From an uncultured Pirellulaceae bacterium (GTDB lineage: Bacteria; Planctomycetota; Planctomycetia; Pirellulales; Pirellulaceae), in NCBI GenBank assembly GCA_938010615.1, contig CALLUY010000093.1, forward strand, positions 1 through 64,000: 64,000 bases of DNA. Reading direction: 5' to 3'. Both the position numbers and the translations under genes were made by a program. The notes beneath the pieces are model-generated. The model searched no databases. It was not told where the DNA came from and worked only from the letters and a program-made list of their open reading frames with translations. The number at the start of each line of letters is the position of its first letter. Within the stretch, counting starts at the first letter, position 1. Shown here piece by piece: positions 1 to 64,000 of the stretch.

Positions 1-4
1 TCAG

Positions 5-130
5 CAGGTTCCCCTACCTGATGGGGCGATTTCTGCGGGACCGCCCAGTGCGGGAAATCCGCATGCTGGAAAATATGAGGAAATGACCTCATCGCGGTAA
101 CGGGGAGGGAGTGGCGGTGCCTCTCCCTTA
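5..130. other. Unidentified structured segment at window edge
   Basis: No protein-coding gene is convincing here. The segment has several consecutive hairpins. CAGGT pairs with ACCTG (5-9 with 16-20); its loop CCCC can also pair with GGGG at 23-26, a pseudoknot-like arrangement. TGCGG pairs with CCGCA around a GAAAT loop near 50-65. ATGAGG pairs with CCTCAT near 76-93, and GGGAGG pairs with CCTCTCCC near 103-128. This looks like the 3' part of a structured RNA cut by the window boundary. A group II intron 3' end was considered, but the domain V-like helix lacks the expected basal pairing with a catalytic AGC or CGC triad. Identity is unknown. Confidence 0.25.
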
Positions 131-137
131 CCCAATT

Positions 138-172
138 ATTAGCGCAACATCAAAAAACGCAAGCGAGTCAAC
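138..172. repeat. Interspersed repeat, GCAAGCGAG family
   Basis: The segment reading gcgcaacatcaaaaaacgc followed by aagcgagt is nearly the same as 54296-54324 and resembles 4960-5034. It lies between genes and has no ORF. It is one arm of a dispersed palindromic element seen complete near 54.2 kb. Confidence 0.6.
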
Positions 173-304
173 AAACGATCTAAAAGCGATTGGTTTCCTG
201 GCTTTCCATCACAACAACTGACATTCTTTGCCATCTCCTTTTTTGATAGCTTTTCGGTTCACCCAAAATCCGCAAACCCTCCCTTTCATCAATTACGTTG
301 TCCG

Positions 305-1906
305 ATGCAGGATCCAGATCCGAATCCGAACTCTTCTTCATCGACCAGTCGTTGGCTGATCTTTGCGATGGCATTCTTCTTAATATCGCTCTCGTTCCTG
401 ATCGCATCGAGACGCAACGGAGTCGACATCGACTTGTTCCATCAGATGTGTCTGGCGCGACAGTTCTCAGAAGAGGGAACGTTTCCGATGAAGGATGCTT
501 TTGCATACACGCCAACCGTCGACCCCATTGTCCATCACGAATGGGGAAACGGAGCCATTGCGTATGCAATCATTGAACAAATGGGGCTCAAATCAAACGG
601 CTTGATGGCGCTGAAATACTTTCTGGTAACCCTGATCTGTTTCGGATGCTGTTTCGCGGCGAAGCTCCGAGGTGCGACGTGGCCGATGATCGTGCCATGT
701 TTAGCATTGACGACAATCATGGGCGGACAGATTGGATACACGACCGTTCGAGCCCAACTTTTCACAATCGCGTTCCTGTCGCTTGAATTTTGCTGTTTCG
801 CGATCGACCGACAAGGAAAAAAGTGGTGGATTGTTCCCTGGCTTATTCTAGTCGTCGTCTGGGCAAATATTCACGCCGGAATTGTCGCTGGCTTGGGGAT
901 CTTTTGCTTCTACGTTCTGTTTCGAATCAGCGAGCCGTTGATCGAAAAGTATCTACCGGTCGCATCGCATGAATCAGAAAGCAAAGACTCAAGCCCGCGA
1001 AGCTCGGCTTGGTATCTGGTTGGCGTTGCCATCGCATCATTTCTTCTGCTGTTAATGAATCCCTACGGAATCAATTTACCGATCTATCTCTATCACGGAA
1101 CAACCCTAGAACGACCGCTCATCAACGAATGGCAACCATTGCTAACAGCGATCAACGACACCGGATTCCTCACATTGCTAGGCGTGTCGATCCTGTTGGC
1201 ATTGATCGGATTCAAAAACACTTGGCGGACTCGACCGTTCGAAGTTTTCATCATCGCACTAACTGCCTACCTCGCTCTCAAGCACGTTCGACATCTTTCG
1301 ATCTACGCAATCGTGTGGGGCTGCATCGTGCCCGCAAATCTAATGCATAGTTCAATCGGAAAAGAGCTCACGACGATCGGCTATCGCTTGGCCAAACCGC
1401 TCACCGTATTTGCAGCCGCTGCAGGCATCTACTGCTTGGCGATGGCGACGCAGGAGCGATTCTGGGAGATGCAAGTTCCCTCGTATTCCGAAGCAGCCCA
1501 ACCGAAAGGCATGCTCTATCCGGTCGGCGCAGTCAACTTTTTGAACGAGACTGGTTATGAAGGCAACTTAATGGTTCCCTTCAACATCGGAGCCTTCGTT
1601 TCATGGAACCTATATCCGAAAGTCAAAGTCAGTATCGACAGTCGCTACGAAGCCGCCTATCCGGAAGGATCCATCGAAACAGCACTCGACTTCTACGATG
1701 CGAAGGACGGATGGCAAAAGACGCTTGAGTCCCACGAAACAGACGCCGTCTTAATCCCAAACTTCATGCCGGTTTACGAGCGGGTCGCCAACCAAACTGA
1801 TTGGCATTTGCACTACAAAGATTCCATGTTCTCGGTTTTCACGAAACAAAAACGGGCTGGCGCCCCCGTCATCAATGATTCGACCGAATTCGATTGGGAG
1901 TTTTAG
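305..1906 (+). CDS. Multi-pass membrane protein, GT39/mannosyltransferase-like topology
   Basis: The 533-residue protein starts with a Ser/Asn-rich cytoplasmic tail (residues 1-17) and then has roughly ten hydrophobic segments up to about residue 395. A soluble C-terminal domain follows, with a conserved-looking block around SWNLYPKVKVSIDSRYEAAY. The layout (many helices, then a soluble tail) resembles lipid-linked glycosyltransferases or O-antigen-ligase-like planctomycete proteins, but no catalytic Asp motif can be asserted. The ATG at 305 is the first start after the repeat-bearing region upstream. It stands alone, 100 bp ahead of cysK on the same strand. Function is unknown; cell-envelope glycan work is a guess from topology. 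Confidence 0.75.
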   Translation: MQDPDPNPNSSSSTSRWLIFAMAFFLISLSFLIASRRNGVDIDLFHQMCLARQFSEEGTFPMKDAFAYTPTVDPIVHHEWGNGAIAYAIIEQMGLKSNGLMALKYFLVTLICFGCCFAAKLRGATWPMIVPCLALTTIMGGQIGYTTVRAQLFTIAFLSLEFCCFAIDRQGKKWWIVPWLILVVVWANIHAGIVAGLGIFCFYVLFRISEPLIEKYLPVASHESESKDSSPRSSAWYLVGVAIASFLLLLMNPYGINLPIYLYHGTTLERPLINEWQPLLTAINDTGFLTLLGVSILLALIGFKNTWRTRPFEVFIIALTAYLALKHVRHLSIYAIVWGCIVPANLMHSSIGKELTTIGYRLAKPLTVFAAAAGIYCLAMATQERFWEMQVPSYSEAAQPKGMLYPVGAVNFLNETGYEGNLMVPFNIGAFVSWNLYPKVKVSIDSRYEAAYPEGSIETALDFYDAKDGWQKTLESHETDAVLIPNFMPVYERVANQTDWHLHYKDSMFSVFTKQKRAGAPVINDSTEFDWEF

Positions 1907-2006
1907 AAACTCCGTGTTCGCCGCGTGCTCTATGCCAGTGTGTTTCTAAACGCAGCATCCTGTATATTGTTGGCGTCCCAATCTCAACAAATTTCTGCGC
2001 GAAACC

Positions 2007-2948
2007 ATGACACAGATCTACGAAGACATCACTGACTGCATCGGCAAAACTCCACTCGTTCGATTGCGCCGCGTCACCGAAGGTTGCGTTGCGAACGTGA
2101 TTGCCAAAGTCGAAAACATGAATCCATTGTGGAGTGTGAAAGACCGAATCGGCCGCGCGATGATTGATGCCGCAGAACGCGATGGCCTAATCAAAGAAGA
2201 TACAACCATCATCGAGCCAACCAGTGGCAACACAGGCATTGCACTGGCCTACGTTTGCGCAGCGCGAGGATACAAACTGCAAGTCACGATGCCGGACAGC
2301 ATGTCGATCGAGCGACGTCGTTTGCTGACAGCGCTCGGTGCTGAAGTCATCCTGACTCCCGGCGCCGAAGGAATGCCCGGCGCGATCCGGAAAGCCACCG
2401 AACTTTCTGAACAAGATGGCTACTTCATGCCGCAACAGTTCAACAATCCGGCCAACCCGGAAATCCACCGTCAGACGACGGCTCTTGAAATCTGGGACGA
2501 TTGCGGCGGCGAGATCGACATCTTTGTCGCCGGCGTTGGAACGGGCGGAACAATTACTGGCTGCAGCGAAGTTCTGAAAGAGAAAAACCCAAACCTTAAA
2601 TCAATCGCCGTTGAGCCCGTCACCAGCCCGGTCATTACTCAGCGCAAATCGGGCGATCAATTGATGCCCGGTAAGCACACGATTCAGGGCATCGGCGCCG
2701 GATTCATTCCGGGGATTTTGAACGTGGACATCATCGACGAAGTTTATCGCGTCAAAGACGACGACGCCGTTCAGATGGCTCGTGATCTTTCAACGAAGGA
2801 AGGTCTCTTCTGCGGGATCAGTTGCGGCGCCGCCGCTTCGGCCGCCATCGAAATCGCCAAACGACCAGAGAACGAAGGCAAGACGATCATCGTGATTCTT
2901 CCAGACCTTGGTGAACGTTATCTGTCGACAAGTTTGTATCCTTCGTAG
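2007..2948 (+). CDS. cysK: Cysteine synthase A (O-acetylserine sulfhydrylase)
   Basis: This PLP-dependent enzyme makes cysteine from O-acetylserine and sulfide in the cytoplasm. The 313-residue length is usual for the family. The PLP lysine is K45 in SVKDR. The substrate loop TSGNTG is at 72-77 and the phosphate-binding loop GVGTGGT at 176-182. The C-terminal GISCGAA segment carries the serine that binds the pyridine nitrogen. The C-terminus ends in a Tyr-Pro-Ser tail instead of the Ile expected for docking to serine acetyltransferase. It is probably a single-gene unit; the next gene starts 55 bp after the stop. Confidence 0.95.
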
Positions 2949-3003
2949 CCTCACTTTCCGAACGGGGAAAACTGTTTGTTCCAATTCGGTAACCACAGAC
3001 TTC

Positions 3004-3471
3004 ATGACAGACAATAGCAGCGATCAAGACGTCAATCCTTACGCTCCACCCGGTACGTGGGATGCTGATGTCCATGGGCAGAGGCATCTAGTCCACGAGC
3101 TATCCATAAAGTTTGTCGGACTCCTCTGTTTACCAGTAGCCTTCTTCACGATAGCCAGTCCCGACTCAATGAACTGGATAGTTGGACCGTTTGTGCGTTT
3201 AATGTACAGCGGCTTGCGGGACTTGATTCCGAGATCGCTTTTGATGTTGTTGCCTTATTTTCTTTTTGGCGTTTCTCTGATTCTGGTTGCCAGGCTGTTG
3301 CTGAAGCTAAATCACTGGGGCCGAATTGGCTGTACTGTTGTTTGTTGCATTGGCTTGATGAGCTTTCCAACGGGAACGTCGGTTTGCGTTGCCGTTATTT
3401 GCTTGTTGTGGTCGCCACAGAGCAATGTGGTGTTTTCGGGCTACAAGACTTTGCTGAAAGACCAAAACTGA
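3004..3471 (+). CDS. Small membrane protein with NPYAPP motif
   Basis: The 155-residue protein has an N-terminal NPYAPP stretch, common in short planctomycete membrane proteins, followed by four hydrophobic segments. The reading frame stays open upstream into cysK, but the ATG at 3004 fits the motif position seen in such proteins. No catalytic motif is visible. Function is unknown. Confidence 0.7.
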   Translation: MTDNSSDQDVNPYAPPGTWDADVHGQRHLVHELSIKFVGLLCLPVAFFTIASPDSMNWIVGPFVRLMYSGLRDLIPRSLLMLLPYFLFGVSLILVARLLLKLNHWGRIGCTVVCCIGLMSFPTGTSVCVAVICLLWSPQSNVVFSGYKTLLKDQN

Positions 3472-3548
3472 GGGACAATGAATTCCAATATTGAAGTCAT
3501 ACGACTACAGCCCAACTGAACATGAAATCGCGGCGTTGAAAATACTCA

Positions 3549-4034
3549 ATGAATAGCCAGAAACAATTCGCATGCGGTCCGAAGACAAAAACTTACATCC
3601 TTGCTGGCTTGCTAGTTTTATTTTTGATTAGCAGTATTTGGCTCGCGATGGAAATTTCACGTGGGCTACGTTCCAACGAATGGACACCGGTCACTGGTGA
3701 GATTGTCAGTCACTCTTTCTGGGGCAGGCACAGGCATAGTCGAATTCGATGGCATGTGGTTCGGGTTCAATATTCTTTCGATGGAAACGAATACAGTCGA
3801 AGAGTCGACCGTTTTGGAGATGCAAGTAGCGCTGTGGCCGGAGCCCCGATCACAGTCTACGTTAATCCCAGCAATCCCACCGAACTTGCGTCCGAGAAAG
3901 GATTGCTCGCAATCGATTACGGAATCCCCATGACGATAACGCTCTTCTCTGCCGCCGCAGCCTTCGTAGTTCTGTGCATCATCTACAGCCCCAAAGACGA
4001 CTACGAATCTGAAATCAATGACACGCTGCTCTAA
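3549..4034 (+). CDS. DUF3592-like membrane protein
   Basis: The 161-residue protein has a transmembrane helix at about 15-35, an extracytoplasmic beta-rich part, and a second helix at about 125-147. The central pattern (TPVTGEIV, then VQYSFDGNEYSRR, then VYVNPSNPTELA) is typical of the DUF3592 family. These proteins are of unknown function. It follows the NPYAPP protein by 77 bp on the same strand. Confidence 0.75.
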   Translation: MNSQKQFACGPKTKTYILAGLLVLFLISSIWLAMEISRGLRSNEWTPVTGEIVSHSFWGRHRHSRIRWHVVRVQYSFDGNEYSRRVDRFGDASSAVAGAPITVYVNPSNPTELASEKGLLAIDYGIPMTITLFSAAAAFVVLCIIYSPKDDYESEINDTLL

Positions 4035-4127
4035 AGCGCGCTTACGGTTCGGAGAACCGAGCGACATTTTCCCGGCAACCTTCGATGCATGGTGGAGACC
4101 ACCGAGCTACGATTCGTTTGAGTCGGC

Positions 4128-4199
4128 AATCCGTGCCACGCAGTTTTCGAGCACGCCTGCCGATCAATCGATTCGTTTCGCCGAAACTTACTTTTCCAA
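4128..4199 (-). pseudogene. Decayed copy of the 3' end of the dual helicase gene
   Basis: About 45 bp at 4136-4182 matches 5332-5376, the last codons of the helicase gene, with a few substitutions and two single-base indels. The shared core is cgatcaatcgattcg, with cgcagttttc before it. Weaker similarity continues for about 20 bp (ttccaaaac against atccaaaac). The copy is out of frame and lies just past the macro-domain gene stop, in the same orientation as the intact helicase tail. Confidence 0.6.
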
Positions 4200-4207
4200 A
4201 ACGACGG

Positions 4208-4771
4208 TCAATCAGTCAGTTCGAATCGTGTTCGCCTTGGCGGGTCAATAACGCGTGCAAACATTTGGCCCGAGGTGTCGCGAGGCCGTTGATAGATGAA
4301 GACAGGAATCCGGAACCTGTCGATGGAATCTTTGACGATCCCCAAGACCATCGGCCAATGAAAGTTTGATCCGTTCATGCCTATTTGAGGCAGGTGAATC
4401 GACGCATTCATCCTCAGAGCCTTTTGGGCTAGACGCGCCAAGCAACCAGCGAGCACCTTATAGCGGATGGGGCGTACCCCGGCTTTGTATCTGGTTCCTC
4501 GTTCGGCGACCATGTTTGCGACGCGTACGATTTGGTTTGCGTGAGTTCGATTGACGTTGACGAATTGGATCGCGCCCAACCCAAATTCATTGTGGAAACG
4601 ATCGCGAAACCACCGGTTGTAAGCGCGCTCCGCTTCCGGCCAGCCACGCGTTACTTCGCGTGCATTTTGACCACGCCAAATTCCAAGGTCATTACAAATA
4701 TGACCAATGATCTGAGGGCCGTCCGACTTGGGTTTGGAGATACTCCCGGTTACAAAAATTGGATTTTCCAT
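4208..4771 (-). CDS. Macro-domain protein (ADP-ribose-binding fold)
   Basis: The 187-residue protein consists of one macro domain. IIGHICNDLGIW matches the early loop with the conserved Asn-Asp. WPEAERAYNRWFRD, FGLGAIQFVNV, VANMVAERG and IHLPQIGMNGSNF, in that order, match macro-domain proteins that bind or hydrolyse ADP-ribose derivatives. The start at 4771 is chosen because the domain begins there; a longer in-frame start at 4858 would add 29 residues with no counterpart in the family. Its substrate cannot be read from the sequence. It is separated from the helicase by a repeat-filled gap, yet carries a remnant of that helicase downstream. Confidence 0.8.
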   Translation of the reverse strand: MENPIFVTGSISKPKSDGPQIIGHICNDLGIWRGQNAREVTRGWPEAERAYNRWFRDRFHNEFGLGAIQFVNVNRTHANQIVRVANMVAERGTRYKAGVRPIRYKVLAGCLARLAQKALRMNASIHLPQIGMNGSNFHWPMVLGIVKDSIDRFRIPVFIYQRPRDTSGQMFARVIDPPRRTRFELTD

Positions 4772-4959
4772 GGGACTGACAATCGTTCGCTTCGAGTTTC
4801 CTCTCGCGAGACGACCAAGCTGAATAATGAAATGAATAAGTCCGTAGGATTTACTCAATCGTCCATTGCCCGATTGCCATGTCTTACACTGAGATCATTA
4901 TTTGGAGAGCTAAGCAGTTAGTCAAACAAACCAGATACGGTCTTTACGAAATAATACAA

Positions 4960-5034
4960 GCACGATGCGCAAGCGAGCGAGTCGAATTGCGCGAAACTCA
5001 CTCACCCTTGCGCTTTTTGAAGTTGCGCGTTTTC
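4960..5034. repeat. Imperfect inverted repeat, GCAAGCGAG family
   Basis: GCGCAAGCGAGCGAGT on the left faces ACTCACTCACCCTTGCGC on the right with a short spacer. It shares the GCAAGCGAG core with the elements at 138-172 and 54215-54378. No gene is seen between the macro start (4771) and the helicase stop (5313); this gap holds only repeats. Confidence 0.6.
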
Positions 5035-5100
5035 AAAGATTGGTGGTCATTTCCATGGCAATTGATTTGTGAAAGTCGCAATTTCAAACTTAACCAGATA

Positions 5101-5178
5101 GTCGCCTTTCGCTCCGCGAAAGTGTGTCAAACGCTACTTTCGCGGAGCAAACGCTACTTTCGCGGAGCGAAAGGCGAC
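5101..5178. repeat. Palindromic element with CTTTCGCGGAGCG arms
   Basis: A 23-bp arm at 5101-5123 is the exact reverse complement of 5156-5178. Between them, acgctactttcgcggagc occurs twice in tandem (5131 and 5151). The structure would form a long hairpin. It looks like a REP or MITE-type element with an internal duplication of one arm. Confidence 0.85.
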
Positions 5179-5312
5179 AATGACGCAACATCAAACTTGC
5201 GCTTCGAGCCTGTACTTCTAGCGAACAGCAAATCATGCCGTGATTCGTGGACAGTTTGTTTCTCAAGCCCTCAGTCGGGTGATCCCGTTCCAGTCTTTCA
5301 CGCAAATCAGCT

Positions 5313-8300
5313 TCATGAATTGCTCTGCGCCGCGCAGTTTTCAAGGACGCCTGCGATCAATCGATTCGTTCGCCCAAATCCAAAACCGTCCTTGGACCTG
5401 CCGCCTGAATCTGCCTCTTGGCAATACACCGCGAGGATCGAACGGGCTCGCGTCATCGCGACGTACAAGCTGTTGGCAAGCACCCGGTATCCGGCGCCGA
5501 CGAACTGATCCGCACAAGGAACCAACACGACCTCTGACTCGTAGCCTTTGAACGAATTCGATGTTGTCATCAAAATCGTATTGCTGCGACGCTGAAACGT
5601 TTGGCTAACCTGAACCGACAGCTCAACGTCAAACGGATCCAAACGACTCTGCAACACTTGCTGCACTCGATCCGCAACGTGCTTTCCGTTGTACAGTATG
5701 CAGATATCCTTCGGCGAGACATTTTCGGCAGTCAACAGGTGTAGCAAATGATCGCCCATCGCACCGAGCTGCTTTTCAATCGTTGAATGCGACTGAAACA
5801 GAGGCCTCGGACCGCCGACTTGGTTGAATCCGATTTCCAGCCACGGTTCGCCGGCTCGAGTCGTCTCTTTAAGCAATCCCAACTCCAACAATTCTCGGTG
5901 TTCTTCCGTTTCGCTCAAATGGTCCAGCACGTTCACCGCGAATTCGATGATCGGCTTCGTCGAACGAAAGCTCTCTCGCATGATCGTCGATCGACCTCGC
6001 ATGTTGAGCCCGTACTCAGTCCACTTCGGAGTCCCGACGCCGTAGATATTCTGGGCGTTGTCATAAAAAATATGAGCCGATCGACTGTTTCCGTCGGCAT
6101 CGTCGACTTGCTGCACCAGCGACAACAGTAATCGCAACATCGACGGCCCCATGTCCTGAGCTTCATCAATGAACAGTGCGTTGCAACGGTTCTCAATCGC
6201 CTGATCGCCAATCCGTTCCAGAAACATTTCGGCCGCCAGGTCGTAGCTGAACTGGTAATCGTGAATCGACAGTCCAACTTCGGGAAGGATTGCCTCCAGT
6301 ACATCCTTCGCGTGCAGCAGCGTCACGTTTTTCCAAGGAAACGGTTTCCGTCCGAACAGAGTTTCCTTCTGACGTGATTCCCATGCATTTTCGATCGCAT
6401 CCTGCAACAGTTTGTGCAGAGAACGATTCGCGTACACGGCCCAGATTCGATAATTCTCGTTGAGCGAATTTCCGATTCGTTCGGCGGTTCGCGCCACCCA
6501 ATTCGAAAGCACGACTGATTTCCCGCTGCCAGCGACTCCACGGATGAGCCTCGGTTTCCCGTCCAGTTCCAGCTCGCTCAACCGCTGTTGTTCCTGGGAC
6601 AGAATCGGCCGCATCGTGCGGCGCGACGCAAACTGTTCGCCCAAAGAGTGCTTCGGTTTCCATTCCGATTTCTCAGACGGCGACAGCTTATGGCGGCTGG
6701 ATTTTTGACGGCCGGGTTCTTGACTGAATTCGTAACTCGCAGGAGCCTCTTTAACCGCGGAAGACGCGTTGCTGGGCGAGGCATAGTCTTCCTGAGCCGA
6801 TACTTCTGTCCATTGAAACGTCGCTCCAGTCCGCTTCAAAATCGCGGGCCTCAGCGACGAAAGCAGCGGACGCAAATGAGGTTCTTCCATCTCACTTCGG
6901 CTGGCGATTACGATCACACATTCGCGAGCTCGACTGATCGCGACGTTCACCAAACGCTGCCATTCGTGAACTGGCCACGTCACGTTTCCCGCGTTGACAG
7001 AATCAAAAACAACGACCTCGGACTCGGCGCCTTGCTGGCTGTGGACAGTCGAAGCCTGCCATGAATTTGCTTTCCAACGCGTCAGCAATGTCGCAATGGA
7101 ATCGGCCTGAGCTTTGAATGGCGATATGAACAAGCCGTTGGAATTTTTGAACGCATCGTTTTCGAAAAGTTTCTGTAGCACCGCGTAAGTCGCGACACGA
7201 ACCCAGCTTTTGTTCGCCGGACCACGAGCCGCACGAATCTTGTCGATGCCGACGTCTTCTTCGTCCAACACATACCAGATGGCTCGCGAAAATTGAGTCA
7301 CCGAATCGGCAACCGCTGGAGATCGCTCGCGTACACGATCTGCCGTGGTCAGCTTTCCGCCGTATTGATAGCCGGACACGATTTCGCAAACGGCCGGATC
7401 CATGCGATGCTGTTCCAGCAAAACGTGAACGCCCCGCGGCGCCGATTCGATATTTGCAAGATGACTGAGCCCGCTGCTGGCCAGCCACTTCGCTTGCCGA
7501 GACGGAAGAACTCGTGCGATTCGGCTGATCGGAGCCAGCTGTTTCGAATCGCCCACGAGCACCACGCGATCACTGGCTAACAGCGAAAGGGCCGCAACGG
7601 CGGCGCGTGAAATCAATCCCGCTTCGTCAATCACGATCGTCGTAAACGGCGCACGCGCCTCGTTAACCATCGATGTTAGCAGTTCGTCTTTGATTAGAGA
7701 GATTGCTTTGAAGGCCGTTGCCACGACCACGCGAACATCGGAATCGAAAAACACGTTCTTGCTGCGATCCGCACAGGCGTCGCGGGCTTGTTGAATCTCC
7801 ATTCGCAGCACGGCGCGGTCCTGCCCGGATTCGGCGGCCGAAAGTTTCTTCACAAGCTTGTCGATCGTTGCCAGCAAAGCGGACTCCGTGCCCTGCAACA
7901 TGTCGACCAAATTCGCTTTGCGGAACGTCTGCCAAGCAGCTCCTTTTCCGATCCGCAAAATCTGCCCTTCATCGAGCGCACCGGCACCTGTTTCGCTTGA
8001 TTGTGCCGCGGCGCCGATCGATGCGGCGACGGAATCGGTTGCCTGGTTGGTCGTCGAAACAACCAGAATCCGTTCGGCCGGATCCTCGATTGCGGCAGCC
8101 ACCTGGCGTCCGGTGGTGTAAGTTTTCCCAGTGCCCGGCGGGCCCCACAGGACGCTCCACGAAGTTTGCCACCAGTCCAGCAGTTCAGGCAGACTCGCCG
8201 AATTCGGTCTTCGTACTTCCGGATGAACGTCACCGCATGCCGCCAACAAACGTCGCCGCAATTCGACGCGAGCCATATCAAAGGCTTCGTCGTTGTAGAT

Positions 8301-8780
8301 CGTGTTAAGCGCCGCCAGAAACTCGAACGGCCGTACGCAAAAATCGCCCGGCACCGGAGTCACTTCCGGATTGTCGAGGCTGACAAACAGACAGCGATTC
8401 TGTTCGTCGACTTCCAGAATTTCGCCAGACCAGAGAGCCGCCTGCTCGATGGTTTCCGGATCGGCGAATTCGCGTCGATCGACCAATCCTGCTTCGGAGC
8501 GTGGTCGAAAGGCGACGGCGCCTTCCCAAGTCCAATCGAAATCGATGGCTCCTTCGACGTGGACCACATGCACGATGCCACGTTCGCTTTCGGCAACGAC
8601 GCTAACTTTTTCACAGCTCAGCTTTTTCCACTTCGAGCAATCGCGATACTCCTGGCGAACGGCTCTGGCTGCTTGCTCGATGCATTCAAGGTCAGCTTCG
8701 GGAAGCCCCAAGGCTTCGTCAAAACTGGCGATGTTAAACGCAGTCGGCTCGGAATCAGATTGTCGAGAGGGTTGACTCAT
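5313..8780 (-). CDS. Fused UPF1-like and UvrD-like SF1 helicase
   Basis: The 1155-residue protein has two complete-looking SF1 helicase modules. The N-terminal module (about 170-640) has Walker A GPPGTGKT at 213-220, Walker B IDEA at 384-387, GDSKQLAPI at 410-418, QHRMDP at 457-462, a TVHSQQGAE block near 578 and VAISRAR near 613, the signature of UPF1/IGHMBP2-type helicases. The C-terminal module (about 725-1120) has GVAGSGKS at 748-755, IDEAQD at 871-876, RESFRS near 935, SNSFKGYE near 1074 and VAMTRAR near 1107, as in UvrD/Rep-type helicases. A low-complexity linker (about 655-720) joins them. The ATG at 8780 is used; longer extensions run into a palindromic repeat. A role in nucleic-acid repair or defence is inference only. 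Confidence 0.9.
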   Translation of the reverse strand: MSQPSRQSDSEPTAFNIASFDEALGLPEADLECIEQAARAVRQEYRDCSKWKKLSCEKVSVVAESERGIVHVVHVEGAIDFDWTWEGAVAFRPRSEAGLVDRREFADPETIEQAALWSGEILEVDEQNRCLFVSLDNPEVTPVPGDFCVRPFEFLAALNTIYNDEAFDMARVELRRRLLAACGDVHPEVRRPNSASLPELLDWWQTSWSVLWGPPGTGKTYTTGRQVAAAIEDPAERILVVSTTNQATDSVAASIGAAAQSSETGAGALDEGQILRIGKGAAWQTFRKANLVDMLQGTESALLATIDKLVKKLSAAESGQDRAVLRMEIQQARDACADRSKNVFFDSDVRVVVATAFKAISLIKDELLTSMVNEARAPFTTIVIDEAGLISRAAVAALSLLASDRVVLVGDSKQLAPISRIARVLPSRQAKWLASSGLSHLANIESAPRGVHVLLEQHRMDPAVCEIVSGYQYGGKLTTADRVRERSPAVADSVTQFSRAIWYVLDEEDVGIDKIRAARGPANKSWVRVATYAVLQKLFENDAFKNSNGLFISPFKAQADSIATLLTRWKANSWQASTVHSQQGAESEVVVFDSVNAGNVTWPVHEWQRLVNVAISRARECVIVIASRSEMEEPHLRPLLSSLRPAILKRTGATFQWTEVSAQEDYASPSNASSAVKEAPASYEFSQEPGRQKSSRHKLSPSEKSEWKPKHSLGEQFASRRTMRPILSQEQQRLSELELDGKPRLIRGVAGSGKSVVLSNWVARTAERIGNSLNENYRIWAVYANRSLHKLLQDAIENAWESRQKETLFGRKPFPWKNVTLLHAKDVLEAILPEVGLSIHDYQFSYDLAAEMFLERIGDQAIENRCNALFIDEAQDMGPSMLRLLLSLVQQVDDADGNSRSAHIFYDNAQNIYGVGTPKWTEYGLNMRGRSTIMRESFRSTKPIIEFAVNVLDHLSETEEHRELLELGLLKETTRAGEPWLEIGFNQVGGPRPLFQSHSTIEKQLGAMGDHLLHLLTAENVSPKDICILYNGKHVADRVQQVLQSRLDPFDVELSVQVSQTFQRRSNTILMTTSNSFKGYESEVVLVPCADQFVGAGYRVLANSLYVAMTRARSILAVYCQEADSGGRSKDGFGFGRTNRLIAGVLENCAAQSNS

Positions 8781-8827
8781 GGATTTGTATTTTCGTCTCG
8801 GCTTGTTCAGATAACAATGCCGAAAGC

Positions 8828-8877
8828 GTGGCATAGGCCTGTGAACTGCATGTCCACAAGCCAGAGGCTTATGCCAC
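8828..8877. repeat. Inverted repeat, GTGGCATAGGC family
   Basis: GTGGCATAGGCCTGTG on the left faces CACAAGCCAGAGGCTTATGC on the right, ending in CAC. It is a diverged copy of the perfect palindrome at 55283-55341 and fills the gap between cmoB and the helicase gene. Confidence 0.8.
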
Positions 8878-8883
8878 CTGCGA

Positions 8884-9924
8884 TCAATCCAGATACTTTC
8901 GAGTGCCGACAACCACCGTCCGCCATGGAGCTGGATAGCCTTCTGCGGTTTTGCTGGAGTCATGCGGATCGAGAAACTCGGCTAGAGAATGATAAGTCAT
9001 GAACTCAGTCATGCGTTGCTCTTCGGTTGTTACCGGACAGTGCGAGACGACTTCGACGTCTTTAAAACCCGCGCGGCGTACCCAGTTGACCAGACAATCC
9101 TGCGTCGGCACGAAATAGACGTTTCGCATTTTCGCGTAACGATCCTCCGGAAACAGAGCCATCGTGCCTTCGCCCGGGATGCTCTGCGATTCAACAATCG
9201 CGCGGCCGCCGACGACCAAGCTGTTTCTCAGGTCTCGTAAGATCTGAACTGGGTTTCTTTGGTGGTAAAGAATTCCCATGCACAGCGCGATATCGAAGCA
9301 ACGATCAAACACGGTTAAGTCTTCGCATCCCAGTCGCTCGTACTGCATGTTTGGGATCTGCAAAAACCGCTGCACCATTTCGAACATCAGATAGAACGGG
9401 ATCGACGGGTCGAGCCCAACCAGCAGCTCCGGATTCATCGCCGCGGCGCGGAACATATAGTACGCGTTGCCGCAGCCGACATCTAAGATTCGCTTTCTGG
9501 AAATGTCGCCCAACACCGGCGCGATGCGATCCCACTTCAAATTCGATCGCCATTCCGCGTCGACTTCGAAGTCAAAAAACTTCCAAGGCCCTTTCCGCCA
9601 AGGATGAAACTGACGGATCGCGGCTTCCAACAATGCGAACTGTTCGTCACTCAGGTCCGATCGTTTCCCAATCGAAATATGGTCGCTACCAAAGTCAAAT
9701 TCCAGCGGATCTGAAAAGTCGTCTGCGGTGGGAAGCGGTTCGATGACTCGCATCAAATCGGCTCCGCGAGGCAAATCGAGTTCAGGAAGCCTGATTTTTC
9801 TCCGTTTGCGGACTTCTTCCATGTCCACATTTGGTGATAATCGTTCCAACAAATCGGGGCGTTCCCAGTACAGCATCAAACCCTTCCCAGCATCTATTTT
9901 TTTCGCGGCGGACCAGTGACTCAA
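8884..9924 (-). CDS. cmoB: tRNA U34 carboxymethyltransferase CmoB
   Basis: CmoB transfers the carboxymethyl group of carboxy-SAM to 5-hydroxyuridine-34 of tRNA, giving cmo5U. Diagnostic stretches are PWRKGPW, WRSNLKWDR, the SAM loop ILDVGCGNAYYMFR, MGILYHQRNP, DRYAKMRNVYF, and the C-terminal FLDPHDSSKTAEGYPAPWR. The 346-residue reading uses a TTG start at 9924, which overlaps the start of the divergent cmoA gene by 9 bp. An ATG 16 codons in (9876) would give a 39-bp intergenic gap instead. The N-terminus is much diverged from enterobacterial CmoB, so the start remains open. Confidence 0.93.
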   Translation of the reverse strand: MSHWSAAKKIDAGKGLMLYWERPDLLERLSPNVDMEEVRKRRKIRLPELDLPRGADLMRVIEPLPTADDFSDPLEFDFGSDHISIGKRSDLSDEQFALLEAAIRQFHPWRKGPWKFFDFEVDAEWRSNLKWDRIAPVLGDISRKRILDVGCGNAYYMFRAAAMNPELLVGLDPSIPFYLMFEMVQRFLQIPNMQYERLGCEDLTVFDRCFDIALCMGILYHQRNPVQILRDLRNSLVVGGRAIVESQSIPGEGTMALFPEDRYAKMRNVYFVPTQDCLVNWVRRAGFKDVEVVSHCPVTTEEQRMTEFMTYHSLAEFLDPHDSSKTAEGYPAPWRTVVVGTRKYLD

Positions 9925-10644
9925 ATCGATCGACTCTTCAACGAAATCGATCCCGACTCGGGAACGTTTTCTTTCGACGAAAACGTTGCGAGGGTGTTTG
10001 ATGATATGATCTCGCGCAGCGTCCCGCTATACGCCGACGTGCAACGCAGTATTCCAATGCTGGCCGGATTGCTGGAACACGATCCGATTCGAGTCTTTGA
10101 CTTGGGATGTTCGACCGGGACTTCGCTGATTCATCTTTCGGCGATGCTGCCCGACCGCAACCTTGAACTGATCGGCGTCGACAATTCGCAACCGATGCTG
10201 GATCAATGTCAGCAGAAGCTGGATTCGCTCGAATTGCCTCATCGAATCGAGACAATATGTGACTCGGTTCAGTCGTACAATTTTGAAAATGCTTCGATTG
10301 TGCTGATGAACTACACGCTTCAGTTTGTCCCCGAATCGGATCGCCCTGCCCTGCTGCGTCGGATCAGCGACTCGATCCGGCCCGGCGGATTCCTCCTGAT
10401 CAGCGAGAAGGTGGCTCACGAGCAACCGGCGATGGATGATGCGGTGGTGGAGCTGTACTTCGAGTACAAGCGACGTCAGGGCTACAGCGAGCTTGAGATC
10501 TCTCGCAAACGGGATGCTCTGGAGAACGTTTTGGTCCCTTTGACGACGGGACAGAATCTACAACTGATCCATGATGCAGGGTTTGCCAAGGCCGAAGTGT
10601 TGCTGAAATGGTTCAACTTTGCCACGTTTTTATGTCGGATTTGA
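9916..10644 (+). CDS. cmoA: Carboxy-SAM synthase CmoA
   Basis: CmoA makes carboxy-S-adenosylmethionine from SAM and prephenate for use by CmoB. The 242-residue protein shows FSFDENVARVFDDMI, RSVPLYAD, the SAM loop VFDLGCSTGTS, GVDNSQPML, LMNYTLQFV, SEKVAHE, and FEYKRRQGYSELEISRKR followed by ALENVL, all matching CmoA. The start is GTG at 9916; no ATG exists before the conserved block. It is divergent from cmoB with overlapping start regions, so the two steps of one pathway share a very compact control region. Confidence 0.93.
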   Translation: MTQIDRLFNEIDPDSGTFSFDENVARVFDDMISRSVPLYADVQRSIPMLAGLLEHDPIRVFDLGCSTGTSLIHLSAMLPDRNLELIGVDNSQPMLDQCQQKLDSLELPHRIETICDSVQSYNFENASIVLMNYTLQFVPESDRPALLRRISDSIRPGGFLLISEKVAHEQPAMDDAVVELYFEYKRRQGYSELEISRKRDALENVLVPLTTGQNLQLIHDAGFAKAEVLLKWFNFATFLCRI

Positions 10645-10728
10645 GCCGTCAATTTCCGAATAAAAACGAACCTTTTATCGCGTTGACCATACTGCAAGGT
10701 AGGATTAAAATCCTGCTCGCGTAAACAC

Positions 10729-10803
10729 GGTGGCTGTAGCTCAATTGGTTAGAGTACTGGATTGTGATTCCAGGGGTTGGGGGTTCAAGTCCCCTCAGCC
10801 ACC
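10729..10803 (+). tRNA. tRNA-His (GTG anticodon)
   Basis: The acceptor stem GTGGCTG (10730-10736) pairs with CAGCCAC (10796-10802). The anticodon loop TTGTGAT carries GTG, and the T-arm GGGGG-TTCAAGT-CCCC is canonical. An extra G at 10729 faces C at 10803, the G-1:C73 pair that marks tRNA-His. The CCA end is not encoded. A T-rich tract follows at once (10805-10815) and may terminate transcription. Confidence 0.97.
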
Positions 10804-11027
10804 CTTCTTTTTTTTACGCTTGTCCCAGATGCTCTGGGACTGGGCTATTGATCCTCGATCGGCCGGTCCAGCAGAACATAACAGTCGCGCAGCCTACATT
10901 TCGTCTGAAATCGCATCTGAGCCAAATCTGCATGACGCTTCCGAGTTGTGCAATTAAAATAAAAAGCCACCGACCACCGTCGAGTGACTTGGTCTCAATG
11001 CCCTCTTGATGCTCTTGCTGGATTCGC

Positions 11028-13193
11028 ATGTCTGTTTCAAAAATTCGCACATGGTTGCGCCAGTTGGCTTCCGAACGCCAATCATTGAAAGATTCGGATT
11101 GCCATTTGGAAGTTGAAAGCCTCGAAGGACGCATGTTGCTTTCGAGTGCACCGACCGCTTGGGTCAATCCAATCGGCGTTCCGATTGAAGGGTCGGTTAC
11201 GATCACAGGGACATCCGTCGACGACGTTGAAGTCGACCGAAATCGATTGTCGCTTAAAAACGAGGATACCCAACAATTCTGGGATGGATCCCAGTGGAAT
11301 GATGAGTGGGCGTTGTTTCAACCTGACGGCACAGAAGAGAACTGGTCTTACACAGTGGATCTGGACGCAGGAAACTATCGCGTCGGCGTGAGAACATGGG
11401 ACAATTCAAACAATCGTGATGTAGCAAGCCGACCGTTTTCAGTTGCGGAAGATCAGGATCCAGCAGTCGGAATCAATCCAATCGGAACTCCAATGGAGGG
11501 CACGATTACGTTTTCAGGCACTTCCGCCGACGACGTAGAAGTCGATCGAAATCGGTTGTCGCTTTCCAACGTCGATACGCAGCAATTCTGGAATGGTTCC
11601 CAGTGGAGCGATCAATGGGCGATGTTCGAACCCGATGGTGCTGAAGACTGGTCCTACGCGGTGGATTTGGACGCTGGCAACTATCGGCTAGTTGCTAGGA
11701 CTTGGGACACTGCGGGCCAACGCGATGTGACGAGCCAACTGTTTTCGGTTAGCGAGGACGAGACTCCGGAAGTTGGAATCAATCCAATCGGCACTCCAAT
11801 GGAAGGCACGATTACGTTTTCAGGTACTTCCACTGACGATGTGGAAGTCGATCGAAATCGATCGTCGCTTTCCAACGTCGATACGCAGCAATTCTGGAAT
11901 GGATCCCAGTGGAGCAATCAATGGGCGATGTTCGAGCCCGATGGTGCTGAAGATTGGTCTTACACGGTGGATTTGGAGGCAGGCAACTATCGGCTAGTTG
12001 CAAGGACTTGGGACACTGCAGGCCAACGCGATGTGACGAGCCAACTGTTTTCGGTTTTCGATCCAGATGACTTGTCGAATGAAATCGTTGCCAGCCTCAA
12101 CGAAGTTCTGCCTGACGGTTGGACTCTCGAAACACGGATTCAAAACAATGACATCTGGTTTAGAACAGTAGACCCAAGCGGCAACGATCAAATTGACATT
12201 CGCTTTGGTTCGGCAGGGGTGATCGCAGAGATCCGCGACGTTGCTACTGGACGAAGTCTTCTGGCGCCGTCCTACCAAGGCGAATCGACAGACCGAGTGA
12301 TCCAGTGGACTCTATGGGAAACCGGACAGACCGTTCGACACGATGTGCCATCGTTGCCAGATTTCGAAGATCGCTTCAACACGACACAAGCGGGAACGTT
12401 TGACAACGTGCTCAATGGGATCGTCGACGTTGACCTCAATTCAGATGAGGGGCAAATTGATGTCTGGTCAGTCGTTGACAACAACTGGAAATCGGAGCAA
12501 GACCCTTACATGGATGGAACGGTTACGGCCCTGACTCGAACCGAAATTCTGGATGGCGGCGCAATTCTTATTCGTCGCGTTGTTCGCATTGGCGAAATCA
12601 ATCTCCATGGACAAGCCACAACTCTCGATAGACCTTACTTCGAAGCGTGGAATCCGCTTTCTGATTCCGCGTTTGATTCCTTAGCCCTGAGCATCGACGC
12701 CAACGGCAATCCCAATGTCTGGTACGCCGATGGTTACAACGTTCCATACTACTCCAATACGTCGGTGGCAAATACGCGCGGCTGGGCAACCAGTTACGAC
12801 CGCGATAACATCAACAACGGCACCAACCTGTCGATCGTCTATGGTACCGACAAAGGCACTCTCCATCTCGCAAACGGATCAGAAAGACCCAACAACCACT
12901 ACAACCTCAACTTGTTTGACTTCTCCGGCGGAACGGCAATCCTACCCGGCCTATACACTGGTAGCCTGAGCGAAGGTGCGATCATCGATCAACACATCAT
13001 CCTGCTTCCGGGTGAAGGAATTGACTCCTCAACGGCAGCACAACTCGATGCCCTTTCTCAACGCCTGCCACCTCCGCAAGTTTATCAAGCGGGAGCAGAA
13101 ATCGAGGGCGAACTTTTTGCGATCGCGGACCGATTGTCGAACCTGCAAGATGAGCCTCGAGTTGCAACCGACCACATTGCACCTCTGCTGTAG
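11028..13193 (+). CDS. Secreted repeat protein with LEPR-LL-type N-terminus and Ig-like repeats
   Basis: The 721-residue protein begins with a basic segment and ESLEGRMLLSS (about 30-40), the planctomycete export-type motif. Three tandem units of about 102 residues follow, starting with NPIG at 47, 150 and 252. Each holds DDVEVDRNR, DTQQFW-GSQW, WSY-VDL-AGNYR and RTWD, resembling bacterial Ig-like domains. Units 2 and 3 are almost identical. The C-terminal half (about 351-721) is beta-rich and aromatic-rich (IQWTLWETGQTVRHDVP, WYADGYNVPYYSNTSV) and matches no family that I recognise. It could be a carbohydrate-binding or degrading domain, but no catalytic motif is evident. It is likely extracellular. 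Confidence 0.8.
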   Translation: MSVSKIRTWLRQLASERQSLKDSDCHLEVESLEGRMLLSSAPTAWVNPIGVPIEGSVTITGTSVDDVEVDRNRLSLKNEDTQQFWDGSQWNDEWALFQPDGTEENWSYTVDLDAGNYRVGVRTWDNSNNRDVASRPFSVAEDQDPAVGINPIGTPMEGTITFSGTSADDVEVDRNRLSLSNVDTQQFWNGSQWSDQWAMFEPDGAEDWSYAVDLDAGNYRLVARTWDTAGQRDVTSQLFSVSEDETPEVGINPIGTPMEGTITFSGTSTDDVEVDRNRSSLSNVDTQQFWNGSQWSNQWAMFEPDGAEDWSYTVDLEAGNYRLVARTWDTAGQRDVTSQLFSVFDPDDLSNEIVASLNEVLPDGWTLETRIQNNDIWFRTVDPSGNDQIDIRFGSAGVIAEIRDVATGRSLLAPSYQGESTDRVIQWTLWETGQTVRHDVPSLPDFEDRFNTTQAGTFDNVLNGIVDVDLNSDEGQIDVWSVVDNNWKSEQDPYMDGTVTALTRTEILDGGAILIRRVVRIGEINLHGQATTLDRPYFEAWNPLSDSAFDSLALSIDANGNPNVWYADGYNVPYYSNTSVANTRGWATSYDRDNINNGTNLSIVYGTDKGTLHLANGSERPNNHYNLNLFDFSGGTAILPGLYTGSLSEGAIIDQHIILLPGEGIDSSTAAQLDALSQRLPPPQVYQAGAEIEGELFAIADRLSNLQDEPRVATDHIAPLL
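11166..12077 (+). repeat. Three tandem coding repeats of about 305 bp
   Basis: Units begin near 11166, 11475 and 11781. The second and third units differ at only scattered bases, for example over the stretch coding DTQQFWNGSQWS, and both continue into RTWDTAGQRDVTSQLFS. The first unit is more diverged. The pattern indicates an older duplication followed by a recent one. Confidence 0.85.
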
Positions 13194-13219
13194 CCCGGCG
13201 CACTTCGGCTAAACCAACG

Positions 13220-13885
13220 CTAATCCGGGACGACAGTACCCGTATTCATCGAAGCAAAGCAAGATTCGGGTTCGCTGCGAAGCCGATGATCGGCGTGAAC
13301 TGCAGCGAAGCGAATCACTCCGGACAAATCGATCACGTATCGAGCGGGCATGGGTAAATCCCAATCCGAAGTCCCATTTGTTTCTGGAAGATCCAACCCT
13401 AAAGATCGCTCAGCTTCAATGACGTCCGGCGGCGTCTCCAACGTTAGCCCAAAACTTGTCGCTATCTGATTGTTGTGATCGTTGAGCACCGGAAAGGATA
13501 ATTCCAGTTCCTCCGCTGCGATGCGATTGAAGTTTTGGCGTTGCGGACACAACGCGACCAGCTTAGCTCCGTGGTGGGAAAACTTTTGAAAATGGTCCTG
13601 CAAAGCTTCCAGCTCCGCGAGGCAGTAAGGTCACCAGTTGCCACGGAACCAAGTCAGCACTAGAAAACGTTTGCCACATAATTCCTGTAGCGACTTGCTG
13701 CCATCATCCGTTTCGACGACATGGTGCATTGGCGCTGAATCTCCAACAGCAAGTGCTTGCCCTTCCGGTTTGGACGCGACAAGTCGATCAACGTGAGCGT
13801 TGAGCACTTCAATAACTTCAGGTGAAGTCGATCCCGTTTCAAATGAGTGTCTTATCTCGCGAAGACGTTGAGCCAATGTCGTCAT
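13220..13885 (-). CDS. Peroxiredoxin-like selenoprotein (UGA-encoded Sec85)
   Basis: Read through an in-frame TGA at 13631-13633, the gene gives one 221-residue AhpC/TSA-type peroxiredoxin. The recoded codon sits exactly where the first active-site cysteine belongs: WFRGNW-U-PYC, against WCPYC in the family. Upstream residues (VGDSAPMHHV, SLQELCGKRFLVLTWF) and downstream residues (GAKLVALCPQ, LSFPVLNDHNNQIATSFGL, DLPMPARYVIDLSGVIRFA) form one continuous thioredoxin fold in the same frame. A hairpin with a GGA loop starts 16 nt after the UGA. The likely role is thiol-dependent peroxide reduction. It ends a minus-strand run after a dehydrogenase/cytochrome gene and a zinc-ribbon gene. The alternative, a gene broken by a nonsense mutation, is less likely given the position. 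Confidence 0.85.
13604..13633 (-). promoter_or_regulatory. Candidate bacterial SECIS element (peroxiredoxin)
   Basis: Reading along the minus strand from the UGA, AGCT-GGA-AGCT forms a short stem-loop (arms 13604-13607 and 13611-13614), extended by a G-T pair and an outer CTGC/GCAG pairing. The apical G-G lies 20 nt from the UGA, within the usual spacing for bacterial SECIS hairpins. The pairing is weaker than in the second candidate at 51247-51264. Confidence 0.55.
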
Positions 13886-13906
13886 GTTAGTTTCCGGTTT
13901 CCAAAG

Positions 13907-14320
13907 TCATTTGCGCTGAACGATACCCCAAAACCAACCAGCGACACGCCCATAGTTGTGAATCGCCGAAGCAACCAATATTACCAACAAAACAAACAGG
14001 ATCGGGAGCCCCACAAGCACCATCGCGATCTCAATTCTGATTCGCTGAAATGCGCCAAATACGACTGCGAAAAGTAAGGTGACCAGCAAGACGGATTTGA
14101 TTCCGAACCGAAGCTGAGAAACCTCATGCGGAGATTTTTCGATGCTCCGATATCGCTTCAGTTCGCGGAGTCCACAAATCTGTTGATCCGTCTGGCAATG
14201 AGGGCACTGAACAACATGGCCAGCTTTACCGATTGGCACTTTGAACTGAAGCCCGCACTGACAGGGAAACAGAAACTGCGTTTGCGTTTTCTTGAGTTCG
14301 GCCAATTGTTCTGTCAACAA
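13907..14320 (-). CDS. Zinc-ribbon membrane protein
   Basis: The 137-residue protein has an N-terminal CxCx15-20CxxC cluster (FPCQCGLQFKV, then VQCPHCQTDQQICG), typical of planctomycete zinc-ribbon proteins that resemble rubredoxin or FmdB-type knuckles. Two hydrophobic helices follow at about 75-90 and 95-118. It starts 9 bp after the stop of the dehydrogenase/cytochrome gene and ends 21 bp before the selenoprotein start, so the three probably form an operon. Function is unknown. Confidence 0.7.
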   Translation of the reverse strand: MLTEQLAELKKTQTQFLFPCQCGLQFKVPIGKAGHVVQCPHCQTDQQICGLRELKRYRSIEKSPHEVSQLRFGIKSVLLVTLLFAVVFGAFQRIRIEIAMVLVGLPILFVLLVILVASAIHNYGRVAGWFWGIVQRK

Positions 14321-14329
14321 ATAGTTCTA

Positions 14330-16786
14330 TCAATTCTTCTGCGAACGCATCCATGCGATTAGGTCGAGGATGTCATCACGCGTCATCGTGTCCAACAATC
14401 CCTTTGGCATCGGCGACGTTGCAGATGGTTTCATGGCTTCGATTTCAGCGACTTTGATCTTCACCATATTGTCAGGATTGATCATATCTGGCTGGACCCA
14501 ATACTCTTCACCAGCGAGATTCACGACGCGGCCAGTAACCGTGCGACCGTCTTCCATTGCGAAAATGGTTGCTTCGTATTGATCGGAAATTGACTTGCTA
14601 GGATCGACGAGCGTTTCAACGAGGTCACGTGTAGCAAACCGATTTCCCGCAGCCGTCAAATCGGGTCCGATGATACCGCCCTGCCCTGACATGCGATGAC
14701 ATTTGTAACAGCTTCCGACGCCGAACATCTTTTTGCCATTGGCGAGGTCGCGCGATTTCAAATCATCGTCGCTGATCGGCATCAAGTCATCAATTGACCA
14801 TTCCTGTACCTTGTCCCGTGCTTTCAAATCAGCGTACGGGTCGACAGCAATGGGTTCTTTGGCAAGAACTTCAGCGAGTTCCTTTTTGGTTTCTTCAGGC
14901 ATGTTCTTGATCGCAAGGTTACGAATGCTTTTTACGTATCCACCAAACGAGTGGCCGCCGAGGAATTCTGTCGCGCCTAGGAACCAGTTTAGATACTGGG
15001 TGCGAGCTTCGTCGCTCCAGCCTTTCTTGGCGACGGCAAGGTGCCAAGCGTAGACGACTTGCTCCTCTTGCGTTTGGGCGGAGAGCAACAGGTTGAGCGT
15101 CTTCGTGACGGCAGCTTCCCTACCGACTGCGATCAGGGCTTTCGAGAGCTCCCGATTTAGATCTGCATCATCGCACGGAAATTCGGAGCTCAGGTTTTGG
15201 ATCGCAGCAACGGCCATCGGAATCTGATTCTTAGAACGAATCATCATCAGGCCGTAGATTCGTAGCAAAGCAAGTTGTTGATCCTTGCTGGCACCGCTCC
15301 ATTGAACTCGATCGAGAGCCTTCGTTGCGACTGCGCGTTGTTCATTGGTTCCGCACCGGGCAATAGCAAGAGCCCCTTCAAGGATCGCTTGCGGTCGTGA
15401 TTCACCATCAATTCGATCAGCCCACTTCTCAGGCGACTGATGTTCGAGTCCGATCCTTGCGGCGAAGCGGATAAAGCGATCTTCGTGGCCGAGATTCTCC
15501 CAAAGCGTGTCAATCGAAACGGTTGAGTCCGTCACATGCGATTTTTCGAGTTCTCGCCGCAGGGCAACAAGCGGATTTGGGACAGCATCGGTCTCGACTG
15601 GACTGGTCGATTCGGTGCCGTTATACGTGATCTCGTAGAGTGCCGATTGGCTTCGTCGGCCGCCAATCAAAAAGTACATTGCCCCATTGATCGGGTTGAT
15701 GGTCAGATCCGTCACGGGCAAGGCTTTGGAGCTACAGAAAATATTCTTGGTCGCTTTCCACGATGCACCATCGGGTTCAAGCTGCACTGCGTAAATTTTG
15801 CCGTAACTCCAATCGGAAATGAACAATGCATTCTGAAACTGAGCCGGAAACTTGGCTCCAGTTCCAAACGTAATTCCTGTAGGGCTGCCGAGTCCGACTT
15901 CGTGAACCGGTGGCAAGCTGTCAGGATAGTACTTTGGCCATTTTCCACTGCCGTTTCGCCATCCGTATTCGCCACCGCTGACTACGTGACAAACGCGAGT
16001 TGGACGATACCAGGGCAATCCAACATCCCATTCCATGTCGGCGTCGTACGTAAACAGTTCGCCATTGGGATCAAACGCGATGTCGTACTCGTTGCGGAAT
16101 CCGGCACAGACCAATTCGAATGACTTTCCTTCGGGGTCCGTTTTGCAAACCCAGCCAGCGGGTGCCATTTTTCCAACGGCGTGCCCACCGGGATCCGAAA
16201 GTCGCTCGATCAATTGATCTTCGCCCCAATGTCGTGGTGACCGAGAAGTTTCGGGATTGGGAATCTTGGTCATGTTGCCAGCGCAAATGTAGAGCGACTT
16301 TTTGTCGGGGCCAAGCAACACCGCGTGCGGTCCGTGCTCAGAACCGCCGTCGAATTCGCGAAGCATCTTGACTTCGTCGTACTGATCGTCGCCGTTGGTG
16401 TCTTTGCAACGAAACAATCCAGGCGGCATTTTATCACCGCGATGAGCAACCACATAGAGACTGTCAAACGCACACAACAAACCTTGGGCCCGTCCAATCT
16501 TTGCCGTTAGTTTTTCGACTTTGGCTTGGCCATCGCCAGCGGCCGGGGTGATTCGATAAAGTCCGCCGTACTGCGACGACGTGATCAGTCTGCCCTTCGG
16601 ATCAGTCGTGATCGAAACCCACGACCCCTGTTCTTTGACAGGCACCGAATAGACAACCTTTGCCGAGAAACCTTCTGGCAGATTGAGGTTCTCCGGAACG
16701 CCAAAATCTTGAGCCGACGCGATAGGCACGGCGACAAGAAGGAACAGTACGGCAACGGAACGGAACAGCAATCTGAATGAAAGCAC
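14330..16786 (-). CDS. PVC-type membrane dehydrogenase with C-terminal cytochrome c domain
   Basis: The 818-residue protein has a signal peptide (about 1-25, ending SAQ) and then a beta-propeller dehydrogenase-like domain (about 30-380: LPEGFSAKVVY, SSQYGGLYRI, GPHAVLLGPD, GFRNEYDIAFDPNGELFTYD and DMEWD following it, GSPTGITFG). A helical HEAT-like stretch follows, and a heme-binding C-terminal domain with CYKCH at 693-697, GIIGPDLTAAGNR and GRTVTGRVV. This order is characteristic of planctomycete putative membrane-bound dehydrogenases (TIGR02604/TIGR02603 types). It likely oxidises an unknown sugar or alcohol in the periplasm. Confidence 0.9.
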   Translation of the reverse strand: MLSFRLLFRSVAVLFLLVAVPIASAQDFGVPENLNLPEGFSAKVVYSVPVKEQGSWVSITTDPKGRLITSSQYGGLYRITPAAGDGQAKVEKLTAKIGRAQGLLCAFDSLYVVAHRGDKMPPGLFRCKDTNGDDQYDEVKMLREFDGGSEHGPHAVLLGPDKKSLYICAGNMTKIPNPETSRSPRHWGEDQLIERLSDPGGHAVGKMAPAGWVCKTDPEGKSFELVCAGFRNEYDIAFDPNGELFTYDADMEWDVGLPWYRPTRVCHVVSGGEYGWRNGSGKWPKYYPDSLPPVHEVGLGSPTGITFGTGAKFPAQFQNALFISDWSYGKIYAVQLEPDGASWKATKNIFCSSKALPVTDLTINPINGAMYFLIGGRRSQSALYEITYNGTESTSPVETDAVPNPLVALRRELEKSHVTDSTVSIDTLWENLGHEDRFIRFAARIGLEHQSPEKWADRIDGESRPQAILEGALAIARCGTNEQRAVATKALDRVQWSGASKDQQLALLRIYGLMMIRSKNQIPMAVAAIQNLSSEFPCDDADLNRELSKALIAVGREAAVTKTLNLLLSAQTQEEQVVYAWHLAVAKKGWSDEARTQYLNWFLGATEFLGGHSFGGYVKSIRNLAIKNMPEETKKELAEVLAKEPIAVDPYADLKARDKVQEWSIDDLMPISDDDLKSRDLANGKKMFGVGSCYKCHRMSGQGGIIGPDLTAAGNRFATRDLVETLVDPSKSISDQYEATIFAMEDGRTVTGRVVNLAGEEYWVQPDMINPDNMVKIKVAEIEAMKPSATSPMPKGLLDTMTRDDILDLIAWMRSQKN

Positions 16787-16942
16787 TTCATTCTCCCTAG
16801 GTGATCATGCAAATGTAGAACCCGAGTTTATCAAAAAAACATGCTCGGGTTGGCTGTTAGGCAAATCTTTGGACAATGAATTGGCCAGCATTGAATTTGA
16901 ACTTTCTTTTCCCCCATTGGCCGTCAAAAAAAGCGACCCGTC

Positions 16943-17905
16943 ATGAGTGACTTTCAAGACCGTACCATCCAAGAGCTCTACAACCTCAAACGGAGGGGAG
17001 CTCAATGGCATGCGCTGCAAGCGGCGAACGAGGTTGGGATTTTCGGCGTTCTGGATTCTGGCCAGCGGACGGTCACGCAACTGGCAGAGACGCTTTCTCT
17101 CAATCAGGAAGCGGTTGAAAAATTAATGAAAGTCCTTGTGCAAACAGAAATGGTCGAGCAATACGGTGATGACTTCGCGTTGACGACACTCGGCAGTCTG
17201 ATCCCGGCGGCAACCCGCAGTTTCGGAAACGACTCTTGGGAGAAACTCGTCGACCACCTCAAGACCGGGGAAGGGGTCGACGACACAACCTGGTCAGCCG
17301 AGCTGGATTCTCGCGAATGGACAATGACTCCTGCGGCCATCAACGCGATGAAGTGCCTGGACATTGGGAAGACTCGAACAGGTCTTCGGATCCTCGACGT
17401 TGGTTGTGGTTCAGGCGTCTTTGGGATCGCATTTGCCCATCGAGATTCCACGTCGCGGATTACATTTCTGGACAAAGCCAATCAACTCAAACGTGCCAAG
17501 GAAACGATGGAAAGCGTTGGCGTCGAATCACAGATTCTGTGGGCGGAATGCGACCCTGCGACGGAACTGGAAATGTTTCAGGCAGAAGAACCGTTTGACT
17601 TAATCATCGTTTCGAATCGAGTGCATCAGATGAACGTGATCGATCAGGAAGCGATGTACGTAAAATTGCACTCGTTGCTCAAGCCGGAAGGTGAGCTGGC
17701 GTTGATCGATGTTTTTACTGGTCAGGAAAATGGCTTGGGCGACGCCGCGATTTTCGATTTGGAGTCAGCGTTGAGAGTCGGCGGACAAGTTTGCGATGGC
17801 CCGCGGATGGAATACTCACTGAAGGCCAGCGGATTTCGACAAGTCCAATTCGCGTGGCTGCCTTGCGAGCCGCATCTGTACGGGCTGATGCTGGCAACGC
17901 GATAA
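16943..17905 (+). CDS. SAM-dependent methyltransferase with winged-helix N-terminus
   Basis: The 320-residue protein has an O-methyltransferase-like layout. A helical/winged-helix part (about 20-85: ALQAANEVGIFGVLDSG, LAETLSLNQEAVEKLMKVL) is followed by a Rossmann SAM domain with ILDVGCGSGVFG near 150. An acidic residue after strand 2 (TFLDKANQL) and the end FRQVQFAWLP also fit. This class includes small-molecule O-methyltransferases; the substrate is unknown. It is divergent from the dehydrogenase gene with a 156-bp gap that contains a hairpin at 16819-16851. Confidence 0.85.
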   Translation: MSDFQDRTIQELYNLKRRGAQWHALQAANEVGIFGVLDSGQRTVTQLAETLSLNQEAVEKLMKVLVQTEMVEQYGDDFALTTLGSLIPAATRSFGNDSWEKLVDHLKTGEGVDDTTWSAELDSREWTMTPAAINAMKCLDIGKTRTGLRILDVGCGSGVFGIAFAHRDSTSRITFLDKANQLKRAKETMESVGVESQILWAECDPATELEMFQAEEPFDLIIVSNRVHQMNVIDQEAMYVKLHSLLKPEGELALIDVFTGQENGLGDAAIFDLESALRVGGQVCDGPRMEYSLKASGFRQVQFAWLPCEPHLYGLMLATR

Positions 17906-17930
17906 ATTGATCCTAGTATTCTGTAGCAGC

Positions 17931-18050
17931 TTAGTTTTCGGGATGGGTGCCATGGCCACGCGAAGCATGGCCATGAATTGAACAGTGAAAAAACGACACT
18001 TGAGTGAGGCATGCTCACGCAAGCGTGAAGCATGGCACCCGAAAATTAAG
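17931..18050. repeat. Palindromic element, GGGTGCCATG family
   Basis: TTAGTTTTCGGG followed closely by GGGTGCCATG on the left faces CATGGCACCCGAAAATTAA on the right. Inside is a second palindrome, CATGGCCACGCGAAGCATGG. Part of the right arm (catgctcacgcaagc) recurs at 38590-38617. It fills the gap between two convergent genes. Confidence 0.8.
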
Positions 18051-18063
18051 TTGAGCCAAACTC

Positions 18064-18936
18064 CTAGCCCAGCAATGAACTTCTGCGGAAATGAGGACCG
18101 TACGGCGATTCAACGTCGACGCCAGCGTCAACCGATTCGTTATCGATTTCCAACAAACGATCCACCAGCAATTGAGTATCGTGCTGTGTCTTTTCGAGAA
18201 GGACCATTCCGAACGATTTTGGAAGCCCCAAAGAATCGAAGCGATCTGAGGGAAAGCATCCCAACAACGAACTTGATATCTTGCGGTTCAGCTCAGGGTT
18301 TGCGGCCCATTTACATTGAAAGGATTGCAGATCGGCGGCAAAGGAAGCGATCAGGATCTGACTACGTCGAGAATGTGCCATTGGCGACATCTCTTCGTTC
18401 TCTTCACAAAAATCAGCGACGCGTTTTTCATCGAACGCAAACATCTTCGCGATTTCAACATCCGTCGTTTGAGACAGAAACAAGTCAGTCCAACGTTCGA
18501 CTTTGCGACGGAGGACATTCAAACGATCGAATCCTTTTTCGTTGATTGCTTGGCTGCCAAGCAGTATTCGCATCGCACGGCTTCGAGCTTCGATGTGACT
18601 AAGGTGGACAGAGTGAGCCAACCCAAATAGTTCATCTGAATCCTGGTAGCTGTCGTGGGCCAATACGGCAGCGGACCAAACTCGCGTGAGAAACTCGGAA
18701 ACGAAGACTTCTTCGACGACTGCTTCGATCGCCATCCACGGGCTATGATCCGGATCCGGTTCGCGAAGATCATCCTCGAACATTCTTAACGCAGCATTCC
18801 AAGAAAGAAATCTACATTTCGATGCGGTCCAGTAATCGGCAGAAGCGAGCTCTCGTGGGCCGCTGTTTCCGAATATCAGTGTAGGAGCATGGATTGCGAT
18901 CCAGCTTCCGATTTGAGCTAGTTGACTTGCGTGCAT
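18064..18936 (-). CDS. Hypothetical protein
   Basis: The 290-residue soluble, mostly helical protein has no signal peptide and no motif I recognise. It is rich in Ser, Asp and Glu; the middle (about 100-210) contains a likely extended helical stretch. Its codon use does not differ obviously from its neighbours. It is divergent from the deoxyhypusine synthase-like gene. The 274-bp gap between them contains two TTTGAGACACAA copies (18970 and 19161) but no gene. Confidence 0.65.
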   Translation of the reverse strand: MHASQLAQIGSWIAIHAPTLIFGNSGPRELASADYWTASKCRFLSWNAALRMFEDDLREPDPDHSPWMAIEAVVEEVFVSEFLTRVWSAAVLAHDSYQDSDELFGLAHSVHLSHIEARSRAMRILLGSQAINEKGFDRLNVLRRKVERWTDLFLSQTTDVEIAKMFAFDEKRVADFCEENEEMSPMAHSRRSQILIASFAADLQSFQCKWAANPELNRKISSSLLGCFPSDRFDSLGLPKSFGMVLLEKTQHDTQLLVDRLLEIDNESVDAGVDVESPYGPHFRRSSLLG

Positions 18937-19210
18937 AATTTTTTGTTGATGCCGTTAGGCTTCTTTTTGTTTGAGACACAATTGCTTGACAGCCAGTAAA
19001 GCAACTGTGGTGCCAGTGAGTGCCAAAGCCGACAAACGTCGCAATCTCGTTGTTTTACGATCTGTTTTCTGCAAAAATCTGCTTCGCGACGTTGTCGAAA
19101 AAACACGTCGTTGTCGAAAACGAACGCAAGAGGCCTTTTTGCATCATCAGAATGTTTCGTTTGAGACACAAGGCACTTTATTTCCCGGGCGGCAAATTGG
19201 CCGAAATTCA

Positions 19211-20179
19211 ATGAGTGGACCTGTTTCAAAATTTCTCGAGCTTCACTTCAGGCATTTCAACGCACGAGAAACGCTCGACACGGCAAAATCGTGGTGCAAT
19301 TTCCTGGAAGATGGAGGGAAGATGCTGGTTAGTCTGGCCGGCGCCATGAGCACCGCTGAGCTGGGCGTGTCATTGGCCAGAATGATCCGTGAAGACAAAG
19401 TCCACGCAATCTCGTGCACCGGAGCCAACCTCGAAGAAGACGTGTTCAATCTGGTCGCGAAAAACGATTACCACATGGTGCCGAACTACCGCGACCTTTC
19501 TCCAGAAGACGAATTCGAACTTCTGCAAAAAGGATTCAATCGTGTCACCGACACATGCATTCCTGAAACCGTCATGCGGCACGTGGAACACAATTTTATC
19601 GGAGTCTGTGCTGAGAATGAAAAGTCCAACAAGCGAATGACTCCGGCGGAGATTTACTTCGAGCTATTCCGACAAGGTGTTTTGGAACCTCATTTTCAGA
19701 TCCCAAGAGAAGACTCCTGGCTGATTGCTGCTTGGGAGAAAGGCATTCCCGTCTACACGCCCGGCTTCGAAGATTCGACGCTGGGCAACATCTTCGCTGC
19801 AAGAGTCATCGAAAAGAAATTGTCGACTCACGATTCGATCAAATCGGGCACGGCTCAAATGCAAGAACTGGTCCAATGGTACGTTGAAACAGACAAGGAT
19901 TCACCGATTGGATTCTTTCAGATCGGTGGAGGGATCGCAGGCGACTTTGCAATTTGCGCCGTGCCATTGATCATTCAGGATCTACAGAAAGACATTAAAC
20001 TCTGGTCATGGTTTGCTCAGATTTCTGACTCGACCACATCCTACGGATCGTATTCAGGCGCTGTGCCCAACGAGAAAATCACGTGGTGCAAACTTTCGAA
20101 AGAGTGCCCTCGATTCATGATTAACTCGGACGCTTCCATCGTCGCGCCGCTGATCTTTGGATACGTTCTGGGCGACTAG
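19211..20179 (+). CDS. Deoxyhypusine synthase-like protein
   Basis: The 322-residue enzyme is of the bacterial deoxyhypusine synthase-like group. Markers are SLAGAMSTAELG, ISCTGANLEED, HMVPNYRDL, the C-terminal GGGIAGDFAI, SDSTTSYGSYSGAVPNEKITWCKL (the Lys after Trp-Cys aligns with the catalytic Lys of the family's WGK motif) and INSDASIVAPLIFGYVLG. Eukaryotic and archaeal members modify eIF5A using spermidine; bacterial members often make homospermidine or have unknown substrates. The ATG at 19211 matches the domain start; the frame is open further upstream but non-conserved-looking. A polyamine role is supported by an N-carbamoylputrescine amidase gene elsewhere in the window. Confidence 0.88.
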   Translation: MSGPVSKFLELHFRHFNARETLDTAKSWCNFLEDGGKMLVSLAGAMSTAELGVSLARMIREDKVHAISCTGANLEEDVFNLVAKNDYHMVPNYRDLSPEDEFELLQKGFNRVTDTCIPETVMRHVEHNFIGVCAENEKSNKRMTPAEIYFELFRQGVLEPHFQIPREDSWLIAAWEKGIPVYTPGFEDSTLGNIFAARVIEKKLSTHDSIKSGTAQMQELVQWYVETDKDSPIGFFQIGGGIAGDFAICAVPLIIQDLQKDIKLWSWFAQISDSTTSYGSYSGAVPNEKITWCKLSKECPRFMINSDASIVAPLIFGYVLGD

Positions 20180-20222
20180 CGGTCGACGTTTCTTTGAAAC
20201 GCAAACCCAGTCAGAGACACCC

Positions 20223-23200
20223 CTACAACAGGTCATCCAAAGTCGTCCAGTCGACATCGTCTCGCGAATGAATCCGCTTGACCAACTCAACGGCGTCAGG
20301 TCGTTTCATCAACAAGCGAAACGCAACAGCCGCCAACGAGAGATCCTCTGCTTCGAAACATATCGCAAGCTTTCCGTCGGTTCCGTTAACCGCGGCGTTC
20401 TTGAGCCTGCACTTGCTTTCAATCATCTTCGGGATCTGACTTTCCTCTGAATTGGTCGGAAGCCCAACCAGCATACGCATTCGGCCGCCGCAATCATTGA
20501 CTAGCGGTTTCGCTTCATTGGATAACGAGTTGACCCACTGGATCACCTGTTCTGGCGCGACATCATTTTCGCGAATCAACTCTTCCATTGACAACGATTC
20601 GTTAACGCTACAGATGGCCTGCTGGGCTGCAGTTCGCAACTGGCTTGGCAAATTGTATCTAAGGATCGAATAGTCTGTCAGCACATGCTGAAAACCGCCT
20701 TCGGGCGCCACAAGTCCGTAGTACACTTGGCGTTCGATTTGCTCTGACATCGCCTCAAGCTTCGACTCAAGCTGTGCCAGCATGAGCTGCTGAGGATCGA
20801 ACAGGGCATCGCCATTTTCGCCTTCAAAACTTGTGCTTCGATTAGTGAAATCAGTCGTGATCATGTCAAGGTTTGTCTTCAGTTGCTCAATGACCGTGTT
20901 CACAGGTTGCAGATCATTCACAATGATTTGGATATACTCGCATGCAATTCGTTTTGCAAAATCGTCTTCGCGTTGAGCACACAGACGTGCCAACAATTCA
21001 GGCATCGATTCTTGAGGTGGCGTTTCCATTGCCTCTGGTGTCTGGCATGCAGCGATCGCATCCATGGTCGAATTGATCGATGCTCGCCCCTCAGCCAGTT
21101 CTTTCTCAACGTTGACTAGCCACTGTCTCATCGTCTGGCTCAGGTGCTCAACGGTTGCCTCGATCGACCCAAGCGCCAGAAACTCCAGATTGAGCATCGC
21201 GTAGCAGGCCTTGGAGATTGTGAGCATCCCTGAAATTGGGTCCGTGTTGAGGAACTGATCCATCGATTTTCGCAATCGAAGTTCGTAAGACTCTGGGCAC
21301 TCATACCCTTCCGAAGGTCCATAGACGTCGTCGAACATCGCTCTCAACTCTTCCTGAGAGCCCGCATGTTTATTCGCCAACGCAAGCAATTCTTCGCGAG
21401 ATTCAACACGCGAGCTGAGGATTTCGCCACGGACTTTCTTCTCAATGCCTGCTTCATCAACTTCCAATTGGGAAAGAATCCCTTTGGCAACTTCTATCGC
21501 ACCTTCTTTACCACTTTCGTCCAAACCGCTCCAGCGCTGAATCAACTTTTTGCAGAGCTGATCAATCAGTAGCCGTTGCATACTGACGTCGCCTGCTTTT
21601 GAAGTCGCAACACCAAATGTGCGAAGAGCAAAATGCTCCATCTCCTGCTCACTCTTGCGGCAAGCGTCAAAAAATTCGTTGCATCGTGTTGATGCAGAGA
21701 GCGAGATATACTCAGCTACAGAATCCAGTCTCGCGTCGAACTCCGACTGATTAAGATCATCTCCAAGCTCGGTGTAGTACGTATGCTCAAAAGGTGGCTC
21801 TTCGTCGAACTCCGGAATTCCGAGCGACGCGTCTCCCGGATAACCCTGCTCATTGAAGTGTCGCAATTCGGTCAGGAACGCAAAAGCATTGGCGGACGAC
21901 AGTCCCGGATCACGCATCCGTTGATAGTTTGAATGGAGCAGCACACCCGTCACAAAATCGTGTTTTAATCCCTTTTCACCAAGCAGCAATTTGACCGTGT
22001 AGGCCATGTCGAGCATCATCCCACTACCGACTCCACCGCTAATCGATGAGATGATGTAGATCCGCGGTGAGTTCGGATCGCCAGGATTCATCTTCAGCGC
22101 ATCGGCGGTTTTGCCAAGGTTTTCCGCTTTGATCAACTCACCGATTTCTTGCTCCAGTCGATCGCAAATGGATGAGAAATGGTCAGCGAACACAAGTCGC
22201 CCAAGTGGACGAAGGCCTTCGGTTTGCAACGTACGAGGAACATTGTAGATCCAGCGACGGCTTAACCAGCCAAGGTGAACTTCCGCGTTGGCACGATAGT
22301 CTTCTGGTTTTCGTAATGGAACCTCAAGCGTCTCCAGCGGGCTGACCGACTCGGTGAAGTTATTTTCAAGCTGTGCAAGATCCTTGCGATCTGAATCGAT
22401 AAAGATCGATCGAATGGAAGGAACATTTCGACTATCGCCGGCTCGCATCAAGAGCTTCGCTTTGAACTTCTCCCCTACCTTATTCGCAGTCTGTCCAATC
22501 GTAATGATCAACGTTGGCTGCACCGCCGCATCTTTCGCATCAATTTTCGGCGGCTCAACGGAAACAATACTGTTTGGCTGAAACGGGAGTGCGCGATCCG
22601 AAACCATTTCGGTGGCGTCAATTCCTTTGTTTTGATCCGGAGTGAATATAAGTGTTTCTGAGCCGTCTTCCGACTTTGTTTCAGAACGCTTGCGGGCGAT
22701 ACGAACGTTTCGTCGTTGCTTCTTGAGATCCTCGACGAAGTCGCTGCAAGACGGGTATCGAACAGCGGGATCCTTGGACAACGCACGTGCGACAGCTGCC
22801 TGATCACCTCGAGGAACCGGTCGAAGGTTCGGTTTTCCGTGCAAGTGTTGAGCAGCCAACTGAGCTGGAGTCGTACCTGGAAACGGACGAACACCCGAAA
22901 TCATTTCGCAGTACATGATCGCCAGAGAGTACTGGTCGCTACTGGCGGCTGGATGTCCATCAAAGAGCTCTGGCGCAGCATACGCAGGTGTCATGCCTTG
23001 CATCATCGATTGCGAAGCTGCGTGGAGATCCTTCATCAAGCCAAAGTCAGCAACCTTAACGTGGCCACTGACCAACAGAAGGTTTTCCGGCTTGATATCA
23101 AGGTGTTGCAGCGATTTTTCTTGCCACAGGAAATCAAGCGCGTTCGCAGCGTTACTCATGTGACGCAGCATTTCCTCGCGAGGAATCCCTGGCTCACCTT

Positions 23201-23516
23201 TGTTGACGAAAGTGTTGAAATGGTCTGCGAGGCTGGCATCTGCGAGCTCCGTAACCACGATCAGCTGACCTTCGAAAACTTCGATACGCTCAAGCGAAAG
23301 CAAAAACGGGTGCCTGAGAGACTTAACACGGTCAAGCGCTTTCAACTCAGACATCGCGCGTTTTTCATCATGAAAACCGTAAACGATTTTGAGTGCTTTT
23401 TTCAATCCGCCCGGCGCTTCGGCAGACCAGACTTCACCGAAGCCTCCGGAGCCAATTCGCTTTTCAAGTTTGTAGCCGAGAATATTCGCGGCGGGTTTAA
23501 TCGGTTTCGTCGACAC
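20223..23516 (-). CDS. Ser/Thr protein kinase fused to tubulin-like (Tubulin_2) domain
   Basis: The 1097-residue protein has an N-terminal Hanks-type kinase (about 12-270): glycine loop GSGGFGEVW at 22-30, Lys43, catalytic HLDIKPEN at 138-145 (HLD in place of HRD), DFG at 157-159 and APE near 181-183. After a linker, a large domain starts at about 334 (TLIITIGQTANKVGEKFKAK). It contains the tubulin/FtsZ-type nucleotide loop SGGVGSG at 493-499, followed by a helix, matching bacterial tubulin-like proteins of the Tubulin_2 type. The rest is helical. It probably couples phosphorylation to GTP-driven assembly. The AAA+ gene lies 80 bp upstream on the same strand; an FHA protein is divergent nearby. 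Confidence 0.88.
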   Translation of the reverse strand: MSTKPIKPAANILGYKLEKRIGSGGFGEVWSAEAPGGLKKALKIVYGFHDEKRAMSELKALDRVKSLRHPFLLSLERIEVFEGQLIVVTELADASLADHFNTFVNKGEPGIPREEMLRHMSNAANALDFLWQEKSLQHLDIKPENLLLVSGHVKVADFGLMKDLHAASQSMMQGMTPAYAAPELFDGHPAASSDQYSLAIMYCEMISGVRPFPGTTPAQLAAQHLHGKPNLRPVPRGDQAAVARALSKDPAVRYPSCSDFVEDLKKQRRNVRIARKRSETKSEDGSETLIFTPDQNKGIDATEMVSDRALPFQPNSIVSVEPPKIDAKDAAVQPTLIITIGQTANKVGEKFKAKLLMRAGDSRNVPSIRSIFIDSDRKDLAQLENNFTESVSPLETLEVPLRKPEDYRANAEVHLGWLSRRWIYNVPRTLQTEGLRPLGRLVFADHFSSICDRLEQEIGELIKAENLGKTADALKMNPGDPNSPRIYIISSISGGVGSGMMLDMAYTVKLLLGEKGLKHDFVTGVLLHSNYQRMRDPGLSSANAFAFLTELRHFNEQGYPGDASLGIPEFDEEPPFEHTYYTELGDDLNQSEFDARLDSVAEYISLSASTRCNEFFDACRKSEQEMEHFALRTFGVATSKAGDVSMQRLLIDQLCKKLIQRWSGLDESGKEGAIEVAKGILSQLEVDEAGIEKKVRGEILSSRVESREELLALANKHAGSQEELRAMFDDVYGPSEGYECPESYELRLRKSMDQFLNTDPISGMLTISKACYAMLNLEFLALGSIEATVEHLSQTMRQWLVNVEKELAEGRASINSTMDAIAACQTPEAMETPPQESMPELLARLCAQREDDFAKRIACEYIQIIVNDLQPVNTVIEQLKTNLDMITTDFTNRSTSFEGENGDALFDPQQLMLAQLESKLEAMSEQIERQVYYGLVAPEGGFQHVLTDYSILRYNLPSQLRTAAQQAICSVNESLSMEELIRENDVAPEQVIQWVNSLSNEAKPLVNDCGGRMRMLVGLPTNSEESQIPKMIESKCRLKNAAVNGTDGKLAICFEAEDLSLAAVAFRLLMKRPDAVELVKRIHSRDDVDWTTLDDLL

Positions 23517-23596
23517 GGGATAGCCTTAAGCCGGTGGGGTGGAATGTGGAAATGGGAGAACGGTTTTGAAACCGCTAGTGGAATTCGTGGTTGTGT

Positions 23597-24955
23597 TTAG
23601 CTGACGCCTTTAGCCATCGTTCGAGGTGCGCCTTCGAGTACTTCAGTGAAGTAACTTTTGGCGACTCGATCGAAATACTCAGGACGCAACTCCATCGGAA
23701 TGTCGTTGTAGACACAGAAGTTTCGAATTTGGCTAAGCAAGTCTCGTGGATGACAGCGTCGCAGACGTCTGTTGTGAGCCTTGTAGTGCGTGTTCAACAG
23801 GTACTCGACTGCATCTTCTTCGTACTCGCAGCCGAACTTCTCGCAGTAGATCCGAAACAGCAAGTGAAACTCTTTGCATGACGGATCTGCAATCTCGATC
23901 TTGTACGGAATGCGACGCATGAATGCTTCGTCCACCAATTGAGATGGTTCAAGATTCGTTGAGAAGATGATCAATTGCTCAAATGGAACCTGAATCTTCT
24001 TGCCTGTGGAGATCTGCAGAAAGTCGATACGACTCTCGAGTGGAACGATCCAGCGATTCAGAAGTTCTTGCGGCTCAACTCGCTGGCGACCAAAGTCATC
24101 AATCAACAAGCAGCCACAATTGCTTTTCATTTGCAGTGACGCTTCGCTGACGTTGCTGACTGGATCGTGCCGAATCTCCAACGAGTCCATCGTCATCTCG
24201 CCACCGACGACAACGGTCGGCCGTTTGATTTTGACCCAGCGTCGATCAAACGCAAAAGCGCTCATCATGCTCTCTCCGTCATCCTGTGCGCGATGATGAT
24301 AGGCCGCATCAAAGAGTTTGATAATTTGACCATCTTCAAAAATTGCGTTCGGAATCCAGATCTCCTGGCCAAAGCACTGTGTAATTCGCTGTGCAAGCGT
24401 GGACTTTCCGTTCCCGGGTTCGCCATACAGGAACAGTCCAGCGCCTGAATTGATCGCCGGTCCAAGACTCTCGAACAGCGTTTCGTTGATCGAAATATCG
24501 CGAAAAGCATTTCGCAGCTGCGAACGCTTCGGCGACTCAGCGCGAATCGTTTGAGCTTCTACGCTAAGCACGTAGTCCATCAACGGGACCGGTGCCGGTC
24601 CAACGTAAGAGCATGACTGACTATAGATGATTGCCCGATCACGCCCCTCTTCTGTCAGAGAGTAGTTGTAATCGTTTAGCGGAGCCGACCCTTTGTGAAC
24701 AATAAATCTGCGTGCACGCAACGTTTGGTACAGCTCTTCCAAAATCGTGAATGGGAGGCATAAATCGTTCGCCAGTTGTCGACCGCTGCTTACACCAACG
24801 TTCGAAAGTCGTTTGACAATCAAGGATTCAATCAGAGAGACCGGAAGCCCAGTATCTGAAATCGACGATGGCTCGCTAGGACGAAATGATTCGTCCGCCA
24901 TGATCGTAGCCAAAAGACTATTACTAAGTGAAGCGTTGGATAGTGTGTCAGTCAT
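23597..24955 (-). CDS. AAA+ ATPase with winged-helix-like N-terminal region
   Basis: The 452-residue protein has an N-terminal helical part (about 35-110) resembling a winged helix (LIVKRLSNVGVSSGRQLANDL). An AAA+ module follows with Walker A GEPGNGKS at 178-185, Walker B CLLIDDFG, sensor 1 IIFSTNLEP and an arginine-finger region FMRRIPYKIEI, then a helical lid. It resembles chaperone-like or MoxR-like regulatory ATPases of planctomycetes. The ATG at 24955 is preferred over an upstream GTG (25006), which would add 17 residues. It likely shares a transcript with the kinase-tubulin gene downstream and may remodel it. Confidence 0.85.
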   Translation of the reverse strand: MTDTLSNASLSNSLLATIMADESFRPSEPSSISDTGLPVSLIESLIVKRLSNVGVSSGRQLANDLCLPFTILEELYQTLRARRFIVHKGSAPLNDYNYSLTEEGRDRAIIYSQSCSYVGPAPVPLMDYVLSVEAQTIRAESPKRSQLRNAFRDISINETLFESLGPAINSGAGLFLYGEPGNGKSTLAQRITQCFGQEIWIPNAIFEDGQIIKLFDAAYHHRAQDDGESMMSAFAFDRRWVKIKRPTVVVGGEMTMDSLEIRHDPVSNVSEASLQMKSNCGCLLIDDFGRQRVEPQELLNRWIVPLESRIDFLQISTGKKIQVPFEQLIIFSTNLEPSQLVDEAFMRRIPYKIEIADPSCKEFHLLFRIYCEKFGCEYEEDAVEYLLNTHYKAHNRRLRRCHPRDLLSQIRNFCVYNDIPMELRPEYFDRVAKSYFTEVLEGAPRTMAKGVS

Positions 24956-25018
24956 ATTGCGGTTGTCTCGCAAATTAGTGATGTAAAGCCCGAAACAGTA
25001 GGTCACGATTAATCGCTG

Positions 25019-25237
25019 GTGCTCAAGAAATACGAGTTGTTTGGAAACAAACTTGTTGAACCAAAACTCGAAACAACCCTTACCACCGTCAATACTGGAT
25101 CGGTTGGCTGCCCCGCTCCCCCTGACTTGGGGAATTCTGGAATCCAGAAGAAATCAAACAACTCGAGCCCAAAGAGCAAGCTAGAAATCCTCGGTAGCAA
25201 TCTGCTGCGAAACCAAACCATGACTTTTCCTTTCTAG
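25019..25237 (+). CDS. Possible 72-residue small protein upstream of FHA-EAL gene
   Basis: A GTG-started frame runs between the divergent AAA+ gene and the FHA-EAL gene and stops 2 bp before the latter's ATG (TAG-CC-ATG), a spacing typical of translational coupling. The product is rich in Ser, Asn and Lys with a central GCPAPPDLG stretch and no hydrophobic segment. No ribosome-binding site is obvious. It could be a real small partner of the locus or a chance frame in the leader. Confidence 0.4.
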   Translation: MLKKYELFGNKLVEPKLETTLTTVNTGSVGCPAPPDLGNSGIQKKSNNSSPKSKLEILGSNLLRNQTMTFPF

Positions 25238-25239
25238 CC

Positions 25240-26427
25240 ATGACTACAAACGAACAAATTAACCAACCTGTACAAGATCCCGAGGTTTCCTCGTGCTGGT
25301 TTTTGTCTGGACAGACCAGCGAGTCGGAGCCGCTTCGCAAGTTCCCGATCCATTCAGACACGTTCACTGTTGGGCGACAGTCTGATTCATCATTGTGTTT
25401 GCCAACGGGTTGCATTTCGAAAAATCATGCTGAATTAACGTTTCGCGCAGATGGTGCACTGCTCCTGAATGATCTTGGAAGCACAAACGGCACATATATA
25501 AATGGCGAACCGATCAAGGGTGAGACTGTTCTCCACGAAGGCGACATCGTTCAGTTCGCCACCATCGTTTTTCGAATTGGCTCCGACAACGTCGAATCAG
25601 CCGGAAACACGATCGCCGAAGATGTTTGCGATCAAGCACTGGCGATAATCCAATTCGAGCGATTGATCAGCGACGGTGGTCTGTATCCACACTTTCAACC
25701 AATCGTCACCCTTAACGATCAAAAGCGAATCGGCTACGAAGTTCTCGGAAGAAGCCGCTTATTCGGATTGCAATCTCCGCATGAAATGTTCACGGCGGCC
25801 TCGCAACTGAATATGGAAGCTCAGCTCAGCGAGGCATTTCGGCATCGAGGCGTCGAAATTGGAACTGCTTTCGGATCAGAAATGAACCTGTTCGTTAACA
25901 CACATCCGAAAGAACTGGATCGTCCGGAATTCTACGATTCCCTGAGATCGCTTCGAGAAGCAGCTCCTGAGCAGTTGATCACTTTGGAAATTCATGAAGG
26001 AGCATCGACCAATCTAACCATGATGCGAGAGCTTTGTGCATTCTTGGCTGACTTCGACATCAAGCTTGCATTTGATGATTTCGGCGTCGGTCGTGCCCGA
26101 TTGGTTGAACTCGCAGAAGTTCGTCCGGACTTTCTGAAGTTCGACATGGGCCTTACGAAAAACATCGAAACGGCTCCACCACGCCGTCAGGAGCTAGTGG
26201 GCTTGTTCGCCACGATGGTCAACAGCCTTGGGATCAAAACCTTGGCCGAGGGCGTCGAAACGCGAGAGTGCCACGAAATCCTGGTCGAAATGGGATTTGA
26301 GCTTGGGCAGGGATATTATTACGGGCGTCCTTCACCAATCTCGAAATACGCTGATATGGGCGAACCAACGACCGATCCGAAAATTTCAAAAGAAAACGCA
26401 GACGAAGGCACGGTAGACTTCGTTTAG
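25240..26427 (+). CDS. FHA domain-EAL domain protein (putative c-di-GMP phosphodiesterase)
   Basis: The 395-residue protein has an FHA domain at about 30-115 (FTVGRQSDS with Arg46, SKNHAEL, DLGSTNGTYING), which binds phosphothreonine. An EAL domain spans about 145-365: EVL at 167-169 in place of EAL, Asn220, E250 in LEIHE, DD at 279-280 (AFDDFGVG), K300 and EGVE near 338. The metal and catalytic residues of active c-di-GMP phosphodiesterases appear present. It is divergent from the AAA+/kinase-tubulin pair, suggesting that the kinase's phosphorylation is read by the FHA and converted into a change of c-di-GMP. Confidence 0.9.
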   Translation: MTTNEQINQPVQDPEVSSCWFLSGQTSESEPLRKFPIHSDTFTVGRQSDSSLCLPTGCISKNHAELTFRADGALLLNDLGSTNGTYINGEPIKGETVLHEGDIVQFATIVFRIGSDNVESAGNTIAEDVCDQALAIIQFERLISDGGLYPHFQPIVTLNDQKRIGYEVLGRSRLFGLQSPHEMFTAASQLNMEAQLSEAFRHRGVEIGTAFGSEMNLFVNTHPKELDRPEFYDSLRSLREAAPEQLITLEIHEGASTNLTMMRELCAFLADFDIKLAFDDFGVGRARLVELAEVRPDFLKFDMGLTKNIETAPPRRQELVGLFATMVNSLGIKTLAEGVETRECHEILVEMGFELGQGYYYGRPSPISKYADMGEPTTDPKISKENADEGTVDFV

Positions 26428-26713
26428 CTTTGTGCCGAATTCAAAACGAAGCGGCAACCTACTGCTGCACTACGAAATTCAGAGCATATTCTGAACTTTG
26501 CAGAGCCCCTTCTCGATAAAAATGCTGATGAACGTGGATTTTTCAGCCGATACGCTGTCCAACGGCAGAAATGCGCAGTTGCTGGCAACGATTTCGGAAT
26601 CCTCCGCAATCCTCGCGTTTTCCTGTTTTATCGTCTTAACGGGCCTGAAACGCTTTGTTACACTCTGCCGCTCAAAATCAACGGTGATCTCTCCCACACG
26701 GTAGGGCAGGAAA

Positions 26714-26887
26714 ATGGCAAAATCTGGCGGACGCAAAAAGAAACTCGAAGTGGTTCATCTCGTTTGCGAAGAGACAGGCGACTACAACTACACTCTGCGA
26801 CGAAAGTCTGGCGGCGAGAAGCTGAAGCTCAAGAAGTACAGCCCGCGTTTGCGTCGTCGCACGCTCCACGTTGAAAAGAAAAAATAG
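26714..26887 (+). CDS. rpmG: 50S ribosomal protein bL33, zinc-free type
   Basis: The 57-residue basic protein shows VHLVCEETGDYNYTLRRKSG, then KLKLKKYSPRLRRRTLH. The pattern ETGDYNYT, KKYSPRLRR and TLHVEKKK is that of bL33. Only one cysteine remains and the second Cys pair is absent (YSP in place of YCP), so it is the non-zinc-binding form. The start is supported by an AGG-rich segment (gtagggcaggaaa) before the ATG. The 286 bp before it contain no other gene that I can support. Confidence 0.9.
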   Translation: MAKSGGRKKKLEVVHLVCEETGDYNYTLRRKSGGEKLKLKKYSPRLRRRTLHVEKKK

Positions 26888-26902
26888 GTTTGGGCTCAAT
26901 CC

Positions 26903-26992
26903 GTGGGGCAGATTTTCAGTCTGCCAATTGGATCTGTTTGGCAGGTTAAAAACTTGCCCCGCTAAGACTTGCCCCACTGAAACCTGCCCCAC
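26903..26992. repeat. Palindromic element, GTGGGGCAG family
   Basis: GTGGGGCAG at 26903 faces CTGCCCCAC at 26984-26992. Inside are further shorter copies: cttgccccgc, cttgccccac, and cagtctgcc against ggcaggtt. The right half is thus a run of three related CTTGCCCC or CTGCCCC units. It lies between L33 and the methyltransferase. Confidence 0.8.
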
Positions 26993-27037
26993 GTGATGTC
27001 GGCACTTCTTTATCTTGTCCGACGGTACCATTTTCTT

Positions 27038-27760
27038 ATGCTCCCAAGAACACTCGAACCAGAAGTGATGGACTCCGAGCAGGATGCCCGTGAGTACAAC
27101 CGGATGGATCACAGTGCCGTCAACGTAAAGTTCGTTGATGAATTTCTTTTGTTTCTATCCAATAACGATCTGCGTCTTCGCACCGAAGAAGATCCACCTT
27201 TCGATGAACTCGAAGACCAACCGGAAGTCATCGCCAGCTTTCTGGACGTGGGAACAGGAACAGCATTGATTCCGATTGAGCTTTGCAAACGGTCACCGGA
27301 AGTTCGCGTCATGGCCATCGACTTGGCCGTCAGCATGTTGGACTTGGCGACGCTGAACGTAGATGTCGCTGGCTTCAGGAGTCAGATTCAACTTGCACAT
27401 ATCGACGCAAAAGATTCCGGCTTGGAAGATGGAATGTTCGATTCCGTGATCTCCAACAGCATCATCCACCACATCCCCGAACCCGCGTCGACGGTCGAGG
27501 GAATGATCCGCACGACGCGTGAAGGTGGCGTTATCTTCGTGCGGGATCTGATGCGACCCGATTCCGCTGCAGAAGTTGATTCGCTGGTTCAGTTGTATGC
27601 GAGCAACGAATCAGAATACTCTCGGCGACTGTTCGGCGAATCGTTACACGCTTCTCTTACACTCGAGGAGATGCGTGAGCTTGTATCAAGTTTCGGAGGC
27701 GATCCGGAATCCGTTGCTGCGACTTCCGACCGGCATTGGACTTGGGCGACGGTTCGATGA
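27038..27760 (+). CDS. Class I SAM-dependent methyltransferase
   Basis: The 240-residue protein shows MLPRTLEPEVMDS at the start, SAM loop FLDVGTGTALIPIEL, acidic AIDLAVSML, then HIDAKDSGLEDGMFDSVISNSIIHHIPEP, typical of the methyltransferase-11 fold. The ATG at 27038 is preferred; the frame extends 45 bp upstream toward a repeat. Its stop overlaps the start of the PII gene (ATGA), so the two are translationally coupled. The substrate is unknown. Confidence 0.85.
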   Translation: MLPRTLEPEVMDSEQDAREYNRMDHSAVNVKFVDEFLLFLSNNDLRLRTEEDPPFDELEDQPEVIASFLDVGTGTALIPIELCKRSPEVRVMAIDLAVSMLDLATLNVDVAGFRSQIQLAHIDAKDSGLEDGMFDSVISNSIIHHIPEPASTVEGMIRTTREGGVIFVRDLMRPDSAAEVDSLVQLYASNESEYSRRLFGESLHASLTLEEMRELVSSFGGDPESVAATSDRHWTWATVR

Positions 27761-28074
27761 AGCAGATTCTCGCAGTCATCAAACCTTATCTCGTCGAGAA
27801 AGTGATCGCTGCGATGGCTGAGCTACCAATCGATGAGATTTCGGTTAGAGAAGTCAAAGGATTTGGGCGACAGAAGAATTATCTGGATCGCTATCGCGAC
27901 AATGAGTACTCTGGAGCCTTCATCCCGAAAGTCGAATTATCGATTTGGTGTGACGATGAAAACGCTGAAAGAGTCGTCGAAACAATGATGGAAGTTTCGC
28001 GAACAGGCCGGATGGGCGACGGGAAAATCATGATAATGCCGGTGCTTGGACAGCGAATTGCCCCCGAAATCTAG
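27757..28074 (+). CDS. glnB: PII-type nitrogen regulatory protein
   Basis: The 105-residue protein matches the PII fold: MKQILAVIKPY at the start, VREVKGFGRQKNY, the T-loop with Tyr51 in the uridylylation position, FIPKVELSIW and GDGKIMIMPV. It senses 2-oxoglutarate and ATP/ADP. The C-terminus is shortened by several residues relative to E. coli GlnB. Unlike most glnB/glnK genes it is not beside an ammonium transporter or glutamine synthetase but overlaps a methyltransferase gene by four bases. Confidence 0.9.
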   Translation: MKQILAVIKPYLVEKVIAAMAELPIDEISVREVKGFGRQKNYLDRYRDNEYSGAFIPKVELSIWCDDENAERVVETMMEVSRTGRMGDGKIMIMPVLGQRIAPEI

Positions 28075-28146
28075 CCACCGTGTGCATCAGTTCGTTTTTT
28101 GCCTAGAATACACGTGAACCGTCCGCTAATAACACTTCCTCTATTG

Positions 28147-29142
28147 ATGAATGGGCCAATGAGTCATCGTCTCTACGTTCCAATCGTTTTTGTCTGTTTT
28201 GTGCTTACGTCTTCCGCTTGGGGCGAGGTAGATTTCGAATCGGATATCAAACCGATCTTTGAAAACCACTGCATTGCCTGCCACGGCGAAGAGGACACCA
28301 AGTCCTTTCGAATCGATGACAAAGATGAAACGATGGAGTACGTCTACGAAGAAGACGCCGAAGGCAGCGATCTCTATCTGGTGCTTGTCAGCGAGGACGA
28401 AGACGAAAAAATGCCTCCTGCCAATACCGCTCATGCTCTCAACGAAGCTCAAATTGCGCTTGTGAAGACGTGGATCAATGAAGGTGCTGAGTGGCCAGAT
28501 CAGTTGGAAAGCGAATGGAATAACGTTCCGCTGCCTGCCGCCGATGATTCCCAATTGCCGTATCGCGCCGCTGGTTCGCTGCACCCGGCTCTTGTTCACT
28601 TGCCGATTGGCTTGCTTTTGGCCGCGGGATTTTTTGCATTCCTCAGCCTTCGGGGCAACTTCGTGATGAGCGACTGCGCCTACTATTGCCTTTGGCTTGG
28701 CGCGATCGGAGCTGTGTTTGCATGTGCTTCTGGTTGGTTCTATTCAGAGGTCGAAGGCTATGGAACCGTTAACGAAGTCGGCGATATTCTGAACCAGAAA
28801 AGCGAAATGTTCTGGCACCGAATTACCGGACTCGGCGCCACCGCCTTCGCCATCATTCTGGCTTTGTTTGCCGCAAGCTCGCGGAATAAAGATCCTGACG
28901 ACGGCATCATGTGGAAGCTTGCTTTGATTCTGTTGGCTTGTGCAATTGGATTCGTCGGCAAAACCGGTGGCGAGCTGCAATACGGCAAGGACCATTACAA
29001 AGACCTCAACGCGTTGTTTGAATCTTTCTTTCCAGAGCAATTAAAGGAAGACGGTGATCGAACAATCGACGAGTCCGACGATGAGTTGAATGACAATGAA
29101 TCCGGCGATCTAAAAATTCAGCCGCTCACCTCAGAGACCTAG
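28147..29142 (+). CDS. Membrane protein with planctomycete cytochrome c and DUF2231-like helices
   Basis: The 331-residue protein has a signal peptide (about 5-25, ending SSAWG). A heme site CIACH at 42-46 lies in a planctomycete-type cytochrome c domain (FESDIKPIFENHCIACHGE; KMPPAN; IALVKTWINEGAEWP). A membrane part of four or five helices begins with LHPALVHLPIGLLLA, the DUF2231 pattern. The C-terminus is very acidic. Starts at 28147 and 28159 are both possible; a TTG at 28099 is less likely. It is probably a periplasmic electron-transfer protein. Confidence 0.85.
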   Translation: MNGPMSHRLYVPIVFVCFVLTSSAWGEVDFESDIKPIFENHCIACHGEEDTKSFRIDDKDETMEYVYEEDAEGSDLYLVLVSEDEDEKMPPANTAHALNEAQIALVKTWINEGAEWPDQLESEWNNVPLPAADDSQLPYRAAGSLHPALVHLPIGLLLAAGFFAFLSLRGNFVMSDCAYYCLWLGAIGAVFACASGWFYSEVEGYGTVNEVGDILNQKSEMFWHRITGLGATAFAIILALFAASSRNKDPDDGIMWKLALILLACAIGFVGKTGGELQYGKDHYKDLNALFESFFPEQLKEDGDRTIDESDDELNDNESGDLKIQPLTSET

Positions 29143-29570
29143 TAGAGATCTCGTTCGAGGAAGGTGAACTATGGCACCTCATTTTTGCCAGTTCACGAGG
29201 TTAGCAGGACACCATAGCTCCAGTTTCTTGGGTTTTGTGGCAGGCGATTGAGCCGTTCTATTCGAAATCATGTCGCAAAAAGACGTATCGCGTCGCTCGC
29301 GTCCAATTGGCCTCGCCTAATTCAGCTCGACAGTTGCGGAACTTTACTTGGCCGAATAACCGGACAGACAGTTGGGCTATTTTTCTGATTTTGGCCGTTT
29401 CTCGCGTTGCCTTTTGCAGATTATGCACCCTTGAATTACTTTAGATGGACTAATCAATCCGATTTTCCGCTTGCTGCCTCAACGATGCAGTCGGCAAATC
29501 TATTCCATTCTGATTCATAGGCTGTGTCGGTCCTTTGCCGGCACGTTACTGAATGACCAAGGAACGTCTA
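29143..29570. other. Intergenic region upstream of giant repeat protein
   Basis: No gene is supported in these 428 bp. A hairpin GTGAACT/AGTTCAC with inner GGCA/TGCC is present at 29164-29196. The rest is likely leader and promoter for the large surface protein; no clear promoter box is called. Confidence 0.5.
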
Positions 29571-32500
29571 ATGAGTTCTAAGAGCACTCGCTTTCTATCA
29601 TTTCCACGATTCTCAAAAACGAACCTGCAGAAGGTTCTCTCCGCCAAGGCAATGCGGCGATCCAAGATTGAGAAGTACAACTACGACAGCCTTGAGCCAC
29701 GTCAGTTGCTGACGGCTGACATTGGGATCAATTTCACATCCGCTAATAACGGCAGCGGAGTAAGCAGCGGCGGCAATCCGCCCAACATTACCGCCGCTGT
29801 AGGCGAAAACCACATCGTTCAGTTTACAAACGATAGATACGCCATTTTTGCAAAAGCCGAAAATGGTCCTTTGCTTGAGGATGGGACGCTTGAAGAATTC
29901 TTCAATAATCCAGTAGACGATGAAGGGAACGCGGTTGCCCTGAGTCAACCACGCCTCGTATTCGACTCCGGATTTGATCGTTGGTACGTGACTGCCGTCG
30001 ACAATCAAGACTTGAATGACAATCTTCCATTGGTTCAGGGCAACCGAATTTTCCTTGCTGCGTCAAACACTCCCGACCCAACCGCATCTTGGAAAACAAA
30101 CGATATTCAGCTAGACGGAGGATCCTTAGACGCCGATGGCAACTTGGTGTTTCTATTCGGTACCGAACGCGTCAACCTGTCCGTCGATGAAGTTGGAATA
30201 TCGGTATCCGCACAAGAATTTACATTCTCAATTTTTGGGAAAACTCCCGTAGGCACAGCAGCGGTTGGCTTGCCCCAAGTTGCATTGTTTGGCGGAGCTA
30301 TTGAAACTAATCGCGCGGAAGGCGTTCGGGGCATTTCTAGCAACGACATTGGGGTCGAGATTCAATTCGGGCTCGACACGACAATTGAACCTCAGTCATT
30401 TCCAGTTACTTCTACTCAATCTGTGTTTTCACTCGCCATTGATGGGGAGGCAGATAGCGACACGTTTCCACGTGGTCGACAGGGCGATGAACTTGTCCTG
30501 ACGGAATTTACTCGTGACGGCACACCAAACGTTAACCTGAATTTTGACCAAGGCCAGAGCAAGCGAATCCCAATCGACTTCTATCGAGAACCGGACGTTG
30601 TCCGCCAACCGGGAGACATTATTCGAGACCGGGATTCTTCCCTTTTGAATGCTTCCGTTGCGCAGGAGGGACGATACCTATATGCGGCCCATTCCGTTCG
30701 TGACGTCATCACACTAGCTGACGGCACTCAGGCTGAAGGTCCGAATGCAGTCATTCGCTGGTATAAAGTTGACACAACTCCAGAGATTGACCCAGATACG
30801 GGCGCGGAACTTCTACTCGTCGATAGCGGAGTCATCCGTGCGGCAACCGATGACATTGACTTCATCGATCCTTCAATCGATGTCAGCCCCAATGGAACGG
30901 TAGCCATTGGCTACACAGCAACTGGGCTGAATCTATTTCCAAGTTCTTACGCCAGCATTGGTGTCCCAAGAGCTGGAGTTGGTTCGAAGCTGTTGTTCAA
31001 CGCCCCAACGGAACTCAGGGCAGGAGAGAGCCAATACATCGATACTGGAAATCATTTTTGGGGTCGCTACACAACGACCGTCAATGACCCATTCGATCCC
31101 AACAGTTTTTGGACGTTCCAGCAGTACACCGGCGACGACAACAATTGGGCCATTCAAACTACTCAGTTTGGACCGTCTCAGACGAACCCAGTCATCGATG
31201 TCATGCCGCCCAATCTCGACAACATCATCGAGGTCAATCAAGTTGGCGACAACATCGAGGTGGTCGTCGATGGAGTCATCGTTGGCGTTTATGACTCCGA
31301 TGGAATTGGCGAGCTTACCGTAAATGGCAACGGAGGAATGGATCAGTTCATTGTCAACGTCCCTAATCTCGATGCTCCCGAAATCACAGGCATCTACAAG
31401 CTTATTGGTGATGGTGATGACAAACTTCAACTAAACGTTTCCAGCGATACGACATGGGTGTTCGATGGGGCTAACGGCGTCGACATCAACAGTGGGGGCG
31501 GTGTTTTTGGATCAGGCATCATTGAATTCAAGTCTGGTGACGGGAATGATCGATTCGAATTCCCGACTTCCAACTACGATTTCCCGGTTTTCGGTGGTGC
31601 GGGCAATGATGTTTTCGTGGTTGAGCAAGACGTAACAGGAAACCTGCAACTCTTCGGTGAAGCTGGTGACGACGTCTACAACTTGCCCGCGACTTCATTC
31701 GCGGGAGTCACCATTTCAGACAGCATTGGATCGGAAAACGATCAACTGACCTCTACTGGAACCGATGGTCAGGACATCATCAATGTTGACGAAACGTCAA
31801 TCACGATCAATGGAATCACCGTGCCGTTCAATGCCGCTGCAACGGCGTGGGGGATCGAGACATTCGCAATTGATGCGAATGCTGACGACGACACTTTCAA
31901 CGTATCATCGACCACTCGCGGTATTGCTCTGTTCGGGCAGCGTGGTGAAGACACTTTCAATATCGATGAAACTTCCGTCATGACGGGAGCTGCCACATTG
32001 GTCATCAATGGCGGTGAAGGAAACAACTCTCTCAATGTAAGCCAAAATGGTGCTCTGATGCCGACGACTGTTGTGGTCGACGAAAGTTCGATCAGCAACA
32101 TGACCAGCGCGGAGATCAGCTTCACTGCAACTGGCGGGTTCTTCGCTGAGACGGCTACCAGCACAGGTATCACACTCTTGGGAAGCGACTCACGTGCGGA
32201 CACGTTTGAAATCGTCGGCGTCGCAGCTGGCAACGACCTAAACGTACTTGGACGCGCATTCGATGATCGTTTCATTTTTGAAAACACGATCAATGGAACG
32301 GCTGAATTGTTTGGCGGCCTCGGAAACGATCGCTACGAAACGAACGCAACATCGATTTTTGACGTTGTTGTAACGGATTCAGTCGATTCAGAAATGGACA
32401 CTTTTTACGTTGGCATGACTGCCGGCAATGACGTCATCGATGTCACCGCCACTGGCTATGTCTTCAACGGCGCTGCCTACCCGACTGCCGACGCTAACTT

Positions 32501-35500
32501 CACCGGCATCGAAGACTTTGTTCTCGATGGCCTCGGTGGCAACGATATTTTCAACATTGACCGCACAACCACCATCGCCCGATTCTTGGGTTCTGGTGGA
32601 GACGACATTTTCAATGTGACTGACTTGGCGGCATCCGCTGGCGAAACTGAAATCGATATCGATGGTGGTACCGGAGTCAACGAACTTAATGTGGCTCGCA
32701 ATGAGTTCACTGGTTCGCAAGCAATCGTCAACGACACAACCATTGCGGGAATGACGATCGCGACGATCAACTACAGCTTAATCAGCTTGGTTAATCTCGC
32801 AGGCTCAAGCAATGCGGATGACTTCGTTGTTCAAACACTTCTGCCCGGAACGTTGCTACGCATCAATGCTGGCGACGGCGACGACATGATGTTGGTGGAA
32901 CGAGCTGTGCTCGGTGATGTCGATCTGACCGGCGGCAATGGGAATGACGTTTTCCGTGTCGAAGTTCAAGGCGACAAAACACGATTGGTTCGAGTCATCG
33001 ATCCGTCCGCAATTCCCGGTGAAGATCGCGCGGAAGTTGTTTACACGCCAACTGCTGAAACCATCACACTCGATGGACGCACTGTTGGGCTTGGAAGTGA
33101 CATTGTCGACGTTGATCCGGACGTTGAAGTGCTTGCGTTGGAAGGACTCGGCGGTGACGACCGGTTCAACATCATCAATCCAGTTCACGCTCGCGTAGAG
33201 CTCTTCGGTCAAGCTGGCGATGACATCTACGACATTCAGGATCTGGCAGCGCTCTCTTCTGAGATTGCCATCTTCGACAGCGTCGGAGCCGAAAACGATA
33301 CGCTCTTGGTCACTGGTACTGTCAACCTTGACGAGTTCATCATTGAAGAAGATTCGATCACGATTAACGGGGTTGCTCTCACTTCGCCGGGTGGCGGAAC
33401 GATCATTGGCGTCGAAGGATTCACATTCGACGGCCTTGAAGCAGATGACATCTTCCGCATCAATTCAACGACCCCCGGATACAACTATCTTGGATCCGAA
33501 GGAAATGACCAGTTCTTTATCACTGACACCACCGTATCAACAGGAGCATCCAGTTTCTTCATTGATGGTGGAACAGGCAACAACGAAATGTTCGTAAGCC
33601 GGTCTGCCATCCTTGGTGGTGCAGCAGCCGGAACGGAAATTGTCATCGAAGACAACCTCATCGTTGGCATGACGATCGCAGACATCAATTACCGTGCAAC
33701 TGACGGAATCTTCTCGTTGATTGAGATGACGGGCACAAGCGGAACGACCGCTGGTGACGATGTTTACAACGACGTTTTCCGAGTCAACACATTGAACGAA
33801 GAAACGCTGCTAGACATCAGATCACTCGGCGGCGATGACATCATCGATGTCCGCGCTGCTGCAGCCGGCGATGTCACGATGGACGGTGGGCTAGGAGACG
33901 ACAGATTCCTAGTTGCATTGGGTGGATCAGTCGATCGACTGGTGACCGTTGATGATTCAGGGGTCAACGTCGGCTTCGACCGGTTGGATGTATTCTTCAG
34001 TGATGCAGACGAAACGATCAACGTGATCGAGAGTCTTCCAGGCGATCGAATTTCGTACGCCGTTGGAAACAGCTCAGTTGACTTCGATCCGACACTGGAA
34101 TCGCTCGCGTTACACGCTCTTGGTGGCGACGATCGCTATGTCGTATCTGGAACAACGACCGATGAACTAATTCTTGCCGGCGGCGACGGAGATGACACAT
34201 ACGACATCTCCAATGTCTTTGGTGACACAGCGGTTACGATCATCGACAGTGTCGATGCAGAGAACGATCGACTTACTGTGGCAGGCACAAACGATGGTGA
34301 CACGTTCGAGATCAACGAAAACAGTTTCCTGATCAACGGAAACGTAGTCATTGCCGCTGATGCAACCAATTCAAACATTGTTGGTATCGAATCACTGGAA
34401 ATTAATGGTCTCGATGGAGATGACACCTTCATCGTCAATTCGGCAACTCGCGGATTTAGCTTGTTGGGCGGAGCTGGCAACGATCAATTCATTATCAACG
34501 ACACGGCTGCTGACTCAGGTGGTGGCGATCTGGTGATTGATGGTGGAACGGGTGCCAACACGATGGACATTCAGCGCATCGCTGGACTGCCTGACTTTGC
34601 TGTTGTGCAAGAGACCTACATTCAAAATGTAGCCAAATCGACGATTCGATACTCAGCGACCGGCGGTAGTTTCACTGGCGGAAACGGTGGAATTACGATC
34701 CGTGGACTCGACGATGTAAACGATGCCTATCTGGTATTCGGCCTGCTCGCTGAGAACTCATTGGAGCTTCTTGGCGGCGGCGGAAATGACTACCATCGCA
34801 TCCTTGAGGAAGTCAATGGCGATGTCTGGATGGATGGAGCTCAAGGGCGTGATCGTTACGTATTTTTCCTAGATGAAGACAAGTCACGAAACCTTCGGGT
34901 TGAAGACTCTGGTGATGCAGGAGAGATCGACCGAATCAACACGTTCCTTGGACAGAACAGTGACAACATCGTACTTGAAGGCACAGAAGTCGCATTGATG
35001 AACGATCGAATGTCATTCCTTCCGACCATCGAGACGATTGAAATTTTGGCCGGAGATGGAGATGACCGAATTGAAGTTCGTCAGTTCGACGGAGTTCGAT
35101 TCTTGAGCGTCAAAGGCGAAGCCGGAAACGATGTGCTTAGTGTTACTGGTGCTGTTGGCGTCGAAAATATCTTCCTGTTCGGTGAAGATGGAAACGATAC
35201 CTTCGACCTTCAAGCAGCTTCGGAAACCGGATTCGTGCGAACGCTTGGCAACGATGGAGAAGACTTCTTCCGCGTTGGAGAAGACTACTACCGCAACACG
35301 GACATCAATGGCGGTGCTGGCGATGATCGATACGACCTCTCGTTCGCAGACCGCGGGCGACGAAGTTTGACCGTCGCTGATGCGGGCGGTGTTGACTCTG
35401 CCATCGTTCGTGCGACTGATGCAACAACCAGAATGACATTGCGTGCGTCTGGGATTAACTCGCCATTCCAATTGATTGGCACAACTCGCCAAATCGATTC

Positions 35501-36161
35501 GCTTGAGTTGATCGGAACCGAAGCACGAGACATTGTGACCATGTTCGCGGCTCCAGTCGTTGACATGTCGATCAACACGCTGACGGGTTCTGACCTTCTT
35601 ACCATCAACAGCAATAACGGTGCGGAAAACCTAAACATTAACTTGGGTGCCGAGCAGGACTTTGCGAACATCATCTCGACCGCTCCTGGAACAACGACAA
35701 CGTTGGACATGGGACGCGATGATGACTTGGTGAACCTTGGATCATCACTCGCAGCAGACAGCGGAAATCTTGACAGGCTTCAGGGAGCATTGAACATCGA
35801 GTTTGGTCAGGGAAGCGATCGTTTCTATGTGAACGACTCGCAATCGATGGGTGCCAATGGCTACACACTGACTGGAAGCCAAGTATCGAACGATGCTTCG
35901 GTACGAGCTCGTGGCTTCGCTGGGGTCAGCTACTCGGGTGCTGAGTTCCTTCAGGTAAGAGGAAACGCTCAGCTCAATCAGTTCACCGTGACACCAGATT
36001 CAGACGTCAGGTATTTGCTGGACGGCAACTTGCCACAGACAAACCGACTGACGATCACTGGCTCTGCCGACGGGCGTCAATTGTTCACCAACGGCGAGTT
36101 CGCTGGTATCTGGAGCTTTGATAGCTTCCGTGACGTTCAGTTCAAACAGTTCGCAATCTAG
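29571..36161 (+). CDS. Giant acidic repeat surface protein (RTX/calcium-repeat-like)
   Basis: The 2196-residue protein has a basic N-terminus followed by SLEPRQLLTAD (about 40-50), the planctomycete export motif. A beta-rich domain spans about 55-540, and then come many GGxGxD-like nonapeptide pieces (GGAGNDVF, GGNGNDVF, GDGDD, GEAGDD) arranged in at least four imperfect long units. Each unit begins with a DS-x2-3-END-x-L-x2-TGT pattern near 31720, 32380, 33278 and 34240. Such Asp/Gly repeats bind calcium in RTX proteins. The ATG at 29571 follows an AAGGAA box by about 8 bp; an ATG at 29553 is possible. A strong terminator follows. The facing M50/HlyD-like genes may export or process it. Confidence 0.88.
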   Translation: MSSKSTRFLSFPRFSKTNLQKVLSAKAMRRSKIEKYNYDSLEPRQLLTADIGINFTSANNGSGVSSGGNPPNITAAVGENHIVQFTNDRYAIFAKAENGPLLEDGTLEEFFNNPVDDEGNAVALSQPRLVFDSGFDRWYVTAVDNQDLNDNLPLVQGNRIFLAASNTPDPTASWKTNDIQLDGGSLDADGNLVFLFGTERVNLSVDEVGISVSAQEFTFSIFGKTPVGTAAVGLPQVALFGGAIETNRAEGVRGISSNDIGVEIQFGLDTTIEPQSFPVTSTQSVFSLAIDGEADSDTFPRGRQGDELVLTEFTRDGTPNVNLNFDQGQSKRIPIDFYREPDVVRQPGDIIRDRDSSLLNASVAQEGRYLYAAHSVRDVITLADGTQAEGPNAVIRWYKVDTTPEIDPDTGAELLLVDSGVIRAATDDIDFIDPSIDVSPNGTVAIGYTATGLNLFPSSYASIGVPRAGVGSKLLFNAPTELRAGESQYIDTGNHFWGRYTTTVNDPFDPNSFWTFQQYTGDDNNWAIQTTQFGPSQTNPVIDVMPPNLDNIIEVNQVGDNIEVVVDGVIVGVYDSDGIGELTVNGNGGMDQFIVNVPNLDAPEITGIYKLIGDGDDKLQLNVSSDTTWVFDGANGVDINSGGGVFGSGIIEFKSGDGNDRFEFPTSNYDFPVFGGAGNDVFVVEQDVTGNLQLFGEAGDDVYNLPATSFAGVTISDSIGSENDQLTSTGTDGQDIINVDETSITINGITVPFNAAATAWGIETFAIDANADDDTFNVSSTTRGIALFGQRGEDTFNIDETSVMTGAATLVINGGEGNNSLNVSQNGALMPTTVVVDESSISNMTSAEISFTATGGFFAETATSTGITLLGSDSRADTFEIVGVAAGNDLNVLGRAFDDRFIFENTINGTAELFGGLGNDRYETNATSIFDVVVTDSVDSEMDTFYVGMTAGNDVIDVTATGYVFNGAAYPTADANFTGIEDFVLDGLGGNDIFNIDRTTTIARFLGSGGDDIFNVTDLAASAGETEIDIDGGTGVNELNVARNEFTGSQAIVNDTTIAGMTIATINYSLISLVNLAGSSNADDFVVQTLLPGTLLRINAGDGDDMMLVERAVLGDVDLTGGNGNDVFRVEVQGDKTRLVRVIDPSAIPGEDRAEVVYTPTAETITLDGRTVGLGSDIVDVDPDVEVLALEGLGGDDRFNIINPVHARVELFGQAGDDIYDIQDLAALSSEIAIFDSVGAENDTLLVTGTVNLDEFIIEEDSITINGVALTSPGGGTIIGVEGFTFDGLEADDIFRINSTTPGYNYLGSEGNDQFFITDTTVSTGASSFFIDGGTGNNEMFVSRSAILGGAAAGTEIVIEDNLIVGMTIADINYRATDGIFSLIEMTGTSGTTAGDDVYNDVFRVNTLNEETLLDIRSLGGDDIIDVRAAAAGDVTMDGGLGDDRFLVALGGSVDRLVTVDDSGVNVGFDRLDVFFSDADETINVIESLPGDRISYAVGNSSVDFDPTLESLALHALGGDDRYVVSGTTTDELILAGGDGDDTYDISNVFGDTAVTIIDSVDAENDRLTVAGTNDGDTFEINENSFLINGNVVIAADATNSNIVGIESLEINGLDGDDTFIVNSATRGFSLLGGAGNDQFIINDTAADSGGGDLVIDGGTGANTMDIQRIAGLPDFAVVQETYIQNVAKSTIRYSATGGSFTGGNGGITIRGLDDVNDAYLVFGLLAENSLELLGGGGNDYHRILEEVNGDVWMDGAQGRDRYVFFLDEDKSRNLRVEDSGDAGEIDRINTFLGQNSDNIVLEGTEVALMNDRMSFLPTIETIEILAGDGDDRIEVRQFDGVRFLSVKGEAGNDVLSVTGAVGVENIFLFGEDGNDTFDLQAASETGFVRTLGNDGEDFFRVGEDYYRNTDINGGAGDDRYDLSFADRGRRSLTVADAGGVDSAIVRATDATTRMTLRASGINSPFQLIGTTRQIDSLELIGTEARDIVTMFAAPVVDMSINTLTGSDLLTINSNNGAENLNINLGAEQDFANIISTAPGTTTTLDMGRDDDLVNLGSSLAADSGNLDRLQGALNIEFGQGSDRFYVNDSQSMGANGYTLTGSQVSNDASVRARGFAGVSYSGAEFLQVRGNAQLNQFTVTPDSDVRYLLDGNLPQTNRLTITGSADGRQLFTNGEFAGIWSFDSFRDVQFKQFAI

Positions 36162-36190
36162 AACTGGAAGACGACCAACGAAAGTTGTTC

Positions 36191-36219
36191 AAGCCGGAGC
36201 ATTTTGCTCCGGCTTTTTT
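36191..36219 (+). terminator. Rho-independent terminator after giant repeat protein
   Basis: An 11-bp perfect stem (AAGCCGGAGCA with TGCTCCGGCTT, loop TTT) is followed by a T-run. It ends the giant gene and lies between it and the convergent M50/HlyD-like gene. Confidence 0.9.
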
Positions 36220-36242
36220 CGTTTTCTTGGAAGCTCAACAAC

Positions 36243-38522
36243 CTACATTCGGAAGTTCTGATTGATCCACCAAAGAAGGCGTGAGCCATAGGAGCGGTTC
36301 GGACACGTCACACGAACCATTCCACTTTGTCCGATCTTGAAACTACGATCCGTATCTTTCAGCGGAATCTCGGCATAGTAGTGAAGGCGATTCAAATCGT
36401 ACTGCGGAACCAGCTCACTAATCAAATCCGGAATATTGTTCTCTCGCACGCGAGGATCCTGTTGCGTTGCCTGGAGCAACTCATAGGCATCACGGTTGAT
36501 TGAAAGATCCGTAACTCCAACGTCGGCAACTTTTGCAGTGATCGTTTCATAGGATCGTGAAGCAAGTCGAATGTGAGCATCTTGCCCGGGTTTGATAAAG
36601 TTGACTTGTTGTTCGCTGAGCAATACGATGCCACGCCATTGATCAAGGTCAGCAACTTCGCAAAATCGCTGCCCTGCCCCAGCCGAAACATTATCGTATC
36701 GCTGAATCAAAAATGGTTGCTGATCAACCAACAAATCTTCGTCCACCGTTTGAGCGGGGTGACGATACGGAGTTTCCATAACCGTGCCGGCGATTGGAGA
36801 TCGAATCGTTAGCTTCGTCGCACGAAGTCGTAAATCGGAAAGCAAAGAGATCGCCTCGTCGACTTCCGCCTGAATCGCACCGATCTGGCTGGCTCTGCCA
36901 TAACTGCCAGCGGATGTTCGTGCCATGTCAAGCTGCTTCTCTTTGACTTTGACACGCCCCTCGGCTTCGAGGATTTGCTCCTCCAGCTGATAGTTTCGCA
37001 GTCGAGCAATCTCTTGGCCTTCGGTTACAACATCGCCGGGTTCAACGTAGCACTCGTCGAGCACTCCTAGCTCTTCAACGTAGACGGCCGATATCTTCTC
37101 GGGCACCACCACGATGTCACATCGCAACTTGTGCGGAACAGGAATCAACAAGAGAGCCGCGATGAGCGCACCGACGACAAACAAGACACTAAAAAATCGT
37201 TTCTTTTTCACCTGATGCATCCGACCTGGAACAGACATGTACTTGTAGAGCTTGTAGCAAGGCATCACCACAATGCCAATCAGCGAAAATAGCGCGATCC
37301 CGATTCCGAGTGACTCCAACCCGTAAGGCTCCAGCCACCGCATCAGAAACAGAATGATCGAAAACATGATGACCCAGCGATAGCAAAACGCAGCCACCGT
37401 GTAGCTCGCAAAGGCAGCAGGACGATTCGTTGGCATCAACGCATCGTCAGGAATCTCCAACCCCAACCAGTTGCGGCCCAGCAACGTCGTCAGCGCTTTG
37501 GTCGACTTCTGACCCATATTCGGAATCTCGAGAATATCACTGAGGATGTAATATCCATCGAAGCGCAGCAGCGGGTTACCGTTGAACAAGACCGTGCTGA
37601 TCGAGCTCACCAACATCACGCGCAAACAAATATCCTGAACCATTCCCGGCTGGACGAACCACCAAACAAACGTAGCAATCGTTGCAAGAATCGCTTCGAC
37701 ATACATTCCCGCTGCTCCAATCGCAGCTCGATGCCATTTATTATCCAGTCGCCAACTGTCTGAAACATTGCAGTACAGACAGGGTGTCAGCACCAATAGC
37801 ATGAATCCGATTTCGTGGCATTCACCTCCCAGCCGCTTACAACTAAGACCGTGTCCGAACTCGTGGAACATCTTCGTGACGGCCAAAACCACCACAAACA
37901 GATACCACTGCTTGGGGTCAAAGAATGCGTCGAAACCTGGCAGCTTCGCCTGGAACGCCCCCCAATTCACGATGACACTCATCAACGCAATCGAAGCCAA
38001 AACCAGAAATGCATAGACCGCAGCCTTGGTGAAAATCCACCACGTCCACGGGAGCAACCAGTTCAATATTCTTTCCGGATCGAAGCCGCGATAGCGAATC
38101 GCGAGAATGTTGGAGAGCATTTGAAAGCGCTCCATCCGATTGTTTTTGTCGCCGCGTTTAAGCAGTTCGATGCCCTGTCCCGGCATGTCCGACGTCACTA
38201 GGCCGTCTTGGTGAAACCGAGTCAGCAGTTGTTGAAGTTCCTGCCGCGTGATTCGTTTGGGAGCATACTTCTCGTGATACGCGTCCTGCAGTTGGTCGAT
38301 CGTGATCTCGCCATCGAGCAGCGTCAGCAAATAGTGGACTTGAGGTGGGAATTGGTAGTACTTTTGTCCCAGTGGCTCTTTGACAACCAGATAGTCGACG
38401 CCCTGATACGTTTGGGGAGCGAAAGTCAGGTCCGGACGTATCTTCATCCTCACCGGCGGGCCCAAAGGAGCCTTCGGCGGTGGTTCCTTGATCGGAGTAT
38501 TGGGTGATGGGATGAGTGACAT
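36243..38522 (-). CDS. PqqD-like/M50 peptidase/HlyD-like membrane protein
   Basis: The 759-residue protein has an N-terminal PqqD-like winged domain (about 40-120). Transmembrane helices follow, with the zinc-peptidase motif HEFGH at 220-224 and a second-site NGNPLLRFDGYY at 314-325, as in site-2-type M50 peptidases. A C-terminal membrane-fusion part (about 455-759) has lipoyl-like EPGDVVTEGQEIARL, a coiled-coil hairpin (EQILEAEGRVKVKEKQLDMA), and a second half with LRSPIAGT-like (IRSPIAGTVMETP). Such fusions occur in planctomycetes beside HlyD-like genes. Placed opposite the giant repeat protein, it may take part in its export. Confidence 0.88.
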   Translation of the reverse strand: MSLIPSPNTPIKEPPPKAPLGPPVRMKIRPDLTFAPQTYQGVDYLVVKEPLGQKYYQFPPQVHYLLTLLDGEITIDQLQDAYHEKYAPKRITRQELQQLLTRFHQDGLVTSDMPGQGIELLKRGDKNNRMERFQMLSNILAIRYRGFDPERILNWLLPWTWWIFTKAAVYAFLVLASIALMSVIVNWGAFQAKLPGFDAFFDPKQWYLFVVVLAVTKMFHEFGHGLSCKRLGGECHEIGFMLLVLTPCLYCNVSDSWRLDNKWHRAAIGAAGMYVEAILATIATFVWWFVQPGMVQDICLRVMLVSSISTVLFNGNPLLRFDGYYILSDILEIPNMGQKSTKALTTLLGRNWLGLEIPDDALMPTNRPAAFASYTVAAFCYRWVIMFSIILFLMRWLEPYGLESLGIGIALFSLIGIVVMPCYKLYKYMSVPGRMHQVKKKRFFSVLFVVGALIAALLLIPVPHKLRCDIVVVPEKISAVYVEELGVLDECYVEPGDVVTEGQEIARLRNYQLEEQILEAEGRVKVKEKQLDMARTSAGSYGRASQIGAIQAEVDEAISLLSDLRLRATKLTIRSPIAGTVMETPYRHPAQTVDEDLLVDQQPFLIQRYDNVSAGAGQRFCEVADLDQWRGIVLLSEQQVNFIKPGQDAHIRLASRSYETITAKVADVGVTDLSINRDAYELLQATQQDPRVRENNIPDLISELVPQYDLNRLHYYAEIPLKDTDRSFKIGQSGMVRVTCPNRSYGSRLLWWINQNFRM

Positions 38523-38589
38523 GGCTTATTTGAAAATAGGTCGCTTGCTGTAGCAAGTCGAATACTGGTCAAGTCTTACTCTGCGAAAA

Positions 38590-38617
38590 CATGCTCACGC
38601 AAGCATGACGCATGGCA
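38590..38617. repeat. Partial copy of GGGTGCCATG-family element
   Basis: CATGCTCACGCAAGCATGACG followed by CATGGCA nearly equals 18010-18037. It lies in the 118-bp gap between the two HlyD-like genes. Confidence 0.7.
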
Positions 38618-38640
38618 ACCGTCATTTCGTGTCGATAGCA

Positions 38641-40767
38641 CTAGAACCAATAAACCTTCAACCGACACCAGTCAATGATCTGGTGGAAGCAGGCTTTATA
38701 CAGTGGCACTTTGCCACAGAAAATTTTAACAGTCGCACCGGCTCCCGGCTTCAAATCTTCCATCTCCTCCGGGTCGACTTTGATGATGCCGCGATACATT
38801 TGAATGCCGCCTTCATCGGTGTGTGGCCGAATGGAAACACGCTGTAGCTTGCCCGAATAGCTCTTGCTTGGATTGGTACTCAAAGCGAACTCTGCCGTGA
38901 TCCCGTTGGTATTGGGATCATCTTGTCGAGCCTTTTCTAGCGCGTCATCGACGTAGCCGACTTTGTTGTGAGGAATTTTGACTTCCAGTTGCCAGTCACC
39001 GTCGAGCTTCGAAACCGTAACCAAGGTCTGGTTGGGTTCGACGACCAGTCCTTTTAGACGCTGCTGCGGATTCCACGTCACGATTGTGCCATCGATTGGC
39101 GCTCGTACTTGTAGCACCTGTGACATCATCTTGCGATCGTTTTCGATCATCGTGTTCGTCTTCCCAAGTTCAAACTTCAAGTTCGAAAGCTCATTAGAGA
39201 GCGCCTCCCGCCGCTCATCGGAGCTCGCGCGACTGATCTGGGCATGGGTGTGATCAGCCTGAGCTTCAAGACGTTCACGCTCACTGATCCTCGCTTGCAT
39301 TCGCTGCTTGCGATCGTAATCGACCATCTGAACAAGCAACGTACCTTCATTCACCACGTCACCATCCGCGAAGCTGACCTCCTGAACGATACCCTTGGAT
39401 TCTGAATAAACGTGACGACGAACTTCCGGATGAAGGTTGCCCGAGACTTTCATCTTCATTTCCCAAGGCAGGAAAATCATGGCCAGCGTAATCAAACCCA
39501 ACGCAACTATGCCGGTGATCGTCTTCTTGAGATGGTCACCAAATAAAGTTTGCTGCAACCAGCCCACTTTCTTCAGGACCGGCTGAAGGAAGACTTCCCC
39601 GTGTTTTCTCGCGTTATCCAACGCCAACTGCGATTGTTCGACGATCAACTTGCAGTCGTCTTGGATCCGCTCTTCGGTGACTTCGTCGTCGAAGTACTCC
39701 AGCACGATCGCGCCAAGCTTGCGGACTTTCTTGTTCCGCTTGTTCATTTCGAGGTCGGGAACATCCGGAGGTCGAACCGCTAAAGGAATCACAGCTAGAG
39801 TTCGGCTGTGCGATTCGTCGAGGTAGTCATTGATCTTTTTGGCAACTTCGGGAGCAATCTCGTCTGTGTTTCCGGTGACCCAGAAAGTCGAATCAGCTCC
39901 AACGCTTGCCGTCGCAACGTTCCCAAGTTTCCGAACAACGTTGGCTCGATTGTCGAAACGATCTTGGCTGCTAATCGCGAGGATCGAACACTTACGACCA
40001 TTCCAACGCCCGACGCTAACGCGGTCGGCTCCGAGGACTCGACGAGCCTCATTGGCGATTGCGTAGGCGGTTTCCTTGAAGTCGATCGAGCGATGCACTT
40101 CGCTGATGAAGTCCATCTTTTCTGACCACTTGTCAGCCCGAGCAACCGCTTGATCTGCAGCGGCGGGTTGCTGCCCCGTCGTTTGAGTCACCTTCTGTCG
40201 TTCATGCCAACGCTGAAACAGCGCTGCAATTTGAGTCAGGAAACGAAGGTAGCCTTCTTGAGCTTGTGGAGAAATGTCGCCACGTTGAATCAGCTCGACA
40301 GCTCCGACGGCATCTTTCTGCCGATTCAGAACTGGAGAAAATAGCATTAAGAACGGTGACGGAGTCTCGACTTCCGATCCGTCATTGGCGGCCTCGGCAG
40401 CTTCGGCCTTTGCATCGTCCGCGACTTTTCCAGTGAAAGCTTGCGACATGACGCCAACAGGCATCTTCTGACGGACCACATCAAGGATCGCTCGGCTATG
40501 CTGTTCGTTTTCCGGCGCAAGAATCTCTCGCGCCTGATCGTGTGGGGCTTGTCCGGAGTGGTGTGTCAGCTTCGGAATTCCCTTGCCAGTGATCTGCCAG
40601 AATAGCGCACCGTGGGCGCCGGTGATCTCGACCAAGCGGCCAAGAACTTCCGCACAGAATTGGTCAAAGTCTTCCTGAGTCTGGGAAAGTTCAGTCAGCC
40701 TACGGATGACTTGGCGGACTTCTTCCTTGATCTTGTCCGCGTTTTGAGTTTCGGTCTGAGTTGACAT
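38641..40767 (-). CDS. GAF-domain HlyD-like membrane fusion protein
   Basis: The 708-residue protein has a long N-terminal cytoplasmic part with two GAF-like regions (about 20-190 and 225-395; WQITGKGIPKL, SVGRWNGRKCSILAISSQDRF). A single transmembrane helix (about 430-450, GIVALGLITLAMIFLP) follows. The periplasmic HlyD-like adaptor has YSESKGIVQEVSFADGDVV, a coiled coil (RISERERLEAQ), VRAPIDGTIVTW, and SGKLQRVSIRP. It precedes the M50/HlyD-like gene on the same strand with a 118-bp gap. The sensor fused to an adaptor suggests regulated export. No ABC transporter or TolC gene is nearby. Confidence 0.87.
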   Translation of the reverse strand: MSTQTETQNADKIKEEVRQVIRRLTELSQTQEDFDQFCAEVLGRLVEITGAHGALFWQITGKGIPKLTHHSGQAPHDQAREILAPENEQHSRAILDVVRQKMPVGVMSQAFTGKVADDAKAEAAEAANDGSEVETPSPFLMLFSPVLNRQKDAVGAVELIQRGDISPQAQEGYLRFLTQIAALFQRWHERQKVTQTTGQQPAAADQAVARADKWSEKMDFISEVHRSIDFKETAYAIANEARRVLGADRVSVGRWNGRKCSILAISSQDRFDNRANVVRKLGNVATASVGADSTFWVTGNTDEIAPEVAKKINDYLDESHSRTLAVIPLAVRPPDVPDLEMNKRNKKVRKLGAIVLEYFDDEVTEERIQDDCKLIVEQSQLALDNARKHGEVFLQPVLKKVGWLQQTLFGDHLKKTITGIVALGLITLAMIFLPWEMKMKVSGNLHPEVRRHVYSESKGIVQEVSFADGDVVNEGTLLVQMVDYDRKQRMQARISERERLEAQADHTHAQISRASSDERREALSNELSNLKFELGKTNTMIENDRKMMSQVLQVRAPIDGTIVTWNPQQRLKGLVVEPNQTLVTVSKLDGDWQLEVKIPHNKVGYVDDALEKARQDDPNTNGITAEFALSTNPSKSYSGKLQRVSIRPHTDEGGIQMYRGIIKVDPEEMEDLKPGAGATVKIFCGKVPLYKACFHQIIDWCRLKVYWF

Positions 40768-41144
40768 AAGGTCGCAAGGAGCCGTTCAAGAAGGGACTAC
40801 AGGGATTTGCGCCTTTGCGCAGAACCCGAAAAATACAACTCAAAATTATAAATCGCAGTTATGACAAAGGAAACGTAAAGAATTGGAACGGTCACCCTGA
40901 ATGGGCTTAAAAGAGTGCCATTTCTTAATATGACGGGATTGTGTCAGTCGTTTGGCTGGCTATTTGAGCAGCCAGAACGGTGCATGCATTTTGGTTAGAC
41001 GAACCGAAGCGAGGAATTATGGTCAGGATTGGCCGTTTTTCGCCTTCAACAAAGTTCTTGCCGTTGTTAGTATTTCCCTGTTCAAAAGCCGAGCAATCGC
41101 CGAAAATTACAACAGATACAAAGATCCATCTAGGGAACGATCCT
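40768..41144. other. Divergent intergenic region
   Basis: This is the gap between the GAF/HlyD-like gene (minus) and the small basic protein (plus). I see no gene in it. An open frame in phase with the downstream small protein starts near 40980 but has no coding character, and the ATG at 41145 is preceded by AGGGA. Confidence 0.5.
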
Positions 41145-41246
41145 ATGGCCAAGCCAACTCATAAAGTCAAAAAAGCCAACCACGGCAAACGACCTGCCAA
41201 CAACCGCGGTCGCAAAGCCAAAAAGAAACGAATCAAGACTCCATAA
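41145..41246 (+). CDS. 33-residue highly basic protein
   Basis: The small protein MAKPTHKVKKANHGKRP and onward contains about half Lys and Arg. AGGGA lies upstream of the ATG and a strong terminator begins 35 bp after the stop, so it is a discrete single-gene unit. Size and composition fit a ribosomal small basic protein (such as bTHX-type) or a nucleic-acid-binding peptide. It has no family that I can name with certainty. Confidence 0.75.
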   Translation: MAKPTHKVKKANHGKRPANNRGRKAKKKRIKTP

Positions 41247-41280
41247 ACTGGAGTTTGACCACCATTGAATACATTGAAAG

Positions 41281-41310
41281 AGGCAGCCCATGTTTGGCGC
41301 TGCCTTTTTT
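41281..41310 (+). terminator. Rho-independent terminator
   Basis: AGGCAGC (41281-41287) pairs with GCTGCCT (41299-41305), followed by a T-run. It ends the small basic protein gene. Confidence 0.88.
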
Positions 41311-41321
41311 CATGCGTCAGC

Positions 41322-41714
41322 TTATCGAGTTAGCCCAACAGGGAGTTCTCCCGATTTAACGCGGCATGAATAAGCACTCGCGCCATCAAAACAGGCGTGC
41401 GCAACTAACACATTCTCAAATTCGATCGCGTCGATCGCGGCGTTCTTGAAGTTGGCGAATGTCAAATCGCAGTCAATGAAGAAGCAAGTTTTAATGCAGG
41501 CATCGAAGAATCTCGCGTTTCGAAAACTTACATTTCGAAACGTTCCATCGAGCCAACAGTTTGAGAAATCAATATCATCCAATTCGCAGTCCTGAAACTC
41601 AAGATAACTCTGGAACTCCAATCCTGAAAAATCGCGGCGGCCAGCTTTATATGCCGCAAGCAACTCTTTTGATGTGATTACGGTTACACCATCAGTGTTG
41701 GGCAGATCAGCCAT
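41322..41714 (-). CDS. Pentapeptide-repeat-like protein
   Basis: The 130-residue protein has a run of A/C-D/N-L/F-x-x units (FSGLEFQSYLEFQDCELDDIDF, CWLDGTFRNVSFRNARFFDACI, CDLTFANFKNAAI), giving a short right-handed beta-helix. About twelve such units are seen between residues 28 and 115. Function is unknown. The preceding small gene on the same strand ends 14 bp upstream. Confidence 0.8.
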   Translation of the reverse strand: MADLPNTDGVTVITSKELLAAYKAGRRDFSGLEFQSYLEFQDCELDDIDFSNCWLDGTFRNVSFRNARFFDACIKTCFFIDCDLTFANFKNAAIDAIEFENVLVAHACFDGASAYSCRVKSGELPVGLTR

Positions 41715-41728
41715 TTTTTTCCAACATG

Positions 41729-41965
41729 TTAAATTCTGAGCTCATCAATTACCAACCCAACTTTACCATCCCAAATCGTCGCGCCGCCATCTTTCTCCCA
41801 GCGACCTTTCTTGAAAGTCCATTTCTCGTCATCGACTTCGTTTCGGTTCATATCAAGTTTCGCTCGATCCCAGACGCCATCTCGATCGTCATCGTAGAGA
41901 TTCAGTCCAAGGACCGCGAGGCCCCAACACGTCCTTGCCTTTTCCTGACCGATCGGCTTTGACAT
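41729..41965 (-). CDS. Small Asp-rich protein, EF-hand-like segment
   Basis: The 78-residue protein has DDDRDGVWDRAKLDMNRNEVDD, a calcium-loop-like acidic run. No signal peptide is seen. It lies 14 bp upstream of the pentapeptide gene on the same strand and is probably co-transcribed. It may be a complete small protein or a fragment of a larger one. Confidence 0.5.
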   Translation of the reverse strand: MSKPIGQEKARTCWGLAVLGLNLYDDDRDGVWDRAKLDMNRNEVDDEKWTFKKGRWEKDGGATIWDGKVGLVIDELRI

Positions 41966-42145
41966 TCTACGAGGGCTTCTTTTCTCGCGTGATCAAGCAC
42001 TGCGACAACCCCGTAGGCCAAAAACTAGTAAACTGGACCGGCTCTTCCTTTGTTACGGAGTCGGACTTCCTTGGCTGACTGAATAGGAGAGGATCATCCA
42101 ACGCAAACGCAACCACCGTGAAAAACTTCGCTAGGAATTCGAAGC

Positions 42146-42604
42146 ATGGCGAAACCATTAAGCAAACAGGAAAACAGCAGCCCATCGAAATCAGGACTGA
42201 TCTTTCTGATCGCCATGCTAGTGGCCAGTTTCGCTTGCATCTTCATCAGCATTTACTTGCTGGATACCGATGCTCCCATACCAAAAGAAAATGCAGGTGT
42301 CTTTTGGGCATTGGTAAGTAGCTTCGGGATTCTGTTTCCTCTGGTGGCTACCCACCTCCACACGCTGCATCTGCATCGATGGATAAGCTGGTTCAGTTGG
42401 TGGTTGGGGATCGTTGCCTTGTTTGGAATTTTGTTGCTTGCATTGGCTGACTCTCTTGGAGAAGAGTTTTCTTCAACAGAACGTCAACGAATCTACGTCT
42501 TTTATCTTTCAGTAGTATCAGCAAGCTCACTCGGTTGCTTCGCCATCTTCGCGCCAGTTCGCAGCAGGACTGATACCGACGACCAAACTTGCTTCGGAAG
42601 ATAA
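42146..42604 (+). CDS. Small multi-pass membrane protein
   Basis: The 152-residue protein has four hydrophobic helices (about 17-40, 50-68, 80-102, 117-138) and a polar tail. No motif is recognised. Its end overlaps the open frame of the broken gene that follows. Confidence 0.65.
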   Translation: MAKPLSKQENSSPSKSGLIFLIAMLVASFACIFISIYLLDTDAPIPKENAGVFWALVSSFGILFPLVATHLHTLHLHRWISWFSWWLGIVALFGILLLALADSLGEEFSSTERQRIYVFYLSVVSASSLGCFAIFAPVRSRTDTDDQTCFGR

Positions 42605-44315
42605 ACGCCGTGCTCGCGGCTTTGTTCGAAAGTCTTTTTCTGGAATCAACTGGCTATCGCAACGTGGCATATGGCTCGTTGCAGCAGCGAGCTTGATCTA
42701 TGCCGCAGGCTGGGTTTTGATTCACTTTGTTTCGGGTGGAGAGGAACGCCAAATCAGTAGTGTTACCAATGGAACGCTTGCTGAGTCAGAAAACTGGCTG
42801 GACGTCGCTAACGAAAAGTGGAGCGAGGGCGTATCACCAGAATAAAATGCGATTGTCGGAATTATCAGGACGCTGGATCCCATTGGCGAAGATAAAAACG
42901 CAGAGGCGTACTATGAACGACTCGGAATTGCTAAGGAGATGCAGCAAGCTCAAAAATCCGAAGACGATATGTTTGCTATGGGCATGATGGAAATGGGTCC
43001 ACCAGACAAGACGTTCGAGTACCAGCAGTCGCTTTTCGAACAACTTTATGACAGCGACACTGGCGAGAACAAGTCGTTGCCGGGAGTTTCCGAAGCTGAG
43101 CGATACTTCATGGAGGCGATGGCACAACATATCGATTTTTCGTTATTCCAAGATGCACCATGGGATCGAAAAATGTGCGAACCGGCTGCTGTGTATCTCA
43201 AAGAGCACCAATCGCAGTTGGCGAAGCTACGAAAGATTTCGACATGGAATCAGTTCTACTCACCGTGGGTTCACGAAAGTGCCAACAAATCAAAGATCCG
43301 AGACTTCGGACACGATGTGTTGTTCAGTGCGATGGATCTGTTGCAAATGTCAGCCATGTACCACCTTGGCAACGATCGAGTCGACGAAGCGATCAAGGAC
43401 TGTATGGCGATGGATCGTCTGGCTCGACCAGAATGGACTAGCCGACTTCCAAACGTGGTGCTCAAAACGTTCAGGTATAAGTTACGAAAACCGGTAGCGA
43501 ACACGGTTCTGCAAATAGCGTTCCATCCATTGGCGACTTCTAGTCAGCTTGCGGAACTTCAGCGAACGCTAGGAAACCGCGAGGCGACTGAACCGACAGG
43601 GTTTGACGCAGAGTTTCGAGACGCCACGTTCCGCAAACTGGGTCTCACGAGCATGACACAGGCAACCTTCCTTAACTTGGCGCCACCGTCTGTTGAAAAG
43701 AATTACCCATTTCAGGTTTGGTATGTCAAAAACCCGACAACCGTAGACTGGGAATCATGGCGAGAAGCGTTTGATGCAACAAGATCCAAAGAGCAGGAGT
43801 TGATCGACGCAGCACACCGAGGTGAGATTGGTTCATGGGAAAAAGAACGCCGGTTGCACGAATTCAAAAAACTTGACGGCATTGATGTACATAAAGCCGA
43901 CTTCTACCAATACGTCTTCGGGCGCAAATTGTTTACGTTTGTATCAAGTCCCAAATACAAAGGCAAAATACTTGGAACGATCGCAGCAGACAAAATATTG
44001 AATTTCGCTGACTACGATATCTTCTATGGACAGATCAATCGAGACTTTGCAAAAATCGCCTTAGGACTTCAGCGTTGGAAGAAACAGCACGGAACATGGC
44101 CAGATTCATTGGACCAGTTGGCACCTGAGTTTCTGGAAGTGATACCCAAGGACGTAATTAGCCAACAGGATTTCGTCTATCGAAAAGAGAATTCCAGCTT
44201 CTTGCTTTACTCAGTCGGAAGCAATGGGATCGACGATGGAGGATCGAACAGTGACGTGATGTTTGAACATCCGTTGCCGAACCTGATAGAGCATCATTTT
44301 CAAAACCGAAATTGA
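42516..44315 (+). pseudogene. Hypothetical membrane-anchored protein broken by in-frame TAA
   Basis: In one frame the sequence codes a polar stretch, a transmembrane helix (GIWLVAAASLIYAAGWVLIHF) and a periplasmic region up to SPE. A TAA at 42843-42845 follows, and the same frame resumes with NAIVGIIRTLDPIGEDKNAEAYYE. From the ATG at 42939 it continues as a 458-residue helical domain. It ends in a segment WPDSLDQLAPEFLEVIPKD and SVGSNGIDDGG, as in planctomycete proteins with prepilin-like tails. The 5' part has no ATG, GTG or TTG start upstream of the helix. One base change and a lost start would explain it. The remaining 458-residue ORF could still be translated. Confidence 0.65.
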
Positions 44316-44412
44316 TAGACAGATTCGTCTACGGTTAACGAAGCTTGTTCAGGTCGAAGAACCGAATCTGAAAAGAGATGTGCTGGCGAACAAAAATTCA
44401 GGCTCAAAGACC

Positions 44413-45948
44413 TTAGCCAGCATTGCGAATCCACGATTCGATTACGCGTGCGGCTGAGTCCGGATCCTTCTCGACGAGGCTGCCAAGTTTCTCTTCGGCG
44501 GCGCGGCGAGCGTAATCTTCCGGTTGGGCTAACGCAATTTCTGGCGTCGGCTGAGCAGGAGTTTCGCTGGCTGCTTCTGCTGTCGCGTTGATTGAAATGA
44601 TATCTTCATTCATCAGCTCGTCAGCATCGCTTTCGTCGTACTGGTTGTGGCGCGTCATGATCGTAAGCAAGACCAAACCGATCAGCAGAACGGCCGCTGA
44701 AGGCCAGTGCTTCATCGCAATTTCCTTTAGCCGAACTTGCCATGTCGGAACGGCAACGGGAGCAGCAACGGCTGGCGGAACGAACTGCACCGATATCGGA
44801 AACGGAGTTCCTTGAGCAAAAGATGATTTTGGCAAAACAGGTTTCACGGATTCAACGAGGCTCCGGCCAAGCTTGTTGATGGCTTGCTGCTTGATGTTTG
44901 GTTTGTCGTGCGGGAACGCTGACTTGCCGATCGACATTTGCGACGCAACGGACTCTGGAACCTGCAGGATCACATCGACGCGACTGGTATAGGTCGGCGA
45001 TACTGCGACCGGCGTTGTGACAACTGGAGCAGGATTCGATCGCTCCGGCTGAATATCGTGAATCGAAGCCGTGCCGTTGGTGCCGATCACAGCGATCGAT
45101 GAGCGCGAAGGAGCAACTTCGACTGGCTTGGTGTAGGAAACTTGTTTGGCGGCGACCGGATTTTCAACCATGTCGACACGCACCTGAACGTCGATCTCGC
45201 CATAAGACTGGAGAGCTTGCTGAATTCGTTTGCGATAGAACGTTTCCTGTTCGAACGGCGGACGCTGATCAATGGCGACGACTTTTTGGCCAGCACCTCC
45301 CGAACGATGGGCGTAGCCGGACGTGATATCGATGACTCGAATGTTTTCCGCCGGGAGTCCTGCGACCGCTCCGGCGATCATTTCTCGCAGTGTTGATACT
45401 TGGTCAGAATCGAGAACAACATCTGTCGGTGGCTCGACGGAAACAACTGCTGTCTGCTGAGCGGGTTTGAAGACAGAACCGCCTGAGGCAACGTCCATCT
45501 CGAACCAAGCGTTTTTCACGAAAGGCAATCGCATCACCATCTCGCGAATCAGACGCTTCTTTTGCGACTCTTCGACTCGTTTCTGTTGAGAGCGCGACAG
45601 GAATGGATTTACCGTGGGAGCCGTTTCGGTTTCGTTCCGCAGGAACTGTGGCAACGCATCGTTGTCCGCGATCGCGTTGAGACATTCTTCTTTACGATGT
45701 TCAGGAACCATCAAGATTCCATTGTCTATTTTGCAACCCGTGATTCCGGATTTACCGATCGCGAACGCCATCCGTTCGAGATCACCTTCGCAAAATTGTT
45801 GACTTTCAAGCAATGCCACAAGCGGTTTTGACTTGTTGACGTGAACCACTTGCAAGACGGCAATGACGGCCAAAATCAGAACGCCGACAATGATTGCCTG
45901 TGTTTGACGTTGGCCCAGTTTTTCCTGAATTTGAGTCGGAAGATTCAT
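44413..45948 (-). CDS. FliF/YscJ-like membrane-ring protein
   Basis: The 511-residue protein has an N-terminal transmembrane helix (about 18-36), a secretin-ring domain of the YscJ/FliF type (LLESQQFCEGDLERMAFAI, GILMVPEHRKEECLN, LPFVKNAWFEMDVASG, LREMIAGAVAGLPAENIRVIDI), a proline-rich stretch, a second helix (about 418-436, WPSAAVLLIGLVLLTIM), and the FliF-like tail EEKLGSLVEKDPDSAARVIESWI. It is an orphan: no other flagellar or type III gene is in the window. Genes in front of it on the strand are a HATPase, an anti-sigma/prepilin chimera and a sigma factor. Confidence 0.75.
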   Translation of the reverse strand: MNLPTQIQEKLGQRQTQAIIVGVLILAVIAVLQVVHVNKSKPLVALLESQQFCEGDLERMAFAIGKSGITGCKIDNGILMVPEHRKEECLNAIADNDALPQFLRNETETAPTVNPFLSRSQQKRVEESQKKRLIREMVMRLPFVKNAWFEMDVASGGSVFKPAQQTAVVSVEPPTDVVLDSDQVSTLREMIAGAVAGLPAENIRVIDITSGYAHRSGGAGQKVVAIDQRPPFEQETFYRKRIQQALQSYGEIDVQVRVDMVENPVAAKQVSYTKPVEVAPSRSSIAVIGTNGTASIHDIQPERSNPAPVVTTPVAVSPTYTSRVDVILQVPESVASQMSIGKSAFPHDKPNIKQQAINKLGRSLVESVKPVLPKSSFAQGTPFPISVQFVPPAVAAPVAVPTWQVRLKEIAMKHWPSAAVLLIGLVLLTIMTRHNQYDESDADELMNEDIISINATAEAASETPAQPTPEIALAQPEDYARRAAEEKLGSLVEKDPDSAARVIESWIRNAG

Positions 45949-45997
45949 CCTTGAAGACTCCGCACTTTCTAAATGTTGTCAGTTGTTTTGTTGTAGG

Positions 45998-46492
45998 TCA
46001 GGCAGCGCGTCGCTGGCTTGAATTTTCACGTGAGCTTGTTTTCGGCACGACCAACACATGAGCCGTTCCACCGAGCGGACAATTCCAGGACTGGACCGTC
46101 GCATTCATCAGGATGCTCAATTGATTCAGCTTGCCAAGGTGAACATTTGTGTCGATGCCGACGATCCGAGGCAGCTGTTGTTCGGTTTCAGTTGGCTCAT
46201 CTTGCACGTCGCTGATGCCGCTGTCTGCAATTTCAAGCTCCCATTGGAATTCGGCGTTGACCAGCGTCGCTTCCAGTTCGCCACCTTGAGGCATCGCGTC
46301 GATCGCATTCTCAACCATCGCTGCAACCGCATGATGGACCAGCTTTCGATCGTATGGCGCCGAAACTTCTTCGATGTCCAACAACAAATTTACATTTTTC
46401 GCTTCGCACGTATTTCGATATTCGGAGACCACTTGCCGGACGAAATCGGACAGTGAGTTATTCGATAATTGGACCATGAGCGACTTAACCAT
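45998..46492 (-). CDS. Histidine-kinase-like ATPase (GHKL) fragment protein
   Basis: The 164-residue protein from the ATG at 46492 has the N-box VAAMVENAIDAMPQGGEL and a G1-like DSG motif (EIADSGISDV). No dimerisation or histidine-phosphorylation helix is visible, so it looks like an isolated HATPase domain, as in anti-sigma kinases or phosphotransfer partners. A GTG start at 46606 would add 38 unlikely residues. It lies between the anti-sigma gene and the FliF-like gene. Confidence 0.65.
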   Translation of the reverse strand: MVKSLMVQLSNNSLSDFVRQVVSEYRNTCEAKNVNLLLDIEEVSAPYDRKLVHHAVAAMVENAIDAMPQGGELEATLVNAEFQWELEIADSGISDVQDEPTETEQQLPRIVGIDTNVHLGKLNQLSILMNATVQSWNCPLGGTAHVLVVPKTSSRENSSQRRAA

Positions 46493-46632
46493 GAGGTCGT
46501 GAGCAGTTCGAACATGGCTTGTACCGAAATCAGAATACTCACGCAATGTTGGTTGCGAGCGTGAGGAGATAGGAGAGATAGCGAGGCAAGGGGAAACGGT
46601 TACCACGAACTACATCAACAAACCACGCACCG

Positions 46633-47730
46633 TTACTTTTCGATGACTTCGTACTTGATTTTCAATGCTGGCACATGGCACGGAGCAATCACATTGTCAC
46701 GTTCTCCGAGGCCTGGGCCAACGATGCCCAAATCGTTTTCGTAGATCGCGTCATCTCCAATCGAGTGTGCCGTGGCAAACTGGACGTGTCCGTCGGCGAA
46801 GAAACAGTTCTGCCCTTTTCCTTCGTGGTTCTCGCTGCCGCGACCCGGCAAATGAGACGAAGGCATGTCCGCGATGATCACGGAGTAAGAAGATCCATCG
46901 TTTTTCCGCGCAGAATATTCATCTCCATCGAAGAACCCCAATGCGTAACCAAAATGGCCTCCCATGCGACGGCGAAGCACATCCAACTGGGCTCCTTTGG
47001 CAGCACGGATTTGATGAATCGTTGGAATCCGGGGAGGCTCACTCTCTGTTCGCCCGGCACAAGCAAACAAAGCATCGTTTTGGATGAAGCCAGCATCTTT
47101 GAGCACTGGCGCAAAGAGACCGTTGTTGGCGGACGCCATACCAACACTTGGAATGTTAATGAAATGGCCGCTGTGCAGTTCGCTGTAGACCAGCATTGCG
47201 TTACCGACTTCGGTCAAATTGTGTTTACACGAATTGATTCGACCATGAAAACGAGAATGGGAGATTGCGGGTAACAAGACGCTGGCAAAAATCGCTAAAA
47301 TGGCGACTCCAGCGAGCACGTCGATTCGAGACCAAGATCGCGGATGGCTGAACCGATCTCTCAACCGACTGAACGTGAACGGCTCCAGATCTGAACCCGA
47401 CGAAGGGGGAGAATCATCAAATAAGTCACGAACGGCTTCGGAGTCCGACGTTCCAAACATTTCCCCAATGGCATCGCCACCATCGAGGAGATTCTGATTG
47501 CCATGTTTCAAGCTGGCGACAAGTTCGCAAGTCCGCCGAGCCAAGCCAGGACGATTGCCTGGTTCTCCGAATGTCAGGCTGTCCAAAGGAGACATCGTTT
47601 GGCGCAGCTGCAATAGCTGATCTTCGATCTCCGGATTGGCGTCAATCTGTTCTTGGAGGTCACGTTCTTCCTGAGCATCCAATGCTCCCAGGACGTAACC
47701 CAGCAAATCTTCTTGCGATGGGTGTTTCAC
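46633..47730 (-). CDS. Anti-sigma factor fused to prepilin-like H-X9-DG domain
   Basis: The 365-residue protein has an N-terminal planctomycete anti-sigma-like helix pair (SQEDLLGYVLGALDAQEERDLQEQI; no zinc-finger cysteines). A membrane helix (about 138-158) follows, leading into a pilin-like alpha helix (NSCKHNLTEVGNAMLVYSELHSG). The C-terminal H-X9-DG type domain, with CFFADGHVQFATAHS, is typical of the DUF1559 prepilin-like families. It directly follows the ECF sigma gene, the standard position for its anti-sigma factor. The periplasmic pilin-like part could sense the envelope. Confidence 0.85.
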   Translation of the reverse strand: MKHPSQEDLLGYVLGALDAQEERDLQEQIDANPEIEDQLLQLRQTMSPLDSLTFGEPGNRPGLARRTCELVASLKHGNQNLLDGGDAIGEMFGTSDSEAVRDLFDDSPPSSGSDLEPFTFSRLRDRFSHPRSWSRIDVLAGVAILAIFASVLLPAISHSRFHGRINSCKHNLTEVGNAMLVYSELHSGHFINIPSVGMASANNGLFAPVLKDAGFIQNDALFACAGRTESEPPRIPTIHQIRAAKGAQLDVLRRRMGGHFGYALGFFDGDEYSARKNDGSSYSVIIADMPSSHLPGRGSENHEGKGQNCFFADGHVQFATAHSIGDDAIYENDLGIVGPGLGERDNVIAPCHVPALKIKYEVIEK

Positions 47731-47829
47731 GGGTTGTTCTCAAAGGTTCTGGTCGATCCGATTCAATCATTGAATCGGAGGGCGAAGTTGTCCCGGCTTA
47801 TCAGAAGAAGCCGCAACAGTCATCCCGGC

Positions 47830-48480
47830 TTAATCGACCTGCGAAGTATGGTTCCAAACGTCGGTCAATCTTGCGATCGCAGAATGCAGTCGACTCTTAA
47901 CAGTCCCGACTGGAACGTCCAGCACTTCAGCGGCTTCCCGGTACTTCATCCCCTGATAGTAAACCAGTTGAATTAGCACATTCATAGACTCTGGAAGTTG
48001 GCTAAGTGCTTTTCGCACCAGACGTCGACGTTCGGTCTCAAGAGCAGCATTGGCCGGATCTGGATCATCGCTTTCGAGCAAATTGATCAGACGACCCACA
48101 TCTTCGCTGTCCTGAAACCGAGGCGTATCGAGGCTGACATTCCGATGCCGTTTGTTTCGACGTTTTGCGTCGATGGCAGCATTGGTTGCGATCGTGTAAA
48201 GCCACGGACGGAAACGGCGACCTTCATCGAACAGATGGCTCTTGAGATGAACTTGCAGGAACGTCGTTTGAAAAACGTCCTCTGCCATCTCTGCGTTGCC
48301 AAGATACCGGCGCAGATAGCTGAACAACTCTCGCTCGTACCGGTAGACCAACGATGCGTAAAGTTCGCGATCGCCTGACTCTCGATAATCGATAAGTAGT
48401 TGTTCGTCTGTCACTGGTTCTGACTTTGCTTTCAGTTGTCGATCTGAATCGAAGTAGATGTCGTTGACCGTAGCTTCCAT
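47830..48480 (-). CDS. ECF RNA polymerase sigma factor
   Basis: The 216-residue protein has region 2 (ELFSYLRRYLGNAEMAEDVFQTTFLQVHL, FRPWLYTIATNAAIDAKRR) and region 4 (LSQLPESMNVLIQLVYYQGMKYREAAEVLDV, GTVKSRLHSAIARL). The ATG at 48480 is used; the upstream open extension is Lys/Arg-rich and not sigma-like. It is first in a minus-strand group with the anti-sigma chimera, HATPase and FliF-like protein. The 310-bp gap to the divergent permease contains no gene that I can support. Confidence 0.9.
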   Translation of the reverse strand: MEATVNDIYFDSDRQLKAKSEPVTDEQLLIDYRESGDRELYASLVYRYERELFSYLRRYLGNAEMAEDVFQTTFLQVHLKSHLFDEGRRFRPWLYTIATNAAIDAKRRNKRHRNVSLDTPRFQDSEDVGRLINLLESDDPDPANAALETERRRLVRKALSQLPESMNVLIQLVYYQGMKYREAAEVLDVPVGTVKSRLHSAIARLTDVWNHTSQVD

Positions 48481-48790
48481 AATTATTACGCGTCCGCACG
48501 GCAAGGGTTCGGAGAATTCTTGAATTCGCCAACCTTTGAGCCTTTTAGACGTGCCTCCTTTGCATTTCTTACGTTTAGTCCCGTTTTTCTTGCGGTTGTG
48601 GGCGTCTCTTCCCTCCGCTTTCTCAGTATCGCGGGGCCTTCGACACATCTGGTCGTTTGACAGCAAAATTCTCGCGTTCTAAATTCAGCACGCGTTTTTG
48701 CTGGCAAAGCCGACCGGTTAAACTCGCCGTAGCCCTCAGAATGCTGTTGATAAGCCCTACCGCAAGAGCCATGCCGAAGAAGGAATTTAC

Positions 48791-50410
48791 GTGACAAATA
48801 AAAAGTATCAGTGGGCACAAACAGGCGATATCAACGCGTTTTTTGGGCTCATGCTCGATAACATCGCAGGACTGGTATTGCTAGTAACGCTGCTTAGCTT
48901 CGATGGCTTCCCTGTAAAATTTGCACTGGCTTACATGGTGCCCGGAACGGCTATCGGAGTGCTTGTAGGCGACCTTTTGTTTTTCGTACTCGCGTTTTGG
49001 TACGCAAAGAAAACTGGCAAGACTGATGTGACAGCAATGCCGCTGGGACTCGACACACCAAGCACGATCGGCATGGCAGTGTTCGTGCTGGGTCCGGCTT
49101 TCAAGGCTTCAATTGGCGAAGGCATGTCGGTAGATGACGCCGCAATGCATACTTGGCATATTGGAATGTGCGCCATTCTCATCACTGGCGTCATTAAAGC
49201 AGTCTGCAGTTTCTTCTCCGGCTGGGTTCATCGAATGGTCCCCAGAGCCGGCTTGCTAGGTTCACTTGCTGCAATCGCACTCTTGCTGATTGGCTTCTTG
49301 CCTTTAACTGAGATTGCGAAGACAGCTCCTATCGTTGGCTTGGCCTCTTTCGCGATCGTTTTGGTAACTCTGATCGGTCGTCAAAGACTTCCTGCGGGAA
49401 TCCCCGGAGCATTAGCGGCGGTTGCCGTGGGCACGGGCCTATACTATTTGCTATTCGGGATCGGTGAAGCCTCGGGAATCGCACTGGTTGAAAGAGAGGC
49501 CGCTCTTGCTCCTCAATGGTTCCCACAACAGTGGATGGAAGCCTTCCGATTTGAGTGGCTTTCAAAGTTTAGCGACACAATTCCTTACCTTGGGTATGTC
49601 GTTCCGTTTGCCATCGTCACTGTCATTGGAGGCATTGATTGCGCCGAAAGTGCCGCTTCCGTTGGAGACGATTTTCATACACCAACCGTTATCGGCATCG
49701 AGGCGATCGCCACGCTAGTCGCAGCTTTGTGCGGAGGCGTCATTCAAACGACACCGTACATTGGGCATCCGGCCTACAAAGCGATGGGAGGCCGTGCTGC
49801 CTACACGTTGATGACGGCTCTGTTCATTGGATCAGCTGGCTTGATTGGGTTTTTCTCGTTGATGTTTCAATGGATTCCGAGGGCCGCGATTTTCCCAATT
49901 CTCATTTTTATCGGAATTGAAATCACGGCGCAGAGCTTTCACGCAACAAACAAGAAGTACTACGCCGCTCTCGCGGTCGCCTTTTTACCGGCAATCGCAA
50001 AGCTAACTTCGATCGTCGTACTCGACTACACTTTTGAAATTTCCGAAATGAGTGATCGGCTTGCACATAGTTGGCTCTATTTGAATGTTCTTGCAGGTGG
50101 ATTTATTTTCACGAGTGTTATCTGGGCGTCAGCAACGGCAAACATGGTCGACCGGAAGTATTTTTCGGCGGGAATTTGCTTTGCCCTCGGTGGCGTGTTC
50201 ACGCTGTTCGGCATTATGCACTCACCCTTGACTGGTGACAAAATGTTTCTGCCAACGGACATGATGAACGGTGATATTTTCGATGCATCTAAAGTCGCTG
50301 CCGTCCGTGACTTTGCAGTCGCCTACTTCGTGATGGCCACGATCATGATCGGACTCTGGCAAATTTTGCCTGAAAGCGAACAGGTTGCTGAGACCTCAGA
50401 CTTGCATTGA
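48791..50410 (+). CDS. NCS2-family (AzgA-like) permease
   Basis: The 539-residue membrane protein has about 12-14 helices. TDVTAMPLGLDTPST and the later IGGIDCAESAASVGDDFHT and GGVIQTTPYIGHPAYKAMGGRAAYT match the substrate-binding segments of nucleobase:cation symporters of the NCS2/AzgA group. The start is GTG at 48791 with AAGGA nearby upstream. The substrate (purine or related) cannot be fixed. Confidence 0.85.
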   Translation: MTNKKYQWAQTGDINAFFGLMLDNIAGLVLLVTLLSFDGFPVKFALAYMVPGTAIGVLVGDLLFFVLAFWYAKKTGKTDVTAMPLGLDTPSTIGMAVFVLGPAFKASIGEGMSVDDAAMHTWHIGMCAILITGVIKAVCSFFSGWVHRMVPRAGLLGSLAAIALLLIGFLPLTEIAKTAPIVGLASFAIVLVTLIGRQRLPAGIPGALAAVAVGTGLYYLLFGIGEASGIALVEREAALAPQWFPQQWMEAFRFEWLSKFSDTIPYLGYVVPFAIVTVIGGIDCAESAASVGDDFHTPTVIGIEAIATLVAALCGGVIQTTPYIGHPAYKAMGGRAAYTLMTALFIGSAGLIGFFSLMFQWIPRAAIFPILIFIGIEITAQSFHATNKKYYAALAVAFLPAIAKLTSIVVLDYTFEISEMSDRLAHSWLYLNVLAGGFIFTSVIWASATANMVDRKYFSAGICFALGGVFTLFGIMHSPLTGDKMFLPTDMMNGDIFDASKVAAVRDFAVAYFVMATIMIGLWQILPESEQVAETSDLH

Positions 50411-50620
50411 GGCCCAGACGGTTTGTTTCGAAAAGTCACCGAACCGTTGGTGACTTTTGGCAACGACCCACCAGACAAGACGCCTGAAACACAGGAAATC
50501 GCGAAGATAATTTGATCATTGGCATCGGGAAAACTGGCACGACGTTCAGTGAACGCGGTGGCGTTGGCCTAGCACGCCTTCGACTTGTCTAGTCGACAAT
50601 CGCGAAATCATTTTCAAATC

Positions 50621-50655
50621 ATGCCGCCGAGCCAATGGTTCGGTGGCATTTTTCG
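50621..50655 (+). terminator. Rho-independent terminator
   Basis: A 13-bp stem (50621-50633 with 50637-50649, two or three wobble pairs) with a 3-nt loop is followed by TTTTT. It lies downstream of the permease, and the hairpin also sits at the end of the opposing selenoprotein gene. Confidence 0.8.
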
Positions 50656-50663
50656 TTGACGAC

Positions 50664-51698
50664 TTAGCGACGCCTTCTTCGACTTGGACGCAATTCTTCT
50701 GCAGACAGTTCACCGTCTCCATTCTTGTCCAACGAAATCAACGTTTCTGATGCCGCTTCGATTTCACTTGCCGACAACTGCATGTCGCCATCTTTATCCA
50801 TCGCCGTGAAAGCTGGCATGCGGCTCAACATACGAGCAGCCCTATCGTCTCCCGATGGTCTTTCACCACGACCTTGCGCTGCAGATCGCGGCTTGGGTGA
50901 TTTGCCGCCAAGTTCATCCTCGATCGCGTCCGCAAGTTCATCCGGACTGAATCCTCGTGGACCCTTGTCGCCAGCGTACGCAATTTTGCCGTCTTTACCA
51001 ACAAGATAAATTCGATCGGGAAGCGACGCGTAGTCTTTCGATGCTTTGTTGTCGATATTGTCTAGCAGTGCAGGAATTTCCAAACCCATCTCATCAAGAA
51101 ACTTTTGGGCGACGTCACGTCGTTCTTCTGTCGTCACGGGCTGTTCGACATCTTTTCCGGCAGGTCTGTCGCTGTCGGCAGCGTGAGCTTCGCTGGTGTA
51201 GACAATGAAGAACTGAACTTTATCAGCGTACTTTGCTTGCATCTCTTTCAGTTGACCAACTGAACGTACGAAAGGCGGTCAAGTGCAGCTTCCGAATATC
51301 AATGCAACGGGTTGCTTGTCAGTAAAACTCGAAAGGGTAACTGTTTTGTTTTTGTCTCTGATTTCAGTCAGCGAAAAATCTGGAGCAGCATCACCAGCTT
51401 GCGGCGCGTCGCCGGAACCACCTCGGCGTCTGGATCCTGATTCCCAGTCCTTTTTTGAAAGCACGCCGTCGCCGTTTTTGTCCAGACTTTTGAGTCCCTC
51501 CTCGCCTCGCGTGTACTCCTCGGCAGTCACAGTGCCATCTTTGTCGGCGTCATATTTATTGGCGACGAATTCCCAGCCGCTGCCGCCTCGACCACCACCA
51601 CGATTTCGCTGAGCACTCACGTCATCGACCGGCACATGGATCGCAAAAACGATAGCCGCAGCAAGAAAAACCAGCCAACATCGGGAAGAAGAATTCAT
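50664..51698 (-). CDS. Iodothyronine deiodinase-like selenoprotein with EF-hands
   Basis: With UGA at 51279-51281 read as selenocysteine, the protein has 344 residues and Sec140. A signal peptide (about 1-30, ending VSAQ) is followed by two EF-hand loops (DADKDGTVTAEEY; DKNGDGVLSKKDW) and then a thioredoxin-fold domain. This carries LIFGSCT-U-PPF, IVYTSEAHAAD and LPDRIYLVGKDGKIAYAGDKGP, the hallmarks of the deiodinase family including the EAHA motif. Two more EF-hands (MDKDGDMQLSASEI; DKNGDGELSAEEL) end it. An AAAGGA box precedes the ATG at 51698. It is probably a secreted or periplasmic calcium-binding redox enzyme; halogen removal is inference. Confidence 0.92.
51247..51281 (-). promoter_or_regulatory. 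Bacterial SECIS element (deiodinase-like gene)
   Basis: On the minus strand, 14 nt after the UGA, TTCAGTT pairs perfectly with AACTGAA around the loop GGTC (stem arms 51258-51264 and 51247-51253, loop 51254-51257). The loop GGUC is the one bound by SelB in E. coli formate dehydrogenase mRNA, and the UGA-to-loop distance of 21 nt fits bacterial SECIS rules. Confidence 0.9.
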
Positions 51699-51791
51699 CG
51701 TTTGTCCTTTGAATGGAGAATACACACAGTATTAACCACGTGACGATCTCGAAGTGGCGACACATTTTCTTGATTTATTTGCGACGGAACG

Positions 51792-54179
51792 CTAACCAGA
51801 ACTCTCACGCAACAGGCGTTCAAACTTGTCTTTCAACTCTGAATCCTCCCAACCGGGCGGTACAGCTTTGATGTACTTCAACATCTTCGTGGCCTCGGCG
51901 CTCTTTCCGGATTCGTGCAACAACTTCGCGACGTTGTATTTTGCTTCGAACCAAGCAGGAGTTTGCTGTTTCGTTCGCGAACCGATTGATCGCCACAACT
52001 TCAAGGCACTTTCACCTTTGGAAACTCTTGCCATGCCAAGCAACACGGTCAGGTTCTTTGAATCAGATGCCATTAGCTGTTGAAAGATCGCCTGAGCTTC
52101 AATCTCCTTACCGAGCTCCGCCAACGCCGATGCGCGGGCCAGCAAAAACTGGTTCTTTTGCCTTTGGTCCTTCGTTTTTGTGATCGCATTGTCAGCAATC
52201 GCCAGCTTGGTTTCGCTAACTTGTTTGGATTCATCCATGCGATCCAACAATCGCAAAAGTTGAGCAACCACTCTGCCATCAAACGGCGCTGCATTGGCTT
52301 TGCTGATCCTCAGAGCCTTTTCCTTGCTTTGGCCAAGAAACGCCAACAAGTATTGGAATTCAGCATTGGATTCAGCCGTCTGCAAATCGGCAGACTCGTT
52401 CATTCGATCAGCAGACATTTTTTTGTCCTCGGCTCGCCAAGCCAAACAGAGTTCAGCCATGGCGACGGCAACAAGTGGCTTGCCGCTGTCAGAACAGTTC
52501 GAATACATATCCGCCCAACTCTGTAGCAATTGCCTCGCCAACGATCGAGTCGCCAAATCTTGCTTCTCTTGTACCGCCAGTTGCCTGCGCGCGGCAGACC
52601 GAGCCAACCGTACCGACGCGGGAAATAATGTGCTTTGGGTTTGGGTTTTCATCAGCGTCTGGAAAGCAGATTTGTAATCCCTGCGACCAGACTGCAGTGA
52701 AGCTACCCAATATCGCGCTTGGCTGGACGTTTCAGATTCTGGCCACTGCTTGAAGTGGACTGTCGATTCGATTTCGAACTGGTCAGATTTAGCCTTCGAA
52801 AGATTCCAACAACCTCGCAAATGAATCGAGGCAGCAAGTTCCTCATTTGGGTACGCCTTGCCAGGCTTCAAAAGCGCCGCCGCAGCTTCGTCATGTTTAC
52901 TTTGCTTCTCAAGCGCCATCGCCGCTCGAACGGTGGTCGTCAAACCGGCCGCACAATCACCGGCAGAGAATTGCGATTCGGCTACAGAAAGATAGCCACG
53001 TGCCGCCGCGTCGAGGTCACCATTCTTTTCCGCTTTGTCGGCAGCCTCGAGCAGCATTCGAAGTCCGGCTGAATCGACGGTCGCAGTTCTCGCAGGTGCT
53101 GCAGCCCGCGAACCGGAAAGCAAGGCAATATCGGCTCGTCGAGCCCAATACGCGCCGTGACGATCCGAGACATCGCTTGCAAGCCTGGAAGCTTTCTCAA
53201 TTTGTCCAGCGGCAACGAACAGCTGAATCAATGCGACTTCGGTTTCCGCATCGTATCGTGACTTACTCGCTCGATCGGCAACGCTTTTCATTCGCTTGAC
53301 GTCGCCGCTGGCGATCGCCAACGCGGCTTCTTCTTGCAACAACATTCCATCAGTCGACTTTGGACGCTTCTTGGTTCGCAACGTTTTCAATATTTGATCC
53401 GCCGCCTCGTTTTCACCCAACATTCGTCGACAGGAGGCCTCATTGATCCAAGTCTTCCACCATAATGGTCGCGATTCGGAAACGGCAGCGCGAACAGCGG
53501 TCAGCTGCGTGAGCACGCGACCCAATGAATCGATTCGATTCAGAGTTTCAGATTCTGAACTGGTGTCCGTTAGCTCGGCACTGGTCAAGTTCACGACCGC
53601 CAATTGATAGTCGAGATTCGTCCCGAGCGTTCGCAATTGATCGCTGGATAGCATGTGTGGCGAAAGATTTTGGTTGGCTTGTGCCTTCACGGTGTCGAGT
53701 CGCAGTTGACGAGTTCGATTCAATATCGTTCGAGCAGACAAGAGCTGTTCCAATCCAAGTTCACGACCGTTTGGAACTGAACCATTCGCAGCAACTTCTT
53801 GCTGTAACAATTTTGCAAATGATAGATGAGCCAACGCTTGCTGCAGCCCAACCAAAATCGTTCGCGGGTTTTTCGGATGGGTGGTCGAAAACTGTTCTGC
53901 GATTTGATCGACTTGTTTCCATTGCTGCTCGCGATCGGAACCTGTTCGCGATTTCGAAGTTTGCACTCGAATGCGTTCGATCGCAATCGAGGCATGATCG
54001 GTTGGAGTGAGTCCTTCACGGGTCAGCAATTTCAGGCAGTGAGATTCAGCCAAATCGAAAAGGGCTCTGTCTCGTAGTCCGCCGACAAGTTTTTTTTCGC
54101 GCTGATTGAAGACGGCTTCTTGAGCACAGCACTGAGATACCATGAAACTGGCGAAAGCCAATACAAGCCCGAAGCGCAT
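51792..54179 (-). CDS. Secreted TPR-type protein
   Basis: The 795-residue protein has a signal peptide (about 1-22, ending CCAQ) and then an almost entirely helical, repeat-rich body with many TPR-like pairs (ARASALAELGKEIEAQAIFQQL, AKYNVAKLLHESGKSAEATKML). The ATG at 54179 is used because the upstream open frame runs through the palindromic repeat. It is the last gene of the ExbB/ExbD operon. It is presumed to be periplasmic and to scaffold the proton-motive-force-driven machine. Confidence 0.82.
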   Translation of the reverse strand: MRFGLVLAFASFMVSQCCAQEAVFNQREKKLVGGLRDRALFDLAESHCLKLLTREGLTPTDHASIAIERIRVQTSKSRTGSDREQQWKQVDQIAEQFSTTHPKNPRTILVGLQQALAHLSFAKLLQQEVAANGSVPNGRELGLEQLLSARTILNRTRQLRLDTVKAQANQNLSPHMLSSDQLRTLGTNLDYQLAVVNLTSAELTDTSSESETLNRIDSLGRVLTQLTAVRAAVSESRPLWWKTWINEASCRRMLGENEAADQILKTLRTKKRPKSTDGMLLQEEAALAIASGDVKRMKSVADRASKSRYDAETEVALIQLFVAAGQIEKASRLASDVSDRHGAYWARRADIALLSGSRAAAPARTATVDSAGLRMLLEAADKAEKNGDLDAAARGYLSVAESQFSAGDCAAGLTTTVRAAMALEKQSKHDEAAAALLKPGKAYPNEELAASIHLRGCWNLSKAKSDQFEIESTVHFKQWPESETSSQARYWVASLQSGRRDYKSAFQTLMKTQTQSTLFPASVRLARSAARRQLAVQEKQDLATRSLARQLLQSWADMYSNCSDSGKPLVAVAMAELCLAWRAEDKKMSADRMNESADLQTAESNAEFQYLLAFLGQSKEKALRISKANAAPFDGRVVAQLLRLLDRMDESKQVSETKLAIADNAITKTKDQRQKNQFLLARASALAELGKEIEAQAIFQQLMASDSKNLTVLLGMARVSKGESALKLWRSIGSRTKQQTPAWFEAKYNVAKLLHESGKSAEATKMLKYIKAVPPGWEDSELKDKFERLLRESSG

Positions 54180-54214
54180 TAACAAAACACGTGAAAATTG
54201 AAAAATGCGAAGCG

Positions 54215-54378
54215 TTGCAATACAAGCCCGACGCGCAAGCGAGGGACCGGGAAATCCTCGGAAATATTCCCTCGCTTGCGCGTCGGGCTTGTATTTGCGC
54301 AACATCAAAAAGCGCAAGCGAGTGAATCGCCGAACCCTAACGCGATTCACTCGCTTGCGCTTCGGGCTTGTATTGCGA
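54215..54378. repeat. Complete palindromic element, GCAAGCGAG family
   Basis: There are two nested parts. A 25-bp arm containing ACAAGCCCGACGCGCAAGCG (54220-54244) faces its reverse complement at 54270-54294. Then agcgcaagcgagtgaatcgc faces gcgattcactcgcttgcgct, with a ggcttgtattgc tail. It has the same core as 138-172 and 4960-5034. It sits between a TPR gene and an exbD gene of one operon. Confidence 0.88.
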
Positions 54379-54382
54379 TCAC

Positions 54383-54844
54383 TCATTTCCCACCCGACAC
54401 GGCAAACTGAACTTTCGCAAAACCGCTCAATTTCGCGGCGTCCCACGCGTTCACGATATGCTCAAGCGGAACTTCCTGATCGGGATACAGAATCACAGGA
54501 GCATCCGTACTGATATCCGCGATCGTGGTTAGCTGTTGTTTCACGGCGGCCAAATCAGCGAGTGGCTGATCGCTGACAAACCAGCGAGGCGAACCCTCTT
54601 CGACTTTGATGCGAATCACCAAGTTATCCAGATCCGCCGGCTCGGGAACGTCCACTTGCTCAAGCGGATCATCCGCACCAGCGGCTTGTGAAAGCTGGCT
54701 GGGCATGACTTGCTCAACGACTGCGAAACTGGCGGTCCATACGAAAAACACCAACAGCAGAAACACAACGTCGATCATTGGCGTCATCGCGGAATCGATA
54801 TCCGTCGCGGGACCGGTTTGAACATATTGCGATGGCTTCTTCAT
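54383..54844 (-). CDS. ExbD/TolR-type biopolymer transport protein
   Basis: The 153-residue protein has one N-terminal helix with the conserved Asp (AMTPMIDVVFLLLVFF) and a periplasmic domain ending AKLSGFAKVQFAVSGG. It is a proton-channel partner of ExbB. It overlaps the preceding exbD gene by four bases, showing coupling. Confidence 0.9.
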   Translation of the reverse strand: MKKPSQYVQTGPATDIDSAMTPMIDVVFLLLVFFVWTASFAVVEQVMPSQLSQAAGADDPLEQVDVPEPADLDNLVIRIKVEEGSPRWFVSDQPLADLAAVKQQLTTIADISTDAPVILYPDQEVPLEHIVNAWDAAKLSGFAKVQFAVSGGK

Positions 54845-55272
54845 GGGCTACCTCCCGCGTCACGGTAAACCGCGAACCCAACATTCCAAATTCCCGATTG
54901 TGTACAGCTCAACATCACCGGTTCAATTTTCGACCACGGCGCCGAACGACTGGAACGAATTCGCACTTCGATGTCTTCGCCTTTCTCATTGCGAACCGCT
55001 TTGAGCATCGGAACCAGTTGTGCTTTTGTGATCGGGCGACCGGAGACAAGAAAATCACCGCTGTCTAGAATATTGATCGTGACTCGCGGAGTTTCCTGAT
55101 CGACATCGTTGTCGGCGGATGACGCCAATGGCAAATCGAGTTCCTGTTGAGTCTCCTGCTTTTGCAAGTGACTGCTGACGAGAAAGAAAATGATCAGCAG
55201 GAACACAACGTCGATCATCGGCGTCATGTTGAAGCCCGGTTTTCGCACCGGTTGGTATCGAGGAATTTGCAT
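54841..55272 (-). CDS. ExbD/TolR-type protein, second copy
   Basis: The 143-residue protein has FNMTPMIDVVFLLIIFFLVSS, with the channel Asp, and a periplasmic tail ending GIWNVGFAVYRDAGG. The ATG at 55272 is used; the frame extends upstream through a palindromic repeat. It pairs with the following exbD to form a heteromeric ExbB/ExbD complex, as is common in planctomycetes. Confidence 0.9.
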   Translation of the reverse strand: MQIPRYQPVRKPGFNMTPMIDVVFLLIIFFLVSSHLQKQETQQELDLPLASSADNDVDQETPRVTINILDSGDFLVSGRPITKAQLVPMLKAVRNEKGEDIEVRIRSSRSAPWSKIEPVMLSCTQSGIWNVGFAVYRDAGGSP

Positions 55273-55282
55273 GGTTGCGTCA

Positions 55283-55341
55283 GTGGCATAGGCCTCTGGC
55301 CTGTGTGTCTTATGCAATCACAGGCCAGAGGCCTATGCCAC
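55283..55341. repeat. Perfect 23-bp palindrome, GTGGCATAGGC family
   Basis: The left arm starts GTGGCATAGGCCTCTGGCC, and the right arm is its exact 23-bp reverse complement with a 13-nt loop. A diverged copy is at 8828-8877. It lies between exbB and exbD inside an operon. Confidence 0.9.
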
Positions 55342-55352
55342 CTTTTCCTTTC

Positions 55353-56063
55353 CTATTTCTGAGCTGGTCGTTTGGCTTTGCGCCGCAGCGGACTGAAAAC
55401 ATGCTGAGCCTGAAACGCTGCTTCAGCGACCAGTTGATCGATTCGATTTCGGAAAACGGCAAAGGCTCCAATCGACGGAATCGCCACGATCAGGCCACCA
55501 ACGGTTGTCACCAACGCTTGATAAATTCCTTCGGCAAGTTGCGGCGCGCTGGCTGTACCCTGAGTTGAGGCCACATTTTGAAACGCCACGATCATTCCGA
55601 TCACCGTTCCAAGCAGTCCCACCATCGGAGCAATGTTTCCAATCACCGAAAGGTATTCGATTTTACGAAACAGTCTGGCCGACTGTTCGGCCAACGCTTC
55701 TTCGACTGATTTTTCGACCGAGTTCCATCCGAATTCCAGTTCGGAAATTCCGTGCATCAACACGAACGACAGGAAGCTCGGATTCTCGCGACAGGCTGTT
55801 TGCGCGTCCGCAACATTGCCGTTCATCAGCGACTGGCGAACGCTTTCACCGAGCCCGTTTGGCATCAAGTCTTTGCGACGGACGGTTAGCAAGTGATCGA
55901 TCACGAGGTACGCCGACAGAATCGAAAGCGTCAGCAACAGAATGATGATCAGGATTCCAACGATGCCGCCGGAGAAGATGATTTCGAAAAACCCCTTTCC
56001 GCCTTCGGCTTCCTGCAGCATCGCAACCGCGAAAATATTAATTGGCCCAAACAGTGTCACCAA
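55353..56063 (-). CDS. MotA/TolQ/ExbB proton channel protein
   Basis: The 236-residue protein has three helices. The second and third (VIGNIAPMVGLLGTVIGMIVAF; LVTTVGGLIVAIPSIGAFAVF) carry the MotA/ExbB signature. The start is GTG at 56063, overlapping the upstream gene's end by 26 bp, or ATG at 56021. It is the proton-motive-force transducer for the two ExbD proteins. Confidence 0.9.
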   Translation of the reverse strand: MVTLFGPINIFAVAMLQEAEGGKGFFEIIFSGGIVGILIIILLLTLSILSAYLVIDHLLTVRRKDLMPNGLGESVRQSLMNGNVADAQTACRENPSFLSFVLMHGISELEFGWNSVEKSVEEALAEQSARLFRKIEYLSVIGNIAPMVGLLGTVIGMIVAFQNVASTQGTASAPQLAEGIYQALVTTVGGLIVAIPSIGAFAVFRNRIDQLVAEAAFQAQHVFSPLRRKAKRPAQK

Positions 56064-57015
56064 ACTTCTCCTTCAGTTCGTTTCGCAAAGCTTGCGATTG
56101 TTGTTTCCGATTTAATTTATCTAACAGCCAAGCAGTCTGATAAAGTGCCGCCGCCGCGAGGCCGCCTTGTTGAGGATCGTTGATCGGAATTCGCATGAAG
56201 TTCACGATCGCTTCATCTTCAAGTTTTGATTTGCTTTGTGCTTCGGCGATTAGATACCAAGCTCCGCAACGAACTGTTTCGGGCATCGCTTGGGCTTGTT
56301 CAATTCTAATCGCGATCCGTTTCTGATCCACAGCGACGGTGTCCAAACGCCAGAGCTGAGCTTTTGCAAGCGATGCGATCACGGGATCGAAATCACGAGC
56401 CAACTTCTCCAACGTCGGCTTGGCTTTCTTTTTCGACTGATCAGCCAACAGCCAACTTGCTCCCAACATTGCAATGATCGGTTCGTTCGAATCCAACCAA
56501 GATGCGGCTTTCTTGAGTTGCTGATTGTTCGGTCGACTGGACGTCCACACCAGCGGAACCAAATTTCGAAAGCGACTCTGCGGATCGTCATCGATGACTT
56601 TGAGAAAATGGCTGGCGGCGTTGCCGAAGTCTTCTTTTGCCAAATAGCACTCGACCAGTTTTGCGTAAACGATGTTTTGCATCCACGACCGCGGTTCGGA
56701 TTCGAGGGCTGATTCAAATTGCAGAATTGCATCGTCATAACGATATGCGGCAATCAGCTGGTTGCCTTTCTCGTATCCGGGATGCCACGCCGTTTCGATC
56801 CGAATCAGCCGATCGGTATCGAGCTCTTTAACGCCCGTGGAGCCTTTGACGGAAATCACGTTGCCGACCCACTCAACGATTTCGCCTTTTCGTTTTGCTT
56901 CGCCGTCACCGTTTTTCTTTTTCAGATACACGATGTCCTGCGATTGCACCCTTGGACACGTAGCGCATAGCAGTCCCGCAACAAGCAGTAGGCAAATTTT
57001 TGAACGAAAGTGCAT
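56038..57015 (-). CDS. Secreted TPR-type protein, first gene of ExbB/ExbD operon
   Basis: The 325-residue protein has a signal peptide (about 1-25), then a small beta domain (GEIVEWVGNVISVKG, RLIRIETAWHPGYEKG) and helical TPR-like repeats (AAYRYDDAILQFESALE, KLVECYLAKEDFGNAASHFLKVI). It likely anchors the ExbB/ExbD motor to the periplasm. Order in the operon is TPR, ExbB, ExbD, ExbD, TPR. Confidence 0.82.
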   Translation of the reverse strand: MHFRSKICLLLVAGLLCATCPRVQSQDIVYLKKKNGDGEAKRKGEIVEWVGNVISVKGSTGVKELDTDRLIRIETAWHPGYEKGNQLIAAYRYDDAILQFESALESEPRSWMQNIVYAKLVECYLAKEDFGNAASHFLKVIDDDPQSRFRNLVPLVWTSSRPNNQQLKKAASWLDSNEPIIAMLGASWLLADQSKKKAKPTLEKLARDFDPVIASLAKAQLWRLDTVAVDQKRIAIRIEQAQAMPETVRCGAWYLIAEAQSKSKLEDEAIVNFMRIPINDPQQGGLAAAALYQTAWLLDKLNRKQQSQALRNELKEKFGDTVWAN

Positions 57016-57224
57016 GCAGTTCCTTTGCGGGCATCCCGACTTGCGGGCAAAAGGAAGTTTACCACGTCGAGCGATTTTGGACACGTTCGGTCCATCTCGA
57101 TGCTACCAAGCAAAAAACGGGGCTGGAGGGAGCAATCTTTCTCTGAATTTCTTCCGGGCGTGACCAGCTGTGTCACCCCTGCGGCCAATCATGTCTTCAG
57201 ACAACTCACCGCAAAGGAGAAATC

Positions 57225-57470
57225 ATGATCAAACCTATCGGACCTCAATACATTGCAGCCAAAGCAAACCAGCGCGTTGGTTTGACCCATGTGTCGAGCG
57301 TCATCGAGCGATTGATGAAAATCTACGGTTTAGAAGATGAGCTAATCGAGCAACAAGAAGCGGCCGCTGCTGAAATGGTCACCGCAGAGTTTTCTGCCGA
57401 GCCGATCGCCATCGCTCCGGAGGTCGCTGTTCCGGCCGCAACCCAGAGCTCGTTTGCGTGGTTCGAGTAA
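57225..57470 (+). CDS. Small protein of unknown function
   Basis: The 81-residue protein has AAAGGAG a few bases before the ATG, a strong ribosome-binding site. The first half is helical (LTHVSSVIERLMKIYGLEDELIEQQEAAAAEM) and the second half is Ala/Pro/Val-rich, ending in FAWFE. No family is recognised. It abuts the stop of the convergent gene without a gap. Confidence 0.7.
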   Translation: MIKPIGPQYIAAKANQRVGLTHVSSVIERLMKIYGLEDELIEQQEAAAAEMVTAEFSAEPIAIAPEVAVPAATQSSFAWFE

Positions 57471-58475
57471 TCAAGAACCTGATTTGGTCTGCCAAGCGTA
57501 ATTCCAATCATGCTGTGCCTCGAAGTCCCCATACGGGTCACAACCGCCGTACGCACCGACATACAAGATTTGGTTTTCGCGAATGACCCACTCCATTCCG
57601 TGCTCCTCTTCCCAGTCGCAATTGAGTTCCATGTGAACCACTGGTTCGCGAGTCGAGTTTGCAGTCGGAACAATCAACATGCTGGGATAAACAATCTCCA
57701 AAACTGAACGCGGGTTCTGAAATTTAATCTCAGGCTCACCAACGGATTCCAAAAAATCATTGCAATACAGTTCCGATGCACGGCACAAATGGTTTATCGA
57801 ATCATCAGTAAGACCGTTGAACAGGGCGACGCAGCTTTCAATAAATTCCACATCTAACTCTTCATAGATCATCACCCTTATGGGCTTGCCGAAAAGAGTC
57901 GAATGAAAACTGCCCTCAAAACTGTTGGATGAACGATCCAAAGTAAACTCACCCAATCGCTCGGTGCTAACAACCACCGGTTTGGACAGCTCTTCCGCGA
58001 TTGTCGATAACTGATTCTGATCAACCGCTTCTTCCGAGACGCCCGCAAATATTGCCCTCGTCTGATCCAAGGACATCAAAACTCGTATTCGACAAATGTT
58101 CAACTTGGGATATTCAGAGCTCCAATTGCCAGCAGGATCAACTGGTCGAAGAATCGTCAATTCTTGCTCAATGAGTGGTTGTCCCGGGCGTCGCCAAGCA
58201 GCAAACTCAAACATATGAACGTGGTAGTCTTTGCAATGAACTGCGCCTTGGCTTTGCGGAGAAACGACACCTTCGATCTCGATGACGGATTCAGAATATT
58301 CGCAATCAGCAACATCAACTTCGGCGAGACAGTCGATACTGGGAGGATTGAATTTCGAAGTCACGGTTGGGCGATCCAGTTCGATAGTGGCTAATTCAGA
58401 CTCACGACATAAGAACAGGTGAGACTTGTAAGGTACGACGTCGCCCCGCAGATTAGTCCACCAAGACCTTGGCAT
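57471..58475 (-). CDS. DUF6985-like hypothetical protein
   Basis: The 334-residue protein has a C-terminal half (about 185-334: RSSNSFEGSFHSTLFGKPIRV, NCDWEEEHGMEWVIRENQILYVG, QHDWNYAW) resembling the DUF6985 family found near toxin-immunity genes. The N-terminal half (about 20-180) is of unknown fold. The start is uncertain: the ATG at 58475 overlaps the end of bioD by 23 bp. Function is unknown. Confidence 0.65.
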   Translation of the reverse strand: MPRSWWTNLRGDVVPYKSHLFLCRESELATIELDRPTVTSKFNPPSIDCLAEVDVADCEYSESVIEIEGVVSPQSQGAVHCKDYHVHMFEFAAWRRPGQPLIEQELTILRPVDPAGNWSSEYPKLNICRIRVLMSLDQTRAIFAGVSEEAVDQNQLSTIAEELSKPVVVSTERLGEFTLDRSSNSFEGSFHSTLFGKPIRVMIYEELDVEFIESCVALFNGLTDDSINHLCRASELYCNDFLESVGEPEIKFQNPRSVLEIVYPSMLIVPTANSTREPVVHMELNCDWEEEHGMEWVIRENQILYVGAYGGCDPYGDFEAQHDWNYAWQTKSGS

Positions 58476-59169
58476 TCTTTTTCGCCAGCGCCATCCAGTC
58501 GACTTCTGTCTCACACGAATCTGCGTCGTGATGAATGCGAGTCAAAACTGGCACGACACTTCGACGCTCAAGTTGCTCAAAATTCGAATCGCGACTTGCG
58601 TCACCTTGAAACGCCTGAGCATCGTTGAGAATAATCCCGGCGACATCCAAACCGTCACGGAAACAACTGGCCGTGATCGTCGCTTGCAGTCCCTGATTGA
58701 TGGCTCCGATACGATTGTCAACAACGACCAAAACCGGATAGCCGAAATCATGAGCGACATCGGCGAAGTAAGTGTCATCATCAACGGGCGACATCAACCC
58801 GCCACATCCTTCAACAATCACAATGTCACAATGATCTGTCCAGGCTTCGATTCCACTACGAACCAAATCCGCATCGACTTCGCGACCTTCGGCACGTGCT
58901 GCCAGATGCGGTGAAAGCGGCGCTTGAAAACGTTGGGGGCAAACCTGATCCAACGTCAGCGGTTGACCAGCTGCTTCCCATAGCAGGATGGCGTCTTCCG
59001 ATTGCACGATTCGCCCGTCAGACACACAATCGCTGGCGAGCGGTTTGTAGACGCCGACGCGGTGACCGGCTTTAACGAGTTCTTTCACGATGATCGTACT
59101 AACGTAGGTCTTTCCGATTTCGGTATCGGTACCGGTCACGAACAGTCCGTATGGTGGTTTGGCAGGCAT
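58453..59169 (-). CDS. bioD: Dethiobiotin synthetase
   Basis: This ATP-dependent enzyme closes the ureido ring of 7,8-diaminopelargonate in biotin synthesis. The 238-residue protein has the P-loop GTDTEIGKTYVS, KPLASDC, RFQAPLSPHLAA, VEGCGGLMSPVDDD and VVVDNRIGAINQ. No other bio gene is in the window. Confidence 0.93.
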   Translation of the reverse strand: MPAKPPYGLFVTGTDTEIGKTYVSTIIVKELVKAGHRVGVYKPLASDCVSDGRIVQSEDAILLWEAAGQPLTLDQVCPQRFQAPLSPHLAARAEGREVDADLVRSGIEAWTDHCDIVIVEGCGGLMSPVDDDTYFADVAHDFGYPVLVVVDNRIGAINQGLQATITASCFRDGLDVAGIILNDAQAFQGDASRDSNFEQLERRSVVPVLTRIHHDADSCETEVDWMALAKKNAKVLVD

Positions 59170-59256
59170 GGCTTAAACTGAATGGTGGTGGTGAAGCGTG
59201 CGGATGCATAGCGGATTCCCGCCAGATTTCTTACAGCCGAATTTTGTGATGGTCGT

Positions 59257-60129
59257 ATGAGTGAAAAGAAAACAATCAACGTCGCAGCGATTCAGCTTCC
59301 TTGCGTTTCAAACGTCGAAGAGAATCTGGATCGAACCGTCGAAGCGATCAAAGTGGCCGCTTCGGTCGGAGCTCAATTGATATGTCTGCAGGAATTGTTT
59401 AGTTGCGTCTACTTTTGTCAAACAGAAGATCACGAACAGTTCAAGTTAGCTCAAACAATCCCCGGTTCAACCACTCAGCGAATAAGTTCACTAGCAGCCG
59501 AATTGGGTGTCGTGATCATCGCCGGAGTCTTCGAACGTCGAGCCCCCGGACTGTTTCATAATTCTGCCGTTGTCATCGAATCGGACGGAAGCATCGCCGG
59601 AATTTACAGAAAGATGCACATTCCCGATGATCCGTATTTTTACGAGAAGTTCTATTTCACGCCGGGCGATCTGGGCTTCAAGTGCTTCGACACTTCAGTG
59701 GGAAAGGTCGGTGTCTGCATCTGTTGGGATCAGTGGTTCCCGGAAGCCGCCCGTCTGACAGCACTCGCCGGAGCCGAAATTCTGGTCTACCCGACAGCGA
59801 TTGGCTGGCAAGCTCCTGAAAAGGACACTTTTGGCCCAAGCCAACTTTCAGCTTGGCAGACGATGATGCGTTCGCACGCGATCGCCAACGGAGTGTTCTT
59901 GGTGGCACCAAATCGCGTCGGCGTCGAGGACAACATCGAGTTCTGGGGACACAGCTTCATTGCCGATCCATACGGCAACATCGTGACTGAAGCCACCGAG
60001 CACGGTCCGGCAACGATCCACGCCAACTGCGACCTCAACCTGATAGAAACCGCTCGAACGCATTGGCCTTTTTTGCGTGATCGAAGGATCGATGCGTATG
60101 AGGGTTTGACGAAACGCATGTTGGATTGA
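59257..60129 (+). CDS. aguB: N-carbamoylputrescine amidase (carbon-nitrogen hydrolase)
   Basis: The 290-residue nitrilase-family enzyme has the triad Glu46 (LQELF), Lys119 (YRKMH) and Cys156 (ICWDQWFPE). The stretches KMHIPDDPYFYEKFYFTPGD and YPTAIGW are specific to AguB, which hydrolyses N-carbamoylputrescine to putrescine in the agmatine route. With the deoxyhypusine/homospermidine synthase-like gene it points to polyamine synthesis from arginine. It is divergent from bioD. Confidence 0.92.
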   Translation: MSEKKTINVAAIQLPCVSNVEENLDRTVEAIKVAASVGAQLICLQELFSCVYFCQTEDHEQFKLAQTIPGSTTQRISSLAAELGVVIIAGVFERRAPGLFHNSAVVIESDGSIAGIYRKMHIPDDPYFYEKFYFTPGDLGFKCFDTSVGKVGVCICWDQWFPEAARLTALAGAEILVYPTAIGWQAPEKDTFGPSQLSAWQTMMRSHAIANGVFLVAPNRVGVEDNIEFWGHSFIADPYGNIVTEATEHGPATIHANCDLNLIETARTHWPFLRDRRIDAYEGLTKRMLD

Positions 60130-60150
60130 GTGAAGAGCGTGACATCTTCA

Positions 60151-60212
60151 ACGTAGAACGGTGGTCCCCACCGTTTTCTGCATGTTTACGGCGGAGACCG
60201 CCGTGCTACGTT
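60151..60212. repeat. Palindromic element, ACGGTGGTC family
   Basis: ACGTAGAACGGTGGTCCCCA with CCGT faces ACGGCGGAGACCGCCGTGC with TACGT. The outer pair ACGTAG/CTACGT and inner pair ACGGCGG/CCGCCGT form nested hairpins. It follows aguB. Confidence 0.8.
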
Positions 60213-60330
60213 AGCAAAAAAACAATCAAAATCTCTGTCCTGATCCCGCAATGCCTACGTGCATGTTAATGAGGGGCAAAGCAAGGCTGAGGGAGTCGCC
60301 CTGTAATTCGTTCTATCAAAGGTAGTACAG

Positions 60331-61221
60331 ATGAAAAAGTCACGAAACATTCGATCACGAAAGTCAGCTTCGTATCAGTCACTGGAAGATCGGCGTCTGC
60401 TGGCTGGTGACGTGACCGTCTTCCAAAGCGAAGACATTGCTTATGTCCGCGGCGATCAGCTCGACAACCAAGTTGAAATCACTGCAAACGATGATGGACA
60501 AGTCGTCATTCGCGGTCTTGAGGACACGACCATCAATGGAGAGTCCGAGCTTGTCCTCGAATCTGAAAACAACACCATCGGAAGGCTCGGCATCCACATG
60601 GGGCCCGGAAACGATGTGCTCAACGTTGAAGGCATCGACGTTGCACGACGAGCAATCGTTCGCGGCGGAACTGGTGATGACGCGATTGGTTTTAGCAACG
60701 TCAGCACTGGTAGCGATCTGATTGCGAACCCTTGGCTTGGCGACGATGCCATTTCGATTGATGCAGTCGATATCGGCGGGCGACTGGTCGCGTACACAGG
60801 CGCCGGAAACGACACGCTTGGAATCGATAACTCAACCATCGCAGGCCGCACACTGATTGGGATGGCCGACGGCAATGATCGTCTCGCGATTCGCAACACC
60901 GTCCAAAGCGGACAAATGTTCGCATTCACGGGTACGGGTAACGATTTCGTCAGCTTCGACAATGTGACCACCAACCAGTTCGCGGCTTTGGTTACTGGCT
61001 TCGGCGATGACGATGTTGTTGTCACAGACAGCACGTTCAACGGTGTTGCTTTTGCGACGGGACTGTTCGGAGCGGACAATCTCGAATCGTCGGGCAACGA
61101 GTTTGGTAACCGAAACTACGAGCGAAGCTTTGAAGGCGACGACGTTGAGAACGAAACGGATCGCCGTGATGAAGTTTTCGCTGACCTGATTGAACTGGGA
61201 ATCAAGCCGGCAGTCGCTTAG
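60331..61221 (+). CDS. Secreted LEPR-type protein with beta repeats
   Basis: The 296-residue protein has a basic N-terminus with SLEDRRLLAGD, as in the giant protein, then a series of GxGxDxL-like beta turns (GPGNDVLNV, GTGDDAIGF, GAGNDTLGI, GTGNDFVSF, GFGDDDVVV), spaced about 20-24 residues. It looks like a shorter relative of the 2196-residue surface protein. It is likely exported and may be calcium-binding. Confidence 0.8.
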   Translation: MKKSRNIRSRKSASYQSLEDRRLLAGDVTVFQSEDIAYVRGDQLDNQVEITANDDGQVVIRGLEDTTINGESELVLESENNTIGRLGIHMGPGNDVLNVEGIDVARRAIVRGGTGDDAIGFSNVSTGSDLIANPWLGDDAISIDAVDIGGRLVAYTGAGNDTLGIDNSTIAGRTLIGMADGNDRLAIRNTVQSGQMFAFTGTGNDFVSFDNVTTNQFAALVTGFGDDDVVVTDSTFNGVAFATGLFGADNLESSGNEFGNRNYERSFEGDDVENETDRRDEVFADLIELGIKPAVA

Positions 61222-61243
61222 TCAGCAGTCGCATAGGCGACAT

Positions 61244-61987
61244 CTACATCTTCGCGACGTAGGATTCGATCTGGGCTCGAAGTTCAGAACTATTCCATAC
61301 GTCGCGAACTTGTTGGCCGAATTTTTCCTCAAGCCGATCAGCTTGAGCAAGTGACGGTTCGCGAATCTGTTGCTTCATCACTTGAAACGTTGCGGCGGGA
61401 ATGTCGGCCAGACGACGAGCGTGTTCGAACGCTTCTTCCATCAACGAATCTTTGTCAACAATCTTGTCGACCAAGCCAACATCGACCGCGGACTGATCGC
61501 GATAGTTGGCACCCGAGTTCAACATCGCCTGCAAAGCCACTGGAGAGGCCACACGCCTGACGACTTCGACAGCAATCGCGGGAAGCGGCACGCCGACGCG
61601 AAGCTCGGGCAATCCGATTCGGGCTCGCGAATGCGAAACTCGAAAGTCACCGCAACTGGCAACGATACAGCCACCAGCAATCGCGTGGCCGTTGATGGCG
61701 ACGATCATCGGCTTGGGGAAGATGAACGCGTCGCGGAAACATTTGCACAATGAATCGATAAACGGCTGAACGTATTGCGGATCTTCAGCGACGACTCGTT
61801 TGAGATCAACGCCCGCAGAAAAGACGCGTTCGGCTGAGGTGACTACAACGGCGTGGACATTGTCATCGCGTTCCAGTTCAGCAAGCTTTGCAGAGAACAG
61901 CTGACACCACTCAATGTTCATCGCGTTGACTTTGCCGTCGGCAAGAGTCAGCGTTGCGATATTGGAATTGGTTTGAGTTTCGATCAT
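61244..61987 (-). CDS. Enoyl-CoA hydratase/isomerase
   Basis: The 247-residue crotonase-fold protein has the oxyanion-hole segments FSAGVDLKRV and VAINGHAIAGGCIVASCGDFRV and the conserved RIGLPELRVGVPLP. The catalytic Glu expected near residue 134 is in LPELRVG, compatible with hydratase activity. The metabolic role is not indicated by its neighbours. Confidence 0.88.
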   Translation of the reverse strand: MIETQTNSNIATLTLADGKVNAMNIEWCQLFSAKLAELERDDNVHAVVVTSAERVFSAGVDLKRVVAEDPQYVQPFIDSLCKCFRDAFIFPKPMIVAINGHAIAGGCIVASCGDFRVSHSRARIGLPELRVGVPLPAIAVEVVRRVASPVALQAMLNSGANYRDQSAVDVGLVDKIVDKDSLMEEAFEHARRLADIPAATFQVMKQQIREPSLAQADRLEEKFGQQVRDVWNSSELRAQIESYVAKM

Positions 61988-62044
61988 TTAGAATCAATAT
62001 TGAGATTCAATGAATTTTAGTGCACAACAGTCTCTCACATTTCC

Positions 62045-63448
62045 TTACCACAGTTTTTTCCAAACCCATTTCACACCATCCCAAACTCGTTGACCAAGAC
62101 TATTGTCATCCTGTGATTCAAAGAGTTTGTTCCCCAAGAAATTGATAAGTTCTAGACTACCGCCTTCTGTCGAAAGCTCCGTTTGGGAACCATCGGAAAG
62201 CCACTTCACTTGTACCTTCTTCGCCGCCAATTCGTCATCGCCAGCGATCAAAACGGCATCAAACCCGCGACGGTCGGCATACTTAAACTGCTGGTTCAAC
62301 TTCTTTGCATCTGGGAAGACTTCAGTCTTAATTCCAGCAGCACGAAGTTGACTGGCCATTGTCAAATAACTCTGCAGATGATCTTTCGAAAACTGCACGA
62401 TCATCACGTCGGCTGTCGTTCGCGTCGCAGGCAGCATTTCCAGTGTCTGCATCGCAGCAAGCAATCGATCAAGCCCAAGCGACGCCCCGATGCCAGGAAG
62501 TTCCTGCTTTGTATACAGCTGAGCCAAATTGTCGTAGCGACCTCCAGAGCAAACGCTGCCGATCGTTGGAAGGTCATCCAGAAACGTTTCGTAAATCGTT
62601 CCCGTGTAGTAATCCAAACCTCGAGCAATCGAAACGTCGACCTGTAGATTGGCATCGGTGATTCCAACGGTATTGGCGGCTTCAACGACGGCGCGAAGTT
62701 GCGAAAGTCCTTCCTCGGCAAGCTCGTTGCCAACGCAAAGCGGCTCAAGCTGTTTCAAAATCTCTTCGTTAGAACCTTTGACTTCAGCAAGCTTTAAAAT
62801 CTCATCGACTTGCGACTCAGTGGCAGACGTCGACTCCTGCATTTCTTTGGCAACGGCTTCACGACCGATCTTGGGAAGCTTGTCGAGCGCGCGAAGCACC
62901 GGAACACTTGATTCAGCCAGTCCAGATTTCTCCAGCAATCCATTGAGCACTTTTCGATTGTTGACGCGGATCGAAAATTTCTCGAAACCAATCGCTCGCA
63001 TCAAGTCGTAGATCACCAAACCAGTTTCGATATCGCTGGCGATTGAACGGGTTCCAATCGTGTCGAAGTCACATTGAATAAATTCGCGATAACGACCAGC
63101 TTGTGGGCGTTCACCACGCCAAACGGGAGCGATATGATATCGCTTGAACGGCATACCTAACTCGTTTGCGTTTTGTGCAACGAAGCGAGCCAGCGGAACG
63201 GTCAGGTCGAATCGCATCGCGACGTCATGCTTTCCATGGTCGAAGCGAAACATCTGGCGATCGGTTTCTTCGCTGCCTTTACCGCAGAGGATTTCAGAAT
63301 ACTCCAGCGCGGGCGTGTCGATCGGAACGAAACCGTACGAACGATAGACTTGTTTTGCAGTTTCAATCAATCGCTCACGCGGGATCATGACTTCAGGAAG
63401 GAAGTCACGAAATCCGCGGAGAGTGCGAGGGGTGATCAAGTTTGACAT
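62045..63448 (-). CDS. hisS: Histidyl-tRNA synthetase
   Basis: The 467-residue class II synthetase has motif 1 (RGFRDFLPEVMIPRERL), motif 2 (VWRGERPQAGRYREFIQCDF), the HisA region (RGLDYYTGTIYE), motif 3 (GASLGLDRLLAAM) and a C-terminal anticodon-binding domain. It charges tRNA-His, whose gene is also in this window. The C-terminus carries a short extra tail rich in Trp (GVKWVWKKLW). Confidence 0.95.
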   Translation of the reverse strand: MSNLITPRTLRGFRDFLPEVMIPRERLIETAKQVYRSYGFVPIDTPALEYSEILCGKGSEETDRQMFRFDHGKHDVAMRFDLTVPLARFVAQNANELGMPFKRYHIAPVWRGERPQAGRYREFIQCDFDTIGTRSIASDIETGLVIYDLMRAIGFEKFSIRVNNRKVLNGLLEKSGLAESSVPVLRALDKLPKIGREAVAKEMQESTSATESQVDEILKLAEVKGSNEEILKQLEPLCVGNELAEEGLSQLRAVVEAANTVGITDANLQVDVSIARGLDYYTGTIYETFLDDLPTIGSVCSGGRYDNLAQLYTKQELPGIGASLGLDRLLAAMQTLEMLPATRTTADVMIVQFSKDHLQSYLTMASQLRAAGIKTEVFPDAKKLNQQFKYADRRGFDAVLIAGDDELAAKKVQVKWLSDGSQTELSTEGGSLELINFLGNKLFESQDDNSLGQRVWDGVKWVWKKLW

Positions 63449-63483
63449 GGGTTTATCGTTGAGGAGTTTGAAGTTGCACGTTT

Positions 63484-63584
63484 GTAGGCCGGATCAAGAA
63501 AACAGGCAACTGCCGGAGCTTCGGACTCCAACAAGCACCCGTTTGCGGCGCTCCGGAACGACTCGCGTCCTTGTTCCAGCCTAC
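63484..63584. repeat. Palindromic element, GTAGGCCGGAtCAAG family
   Basis: GTAGGCCGGATCAAG on the left faces CTTGTTCCAGCCTAC on the right. GCCGGAGC and GCGCTCCGG form an inner stem. The right end overlaps the stop codon of the YkgJ gene (63581-63583), which is read on the minus strand. Confidence 0.8.
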
Positions 63585-63991
63585 GCCAATACACTCAATC
63601 GCGGGCGCGGAGACCGAAACGTTTCAGGCCTATTAAAACGAGCATTGGCGTACTCTGCGATTTGCTCCGGCGTCTCAAAATATTGCTCGTAGGTGTAAGT
63701 ATCGTCGTACTCACATTGGTCCGTCGTATAGTCGCGACAAATCTGAGGTCGAGTCTCGTAAATGCCGCAGCGGTGATCGTCTTGAAGATGCTTACACGTC
63801 GTGTGAACCAGAAGATACCAAGTGACTCCTTCGACAAACAACGAGGCCCGGTCATGCAGCAGATACCAGCGAAGATACTCGAAATCGGCGAACGTTCTGG
63901 GCGTATCAATCGAAAGCGCAAAATAGCGACAGCACTTCGCCGTGCAGTATTCACAAAGGCTTTCGTCAGGACCGAGGTCTTCGCGTCGCAT
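63581..63991 (-). CDS. YkgJ-type Fe-S cluster protein
   Basis: The 136-residue protein has a Cys pattern CEYCTAKCCRYF near residues 13-24, THTTCKHL-like CKHLQDDHRCGIYETRPQICRDY, and CEYDDTY, matching the YkgJ/UPF0153 family of putative Fe-S or zinc-binding proteins. The ATG is at 63991, inside the window. The role is unknown. Confidence 0.85.
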   Translation of the reverse strand: MRREDLGPDESLCEYCTAKCCRYFALSIDTPRTFADFEYLRWYLLHDRASLFVEGVTWYLLVHTTCKHLQDDHRCGIYETRPQICRDYTTDQCEYDDTYTYEQYFETPEQIAEYANARFNRPETFRSPRPRLSVLA

Positions 63992-64000
63992 ACGGGCGTT

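Follow-up and report, generated by a model that had tools for sequence, protein, structure and literature searches.

A peroxiredoxin-like gene with an in-frame UGA codon

The stretch of DNA that we analyzed (the window; 64,000 nucleotides from an uncultured Pirellulaceae bacterium) carries on its minus strand a gene for a peroxiredoxin-like protein that is predicted to contain selenocysteine (Sec). This gene (13220–13885) begins with an ATG at 13885, ends with a stop codon at 13222–13220 and encodes 221 residues. Codon 85 is UGA (13631–13633, minus strand) and occupies position 1 of a W-U-P-Y-C motif within the sequence W-F-R-G-N-W-U-P-Y-C. The codon at 13622–13624 (minus strand) specifies Cys88, the second position of UxxC, which lines up with the residue that is the peroxidatic Cys in peroxiredoxins. 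An initial annotation had located the TGA at 13631, at the first Cys position of a WCPYC motif, without stating the strand; its coordinates were right, and the strand is minus. Residues 1–42 (13760–13885, minus strand) constitute an N-terminal helical extension, and matches to solved structures start at about residue 40–45.

When the sequence from 13885 to 13220 was read with TGA as U, it contained a single internal UGA and a normal stop codon at its end. Under the standard code the UGA leaves two ORFs, of 84 and 127 residues, as in the mechanical ORF list, and standard annotation would split such a gene at this codon. We rejected the interpretation that these are two separate ORFs, as the downstream ORF would start with TTG and had nothing but its openness in its favor. 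Instead, the Pfam AhpC-TSA model spans residues 47–193 with the UGA included (5.4e-20, 72 bits, cut-off 26) and the Redoxin model likewise crosses the UGA. Thus, the earlier claim that the fold continues in frame across the TGA held, since the AhpC-TSA model covers both sides. The combination of a PF00578 domain and a UxxC motif, by which Prx-like UxxC selenoproteins are recognized, is present in this gene.

A search of 241 genomes from the same family identified homologues in 66. An internal TGA was found at 14 places, 13 of which (in 12 genomes) correspond to the U of the UxxC motif; the fourteenth, in a degenerate fragment in genome G166, lies outside the motif position. Our comparisons took 40 family homologues, namely all 13 with the motif UGA and 27 with Cys, and the G166 fragment was set aside. 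The best-scoring Cys form within the family is 37% identical to the window protein, and the first-listed plasmid Cys form is 39% identical. In a 22-row alignment every row has Sec or Cys in the column of residue 85, so that the TGA lines up with the leading Cys of the homologues' CxxC, and R81, G82, W84, C88 and R203 do not vary. A DNA pattern for F/Y-R-G-x-W-U-P-Y-C matched at least 119 stretches in a collection of 84,980 species. Among the 80 matches listed, all 80 proved to be related to the window protein in frame (weakest E value 1.3e-6), and 33 reached at least 90 bits against it. Judging from record titles, the taxa among the matches listed include Proteobacteria, Desulfobacterales, Acidobacteria, Phycisphaerae, Chloroflexi, Gemmatimonadetes, Rokuibacteriota and others. 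With at least 80 in-frame relatives across many phyla, this kind of protein is therefore widespread. The UGA-containing WUPYC pattern had no match among viral contigs. Back-translated patterns of the window protein identified no relative in genome contigs or viral contigs, presumably because these patterns use Cys codons and exact peptides.

A nonsense mutation, a pseudogene or a sequencing error could also place a UGA within a gene, and the organism is represented here by a single assembly that is 84% complete. However, the same UGA occurs in 13 genes of the family, including those of the nearest relatives, G115 (64% identity) and G043 (52%). Downstream of the UGA, the window gene and its G115 counterpart differ by 31, 21 and 64 substitutions at the first, second and third codon positions, respectively, with an amino acid identity of 0.70. 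In pairwise comparisons, change was biased to third codon positions on both sides of the UGA, and conservation persists 3′ of the TGA by the alignment as well as by this bias. The initial annotation had judged chance nonsense mutations to be unlikely, which agrees with the pairing of UGA with UGA in relatives and with the predominance of third-position substitutions downstream. Moreover, the copy in the single-contig genome G115 is syntenic, as the UGA gene is flanked there by a close relative of the window's methyltransferase gene and by a large cytochrome c domain gene that is 80% identical to that of the window over 574 amino acids. Because the UGA is conserved and the sequence beyond it has been under selection, an error or a pseudogene is refuted in practice, and we rejected an explanation whose probability is close to nil.

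In the window, a gene of 137 amino acids without a Pfam match (13907–14320, minus strand) separates the UGA gene from the cytochrome c domain gene. It had no match in the G115 stretch, where these two genes are immediate neighbors.

The initial annotation also referred to two UGA genes within 38 kb. The other is evidently an iodothyronine-deiodinase-like gene that is read from 51731 to 50667 (50667–51731, minus strand; PF00837, 97.9 bits), with its UGA at 51281, 37.65 kb away. Its U lies in the sequence FGSCTUPPF, EF-hand-like stretches are found on both sides, and a 7-bp hairpin with the loop GGUC is situated just 3′ of the UGA. This EF-hand/deiodinase-like combination may merit separate attention.

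A bSECIS-like hairpin within the coding sequence

Inspection of the sequence downstream of codon 85 revealed a bSECIS-like hairpin, GCGGAGCU-GGA-AGCUUUGC (13600–13618, minus strand), with 8 bp and the loop GGA. The hairpin starts 12 nt past the UGA, within the coding sequence, and its loop begins at 20 nt. The minimum free energy (MFE) was −13.4 kcal/mol for the hairpin region and −8.3 kcal/mol for the hairpin alone. The bSECIS model set out in a passage of PMC13188914 has a loop of 3–9 nt with G in the first two loop positions, a stem of 4–16 bp, an MFE of −7.5 or lower and a distance of 16–37 nt from the UGA to the loop. With a loop of 3, a stem of 8 and a spacing of 20, the window hairpin agrees with the model in this passage. 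Thus, the bSECIS prediction that had been suggested as a check on the gene yielded a model-conforming hairpin downstream of the UGA.

Hairpins of −4 kcal/mol or lower within the published geometry were found in 76 of 90 UGA genes compared with 4 of 27 Cys genes (p=1e-9), a contrast that in part reflects ancestry, because all 27 Cys genes come from one bacterial family whereas the UGA genes come from many phyla. No hairpin at −4 within the model was found in 14 of the 90 UGA genes, and 9 were without any. Three of the 80 pattern loci (L086, L107 and L140), with fewer than 25 codons after the UGA, are excluded from the hairpin sets. When folding energies were compared with those of synonymous recodings, UGA genes had a mean z of −0.88 and Cys genes one of −0.005 (p=8e-5). 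In 46 UGA genes, 79.2% of the cells of the helix were paired, versus 35.6–45.3% when the helix was slid by 1–3 columns. Seven of the eight pairs changed on both sides, and the covariation score was equalled in none of 500 shuffles. For the window hairpin itself, folding was modestly better than that of 2000 synonymous recodings (p=0.0235), and 27 of 200 shuffles of a 51-nt window stretch folded equally well. Support for the hairpin derives from the set of genes, and the contribution of the window gene by itself is modest.

Six further Cys homologues are encoded on plasmids. Some hairpin of −4 kcal/mol or lower was present in three of these (L183, L186 and L187), and none lay at the 19–20 nt spacing of the window-type UGA genes. 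The sequence E-[L/Q]-x-A-L immediately follows the motif in 38 of 45 UGA genes versus 4 of 33 Cys genes, an enrichment that may mean that the protein's helix sequence was shaped by the recoding hairpin. Among the plasmid Cys homologues, four with E-L-x-A-L at this place lack a hairpin at the window-type UGA spacing. A search of the whole window with Rfam at gathering thresholds returned one tRNA only (tRNA-His by ARAGORN), and no terminator-like site was found close to the window UGA gene.

Selenocysteine machinery and Cys/Sec interchange

The initial annotation made the case for Sec dependent on the presence of Sec machinery in the genome. In the genome of the window (G000, 84% complete), selA (552 bits, curated cut-off 267.9), selB (349.8 bits, curated cut-off 242.25), selD (262.6 bits, curated cut-off 125) and a tRNA-Sec (65.9 bits, gathering threshold 47; anticodon UCA by ARAGORN) all exceeded their thresholds. 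Among the family genomes, selA was over its cut-off in 120 of 241, including 10 of the 12 that carry the UGA form compared with 10 of the 54 that carry the Cys form only (Fisher p=4e-5). The two UGA-bearing genomes without selA are G138 (89% complete) and G141 (71% complete). In neither was selB over threshold; a tRNA-Sec match was found in G138 and none in G141. In genome G123, selA and selB were matched and tRNA-Sec was not. Five genomes with the Cys form were examined, of which G135 and G137 contain selB and tRNA-Sec, and G150, G170 and G030 contain neither.

The selD of the window's genome is part of a fusion ORF of 730 amino acids (L010 331–2523, contig C68), which lacks a UGA and has Cys in its SelD half. 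Its N-terminal half reads as an NADH-dehydrogenase-like oxidoreductase, and Ndh-SelD fusions are described in a portion of PMC2398784.

These findings bear on a rival reading, in which an altered code or the mischarging of a tRNA would have the UGA decoded as Cys or Trp; in its favor, most homologues have Cys at the UGA position. However, of 32 ORFs selected from the window (at least 200 amino acids each), 10 end in TGA as an ordinary stop codon, and therefore the code is not altered wholesale; an altered genetic code was rejected on this basis. Furthermore, the genome contains the full Sec set, which tracks the UGA genes across the family, and the hairpin distinguishes the UGA genes from the Cys genes. 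Decoding as Cys or Trp is therefore very improbable. We infer instead that the window gene encodes a true selenoprotein in which UGA codon 85 is read as Sec (probability about 0.95), a conclusion drawn from the position and conservation of the UGA, the hairpin and the machinery, all of which can be read directly from the DNA. In the mechanism that we propose, codon 85 would be decoded by SelB and tRNA-Sec, and the hairpin 12 nt downstream would aid decoding.

The most interesting part of our findings is the interchange of Cys and Sec inside one bacterial family. We constructed a quick tree from 78 rows (45 Sec and 33 Cys) with the trait residue masked. The 47 of the 80 pattern loci that scored under 90 bits were not used in the tree, in the structure alignment or in alignment A2, and L132 was also left out of the tree and the structure alignment. 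At least five Cys/Sec changes are needed on this tree, three of which are forced by starred branches; with a quick tree and a sampling that favors UGA genes, both the count of switches and their direction are provisional. As the UGA rows were gathered with a UGA pattern, the share of Sec in the tree is inflated. The Sec genes of the family are found at four separate places, which are the trio that includes the window gene (support 100), a clade of eight that includes the second copy from the window's genome (99), L054 grouped with a pair of Cys genes (99) and L053 bordering a Cys clade (100).

A second Sec-containing peroxiredoxin-like gene is present in the genome of the window (L050 893–1543, contig C83:34892–35515). 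It is 34% identical to the window gene, belongs to a different clade and has its own hairpin.

Dynamic exchange of Sec and Cys in bacteria is the subject of PMC1794560, as far as an excerpt of that paper indicates. We tentatively suggest that one planctomycete-type family has undergone several Cys/Sec switches, with both forms coexisting as paralogues and orthologues and with each Sec version possessing its own coding-region hairpin, although we would give this possibility somewhat less than even odds. If it is true, this set of genes would be a natural laboratory for when bacteria favor Sec over Cys. The occurrence of both forms among related genomes likewise provides a good natural experiment on why cells pay for selenocysteine.

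Fold, active site and predicted function

A structure model built on a 33-row alignment had a mean pLDDT of 95.4. Its best structural matches were Bcp/AhpE-type peroxiredoxins, with Z scores of up to 18.8 and an rmsd of about 2–2.5; for BcpB (5epf) the Z score was 18.8 and the rmsd 2.2 over 152 aligned residues. These matches cover the model from about residue 43, and two N-terminal helices lie outside them. In a profile search, the motif was aligned with those of the peroxiredoxin 2ywn (FYPAAFTQVC) and of ResA 3c71 (WCPHC).

Classical peroxiredoxins contain the motif PxxxTxxC plus a catalytic Arg. In the comparison with 2ywn, R81, U85 and P180 stand, respectively, where that protein has the Pro, Thr and Arg that we take to be catalytic, and Cys88 is at the position of the peroxidatic Cys. 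R81 was invariant in both alignments, with Arg in all 33 rows of alignment A3, and P180 is Pro in 29 of these 33 rows. The initial annotation had called the protein a peroxiredoxin with Sec in place of a motif Cys. The peroxiredoxin fold stood, whereas the peroxiredoxin active site did not, as Sec occupies the position of the catalytic Thr. A classical peroxiredoxin was rejected because Cys88 alone is kept while R81, U85 and P180 occupy the Pro, Thr and Arg positions. Against the model for SelL-related redox proteins (NF040769), the protein scored 30.1 bits, below the curated cut-off of 120.

The protein resembles Bcp/PrxQ and AhpE peroxiredoxins, as well as Sec-containing peroxiredoxins with TxxU, in its fold and in the position of Cys88, but it differs from them in that the catalytic Pro, Thr and Arg are replaced and Sec is located three residues before the peroxidatic position. 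It shares with ResA/TlpA-type oxidoreductases a W-C/U-P-x-C motif and a Pro before the last strands that align, although it did not reach the curated cut-off for ResA (47.6 of 170 bits). In ResA and thioredoxin this residue is the cis-Pro.

The same selenoprotein might act chiefly as a hydroperoxide peroxidase like the classical peroxiredoxins. The solved structures nearest to it in fold are peroxiredoxins, whose peroxidatic Cys is matched by Cys88 in the alignment, and a Sec could reduce peroxides directly. However, the replacement of Pro, Thr and Arg by R81, U85 and P180, with R81 and P180 conserved in the 33-row alignment as described above, makes a mainly peroxidatic role fairly unlikely. 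Since these residues are replaced, we favor a thiol-disulfide oxidoreductase; from the residues and the modeled fold, the protein is probably a thioredoxin/ResA-like enzyme on a peroxiredoxin scaffold. The residue replacements are evident from the sequence, whereas we infer the redox direction, substrate and partner of this oxidoreductase. The active site would be the U-P-Y-C, of thioredoxin/ResA type and placed where a helix begins, with Pro at the position of the peroxiredoxin catalytic Arg. Sec85 would act as the nucleophile, most likely attacking a disulfide or another oxidized substrate, Cys88 would resolve the selenenylsulfide, and a cellular thiol system would re-reduce the protein.

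Selenoproteins of the Prx-like UxxC type have appeared in the literature from 2005 at the latest. Portions of the respective texts describe a 'Prx-like protein' with 22 sequences from the Sargasso Sea (PMC1088965, 2005), 'Prx-like 1' (pfam00578) with 225 sequences in the Global Ocean Sampling set (PMC2398784, 2008), Prx-like UxxC selenoproteins in a 2022 review (PMC9312934) and a 'Prx-like thiol:disulfide oxidoreductase' in a 2026 review (PMC13188914). As depicted in these portions, the published proteins resemble that of the window in having an AhpC-TSA domain and UxxC in place of the peroxiredoxin TxxU, a likeness at the level of their descriptions. Unlike the window gene, none of the Prx-like UxxC proteins is placed in planctomycetes in the excerpts of PMC1088965, PMC2398784 and PMC13188914, and our search of the open-licence literature found no paper dedicated to a Prx-like UxxC protein in planctomycetes. 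Selenoproteins in planctomycetes are reported in an excerpt of PMC4807772. Thus, the type itself has already been predicted many times, and the window gene adds a well-supported member to it and gives a bacterial group with few catalogued selenoproteins one that is firmly supported.

UxxS is the motif given for a peroxiredoxin-like family protein (cd02970) in a table excerpted from PMC13188914, whereas that of the window protein is UxxC. The plasmid Cys homologues share the product name of that cd02970 entry, 'Peroxiredoxin-like family protein (AhpC/TSA)'. Two of these homologues, L182 and L184 (Pantoea and Methylobacterium), are situated between genes for a glutathione S-transferase and an SDR oxidoreductase, neighbors that hint at a redox or detoxification role.

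Follow-up and report, generated by a model that had tools for sequence, protein, structure and literature searches.

A conserved planctomycete gene neighborhood encoding a kinase-tubulin fusion, an AAA+ ATPase and an FHA-EAL protein

Genes and predicted domains at the locus

The window, i.e., the whole stretch of DNA analyzed here, comprises 64,000 nt (positions 1–64,000, forward strand, of contig CALLUY010000093.1, assembly GCA_938010615.1) from an uncultured Pirellulaceae bacterium. The initial annotation had described (i) a protein, here called KT, that couples a Ser/Thr kinase with a tubulin-like domain carrying an SGGVGSG loop; (ii) a neighboring AAA+ ATPase; and (iii) a divergently encoded FHA-EAL protein. 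Open reading frames and Pfam confirmed the three genes at the positions it had assigned, with PF00069 and PF13809 over cut-off for KT, PF00498 and PF00563 for FHA-EAL, and fold matches for the AAA+ protein. The features are as follows:

20223..23516, minus strand: KT, Ser/Thr kinase with a putatively split tubulin-like (FtsZl1/Tubulin_2) domain, 1097 aa (Pfam PF00069, PF13809)
22698..23474, minus strand: KT kinase domain, aa 15–273, non-RD type (HLD), with K43, D140, K142, N145 and D157 present
22644..22658, minus strand: ETLIF, KT aa 287–291, the window's copy of D/E-T-x-V-F, with a candidate phosphothreonine (linker scan)
21528..22526, minus strand: predicted nucleotide-binding part of the tubulin fold, together with the first part of its C-terminal domain, KT aa 331–663 (assigned S1–H9 in the model)
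22020..22040, minus strand: T4 loop SGGVGSG, KT aa 493–499 (G494 in 57 of 57 and G495 in 56 of 57 relatives)
20511..21518, minus strand: predicted helical insertion of about 340 residues, KT aa 667–1002, poorly conserved (model secondary structure)
20226..20489, minus strand: predicted remaining part of the C-terminal domain of the tubulin fold, KT aa 1010–1097 (assigned S8-H10-S9-S10 in the model)
23597..25006, minus strand: AAA+ ATPase with a winged-helix-like N-terminal domain, 469 aa as listed (weak Pfam, fold matches)
25240..26427, plus strand: 395-aa FHA-EAL protein, in divergent orientation to AAA and KT (Pfam)
25366..25557, plus strand: FHA domain, aa 43–106, with G45, R46, S60, H63 and N83 (invariant in 81 of 81 relatives)
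25654..26331, plus strand: EAL domain, aa 139–364, with E167, N220, E250, D279, D280, K300, E337 and Q357 (catalytic-residue check)

In KT, a cytoplasmic kinase is joined to a domain of the tubulin superfamily. The kinase matches PF00069 over aa 15–273 (E 7.5e-32), and K43, H138, L139, K142 and N145 are kept in 57/57 KT relatives, with D140 and D157 in 56/57. Aa 336–659 match PF13809 (Tubulin_2; E 4.2e-24; 85.9 bits against a cut-off of 27), and the canonical Tubulin model PF00091 reaches 15.7 bits, under its cut-off of 33. Across the 57 relatives the majority form of the T4 loop is S-G-G-T-G-S-G, and the window's SGGVGSG agrees with the loop given for FtsZl1 proteins, GGGTG(S/T)G or a close variant. 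No convincing transmembrane segment was detected in KT, the AAA+ protein or FHA-EAL (highest 19-residue hydropathy 1.33). Identification of KT as the PASTA kinase PknB was rejected (NF033483, 98.5 bits against a curated cut-off of 450), the NCBIfam kinase matches being generic and below cut-off; a search of the KT sequence profile against the PDB returned mainly chance coiled-coil matches and a marginal match to CetZ, and KT patterns had no match among viral contigs.

A structure prediction of the C-terminal domain, named as a check by the initial annotation, returned a tubulin fold. The AlphaFold model of KT 331–1097, built from 49 sequences, has a mean pLDDT of 87.6 and a pTM of 0.82; its top Foldseek matches in the PDB are all CetZ, FtsZ and tubulins, and a second structural aligner (VIA) gave Z 27.2 to CetZ 3zid over 301 residues at 3.8 Å. 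That alignment pairs model residues 2–747 with residues 1–340 of the 3zid chain, and the structural alignments reach model residues 747–767. The model suggests a complete two-domain tubulin fold that is interrupted by an inserted helical region of roughly 340 residues, whose helices lie at model residues 337–672, as fits the extended helical region past the tubulin core that characterizes FtsZl1. As judged from model secondary structure and alignment ranges rather than residue-level alignments, S1–H9 would correspond to KT 331–663, followed by the insertion and then by S8, H10, S9 and S10 at KT 1012–1059. Since no NxDxxD-like T7 motif was recognized in the alignment around model residues 275–290, and the catalytic residues of an FtsZ-like T7 loop thus went unrecognized, GTP hydrolysis and polymerization by KT are doubtful.

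The AAA+ gene lies upstream of KT on the same strand, with an intergenic gap of 80 bp. Pfam returned only weak AAA matches for its product, while fold comparison gave clear AAA+ matches. Homologs favor a start at ATG 24955, which is probably the true one, rather than at GTG 25006; it lies 17 codons inside the listed frame. The model is of moderate quality (mean pLDDT 70.7), with a confident winged-helix-like N-terminal part. As the fold matches leave the clade of the AAA+ core unsettled and the model is only moderate, we do not claim a spastin-like severing role; the profile matches to spastin, VPS4 and p97 were weak and short, many of them over Walker A. A paralog with about 50% identity (L232–L240, L246) occurs in most genomes of the family, including some that lack KT, and its loci showed no conserved neighbors.

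The divergent gene encodes clear FHA (PF00498, E 3e-18) and EAL (PF00563, E 6.6e-43) domains. The window's own genome contains a second FHA-EAL-like gene (G000:C47:5454-6515), 42% identical to the window's FHA-EAL. A deoxyhypusine-synthase-like gene (18971–20179; PF01916, E 2.3e-39), found in only four neighborhoods, is convergent with KT, and positions 29553–36161 form a single open frame for a repetitive protein of 2202 aa.

Distribution of the neighborhood and related systems

The family sample consisted of 149 genomes, one per species, 106 of them high-quality and many of them metagenome bins. Protein searches identified KT in 99 of the 149 (72/106 high-quality), with one KT per genome; two short KT fragments were left out afterwards, giving 97 KT genomes for the co-occurrence counts. 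An AAA ortholog is present in 92 family genomes, 91 of the 97 with KT as opposed to 1 of the 52 without it (Fisher 7e-32, a statistic that ignores phylogeny); as orthologs were told apart from paralogs by their scores and by whether they lay next to KT, this count leans slightly towards linkage. Full-type FHA-EAL occurs in 87 family genomes, in 81 of them together with KT. The AAA gene lies within 6 kb of KT in 79/97 genomes, an FHA-EAL gene of either kind is near KT in 73/97, and at least one of the two adjoins KT in 86/97. Thus the conservation survey proposed with the initial annotation found the neighborhood to be widely conserved, both in the family and in the wider class.

Genes in 60 neighborhoods, called by a simple and crude script, were clustered with those of the window: the KT cluster was represented in 59 loci, FHA-EAL in 47 and AAA in 45, and no other neighboring family recurred in more than 10. 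Genes resembling deoxyhypusine synthase and methyltransferases, each present at only 4 to 6 loci, were excluded from the module.

In the family, the commonest layout is FHA-EAL divergent from AAA, followed by KT. Beyond it, Tubulin_2 proteins were found in 56/127 high-quality genomes of the order sample, 82/176 of the class sample and 6/113 of the phylum sample. The module occurs across the class Planctomycetia in several gene orders, including FHA-EAL, AAA and KT in one direction (L125–L128, L150) and AAA, KT, FHA-EAL (L099, L143, L145), and among 80 loci from named genomes an FHA protein is encoded nearby in 70 and AAA in 55. Pairwise distances of KT, AAA and FHA-EAL correlate (r 0.83–0.86, 36 loci).

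Two families, f23 and f26, have KT relatives, often several, that lack AAA and FHA-EAL neighbors; a search of 15 f23/f26 genomes revealed no FHA-EAL fusion. A tree of 114 KT proteins places f23, f26 and f24 together on one side (support 92). Tandem pairs of f23 KT relatives without these neighbors were observed at L113, L116, L118 and L120. A contig titled Candidatus Nealsonbacteria (L195) carries a planctomycete-type KT with 38% identity, probably a binning error.

The initial annotation knew of no described pathway with this combination, and the three-gene association as a whole indeed appears undescribed: a literature search covering openly accessible, published papers returned no report of a KT/AAA+/FHA-EAL module. 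The kinase-tubulin fusion, in contrast, has been known since 2010, when Makarova and Koonin defined the FtsZl1 family and, in the main text, noted four planctomycete members with an N-terminal kinase (PMC2875224); the fusion was mentioned again in a later paper (PMC9871819). A 2024 kinase survey listed tubulin-like domains as the commonest among those exclusive to cytoplasmic kinases, in Planctomycetota (PMC11032199). KT, with its kinase, tubulin-like core, coiled-coil region and C-terminal part, is a member of FtsZl1 as described in that main text, which names no FHA, EAL or such AAA+ partner. That text also describes the FtsZl1 C-terminus as showing no similarity to the FtsZ-tubulin C-terminal domain, whereas our model places the end of KT in that domain; if the model is right, it corrects the view of FtsZl1 proteins as lacking it.

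According to the same source, vWA, GTPase and OmpA partners are frequent but not universal in FtsZl1 operons (PMC2875224, main text); they were absent among the scanned neighbors in the window, and no such family recurred across the 60 loci. The GTPase-tubulin-HSP70 conflict systems of Kaur et al. 2020 (PMC7159879) resemble the KT locus in having a tubulin-family protein with a helical or coiled-coil C-terminus and a conserved neighborhood. Their partners, however, are GTPases, HSP70 and vWA proteins, and neither GTPase nor HSP70 genes recur beside KT, among the window's neighbors or in the 60 loci.

FHA-EAL subtypes and a candidate docking motif

The five phosphothreonine-binding residues of the FHA domain (G, R, S, H and N) are invariant in 81/81 FHA-EAL proteins. 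These proteins fall into two types: type A, 57 proteins that lack a GGDEF-CBS neighbor, and type B, 24 proteins with an adjoining REC-GGDEF-CBS gene. Type A loci also carry AAA. All eight catalytic residues of the EAL domain are present in 54/57 type A proteins but in 0/24 type B proteins, which retain at most five. The window's locus is type A, and its EAL domain keeps 8/8 metal, substrate and catalytic residues. Type A EAL domains thus have a putatively phosphodiesterase-competent active site and are predicted to hydrolyze c-di-GMP. In the type B neighbor the GGDEF motif is degraded as well, and the CBS domains are of the ligand-binding kind.

Because the EAL catalytic residues have been lost in type B, c-di-GMP hydrolysis cannot be the invariant function of the module, and, since FHA stays intact where EAL and GGDEF have degenerated, the constant element is kinase, tubulin and FHA. 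Judged by their motifs, the attached theme is c-di-GMP, with either its enzymes or derivatives of these that have become inactive. At three loci (L126, L127, L150) a protein with an intact GGDEF motif is encoded directly upstream of FHA-EAL; these genes and the GGDEF-family neighbor of type B are independent ties to c-di-GMP. In the 114-protein KT tree types A and B are clustered, yet several changes are needed. Both types coexist in G171 (L104, L147) and G194 (L145, L146), the type B KT being the shorter in each. At L109 a degenerate REC-GGDEF-CBS gene adjoins another REC-GGDEF-CBS gene (L109:15000-16694), whose GGEEF motif is intact.

The linker between the kinase and tubulin-like parts of KT, about 76 aa long, is variable and cannot be aligned. 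We therefore scanned 131 linkers sharing no 8-mer for every residue at positions −4 to +5 of each threonine. The top signal was phenylalanine at +3 (39 against 12.7 expected, p 1.4e-9), followed, in order, by D at −1, Q at +1 and V at +2, while the serine-centered control yielded 17 against 16.1 expected for F at +3. The signal persisted when the commonest variant and the families lacking FHA were removed (24 against 7.6, p 1.4e-6). T..F is also found in 4/20 linkers of the FHA-less KT families, as compared with 32/111 others, so this element of the motif fails to separate the two groups. A narrow pattern drawn up by eye, [SDENG][DEN]T[KRQ][TS], was dropped after scoring 0/77 in a hold-out, and the analysis relied on broader patterns and on the unbiased scan.

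FHA domains recognize phosphothreonine but not phosphoserine and show a preference at +3; the threonine-specific enrichment at +3 therefore fits FHA docking on KT itself. We regard D/E-T-x-V-F, refined after the sequences had been viewed and scored on the same data from linkers that share ancestry, as a candidate FHA docking phosphosite, a lead and not a demonstration. Kinase-to-FHA relays are familiar from GarA/OdhI and from type VI secretion Fha. The window's FHA domain matches both GarA and OdhI by sequence, and here too the kinase and the FHA protein are encoded together; unlike in GarA/OdhI and type VI Fha, the FHA domain is fused to EAL, and the kinase has a tubulin-like fusion partner.

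A proposed mechanism and its alternatives

Linkage, co-occurrence, adjacency through rearrangement, correlated distances, kept residues, the linker signal and the predicted fold lead us to favor, somewhat short of an even chance, the view that the three genes constitute one functional module, in which a self-assembling kinase scaffold recruits FHA-EAL and the AAA+ protein acts as a remodeler. KT would bind GTP and self-associate, raising the local kinase concentration; the kinase would phosphorylate the threonine of D/E-T-x-V-F in its own disordered linker; and the FHA domain, as the motif and the invariant FHA residues suggest, would dock on the resulting phosphothreonine. In type A, the docked EAL domain, with its complete active site, may then hydrolyze c-di-GMP locally, whereas in type B the docked FHA-EAL and the neighboring degenerate GGDEF-CBS protein might serve as ligand sensors, not enzymes. 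The AAA+ protein would remodel or disassemble the KT complex. The route from kinase through FHA to c-di-GMP that the initial annotation had envisaged therefore retains an intact kinase, an intact FHA domain, the type A EAL residues and the threonine motif of the linker, but fails to extend to the degenerate EAL of type B. A bolder version, in which a tubulin-superfamily polymer with its own kinase uses phosphothreonine docking to confine c-di-GMP turnover to particular sites within bacteria lacking FtsZ and is recycled by an AAA+ motor, forming a signaling cytoskeleton, we consider doubtful.

If this reading is true, the module would bring together, in bacteria whose FtsZ-less division is unexplained, three systems usually studied separately: c-di-GMP, Ser/Thr phosphorylation and a relative of tubulin. 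Its partners are defined, it offers a candidate phosphosite, and EAL occurs naturally in active and inactive subtypes, so that the mechanism can be tested in cultured strains, among which Adhaeretor mobilis HG15A2 (L224) and Lacipirellula limnantheis I41 (L212) carry the module.

The type B proteins also lend themselves to another interpretation, in which EAL is mainly a c-di-GMP receptor and FHA-EAL controls KT assembly or the kinase, so that information flows from c-di-GMP to the cytoskeleton and not the reverse. That EAL is incomplete in all 24 of them while the FHA residues are invariant, that the neighboring GGDEF is likewise degenerate and that its CBS domains could bind ligands all accord with this view; as the complete site in nearly all type A proteins, the window's included, is hard to explain without catalysis, we judge it unlikely to hold. 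Membership of KT in FtsZl1 and the planctomycete kinase fusions noted in the main text of PMC2875224, together with the heavily invaginated membranes of planctomycetes (PMC8567305), recall the proposal of Makarova and Koonin that FtsZl1 operons constitute a membrane-remodeling or vesicle system. Such a role seems improbable here, given that the vWA, GTPase and OmpA partners underlying their proposal are not recurrent and none of the three proteins has a convincing transmembrane segment.

In 60 family genomes no protein exceeded the cut-off for PF00091, compared with 13/14 controls, which leaves KT as the sole tubulin relative identified in these genomes, as might be expected of an FtsZ replacement in cell division. 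Yet about one third of the high-quality family genomes lack KT, Tubulin_2 is sparse in the phylum sample, and division continues, so that KT cannot be a universal FtsZ substitute or division protein; we give this reading hardly any credence. A role in conflict or defense, on the lines of the GTPase-tubulin-HSP70 and MoxR-vWA systems that Kaur and colleagues described, in which tubulin-family and AAA+ parts are also present (PMC7159879), deserves only slight credence. PADLOC kinase models do match KT, but over the generic kinase domain only, and no variable effectors recur at the loci; the family has a single KT in each genome, and the distances of the three proteins are correlated, as in vertical inheritance.

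Follow-up and report, generated by a model that had tools for sequence, protein, structure and literature searches.

A planctomycete gene for a probably exported deiodinase-like protein with EF-hands and a predicted in-frame selenocysteine

We analysed a stretch of planctomycete DNA of 64,000 nucleotides (the window) and conclude that a gene on its minus strand almost certainly encodes a selenoprotein, in which an in-frame UGA would be decoded as selenocysteine (Sec) in a SelB-dependent manner with the help of a SECIS element inside the gene. In the predicted product, a thioredoxin fold of the deiodinase/peroxiredoxin-like kind is combined with four EF-hand loops in two pairs, and we lean, with some reserve, towards reading this protein as a calcium-linked selenol redox enzyme that is exported and acts like a peroxidase. 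The features of the gene and of its coding signals are as follows.

50664..51698, minus strand: selenoprotein gene of 344 codons plus the stop codon, one of the 344 being a UGA predicted to be read as Sec
51705..51710, minus strand: Shine-Dalgarno-like AAAGGA upstream of the ATG (sequence AAAGGACAAACG-ATG)
51612..51698, minus strand: probable signal peptide, residues 1-29 (MNSSSRCWLVFLAAAIVFAIHVPVDDVSA), judged by eye, with a helix at residues 7-20 in the model
51279..51281, minus strand: in-frame UGA (Sec140) in FGSCT-U-PPF
51247..51264, minus strand: SECIS apical hairpin, UUCAGUU-GGUC-AACUGAA

An earlier note on this DNA had placed a deiodinase-like selenoprotein at 50664-51698; the coordinates are right, and the strand is the minus strand (51698 to 50664), the plus strand being interrupted by stops. 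Translation from the ATG at 51698 gave 344 residues and met only one in-frame TGA, at codon 140 (51281-51279), and the reading frame stays open for 204 codons beyond it. As had been claimed, this TGA lies within FGSCT-U-PPF, and the comparison then made with the active site of vertebrate deiodinases holds in that the motif is identical to that of Dio3. A same-genus orthologue, 70% identical over 343 residues, likewise contains one TGA. The N-terminal hydrophobic stretch ends in VSA-Q and resembles a signal peptide by eye only, so the signal peptide proposed before is retained as probable, and the selenoprotein is probably exported. We also note a strong terminator-like hairpin (13 pairs, then TTTTC) at 50621-50649 on the plus strand, between a convergent permease-like gene and the selenoprotein gene.

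Among 89 aligned bacterial homologues, the position of codon 140 is UGA in 66, a cysteine codon (TGC or TGT) in 23 and anything else in none; these counts are not frequencies, because some of the Cys loci were chosen for the absence of a stop. A homologue was present in 95 of the 392 genomes of the phylum Planctomycetota that were searched, which makes the family common there, and in 70 of 241 genomes of the family to which the host belongs. Past the UGA, comparison with the 70%-identical orthologue gave a dN of 0.113 and a dS of 1.456 over 125 codons, indicating purifying selection. The host genome contains selB (349.8 bits), selA (552), tRNA-Sec (65.9) and selD (262.6), all above cut-off, and ARAGORN assigned the anticodon TCA (UCA) to the tRNA-Sec. 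The earlier note would have given up the selenoprotein if the genome had lacked selB and tRNA-Sec, or if homologues had an ordinary stop with no conservation after it; the full set of genes is there, and homologues are conserved past the UGA. Of 50 genomes, 30 with Sec forms and 20 with Cys forms, selA scored above cut-off in 28 and 4, respectively (Fisher 1.2e-7, genome kinship not corrected for).

The SECIS hairpin described before is confirmed: seven base pairs with a GGUC loop begin exactly 14 nt past the UGA (51264-51247), in keeping with SelB-type elements, in which a stem-loop closely follows the UGA and its small apical loop contains a G. Folding of 41-54 nt around and after the UGA gave a minimum with another structure than the hairpin and was not significant, and the hairpin folded in isolation had an energy of -5.6 kcal/mol (z = -2.3). 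Because local folding was not significant, thermodynamic folding alone was rejected as evidence, and the proof of the SECIS element is comparative, by covariation and synonymous recoding. Across 38 sequences, the 7-bp helix was formed in 96.2% of pair cells (slid controls, at most 51%), and there were 34 double-changed cells versus 8.8 in shuffles. The mean hairpin energy in Sec forms was -8.05 kcal/mol versus -2.45 for synonymous recodings; in Cys forms, where the hairpin is largely missing, it was -1.44 versus -1.10 kcal/mol. An Rfam search of the region returned no match at a meaningful score. The homologues show two SECIS registers; at L066, L084, L093, L095, L098 and other loci, the hairpin lies 10-12 nt past the TGA, about 4 nt closer than in the rest, with an AGGUU-type loop.

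A true stop at the UGA, a scar of a pseudogene or an error of sequencing, any of which would leave a truncated EF-hand protein, has in its favour the non-significant local fold, whose energy minimum lacks the SECIS hairpin. We regard this as scarcely credible, since UGA occurs at the same codon in 66 homologues with Cys in the remainder, the SECIS element covaries, the downstream part is under purifying selection and the Sec machinery is complete; the UGA homologues and the purifying selection led us to rule out a pseudogene or sequencing error.

The features of the protein are listed below.

50919..51401, minus strand: deiodinase/thioredoxin-fold domain, residues 100-260
51285..51287, minus strand: Cys138, the proximal cysteine of C-T-U, equivalent to Dio1 Cys124 and Dio3 Cys168, proposed resolving thiol
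51180..51191, minus strand: EAHA, residues 170-173, with Glu170 = Dio3 Glu200 and His172 = Dio3 His202
51516..51551, minus strand: EF-hand loop 1, residues 50-61, DADKDGTVTAEE (Pfam EF-hand_1)
51447..51482, minus strand: EF-hand loop 2, residues 73-84, DKNGDGVLSKKD (Pfam EF-hand_1)
50763..50798, minus strand: EF-hand loop 3, residues 301-312, DKDGDMQLSASE, of the C-terminal pair, seen in the window's own genus only
50694..50729, minus strand: EF-hand loop 4, residues 324-335, DKNGDGELSAEE, of the C-terminal pair

The search that the earlier note had recommended, of the joined protein against the T4-deiodinase family, gave a match of 98 bits (Pfam PF00837, gathering cut-off 27, E 6.8e-28), and we have very little doubt that the protein belongs to the deiodinase-like superfamily. 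Residues 95-259 also align to the C-terminal half of the NCBIfam model NF038285 (deiodinase_rel) at 186.3 bits, below the curated equivalog cut-off of 250 bits; a related protein at L120 passes with 282 bits. The nucleophile and the Glu and His of the EAH motif that mark the superfamily are present as U140, E170 and H172, the EAHA motif lying downstream of the UGA as the earlier note had it. In Dio3 numbering, the position of Sec170 (Sec or Cys), Glu200, His202, Arg225, Asp244 and Arg260 do not vary among the 89 homologues, nor does Tyr167 of the window protein (Dio3 Tyr197). Two relatives are of note in their own right. A second, divergent deiodinase-like gene with an in-frame TGA occurs in the window's own genome (L002, positions 1435-2040, minus strand, genome G000, contig C162; T4_deiodinase E 9.3e-12); it reads GSYT-U-PPI, has EPH in place of EAH and has a strong hairpin past the TGA. 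The Sec-form protein at L070 (1348-2340) bears a C-terminal PDZ domain.

The AlphaFold2 model (mean pLDDT 85) has its best PDB matches in mouse Dio2 (9h48) and Dio3 (4tr3), with ResA/DsbE-type thioredoxins and 1-Cys peroxiredoxins next in rank. That ResA and DsbE/CcmG structures rank directly behind the deiodinases, together with a ResA profile match (E 3.4e-6) and the probable signal peptide, would suit an extracytoplasmic disulfide/thiol oxidoreductase akin to ResA, DsbE and CcmG, with proteins and not small oxidants as its substrates. We consider this improbable: the protein has neither CxxC nor UxxC, with PPF following Sec, the deiodinase profile is far stronger, and the conserved Glu-Ala-His and Arg set fits Dio.

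Dio3 simulations indicate that the omega-loop is anchored by Glu200 and its conformation driven by Trp207, and that His219 is structural and maintains the pocket (PMC7506546). The omega-loop AHxxDGW with Trp207 and the structural His219 of Dio1-3 are not found in the window protein, which has AHAADSD and Pro187 at these places; Pro also occupies the His219 position in 55 of 66 Sec homologues. Cys239 is absent as well, Glu259 is replaced by Asp and Arg275 by Lys. These roles and losses suggest that the catalytic centre is retained and parts of the hormone-binding apparatus are not. A thyroid-hormone-type deiodinase is thus very unlikely, and we give more weight to a peroxidase-like or general thiol-redox role. 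Of the secreted, calcium-linked redox or dehalogenating enzyme proposed earlier for iodine-rich habitats, Sec, SECIS, EF-hands and probable export have stood. Thyroid-type specificity is weakened, as Trp207, His219 and Cys239 are not conserved, and nothing in the sequence points to iodine.

All four EF-hand loops reported before were recovered, as four stretches matching Pfam EF-hand_1, and they are of the DxDxDG type, loop 3 (DKDGDMQLSASE) having Met where Gly is usual; when the protein sequence was shuffled, it held a mean of 0.07 loops. By motif, 54 of the 66 Sec forms and 22 of the 23 Cys forms have loops ahead of the enzyme domain. Loops behind it were seen in 9 proteins, all from the window's own genus, so that the C-terminal pair looks genus-specific.

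In the peroxidase-like role that we favour, the EF-hands of the exported protein would serve as extracytoplasmic calcium sites that stabilise the enzyme or keep it in place. The selenolate of Sec140, aided by Glu170 and His172, would reduce a small oxidant, either a peroxide or an activated halogen; the oxidised selenium may then be resolved by the neighbouring Cys138 as an Se-S bond, which an external thiol would reduce. Cys138 is the sole cysteine of the mature protein and therefore the natural candidate for the resolving thiol, by analogy with DIO1, in which the proximal Cys forms a selenenyl-sulfide required for reduction by GSH (PMC9141512). In the tree, the window protein falls in a 13-row clade with support of 100/100 and a proximal Cys (C-T/S-U). 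The proximal position is Tyr, not Cys, in most Sec homologues, so resolution through Cys138 would be lineage-specific.

Several relatives are associated with a two-repeat AhpD/CMD-like region (C-x-Y-C-M-G-H-C-E-M), either fused to the deiodinase-like protein (L101, L105, L110, L116, L118) or encoded close by (L096, L102, L109, L111, L113), all of them Cys forms. With the AhpD-like query, 16 of 21 genomes with Cys forms gave a match at genome level, several of the 16 being short and weak, and none of the 30 genomes picked for Sec forms did. None of the 66 sampled Sec loci had a partner, but the strict rule that AhpD-like partners occur with Cys forms only was rejected on a counter-example: contig C95 of genome G377 (L120, 1503-3367) carries what looks like a pair of Sec genes, in which an in-frame TGA occurs both in the deiodinase-like member (GSFT-U-GPF) and in the AhpD-like gene that comes after it (CFY-U-MGHC); at a paralogous locus of that genome (L123), both genes have Cys. 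A further AhpD-like gene with an in-frame TGA (CFY-U-MGHS) was seen at L121 (3912-5081, G445 C434), where the DNA retrieved gave no deiodinase-like match.

Among solved structures, the partner comes closest to AhpD and the debrominase Bmp8, both weak matches. A search of the window's genome (84% complete, no positive control) turned up no AhpD-like partner, so this evidence bears on the relatives; the fusions and neighbours support a peroxide/thiol role for the family, which is a testable idea, and are no proof for the window gene. We tentatively raise the possibility that planctomycete deiodinase-like and AhpD-like proteins form a two-part redox module whose nucleophiles switch between Sec and Cys together, the window lineage being partner-free and having the proximal Cys instead. 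A literature search for a deiodinase/AhpD pairing, with little coverage of subscription journals, gave only selenoproteome papers of a general kind in which both families are listed.

The Bmp8 match also bears on whether the window protein could be a reductive dehalogenase of small halogenated organics, not of thyroid hormone, that uses the Dio mechanism of selenolate attack on the halogen. The motif identical to that of Dio3, the Glu/His/Tyr/Arg set and Dio2 and Dio3 as nearest solved folds are all consistent with this, and in the fused partner of one relative, one of the CMD repeats gives a weak match to Bmp8 (E 9.8e-4); however, that repeat lacks CxxC and matches AhpD about equally, Trp207, His219 and Cys239 are missing, Arg275 is replaced by Lys, and no dehalogenation gene was found among the neighbouring genes scanned. 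We therefore judge a dehalogenase unlikely, if still a serious candidate.

Among the surroundings of the gene, a conserved operon with the upstream TPR/ExbD/ExbD/TolQ genes was considered and rejected; the arrangement was seen only in the window and its closest relative, G500 (L119), and had no match in the flanks of the other relatives (about 1.5 kb each), so it was not used as functional evidence. A repeat at 54180-54420 is dispersed, matching the genome at 115 places, and lies over N-terminal codons of the open reading frame at 51792-54446; the real start of this frame is therefore probably to be sought further downstream.

The window selenoprotein is not new in kind, because bacterial deiodinase-like selenoproteins and an EF-hand fusion have already been published. 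Deiodinase-like proteins with Sec or Cys and a bacterial SECIS element were described in 2005 by Zhang et al., who doubted a thyroid-hormone role and proposed a redox function (PMC1088965), and a 2026 review still calls the functions of these families largely unknown (PMC13188914). Twenty years on, the present case links one such protein to a host group, and it is relevant to the question of how a thyroid-hormone deiodinase could have arisen from an ancestral redox enzyme. With the proteins of 2005 and of the 2008 GOS survey (PMC1088965, PMC2398784), it has in common the PF00837 domain, the Sec/Cys pair and the SECIS element after the UGA; those were metagenome sequences with unnamed hosts, whereas here a planctomycete genome supplies the Sec genes, the orthologues are full-length and the SECIS element is quantified. 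A deiodinase-like selenoprotein fused to an EF-hand was reported in 2021 (PMC9402790, Fig. 2B) and has the identical domain combination; the window protein differs in that its enzyme domain is flanked by an EF-hand pair on either side, the C-terminal pair having been seen in nine own-genus members only. With Dio1-3 (4tr3, 9h48), it shares the fold, Sec in FGS-[C/A]-T-U-PPF, Glu200, His202, Tyr197, Arg225, Asp244 and Arg260, and its proximal Cys is as in Dio1 and Dio3; it differs from them in the loss of Trp207, His219 and Cys239, in the changes of Glu259 to Asp and Arg275 to Lys, in the added EF-hands and in its probable export.
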